Origin: Deltaproteobacteria bacterium
Lineage (GTDB): Bacteria; Myxococcota_A; JAADFL01
DNA: 13,083 bases
Assembly (NCBI GenBank): GCA_013152945.1
Contig: JAADFL010000199.1
Span: forward strand, 1-13,083
Direction: 5' to 3'
Shown here in pieces: positions 1-13,083 of the stretch; within the stretch, counting starts at the first letter, position 1; every line of letters begins with the position of its first letter. Made by a program: the position numbers and the translations under genes. A model generated the notes under the pieces. That model made no database searches, was not told the origin of the DNA, and saw only the letters and a program-made list of their open reading frames with translations.

Positions 1-108
1 GTCAGCTTTCGGGGAATGGCTGTTTGCACATCCGGTTGTAAATGAAGAGATGAGCAATAAGATAGCAGCTATATTGATAAAATAATGGAAAAAGTTTCTG
101 TAAATCAT
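1..108 (-). CDS. Putative lipoprotein, N-terminal part only (cut by window edge)
   Basis: The minus strand opens with ATG at 108 and stays open to the window edge, giving 36 codons. The start is supported by a GGAGG ribosome binding site six bases upstream. The peptide begins MIYRNFFHYFINIAAILLL, a typical export signal with basic and aromatic residues followed by a hydrophobic core, and continues to a lipobox-like TTGC with the cysteine at residue 27. This predicts a lipoprotein processed by signal peptidase II after diacylglyceryl transfer. The +2 residue is Ala rather than Asp, which by the E. coli rule favours the outer membrane. It starts 21 bp after the ComEA-like gene, so it is probably the next gene of the guaB operon. 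Nothing of the mature domain is visible, so no function can be proposed. An overlapping plus-strand frame ending at 85 is less convincing. Confidence 0.72.
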   Translation of the reverse strand, partial: MIYRNFFHYFINIAAILLLISSFTTGCANSHSPKAD

Positions 109-129
109 GTATATCCTCCGATTGCCATT

Positions 130-723
130 TTACTTACGTTTTTCCCGCCTTGGCATGTTGCCGACAGTAATCATTCCAGCAATCCTATCTAACTTGATTG
201 GACCGATCCCTTTTACATCCAGCAATTCCCGTACAGATTTGAAAGGCGCTTTATTCACGTTTTCAATAATTCTAGAGGCCAATACAGGTCCTATTCCCGG
301 CAGAGCTTCCAGGTCCTCAATATCGGCATTGTTTATGTCTATCTTGATGCCGAGGGTCAAGAGCCCGGCCCCTGGTATCCTCGTCCTTTTAAAGGCACAC
401 GAATCATGGCCGTCCCCGGTTTTTATTTTACGCACAATCAATTGCTCGCCATCGAAAGGAATATAGCCTTCCGGAAGTGAACACCCCTGCCCTTCATGCA
501 GCAATTTTGCAAGATCACCGGTTTCCTTGCCCTGCTTCAAGCATAGAAGCCTTTGTTGTTCCGAATCAGGTAAGACCAATTCCACCCTGGTTGAATGCCG
601 GCAATTCCTCTGGTATGTATTGCGGCTATCTCCGGGTTTTGGAAAGTCTTGTACGCAAACAACGAGGATGCCGACAGCCAGGGCAGCCATTGCGTAAGCG
701 TTTCTTACCCAAAAGATTTTCAT
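130..723 (-). CDS. ComEA-like helix-hairpin-helix DNA-binding protein, membrane-anchored
   Basis: This 197-residue protein has one N-terminal hydrophobic segment (about residues 8-24), a middle region of roughly 100 residues that I do not recognise, and a C-terminal tandem helix-hairpin-helix unit. The two hairpins are LEALPGIGPVLASRI (138-152) and LLDVKGIGPIKLDRI (167-181), preceded by the typical IDINNADIEDL entry. ComEA proteins bind double-stranded DNA outside the inner membrane during uptake for transformation; similar domains also occur in proteins of unknown role. The middle region contains cysteines at 41, 61, 81 and 109 that could form disulfides if exported. It starts 6 bp after tsaE and is followed 21 bp later by a lipoprotein, so it is part of the same transcript. 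No other competence gene is in the window, so a role in DNA uptake is inference from the domain alone. Confidence 0.8.
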   Translation of the reverse strand: MKIFWVRNAYAMAALAVGILVVCVQDFPKPGDSRNTYQRNCRHSTRVELVLPDSEQQRLLCLKQGKETGDLAKLLHEGQGCSLPEGYIPFDGEQLIVRKIKTGDGHDSCAFKRTRIPGAGLLTLGIKIDINNADIEDLEALPGIGPVLASRIIENVNKAPFKSVRELLDVKGIGPIKLDRIAGMITVGNMPRREKRK

Positions 724-729
724 CGGTTT

Positions 730-1215
730 CTACCTGGTAATCCGAGCAAGGGTACGAAATACCGGCTCGTACTTGGGATCATCCGAAGAAAATTCCATCA
801 ACCTGCTGTCATCGTGTTGCCCTATTCCGATTTCGACAACAAGGGCCGGCGGCAATCCAAAATCCCGAGCCACATCGAACCATTCGATTGCTGCAATCGA
901 ATCCCGTGATTCCACCACGTCTTCCAACCCGGTTGTTTCAAGTTCTTCAGGGTCGCTAATTCTATACAGGTCCACGTGCACCAGTTTCGGCTTTGTACCA
1001 TATTCCTCGACAATACTGAAAGAGGGACTATGCACTCTTATAGATTCGCCACCTTTCAGGCCCGATACCATTCCCCTTACGAACTCGGTCTTTCCCGCGC
1101 CAAGAATACCAATCAGACCAACAACCGAACCCGGCTCGAGGACAGATGCGACCGCCTTCGCAACGAGCCTGCTATGTTCCACCGAACCGGTTTCGATTAT
1201 CAGCTTTTTTCCCAA
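730..1215 (-). CDS. tsaE: TsaE, tRNA threonylcarbamoyladenosine (t6A) biosynthesis ATPase
   Basis: TsaE is a small P-loop ATPase that works with TsaB and TsaD to place the threonylcarbamoyl group on A37 of ANN-decoding tRNAs in the cytoplasm. The family signature is clear: a P-loop GILGAGKTE (36-44), VHSPSFSIVEEY (61-72, family VxSPTFxLVxxY), HVDLYRISDPEEL (80-92) and IEWFD (110-114, family VEWP). I chose the TTG at 1215, giving 161 residues, the usual family size; the in-frame ATG at 1287 would add 24 residues lying wholly inside nnrDE. AGGA six bases before the TTG can serve as ribosome binding site. The gene overlaps the end of nnrDE by 16 bp, suggesting translational coupling. Oddity: the P-loop Asp of E. 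coli TsaE (GDLGAGKTT) is Ile here, and the last Thr is Glu. TsaB and TsaD are not in the window. Confidence 0.93.
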   Translation of the reverse strand: MGKKLIIETGSVEHSRLVAKAVASVLEPGSVVGLIGILGAGKTEFVRGMVSGLKGGESIRVHSPSFSIVEEYGTKPKLVHVDLYRISDPEELETTGLEDVVESRDSIAAIEWFDVARDFGLPPALVVEIGIGQHDDSRLMEFSSDDPKYEPVFRTLARITR

Positions 1216-2795
1216 TCCTGGTCCTGCTCCTCCAAAGCCTGGAATGCTTCCCCGATTTTTTCCAGTACATTGCCTGCTGTTATGCACCTCGGACCGAATT
1301 CGTCGGCCGCCAAGTCACCGGCCAAGCCATGAATAAAGGCTCCAAGCCTTCCCGCATCCAAAGGTTCCACTTTCTGGGCCGCCAATCCTGCGATGATACC
1401 TGTCAGCACATCCCCTGAACCTGCCGTGGCAAGACCATGGTTACCGGTCGGCACTACCCACGCACTTCCGCCGGGTTCGGCGCAAACGGTTCGTGCGCCC
1501 TTGAGCACAACATGTACACCCATATCCCGTGAAACCTTTCTGGCAAGCTCAATCCGGTCGGCCTGGATCTCGGATGTTTTCCGCGCTAGCAACCTTGCCA
1601 TCTCGCCGGGGTGGGGGGTCAAGATGACCTCTGCTTCGGCTTTCTTCAGGATATCGCTCGATCCTGCGAGCACGTTAACAGCGTCCGCATCCAGCACGAT
1701 CGGCTTTTTAACATTGTTCAAGACGGCGTGCACGAGCTTTCTCGCGTATTCTCCTGTTCCCAATCCAGGTCCAATGGCTACTGCATCCATTGTATTCGCT
1801 CTTTCAACCAGGTTTGAAAGCGAATCATCGGTGGGTTCACCTGTATTGTCGATTTCTATCGTATGTCCCATAAGTTCCGGCGCATGAGCCATTGAAGCAG
1901 CCAGCCCCTCCTTTGTGCCGGCCACGGTCGCAAGGCCTGCGCCTGCCTTCAATGCTCCCATACCGGCAAGGGCCGCGGCGCCGGAAAATCCTTGTCTTCC
2001 GGCAATTAAAAGTACATGGCCGAACGTTCCCTTGTGGCCGTCCTCCGGCCTGTCCGGAAGCAATTCCAATGCCGAATCCATGCCCATGAACCAAACAGGA
2101 ATGCCGGCGTCGTCGAGAAGGCTGGATGGGAAACCGATATCCGCCAGATAAAGGTCGCCGCAGTAATCCGCGCCCGGAAATATTGCCTGTCCTCTTTTCA
2201 GACAGCCGAATGTTACGGTTGCACTTGCTTGTACGGCCCATCCCAAGGGAATGCCGGTATCCGAGCAAAGACCACTTGGCATGTCAACCGACACGACAGG
2301 CTTGTCCTGTTCATTTATCAATTCGACAACCTGCAGAAACAAGCCTGAAACCTCCCTGCCCAATCCTGTCCCGAACATCGCGTCTACAATCAAGTCGGCT
2401 GCCGTTATTCTCGCTTCCTGTCTCGTGAGGTCGTCTTCGGAAGCGATCTGTATAGGTTTGATCTCGGGCCCGGAAGCAATTATCTTGAGATTGATCAGGG
2501 CATCTCCTTTCACCTTGCTTTCCGGTGCCAGCATGAACAGGTCCACACCGATACCCTTGTTGGAAAGGTGCCTGGCTACCACGAAACCATCTCCGCCGTT
2601 GTTTCCAGGACCACAGAAGACGGCAGCGCGTTCGCCTTGAACCTCTTCGAGCATGTCTATTGCGACCTCCGCACATCCACGGCCGGCATTCTCCATAAGA
2701 ACCACGCCGGGTGTACCTCTTTCTTCAATAGCCTTTCTATCCAATTCACGCATCTCGACGGCAGTGGCAAGTGGAAAAGATTGTCTTAAAATCAT
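1200..2795 (-). CDS. nnrDE: Bifunctional NAD(P)H-hydrate epimerase / ADP-dependent NAD(P)HX dehydratase
   Basis: This is a metabolite-repair enzyme that restores damaged NAD(P)H hydrates. The N-terminal YjeF (NnrE) domain epimerises R- and S-NAD(P)HX; the C-terminal ribokinase-like (NnrD) domain dehydrates S-NAD(P)HX using ADP (or ATP in some homologues). Visible motifs include GPGNNGGDG (about 62-70), DAMFGTGLG and VDMPSG in the epimerase half. The dehydratase half shows GHKGTFGHVLLIAG, AIGPGLGTG, VLDADAVNVLAG, LTPHPGEMARLL and the terminal GNHGLATAGSGDVLTGIIAG. At 531 residues it is a normal full-length fusion. I chose ATG 2795 because AAGGAG sits eight bases upstream; a TTG at 2816 overlapping the guaB stop would add seven residues. 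It follows guaB with a 17-bp gap and overlaps tsaE, a frequent partner of this gene in bacteria. Confidence 0.95.
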   Translation of the reverse strand: MILRQSFPLATAVEMRELDRKAIEERGTPGVVLMENAGRGCAEVAIDMLEEVQGERAAVFCGPGNNGGDGFVVARHLSNKGIGVDLFMLAPESKVKGDALINLKIIASGPEIKPIQIASEDDLTRQEARITAADLIVDAMFGTGLGREVSGLFLQVVELINEQDKPVVSVDMPSGLCSDTGIPLGWAVQASATVTFGCLKRGQAIFPGADYCGDLYLADIGFPSSLLDDAGIPVWFMGMDSALELLPDRPEDGHKGTFGHVLLIAGRQGFSGAAALAGMGALKAGAGLATVAGTKEGLAASMAHAPELMGHTIEIDNTGEPTDDSLSNLVERANTMDAVAIGPGLGTGEYARKLVHAVLNNVKKPIVLDADAVNVLAGSSDILKKAEAEVILTPHPGEMARLLARKTSEIQADRIELARKVSRDMGVHVVLKGARTVCAEPGGSAWVVPTGNHGLATAGSGDVLTGIIAGLAAQKVEPLDAGRLGAFIHGLAGDLAADEFGPRCITAGNVLEKIGEAFQALEEQDQDWEKS

Positions 2796-2812
2796 TTCAT
2801 AAACTCCTTGTC

Positions 2813-4445
<1,633 letters not shown>

Positions 4446-4458
<13 letters not shown>

Positions 4459-4473
4459 CTATTCCGGCAACGG
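4446..4473 (-). terminator. Weak possible terminator after the sensor kinase gene
   Basis: On the minus strand a short CCG-TTGC-CGG hairpin overlaps the end of the kinase coding sequence. It is followed after the stop codon by a T-rich run (four T, one G, eight T). The stem is only 3 bp, so intrinsic termination would be weak. The T-tract is the main support. Confidence 0.3.
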
Positions 4474-5673
4474 CAGGGATATGATGATACTTGTTCCTGC
4501 ATATCCTGCTTTTTTACCGCTTTCGTCGCACGGGGGACTTTCGGCCCAGATACTGCCGCCATGGGCCTCGACCACTCTTCTTGCAATGGCAAGGCCAAGG
4601 CCTGCGCCTTCTCTCTCGGAAATATCCCTGCTCCTGATCTGATAGAAATCCCTGAATACCTTCTCCAGTTCATTACCTGGAATTCCGGGCCCCTGGTCCA
4701 GCACCGACAATTCGACTCCATTGTCATGCGATCCCGCAAATAGGAGAATATCCGCTCCCCTTGGAGATGCCTTCAAGGCATTGTGCAGAATATTTCCGAG
4801 AATCGAGATCAGTTGATCCCTGTCTCCTTCAAAAAAAAGATCTTCTTCAATGTCAAACTCGATCCTGATCTCTTTTTCTCCGGCCAATTCTACAAATTCC
4901 TTGGCCGCTTCCCTGAATAGGTCGGCAGGGTCCAGGCGATCCCTTCTGGGAACAAACCGTCCTGATTCCAGGTAGCTCACTTCAAGCAGGCTGTTTACCA
5001 AGCGCCTCATCCTGTTGGCGCTTATTCTCAACGACTTGACACACTTTTTCTGCAGTTCGTTGAGTTTTCCGGCCTGTTCCATCTCGAGTATCCTGGAATA
5101 ACCCAAAATAGGTGTCAAAGGAGAAGACAATTCATGGGTAACCTTGTCTATGAACCGTGATTTCAATTCATTTGCTTTTTCCAGGCGGCTGTTGGCTTCC
5201 ATCAGTTCCCTTACCCTGGCTTCCAGCCTGTTCGCCAAGCTGAAGGTGTACGACCTCAATTCTTCGAGTGCCTTATCCGTCTCAACCGTATCCTTTCTCG
5301 ATCCCTGCATATACTCCATTACCATGGAAGTGAAACTATCCGGATCCAGAGGTTTTGCAATAAATCCATCACAACCCAAAGATAAAAAGCGTGTCTTGTT
5401 TTCTTCACCCCCGTGTGCGGTCACCGCTACAATGGGCACGTCGCTCAATTCCGGTTCCGCCTTCATGCGAACAGCGACATCTTGGCCTTCCAGGTTTGGA
5501 ATATTGATGTCCATCAATACGAGATCGGGCCTTATCTCCATTGCGGTTTCAAGCCCGCTAATTCCGTCTGTTGCAATTGCCACGCGCATTCCCTCGGCTT
5601 CGAGTAGTTTTCTAACCAGGAGGGCGCTCCCCGGATCGTCCTCGATATAGAGGACAAGTTTTAAAGTCTCCAT
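4459..5673 (-). CDS. Hybrid sensor histidine kinase with N-terminal receiver domain
   Basis: This 404-residue cytoplasmic signalling protein has no membrane segment. Residues 1-123 are a CheY-like receiver with the acidic pair Glu11/Asp12, phospho-acceptor Asp55 (LVLMD), Thr85 and Lys107 (IAKP). A likely coiled coil (about 133-175) leads into a HisKA dimerisation domain with phospho-histidine His180 in VTHELSSPLTP. The HATPase_c domain has the N-box NILHNAL (294-300), the G1 box DQGPGIP (326-332) and the G2 box EGAGLGLAIARR (355-366). All catalytic residues are intact. The receiver-first order suggests its kinase activity is set by an upstream kinase or phosphotransfer protein rather than by a direct sensor. 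GGAGG lies seven bases before the ATG. No partner regulator is adjacent; it diverges from the MshEN-domain gene, which may share its control region. Confidence 0.93.
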   Translation of the reverse strand: METLKLVLYIEDDPGSALLVRKLLEAEGMRVAIATDGISGLETAMEIRPDLVLMDINIPNLEGQDVAVRMKAEPELSDVPIVAVTAHGGEENKTRFLSLGCDGFIAKPLDPDSFTSMVMEYMQGSRKDTVETDKALEELRSYTFSLANRLEARVRELMEANSRLEKANELKSRFIDKVTHELSSPLTPILGYSRILEMEQAGKLNELQKKCVKSLRISANRMRRLVNSLLEVSYLESGRFVPRRDRLDPADLFREAAKEFVELAGEKEIRIEFDIEEDLFFEGDRDQLISILGNILHNALKASPRGADILLFAGSHDNGVELSVLDQGPGIPGNELEKVFRDFYQIRSRDISEREGAGLGLAIARRVVEAHGGSIWAESPPCDESGKKAGYAGTSIIISLPLPE

Positions 5674-5882
5674 TCAACGACCTCCGGAAACACTTGGATT
5701 AATCTTTGTTCCGGTCCCAATTTCCTTATTACCCAAAACGGCATATTTTTCTCCACTCCCCGCCCCTTTACCGGCCTGCCTCTAGAGGCTTTGCAAATTT
5801 GGAAAGAAAATGTCAACCTCTTCTTGACTGCCTTTCAGTGCTCAAGATAATCTCTTAAAGGTTTTCCAACTTGGAGGTACAG
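5674..5882. promoter_or_regulatory. Divergent intergenic control region between kinase and MshEN-domain genes
   Basis: About 200 bp separate the two divergent genes. It contains a strong rightward promoter (listed separately), a perfect 12-bp palindrome GCCTCTAGAGGC at 5778-5789 and an 8-bp palindrome CAAATTTG at 5794-5801. The palindromes lie roughly 25-45 bp upstream of the rightward -35, where an activator could bind, and about 105-130 bp upstream of the kinase start. No convincing leftward promoter for the kinase gene was found. Confidence 0.5.
5824..5851 (+). promoter_or_regulatory. Sigma70-like promoter for the MshEN/GNAT/zinc-ribbon operon
   Basis: TTGACT (5824-5829) and GATAAT (5846-5851) each match five of six consensus positions and are separated by 16 bp. 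Transcription would start near 5858-5860, leaving a short leader before the GGAGG ribosome binding site at 5872-5876. No other strong promoter is visible ahead of the three rightward genes. Confidence 0.7.
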
Positions 5883-7292
5883 TTGGCTGCCAGCCTTGGA
5901 GATCTGCTTGTAGAGGCAGGAATGATCACTCAAGAGGAATTACGCGCCGCATCCGCATACAGTAAAAAGACCAATACCAGCCTTTCCCTGTCTGTGGTGG
6001 AACTCGGCTTTTGCGATCCCGCCGATCTCTCAAGGGCAATCTCTTCGGGGTTGGGCGTAGAACTGCTGGGCCCTGCCGACCTTGCCGGCATTTCCGACCA
6101 GGAAGTTTCGCTTATCACCTCGGAAATGGCCAAGGAATTCAGATCCGTGCCTGTCAGGGCAGGCAAATCGAGGCTGTTGCTTGCAATATCAGACCCGACC
6201 GATATCAAGGCTCTTGAAGAGGTCTCGCAATTCACAAATCTGACCGTGGTACCCGGCGTCGCATCTGAAGCGGATATCTCGGCGGCACTTTATTATTATT
6301 ATTCCATCGGTTCACCTCCTCCGGAAAGCGGCCCAATGGCCATAGCATGGAAACCCGGTCATTTAGGCCTCAATACTCCCAGGACAGGAAAGGTCCATCC
6401 CGGGCAACCGGCAATGCTTACGCCCAAACCGGTCGAGCTCGGAGTCAGGATGAAGCTCCCGCGTCATGAGCCGCTCAACCTCGACGATATACCCGCGTTG
6501 GAGCCCCGGCCATCCGTCTTTCCCGTATCCAGGCCCAAGGTAGCCTCACCCATGACGAATGATACCAAGAGCAAATACTCTTCCCTGGATTGGTGGCTTG
6601 GTAGAACCGATGAACCAGAAATCGTTGTGCGGACGCCAAAAGGTCTCAACAGGCCTCACAAAGAAGATGAAGACGACCTGTTGCTTCTTGCCCCGATCAC
6701 CAAGTCCGGGAGGACTACAAAGGAGCTTGTAAAGACAAATGCTCAGCCGAAAAGGGCCATAACAGCCACTTTCGGATATAGCGCTCCCGGACCTGCCGAA
6801 CCATGGCAAGCCGATCCCATGCTGGAGGAACTGGCTGCTTCTTTCGACCGAAAACAAATAGTGGAACTGGCATTACAGTACATGCTCCAAAGTTGGGCCA
6901 GGGCTGCATTCTTTGTTGTAAGGCGAAAGACAATAATCGGTCTCGACGGAAAAGGCGAGAATATTGATTCCCATACAATCAGAACAATGATGGTTCCATT
7001 GAATGCTCCGTCGTTGTTCATGCAAGCCTATGAATTACGTAAATCATATGTAGGTTCTCCACTGGATTCCAATATCGACAACATGTGTTTCAAGGCCCTT
7101 GGAGCCAGGCCGAACATGCTCGCAATTGCTCCATTGACGATACATGATGGTTCTGTCGTAGCTTTCTTATATGCAGATTCCGGTGCATCGAACAAGTCAT
7201 CACCAGGTGATCCGAAATTGGAGATTCTTCGACTATCAGTGGTTAATGCACTTTCGAACCTGTTGAAAAAGGCCAAGGAGGAAATCCGTTGA
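5883..7292 (+). CDS. MshEN (GspE N-terminal)-domain protein with C-terminal GAF-like domain
   Basis: The first ~140 residues form a MshEN/T2SSE_N-type domain, recognised from LGDLLVEAGMITQEEL and the later ISDPTDIKALEEVSQFT. In secretion and pilus ATPases this domain docks to the inner-membrane platform or binds cyclic di-GMP. No Walker motif or ATPase domain follows. Instead comes a long Pro/Lys-rich, probably disordered linker (about 145-310) and a GAF-like C-terminus (about 315-465) running from KQIVELALQYML through AAFFVVRRKTIIGLDGKG to LAIAPLTIHDGSVVAFLYADSG. MshEN cyclic di-GMP motifs begin RLG; here the first repeat reads SLG and the second lacks it, so ligand binding is doubtful. I chose TTG 5883 because GGAGG lies six bases upstream; a TTG at 5871 precedes that site and would add four residues. 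It ends overlapping the GNAT gene. It is likely a cytoplasmic regulator, role unknown. Confidence 0.82.
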   Translation: MAASLGDLLVEAGMITQEELRAASAYSKKTNTSLSLSVVELGFCDPADLSRAISSGLGVELLGPADLAGISDQEVSLITSEMAKEFRSVPVRAGKSRLLLAISDPTDIKALEEVSQFTNLTVVPGVASEADISAALYYYYSIGSPPPESGPMAIAWKPGHLGLNTPRTGKVHPGQPAMLTPKPVELGVRMKLPRHEPLNLDDIPALEPRPSVFPVSRPKVASPMTNDTKSKYSSLDWWLGRTDEPEIVVRTPKGLNRPHKEDEDDLLLLAPITKSGRTTKELVKTNAQPKRAITATFGYSAPGPAEPWQADPMLEELAASFDRKQIVELALQYMLQSWARAAFFVVRRKTIIGLDGKGENIDSHTIRTMMVPLNAPSLFMQAYELRKSYVGSPLDSNIDNMCFKALGARPNMLAIAPLTIHDGSVVAFLYADSGASNKSSPGDPKLEILRLSVVNALSNLLKKAKEEIR

Positions 7293-7900
7293 GCGATTCG
7301 TATGAAATCGACCAGGCGAGACTGGACGAACTTACGGCTTGTGCGGAAATGTTCAATTCATTGATGGAGGAACATGCATCCATACCGGAAATATTTGCGG
7401 TCACAAGCGACGTAGTGCCCAAAAAGAAATCGGAATACAGTGCAATAATAGCTGGTGGAAACGGCAGGATATTCGTTGCGCGTAAAGACGACCAGCCGGT
7501 AGCCATGGCGGCTGTATATACAAGGCATGCGCCGGATTACTTTCACTTCAAGGAGCACGGTTTCATTGCCGATGTGTACGTCCAGGCCCAACACAGGCGT
7601 AAAGGCCTTGCAAGACAACTTGCCGCTGCATGCCTGGATTACCTTTCACAGCAGGGTATTACCACCGTGAGGCTCACAAATTCGGTTCTCAATGATGTAG
7701 CCGACCGCACATGGGATGCGCTTGGTTTCAAGGAAGTCATGAAGGTCAGGCTCCTGAATGTCGAAGACGGCATCAAAGAGGTTCGCCGTGAATTCGATGA
7801 TGAAAGGATCCCCTGTGTCGACGAGACATGTGTAGGGACCATTGGACCGGACGGTCGTTGCAGGTATTGCGGCAAACCCGGTCCTGACGGCACAAAATGA
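7289..7900 (+). CDS. GNAT-family N-acetyltransferase with C-terminal zinc-ribbon tail
   Basis: This 203-residue protein has a GNAT fold, which transfers an acetyl group from acetyl-CoA to an amine. The acetyl-CoA pyrophosphate loop (motif A) is seen in FIADVYVQAQHRRKGLARQL, followed by a helix and a C-terminal strand pattern ending VRLTNSVLNDVADRTWDALGFKEV. After the domain there is a short tail, PCVDETCVGTIGPDGRCRYCG, with four cysteines spaced C-x4-C-x9-C-x2-C, likely a small zinc ribbon. The start is TTG at 7289, supported by AAGGAGG seven bases upstream, and it overlaps the previous stop as TTGA, implying translational coupling. The substrate cannot be told: GNAT enzymes act on proteins, antibiotics or small amines. 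The zinc tail may help it bind a macromolecule, which is inference. Confidence 0.88.
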   Translation: MSDSYEIDQARLDELTACAEMFNSLMEEHASIPEIFAVTSDVVPKKKSEYSAIIAGGNGRIFVARKDDQPVAMAAVYTRHAPDYFHFKEHGFIADVYVQAQHRRKGLARQLAAACLDYLSQQGITTVRLTNSVLNDVADRTWDALGFKEVMKVRLLNVEDGIKEVRREFDDERIPCVDETCVGTIGPDGRCRYCGKPGPDGTK

Positions 7901-7964
7901 TGTTCCGGAACCAGGCGTCAAAGGCCCTCTCTTTACCATTGGCCGTGATTGGACACAGGATCGG

Positions 7965-8327
7965 ATGGCACGAATAATTCTTGCATTGATTCCGCTTGCC
8001 ATTGCTCTTTATGTTGCAATACAGACCTTCAGGCGGGCGGGACCGGGAATATCATCACCAACGCATACTGTTCTGTCACAATGTCCCAGGTGTGGCCTGT
8101 ATATCAACGGTTCTTCTTTGAGGTGCCCGAGGTGCGGCCTATGGCTCACAAAGAGACTGAAGTTGGCTGCCAATGCCTTTTTCAGCACATTGGCGGCTGC
8201 AACAATGCTTGGATTATTCTTGTACCTGCTTGGTTTCGCGTTGCTTTTCTCCCTCTACATCGCCCTGGGAGCAGCCCTGGCGATGTTGGTCGTTAGTTTC
8301 TTTAAAAAAATCAAGCAGAAGCTGTGA
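7965..8327 (+). CDS. Small membrane protein with a zinc ribbon
   Basis: This 120-residue protein has an N-terminal hydrophobic segment (about 4-22), a zinc ribbon with CPRCG and CPRCG knuckles (cysteines 40, 43, 54, 57), and two further hydrophobic segments (about 68-88 and 90-112), ending in a basic KKIKQKL tail. I do not recognise a named family; zinc-ribbon membrane proteins of this type are common and mostly uncharacterised. I chose ATG 7965, with AGGA four bases upstream. An in-frame ATG at 7842 would add 41 residues but starts inside the GNAT coding region with no visible ribosome binding site. It is the last gene of the rightward set and ends 1 bp before the converging lipoprotein gene, leaving no room for a separate terminator. 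Confidence 0.72.
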   Translation: MARIILALIPLAIALYVAIQTFRRAGPGISSPTHTVLSQCPRCGLYINGSSLRCPRCGLWLTKRLKLAANAFFSTLAAATMLGLFLYLLGFALLFSLYIALGAALAMLVVSFFKKIKQKL

Positions 8328-8328
8328 C

Positions 8329-9486
8329 TTAAAAGGTCCACGACTCGAATTCACATAAAGCTTCATCACCCTCTTTCGGTTGGAATCCAAATGTATCTTC
8401 GTAATAAACCCTCCCGAAATCCTGGTTCCAGCATTCATGGGAGTATGCCACCATGTCCTTCAAATCTCCTTTTGATATCCGAACATCCCCCCTGCCTGCT
8501 CCGAAAGTGTTCCACCTGGTCACAATCTCCAATTTTTCCTTGGCACTACGCAACGGGTTGTTTTCATCCAGGTCGGCTCTTGTTTCATATGCGAATTGTC
8601 CACTGCGATCGTTTTCCAACAAGTAATTGTACTGCGCATCCACAGGTTCGGTTCCCTCATCCGCATCGCCCGGCAGGAATTGATTGAAAACAATATCAAT
8701 CTTCACGTACTCACCAATTGATTGATCGGCCTGGGGCGGCCGCGTATCATACTGCACCAAGAGCGAGCCCTTGCCTTTTTCCGTTGGATCCTCGGATGCA
8801 ACCCGGTCCACATCGAAATCAAGATTTCCACAGCCATACCGCGTTCCCTCGAACGGCACTGAAAGACCCTGCATCGCCTTTACCCAACCCTGGTCCGAAG
8901 AGAGGTTCCTTTTTTGTTTCGATCTCACTTCCAATGCATATGCATAGAACACGCGGTCATTACCAAGTTTGCAACCGTTCGGCGGTTCCTTGCACCAATC
9001 TTCCGCTTGTTCTGTACCGGGTTCGCATCGCTCCATCTCGAAACGAAAATCAGTTGCATCTTTTTCTTCCCCGGGCCATGGTCCCCAAATCCTCCTGTTG
9101 TTTGCGCGTGCACTCGGCGGATATTCGAGTACCTTGTCTACCAGGTCGAGGAAACCCAGCACACCTTGGTTTACATCGTGGGTGAAATTATCGGTGAAAC
9201 AATACCACAATGCACGCCCGCCGTTCGATGCCGAGCCGGCACAATCATTGAATTGGTCGTCTCCGGTCCGGCCCCCATCATCTGATAACACAAGGGGCTG
9301 CCTGGTCTTGTTCATTGCTATGGTACCCTGCTCGGGCAATTTGACCTGAAGTACCTGTGCATCCGGTGCTGCCGACAGGAACCTTGCGTCTTCTCGTAAT
9401 AAATCATTTGAAAACGGATCGCCGCATCCCTGAAATAACAGAATAGTCAATGGCATCACTGTAAAGAAAAAAGGTTTTATCCTCAT
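8329..9486 (-). CDS. Cysteine-rich putative outer-membrane lipoprotein
   Basis: The protein starts MRIKPFFFTVMPLTILLFQGC, a signal peptide with a lipobox (FQGC) whose cysteine would be lipidated; Gly at +2 favours outer-membrane sorting. ATG 9486 is chosen because GGAGG lies six bases upstream; a longer frame from 9519 overlaps the caspase gene and would bury the signal. The mature part of about 365 residues has eight further cysteines, consistent with disulfides in an exported protein, and many Trp, Asp and Gly residues. I see no enzyme motif and do not recognise the family, though similar predicted lipoproteins seem usual in Myxococcota-type genomes (recollection, not checked). It starts 29 bp after the caspase gene and is probably the last gene of the sigma/anti-sigma/caspase operon. 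It could be a partner or substrate of the protease, which is inference. Confidence 0.82.
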   Translation of the reverse strand: MRIKPFFFTVMPLTILLFQGCGDPFSNDLLREDARFLSAAPDAQVLQVKLPEQGTIAMNKTRQPLVLSDDGGRTGDDQFNDCAGSASNGGRALWYCFTDNFTHDVNQGVLGFLDLVDKVLEYPPSARANNRRIWGPWPGEEKDATDFRFEMERCEPGTEQAEDWCKEPPNGCKLGNDRVFYAYALEVRSKQKRNLSSDQGWVKAMQGLSVPFEGTRYGCGNLDFDVDRVASEDPTEKGKGSLLVQYDTRPPQADQSIGEYVKIDIVFNQFLPGDADEGTEPVDAQYNYLLENDRSGQFAYETRADLDENNPLRSAKEKLEIVTRWNTFGAGRGDVRISKGDLKDMVAYSHECWNQDFGRVYYEDTFGFQPKEGDEALCEFESWTF

Positions 9487-9515
9487 GACCCGCCTCCGTC
9501 GTGCCGGTTCATCTT

Positions 9516-11138
9516 TCAAAAGACGTAACCAAAGGCAAAGAGCCCCTCTCCGTACCCGAGGCTCTTATCGCCGTCTACGTTGTAGTACAAGTAGTGAACC
9601 CTTCCCTCCAATTTCAATTTCCAATGCCTGTTGAACACGGCCTGCATTCCGGCTATGAGTCCCGGGCTTACCGTGGTGAAATCCTGGGGCGTCCAGTTCC
9701 GGAATTCCATGCCCTTGAACTTCCTCCATATGTAAACCAAGGCAAGCCTGCCGCCGATATAGATCCTGAACCAATCCCACCCGAGGGTGTAGTTCACACC
9801 AACACCAAGGCCCATTTCGCCGTATTCTATGGGAACATCCGTGTCTTCCGTTACTCGTACGGATCCGTCCCGCCCGCCCAGGGAAACATCCAACGCAAGG
9901 GAAAGATTCTTTGTTATAAAGTTATGCAGATCAACATTCAAAAAGAGTATCGGAATCGTAAGGAAAAGGTCATCTCTTATCGGCGATTCAAAAAATCCCT
10001 GTAACCCCATACCTGTCCCCAACTCCACCTTGAGCCCATTGATTTTCACCATTACCGCTCCCTTGGTGTAATCATCTTCGTATGAAGTCGATTTCAGTTG
10101 CTCATCATTAATTTCCTTGATTTCATTCTTGGACACCGTGACTTTACCCAAAAGCACGTCATGACTTCTTCGCTTCTTGATTACGTAATTTCCGGGTGCA
10201 AGCGCGATGTCACGAACCTCTCCCTCCTGCTTGATTACTTCTGCAACAACTACTCCCTTTTTTAAATTATAGACCAGGTAATCCCCGGAAACAGGAGCGG
10301 CAAAACGCAATCTGCTCCTTTCGGCATTAACCCTGGTGAGCACCAGATTGCCCCTCCCCTTCAGGTCGAACTTGTATTCCGGGTGTTGGGTTCCACCCCT
10401 TGTACCGGATGTTTTCAAAACAGTATTGTTGTATGTGTAGTTATAGGCCTCGACCAGCGTGACGGCTCCGTCACCCGACCGGTCCGCAGCACCGCGTAAA
10501 CCCGAAACAAAGTAATGGGTAAAGAATGAGCCACCCAGCTCGTCGGATTCCTGCGAATCTTCGTCACCTGCCGAGGAAGTAATAAGCACCTGGCCGGATG
10601 CATTCAGGTCGTTTTCCACGTTTAAAAAGGACGGTGCTATCTGTCCGCCTTTGAGTCTTGTTATTTCTCCCGCACGGCATGAATCGAGAATGCCGATGCG
10701 TACATCAGCCTTGGACGAGGCAAAAAAAGACTTGATTTTCCGCAAGGGCAAAGGGCTTCCGTTCATCATCAACGAACCATTCTTGGAGTGGCCCGAGTAG
10801 TACACCAACAACATTGTTTCAACATTGGGTTTCCTGTTTTTGATTCTTTCGATTCTGGTTTCCAACCTTTTCAAACTATTGATGAAATCATCGGGATCTC
10901 CATTCAGCAGTACACGCATATTACTACGCCTGACCCGGCCGAGCCTCCGCAGGACCGATGCGACCTTGGTTGCATCCCTCTCGGCGTATTTCAGTTCCAC
11001 CATGTCATCGCCGCCCCTGTTGTTGCCTGCTACGAGTGCAAATCTCACAACCTTTGTATTACTGTCTTCTTGTGCCAAGACCGGTTCGGCCATGACTACA
11101 AGTATCATCAGAGCCATTGCGAGACGGGATATTGTCAC
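9516..11138 (-). CDS. Exported caspase-like protease (Peptidase C14) with C-terminal outer-membrane beta-barrel
   Basis: Residues 1-22 are a signal peptide (cleavage likely after VLA). Residues ~28-265 form a caspase fold with catalytic His117 in YYSGHS and Cys154 in ILDSCRAGE. An EF-hand-like loop DRSGDGAVTLVE (219-230) places Asp219, Ser221, Asp223 and Glu230 where calcium ligands would be. Residues ~270-355 look like a beta-rich linker (GDYLVYNLKKG, LAPGNYVIKKRR). Residues ~360-540 alternate polar and hydrophobic residues with Gly and aromatics and end in a terminal Phe, as in outer-membrane barrels. The start is GTG with AGGAGG five bases upstream, overlapping the anti-sigma stop by 4 bp. 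Caspase-fold enzymes are cysteine proteases; bacterial ones often cleave after basic residues. If the barrel sits in the outer membrane, the protease most likely faces the periplasm. Confidence 0.88.
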   Translation of the reverse strand: MTISRLAMALMILVVMAEPVLAQEDSNTKVVRFALVAGNNRGGDDMVELKYAERDATKVASVLRRLGRVRRSNMRVLLNGDPDDFINSLKRLETRIERIKNRKPNVETMLLVYYSGHSKNGSLMMNGSPLPLRKIKSFFASSKADVRIGILDSCRAGEITRLKGGQIAPSFLNVENDLNASGQVLITSSAGDEDSQESDELGGSFFTHYFVSGLRGAADRSGDGAVTLVEAYNYTYNNTVLKTSGTRGGTQHPEYKFDLKGRGNLVLTRVNAERSRLRFAAPVSGDYLVYNLKKGVVVAEVIKQEGEVRDIALAPGNYVIKKRRSHDVLLGKVTVSKNEIKEINDEQLKSTSYEDDYTKGAVMVKINGLKVELGTGMGLQGFFESPIRDDLFLTIPILFLNVDLHNFITKNLSLALDVSLGGRDGSVRVTEDTDVPIEYGEMGLGVGVNYTLGWDWFRIYIGGRLALVYIWRKFKGMEFRNWTPQDFTTVSPGLIAGMQAVFNRHWKLKLEGRVHYLYYNVDGDKSLGYGEGLFAFGYVF

Positions 11139-11935
11139 GGCAACCTCCTGGGCAGGTCCACGTAGACCTGCTCACAATGCCCCATGGAGACATGTTCGAT
11201 TCTGCGCACACTTCCTTTTTCAGCGAATTCCAGGGCCAATACGTGTTCCAGCCGGTTTCGAGGCAGGGGATCCGGGCAAAGTAATGCAAATACCCTTTCA
11301 AAAGATGCATCATCCAAAATGATGCTGTTGGGAAGCGGGCTCATGCGGCCTGGACTCACAGGTTTATTTTTCGTGGTTCCGGGATACAGGGCGGTAACCT
11401 TTCCCCTGGAATCCAGGGATGCCATGTACAAAAAGCCCGGAGCATCAGCCTTGAACATGAATTGAATGCGTGATCCCGGGTCCAGCAAATCACCGCTTTT
11501 TCTCTCCACGGGTCCGCTACTCGTCAGTAATGCATAATGCAACTCCAATCCTTTTGCACCTTTGCTCCTGGTTGCATACGGGCTTTCAATATCTTGACGG
11601 CCGATTTTTGGGAAAAACAGTGCAAGGGCAATAGCGGCGGCAGCAAGGGATATTGCGGGCACGAGTAATTTTATTCGCAATATTTTCATCGCGAAATAAC
11701 GGACGCCGCTTTTTGATTCGTTTTTCAGCCTCATCCTTGTCCTGGTCATAACAGGGGAATTTACGAACTCCTGCTTTTGCATCTCCAGGATCTTGAGTAT
11801 TTCCGTGCACTCCTTGCATTTTGATACATGAACCATGATTTCATCAGCCTCACAACCTTCGAGGTCGCCCGTCCATGCCCTGGTTATGGCCCACCTGGAA
11901 GGATGTCCTTCCTCTTTTCTGATCTCGAGCATCAC
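11135..11935 (-). CDS. Zinc-finger anti-sigma factor with periplasmic DUF4384-like domain
   Basis: The cytoplasmic N-terminus carries the HxxxCxxC zinc anti-sigma motif (His36, Cys40, Cys43 in HVSKCKEC), which binds an ECF sigma factor. A single membrane helix spans about 88-108. The periplasmic part (about 110-266) includes a DUF4384-like segment: DPGSRIQFMFKADAPGFLYM, then DSRGKVTALYPG, then LDDASFERVFALLCPDPL. DUF4384 is widely found C-terminal to caspase domains; its ligand is unknown. The gene can start at GTG 11935, overlapping the sigma stop, or ATG 11932; a G-rich AGGGGGAG site serves either. It overlaps the sigma gene upstream and the caspase gene downstream, so the three are probably co-translated. 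The likely role is to hold the sigma factor at the membrane until a periplasmic signal arrives. Confidence 0.88.
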   Translation of the reverse strand: MMLEIRKEEGHPSRWAITRAWTGDLEGCEADEIMVHVSKCKECTEILKILEMQKQEFVNSPVMTRTRMRLKNESKSGVRYFAMKILRIKLLVPAISLAAAAIALALFFPKIGRQDIESPYATRSKGAKGLELHYALLTSSGPVERKSGDLLDPGSRIQFMFKADAPGFLYMASLDSRGKVTALYPGTTKNKPVSPGRMSPLPNSIILDDASFERVFALLCPDPLPRNRLEHVLALEFAEKGSVRRIEHVSMGHCEQVYVDLPRRLP

Positions 11936-12480
11936 TCAAGCTCCCCCTGCACACCGTTTGGTGAATAAGACTCCACGTGGCTGCGCGCTGTTTCAATAAA
12001 GTCGTTCAACCTTTTTCGCAATGTGGGCAAGGACACACCTGCCATCAAAGCAACTTCGGCCTGGCTCATACCGTCGACAAAATAGTAGACAGCTATCTCC
12101 TGGGTCTTTCTCGGGAACAACGAGAGCACTTTTCGAACAGTTGCCGCATTCTCCATGCAGGAGCCAAAAGGCAGGCCGAGAAGGTGCGAGTCCAAGGTCT
12201 TGGCTTCGCCATCTTCCAGTTTTTCGAGGCTTACATGCCGATCGTAGCTCTTACGCTTCCTGCTTCGCAATACATTGAGGCAATGATTGGTTGCTATCCT
12301 TGTCAACCATGTCATGGGAGAAGAATCCCTCCTGAATCCTTTCCTGCTCTTCAATGCCCGGAGAAATACCTCTTGCAAAGCCTCCTCTGCGTCAACCCGG
12401 TCTCCAAGCAGGCCGAGACATCTCGCATATATGATATGCGCATACTTATCATACAAGTCTCCGACTTCCTGCAGCTCCAT
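11932..12480 (-). CDS. ECF-family RNA polymerase sigma factor
   Basis: This 182-residue protein has only sigma regions 2 and 4, as in extracytoplasmic-function sigma factors. Region 2 (about 7-75) includes LLGDRVDAEEALQEVFLRAL and MTWLTRIATNHCLNVLR, the parts that bind core polymerase and the -10 element. Region 4 (about 115-165) ends in the helix-turn-helix MSQAEVALMAGVSLPTLRKR that reads the -35 element. I chose ATG 12480 with AAGAG eight bases upstream; a TTG three bases earlier is possible. The next gene overlaps its stop and encodes a matching zinc-finger anti-sigma factor, so activity should be controlled by sequestration at the membrane. The operon probably includes the caspase and lipoprotein genes. 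Many ECF factors drive their own operon, but no clear ECF-type promoter (GGAAC with a downstream GTC) was found upstream. Confidence 0.94.
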   Translation of the reverse strand: MELQEVGDLYDKYAHIIYARCLGLLGDRVDAEEALQEVFLRALKSRKGFRRDSSPMTWLTRIATNHCLNVLRSRKRKSYDRHVSLEKLEDGEAKTLDSHLLGLPFGSCMENAATVRKVLSLFPRKTQEIAVYYFVDGMSQAEVALMAGVSLPTLRKRLNDFIETARSHVESYSPNGVQGELE

Positions 12481-12690
12481 CAATCAGGCTCTTGGCCCAT
12501 AATCTTCCGGCATCTTTGCTCTTCAGTCAACCGGCTCGTTCCAATACGCACCTTTCAAACGTTTTCAAGATATCTCGCCTTCCACTAACCATAGACACCG
12601 AAATGTATAAAAAAGAAAAAGAGAAAAGAGAGAAAGAAAACCGATACCCGGATTTTTCAAGCAATAGGCAGAATAAAATATTACGGGGTT
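12481..12690 (-). promoter_or_regulatory. Upstream region of the ECF operon with polypurine tract and weak promoter candidate
   Basis: This stretch of about 210 bp holds no gene. On the minus strand TTGAAA (12568-12563) and TATTGG (12546-12541) are 16 bp apart, a weak sigma70 match, and TTTGAAA recurs 10 bp after it. A pure purine run of 32 bases covers 12609-12640 on the plus strand, so any minus-strand transcript from the small basic gene would carry a long U/C tract. No hairpin terminator is evident after that gene. Confidence 0.3.
12609..12640. repeat. 32-base polypurine/polypyrimidine tract
   Basis: Every base from 12609 to 12640 is A or G on the plus strand, in an irregular A-rich pattern. 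It lies between the small basic gene and the ECF sigma gene. Such tracts can bend DNA or mark a low-complexity spacer; no function is shown. Confidence 0.6.
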
Positions 12691-12870
12691 TTAGCTTTTG
12701 TTTTCAGCAAACTTTGCTTCGAACTCTTCACGTGTCTCTCCAAAGAGTTCGGCATAGCTCTTCGTGCTCTTCTTTGCTTCCTTCTTTTTACGGGCGGCCC
12801 CTGCCTTTCTTTTCTTGAGAGTATCCCTGCGGGCCTTGACTTTCCTGTGTTTTCCAGTTTCGCTTGGCAT
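12691..12870 (-). CDS. Small very basic protein, function unknown
   Basis: This 59-residue protein begins MPSETGKHRKVKARRDTLKK and has 17 Lys or Arg within residues 1-37. A short, partly acidic and aromatic tail follows (SYAELFGETREEFEAKF, 38-54). The charge pattern suggests binding to RNA, DNA or the ribosome, but I recognise no named family and it matches no standard ribosomal protein I know. ATG 12870 is preferred, with GGAG eight bases upstream; a TTG two codons earlier is too close to that site. Upstream, on the minus strand, a perfect -35 (TTGACA) has a modest -10 17 bp later. It is a single gene, separated by about 210 bp from the ECF operon in the same direction. Coding is supported by the ribosome binding site and amphipathic composition but remains uncertain because lysine-rich frames can arise by chance. 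Confidence 0.6.
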   Translation of the reverse strand: MPSETGKHRKVKARRDTLKKRKAGAARKKKEAKKSTKSYAELFGETREEFEAKFAENKS

Positions 12871-12911
12871 CTTCAAATCTCCATCGTTTAGCCGGCAACA
12901 AAAGATATTAC

Positions 12912-12940
12912 CACATACCCAACTGCCAATAGTGTGTCAA
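12912..12940 (-). promoter_or_regulatory. Candidate promoter for the small basic gene
   Basis: On the minus strand TTGACA (12940-12935) is a perfect -35 and TATGTG (12917-12912), 17 bp downstream, is a partial -10; TAATAT at 12910-12905 lies a little further on. The leader would be about 35 nt. The same bases may belong to a dispersed repeat (12931-12970), so the -35 match could be coincidental. Confidence 0.4.
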
Positions 12941-12950
12941 GAGGCAAATG

Positions 12951-12966
12951 AGCGTCCCAGCGTCCC
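12951..12966. repeat. Tandem 8-mer AGCGTCCC x2
   Basis: AGCGTCCC is repeated exactly twice in tandem and is followed by CCACCC. The surrounding 12931-12970 segment resembles short intergenic repeat fragments that I associate with deltaproteobacterial genomes; that resemblance is from memory and is not proof. Confidence 0.5.
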
Positions 12967-13013
12967 CACCCAAGTTGATTTTTCATGTTTCGCTTTTTTT
13001 AGGGCCGAATTAA

Positions 13014-13030
13014 TACATGGCATGCATGTA
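13014..13030. repeat. Inverted repeat TACATG-N5-CATGTA
   Basis: Perfect 6-bp arms flank a 5-bp spacer (GCATG), giving a 17-bp dyad of the size bound by many dimeric regulators. A second dyad, ATAACC-N9-GGTTAT, follows at 13031-13051. They lie in the non-coding right end, 144 bp upstream of the small basic gene and at the window edge, so they could equally serve a gene beyond it. Confidence 0.55.
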
Positions 13031-13083
13031 ATAACCTGCAAAATGGGTTATATTGTTGATTTGGATGAAAGGTTTTCAGCACC

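Follow-up and report, generated by a model that had tools for sequence, protein, structure and literature searches.

The ECF sigma factor modules of Myxococcota described here encode a membrane anti-sigma factor and an exported caspase-family protease that share a short motif, R-x-K-G, located in the periplasmic linker of the former and in the loop following the catalytic cysteine of the latter. The presence of the same motif in both proteins suggests that the caspase cuts the anti-sigma factor to switch genes on. As far as can be judged from the sequences, it is probable that the caspase processes itself at R-x-K-G and cuts the anti-sigma factor at its own copy of the motif (site 1), the sigma factor thus being released, and that a beta-barrel on the caspase together with a lipoprotein ties the switch to the outer membrane.

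Organization of the Module

The window, i.e., the whole stretch of 13,083 nucleotides analyzed, corresponds to an entire contig (G000:C199) of a genome of 4.84 Mb that is 94% complete. The sigma/anti-sigma and the anti-sigma/caspase junctions both overlapped by 4 bp, and the ATG of the lipoprotein gene was located 29 bp past the caspase stop codon (Table 1). The open reading frames, all of them on the minus strand, therefore agreed with the four-gene unit (overlaps of about 4 bp, then 29 bp) claimed in an earlier note on this DNA. A lysine-rich ORF of 61 amino acids (12691-12876, minus strand) was found upstream of the sigma factor gene and gave no family match.

Table 1. Features of the module in the window (positions are those of the window).
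Feature	Position	Strand	Basis or remark
ECF sigma factor gene	11932..12483	-	Sigma70_r2 and TIGR02937
Anti-sigma gene: cytoplasmic zinc-type domain, one TM helix, periplasmic DUF4384-like Ig-type beta-sandwich	11135..11935	-	
Anti-sigma juxtamembrane linker, R-S-K-G codons, predicted site-1 cleavage motif	11558..11569	-	Lys invariant, 44 relatives
Exported caspase (C14) gene, predicted C-terminal outer-membrane beta-barrel	9516..11138	-	
Caspase R161-L-K163-G164 codons, predicted self-processing motif with counterpart in the anti-sigma linker	10647..10658	-	Loop after catalytic Cys
Caspase catalytic Cys154 codon	10677..10679	-	Caspase alignment
Caspase catalytic His117 codon	10788-10790	-	Caspase alignment
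Lipoprotein gene, lipobox LFQGC, likely start ATG at 9486	8329..9519	-	Partner of barrel-type caspases

Conservation of Gene Order in Myxococcota

Loci were retrieved with the pattern ExSQESD, which contains neither the anti-sigma nor the caspase motif, so that retrieval was independent of the motif, and the genes of the relatives' loci were identified by profile searches of all ORFs. A scan of genome contigs with the anti-sigma factor alone gave no relative, whereas the search with the caspase alignment did. Relatives of the caspase were present in 84 of 188 Myxococcota genomes, and sigma factor, anti-sigma factor and caspase occurred together almost wherever the contig permitted (40 loci). 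The same order, mostly with -4 bp junctions, recurred in 80 named loci of GTDB genomes. Hosts of the module included Corallococcus, Myxococcus, Pyxidicoccus, Citreicoccus, Anaeromyxobacter, many Myxococcota MAGs and several Spirochaetota MAGs; nearly all the named organisms with close relatives were Myxococcota or Deltaproteobacteria, which makes the genome of the window almost certainly a Myxococcota one as well.

The association held in both directions across the 188 Myxococcota genomes: an anti-sigma gene lay upstream of 92 of the 112 caspases and, starting from the anti-sigma profile, a caspase gene was directly downstream in 92 of the top 116 matches listed. As for the remaining 24, 13 proved to have a caspase that differed in type or gene order or had initially escaped detection, three were at contig ends, seven were orphans and one was not an anti-sigma factor. 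The ordered gene set, whose search in relatives had been suggested in the earlier note, is thus co-conserved, and its recurrence across Myxococcota with mostly -4 bp junctions, far beyond chance, upholds the view that the genes form a single unit.

Some loci departed from the general pattern. In L034, L223, L226, and L229 the caspase gene came first, followed by those of the sigma and anti-sigma factors; these reverse-order caspases were monophyletic (support 1.0), and in most cases neither protein had the motif Arg. MAGs titled Bifidobacterium breve and Klebsiella pneumoniae (L108, L112, L120) carried the myxobacterial module, and these record titles are probably wrong. The genome of the window itself harbored six caspase/anti-sigma/sigma modules (contigs C199, C121, with two, C170, C141, and C9; loci L034-L036, L233, and L281 among them), which span at least three caspase types and are a paralogous family of parallel switches.

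Sigma Factor and Upstream DNA

The sigma factor displayed sigma2 and sigma4 regions only, as ECF sigma factors do. It matched Sigma70_r2 (58.6 bits, E 5e-16) and TIGR02937 (72.7 bits vs. a cut-off of 42.9), and its region 4 scored 20.2 bits, under the cut-off of 25.7. PADLOC models for anti-phage defence gave a single weak match in the window (mad1, E 0.016), to the helix-turn-helix region of the sigma factor, and did not identify the module as a defence system. A sigma-70 promoter scan of the window performed no better than on shuffled sequences. In the operons of Myxococcaceae (L076-L105, L122), the conserved DNA blocks TTTCTGTTTT and GTGTCCAT were found upstream of the first gene; these may be the operon promoter, with no safe -35/-10 assignment within them.

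Anti-Sigma Factor and its Juxtamembrane Linker

The anti-sigma factor of the window presented the features of zinc-type membrane anti-sigma factors, namely an N-terminal domain with H-x3-C-x2-C (HVSKCKEC, preceded 25 residues earlier by a His) and one transmembrane helix (about residues 88-107), and it is proposed to hold the ECF sigma factor at the inner membrane. Its DUF4384 match (24.7 bits) was slightly below the Pfam cut-off of 27, and 18 of 44 relatives matched this family. The periplasmic domain was similar to many Ig-type sandwiches (Z up to 9.5), so that the fold says little about function. As for zinc binding, zf-HC2 was found in 14 of the 44 relatives, and each of the zinc cysteines in about 50% of them (weighted); many anti-sigma factors of L108-L132, from uncultured proteobacterial and Deltaproteobacteria MAGs, lacked HxxxCxxC yet kept the juxtamembrane R-x-K-G. 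Thus, while all four genes listed in the earlier note were confirmed, its zinc cysteine motif is no family trait, and the lipoprotein accompanies barrel-type caspases only.

Apart from Met1, Lys124 was the sole invariant residue in the alignment of 44 anti-sigma factors; within R122-x-K124-G125 the Arg was conserved in 92% and the Gly in 93% of the sequences (weighted). The AF2 model (pLDDT 87.7) placed the motif in a coil that follows the transmembrane helix (end near residue 106) and precedes the first beta-strand (residue 129), with pLDDT below 50 for residues 108-118; according to the model, the juxtamembrane linker is flexible. It is in flexible juxtamembrane linkers that site-1 proteases cut other anti-sigma factors. 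R-x-K-G was absent from DUF4384 proteins outside sigma/caspase modules.

Caspase and its Loop Motif

The protease matched Peptidase_C14 (39.4 bits vs. a cut-off of 21.4) and, in its C-terminal part, OMP_b-brl (29.1 vs. 28.7 bits), and it carried a signal peptide ending in VLA, before Q. The signal peptide and the C-terminal barrel together suggest that the caspase is probably anchored in the outer membrane by its barrel, the protease domain facing the periplasm, into which the anti-sigma linker also extends. His117 and Cys154, the dyad of metacaspases and orthocaspases (p20 fold), were invariant in 17 relatives, as were Asp152 and Asp199, candidates for an acidic S1 pocket, in the caspase alignment, and the nearest relatives of solved structure by sequence were metacaspases. 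The affiliation with EACC1-associated caspases was not sustained (NF047832, 56.7 bits vs. a cut-off of 140), nor was that with the type III-E Craspase, the protease being a Peptidase_C14 with a barrel and no CHAT or Cas family appearing among the window proteins scanned.

The motif R161-x-K163-G164 was situated in the p20/p10 linker region, 7-10 residues past Cys154, in the stretch that connects the catalytic strand to the following strand. By relative entropy, Lys163 ranked second of 520 columns, after Cys154 and above the catalytic His117, and the loop motif was absent from other caspases of the same genomes, outside the modules. Caspase homologues of bacteria and plants cleave after Arg or Lys. 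A preference for Arg/Lys at P1 is common to all characterized C14 members other than caspases (PMC5756287). A third caspase type, with SCHSGQGKS or DTCHNGRDKS loops, was present in L036, L228, and L232, in otherwise similar modules.

Lipoprotein

Among unique caspases of the window's type, the lipoprotein gene was the next one after 60 of 65 full-length (barrel) caspases and after none of the 39 shorter ones with sufficient flanking sequence (Fisher p 2e-23), a figure that is somewhat biased because the profile for full-length caspases was built largely from lipoprotein-linked loci. The window lipoprotein gave no Pfam match, and no known domain was detected in 38 relatives either. Its AF2 model was all-beta and confident (pLDDT 84, pTM 0.81), and Cys354 and Cys380 were invariant among relatives. 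OspA and porins were rejected as fold candidates (best VIA-align Z 9.1, near noise; best Foldseek E 0.077), and in view of this lack of a clear match no fold is claimed. In Myxococcaceae (L076-L105, L122) a second lipoprotein paralogue was found directly upstream of the sigma factor gene, at about 1.1 kb from it, the operon order being lipoprotein-sigma-anti-sigma-caspase-lipoprotein. A solitary paralogue (L288:3235-4419, G000:C87) had no caspase near and adjoined an unrelated gene of 624 amino acids.

Pairing of the Motif in Caspase and Anti-Sigma Factor

In 94 non-redundant type-I pairs, all caspases contained x-K-G, with the Arg in front in 86, and the corresponding anti-sigma factors displayed R-x-K-[G/A/S] in 82 cases, x-K-G without that Arg in around 10 and R-G in two. 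The 21 type-II caspases presented [RK]-[GS] instead, matched by [RK]-[GS] in the anti-sigma linker, this evidence being weaker since so short a match ([KR][GAS]) is by itself common by chance. Divergent type-II caspases (DACxS...RG) were paired with linkers such as F-T-A-R-G, F-S-P-R-G, and Y-I-G-V-R-S. Two loci showed the same replacement in both proteins, K for R in L264 and R-S for R-G in L279. The basic residue in caspase and anti-sigma factor, respectively, was K/K in 93 pairs, K/R in 2, R/K in 3, and R/R in 17; a strict K/R coevolution was discarded owing to these five mismatches and to a split lying mostly between two families. The upstream Arg was lost jointly in one reverse-order clade and in L118 (Fisher 0.008, uncorrected for kinship), and this restricted distribution makes the joint loss supporting evidence only.

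The motif was also followed in genes without their partner. Among orphan anti-sigma factors, L218, L219, and L220 lacked R-x-K-G, L215 had M-R-G, and L216 and L221 retained R-x-K-G; the last two are sigma/anti-sigma pairs without a nearby caspase, followed by a Ser/Thr kinase or another lipoprotein. The caspases of L137 and L138 kept the loop motif intact, with a lipoprotein-like gene next and neither sigma nor anti-sigma factor nearby. This fits self-processing but also a structural role, which the loop Lys could have.

Proposed Mechanism and Alternatives

The metacaspase relatives, their preference for Arg/Lys at P1 and the location of protease domain and linker on the same side of the membrane point to the following cascade. 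The anti-sigma factor would keep the ECF sigma factor at the inner membrane, while the caspase, paired with the lipoprotein, would sit in the outer membrane through its barrel with the protease domain in the periplasm. An envelope signal would activate the caspase, probably by self-cleavage between Lys and Gly of R-x-K-G in the loop past the catalytic Cys, and the active caspase would then cleave the same bond of the anti-sigma motif, which lies in the flexible linker immediately beyond the inner membrane. An M50 site-2 protease, followed by cytoplasmic proteases, would finish the anti-sigma factor, and the freed sigma factor would transcribe its genes. A site-2 protease of this type (M50, PF02163, 194 bits) is encoded in the window's own genome. 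The strict synteny, the periplasmic topology predicted and the shared R-x-K-G support the idea, advanced in the earlier note, of an envelope signalling module in which the protease relays the signal and releases the sigma factor; the other role considered there, the caspase as a death effector, found no support in the evidence gathered here.

The caspase might instead be the output of the system, with another protease or a conformational change activating the sigma factor, which would induce the operon, and with the caspase acting on envelope or foreign proteins in remodelling, killing or death. Its place within the operon, which is probably autoregulated, would fit such a role, as would the barrel and the lipoprotein, suggestive of an outer-membrane task, the caspase-lipoprotein pairs of L137 and L138, and the cell death suggested in PMC3501461; nevertheless, it leaves unexplained why the only residue kept without exception in the anti-sigma factor is a linker Lys that faces the caspase, and why the caspase carries the same motif, and we consider it unlikely. 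A very unlikely reading is that R-x-K-G of the anti-sigma factor is a docking or pseudo-substrate peptide occupying the S1 pocket of the caspase, or the reverse, so that release rather than cleavage would be the signal: a single pocket would be contested by the two copies of the motif, one beside the active site and the other in the linker, and K-G is invariant while its cleavage is a prediction, but the catalytic dyad is invariant as well, and site-1 cleavage of anti-sigma factors usually takes place in just such a flexible segment close to the membrane. Least probable, in our opinion, is a coincidental likeness, K-G being structural in the caspase loop and cut or bound by another envelope factor in the linker. 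The shortness of [KR]G and its retention without a nearby partner (L137, L138, L216, L221) would agree with coincidence, which is however at odds with the absence of the motif from other DUF4384 proteins, other caspases and three of the orphan anti-sigma factors, and with two caspase types each matching their own anti-sigma type.

Comparison with Known Systems

The function of prokaryotic caspases has long been an open question, and the answers given have mostly drawn on the analogy with cell death. We give an even chance to the broader proposal that, throughout these widespread modules, the exported caspase serves a membrane anti-sigma factor as its dedicated site-1 protease, one motif serving both self-activation and substrate recognition, with a barrel-lipoprotein sensor and a periplasmic cascade that ends in transcription, not death. 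If this were true, bacterial caspases would have a concrete job and would count among the envelope proteases by which ECF sigma factors are activated, and caspase cascades would gain a role other than cell death. For a large caspase family a partner, a cleavage site and an output can now be predicted, and each prediction can be tested in cultured myxobacteria that are amenable to genetics (Myxococcus, Corallococcus, Pyxidicoccus, and Anaeromyxobacter).

Regulated intramembrane proteolysis of anti-sigma factors is known for RseA (by DegS/RseP), RsiW and RsiV (by signal peptidase). These membrane-bound proteins, cut at site 1 and then at site 2, have a periplasmic juxtamembrane segment, a layout like that of the present anti-sigma factor, whose cleavage is predicted. 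To our knowledge, the site-1 proteases described so far are serine proteases or belong to other classes, and no caspase-family member was found in the literature searched.

Sigma-70/metacaspase operons were reported in 2012 in Myxococcus xanthus, Anaeromyxobacter, Haliangium, and Sorangium, and it was suggested that they are connected with cell death during development (PMC3501461). They show the same gene pairing in the same phylum and very likely belong to the present module family, but the passages found describe only sigma factor and metacaspase, the term anti-sigma is absent from that paper, and neither motif nor mechanism is given. The statement of the earlier note that this was no system known as described was hence only partly right, as these operons were already on record, although with no anti-sigma factor or mechanism. 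In the type III-E CRISPR Craspase, the caspase-like Csx29 (TPR-CHAT) cuts Csx30, an inhibitor of the ECF-like CASP-sigma (PMC10028731). The likeness is that a caspase-like protease cleaves the inhibitor of an ECF sigma factor, in the present module by prediction; Craspase, however, acts in the cytoplasm within an RNA-guided CRISPR effector, whereas the present module has an exported protease and a transmembrane anti-sigma factor. A caspase-type protease gene near an ECF sigma factor gene also occurs in EACC2-caspase systems, with DUF1822 (PMC8195603), and in ECF54, which has CHAT neighbors and is proposed to lack an anti-sigma factor (PMC8999054); their partners are different, and they have no membrane anti-sigma factor with a matching motif, unlike the module described here. 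No description of a membrane anti-sigma factor as the target of an exported caspase, or of the shared motif, was found in the literature searched, which covered few subscription papers. Proteolytic activation of ECF sigma factors is thus already known, and what is new is the motif common to the anti-sigma linker and the caspase loop.
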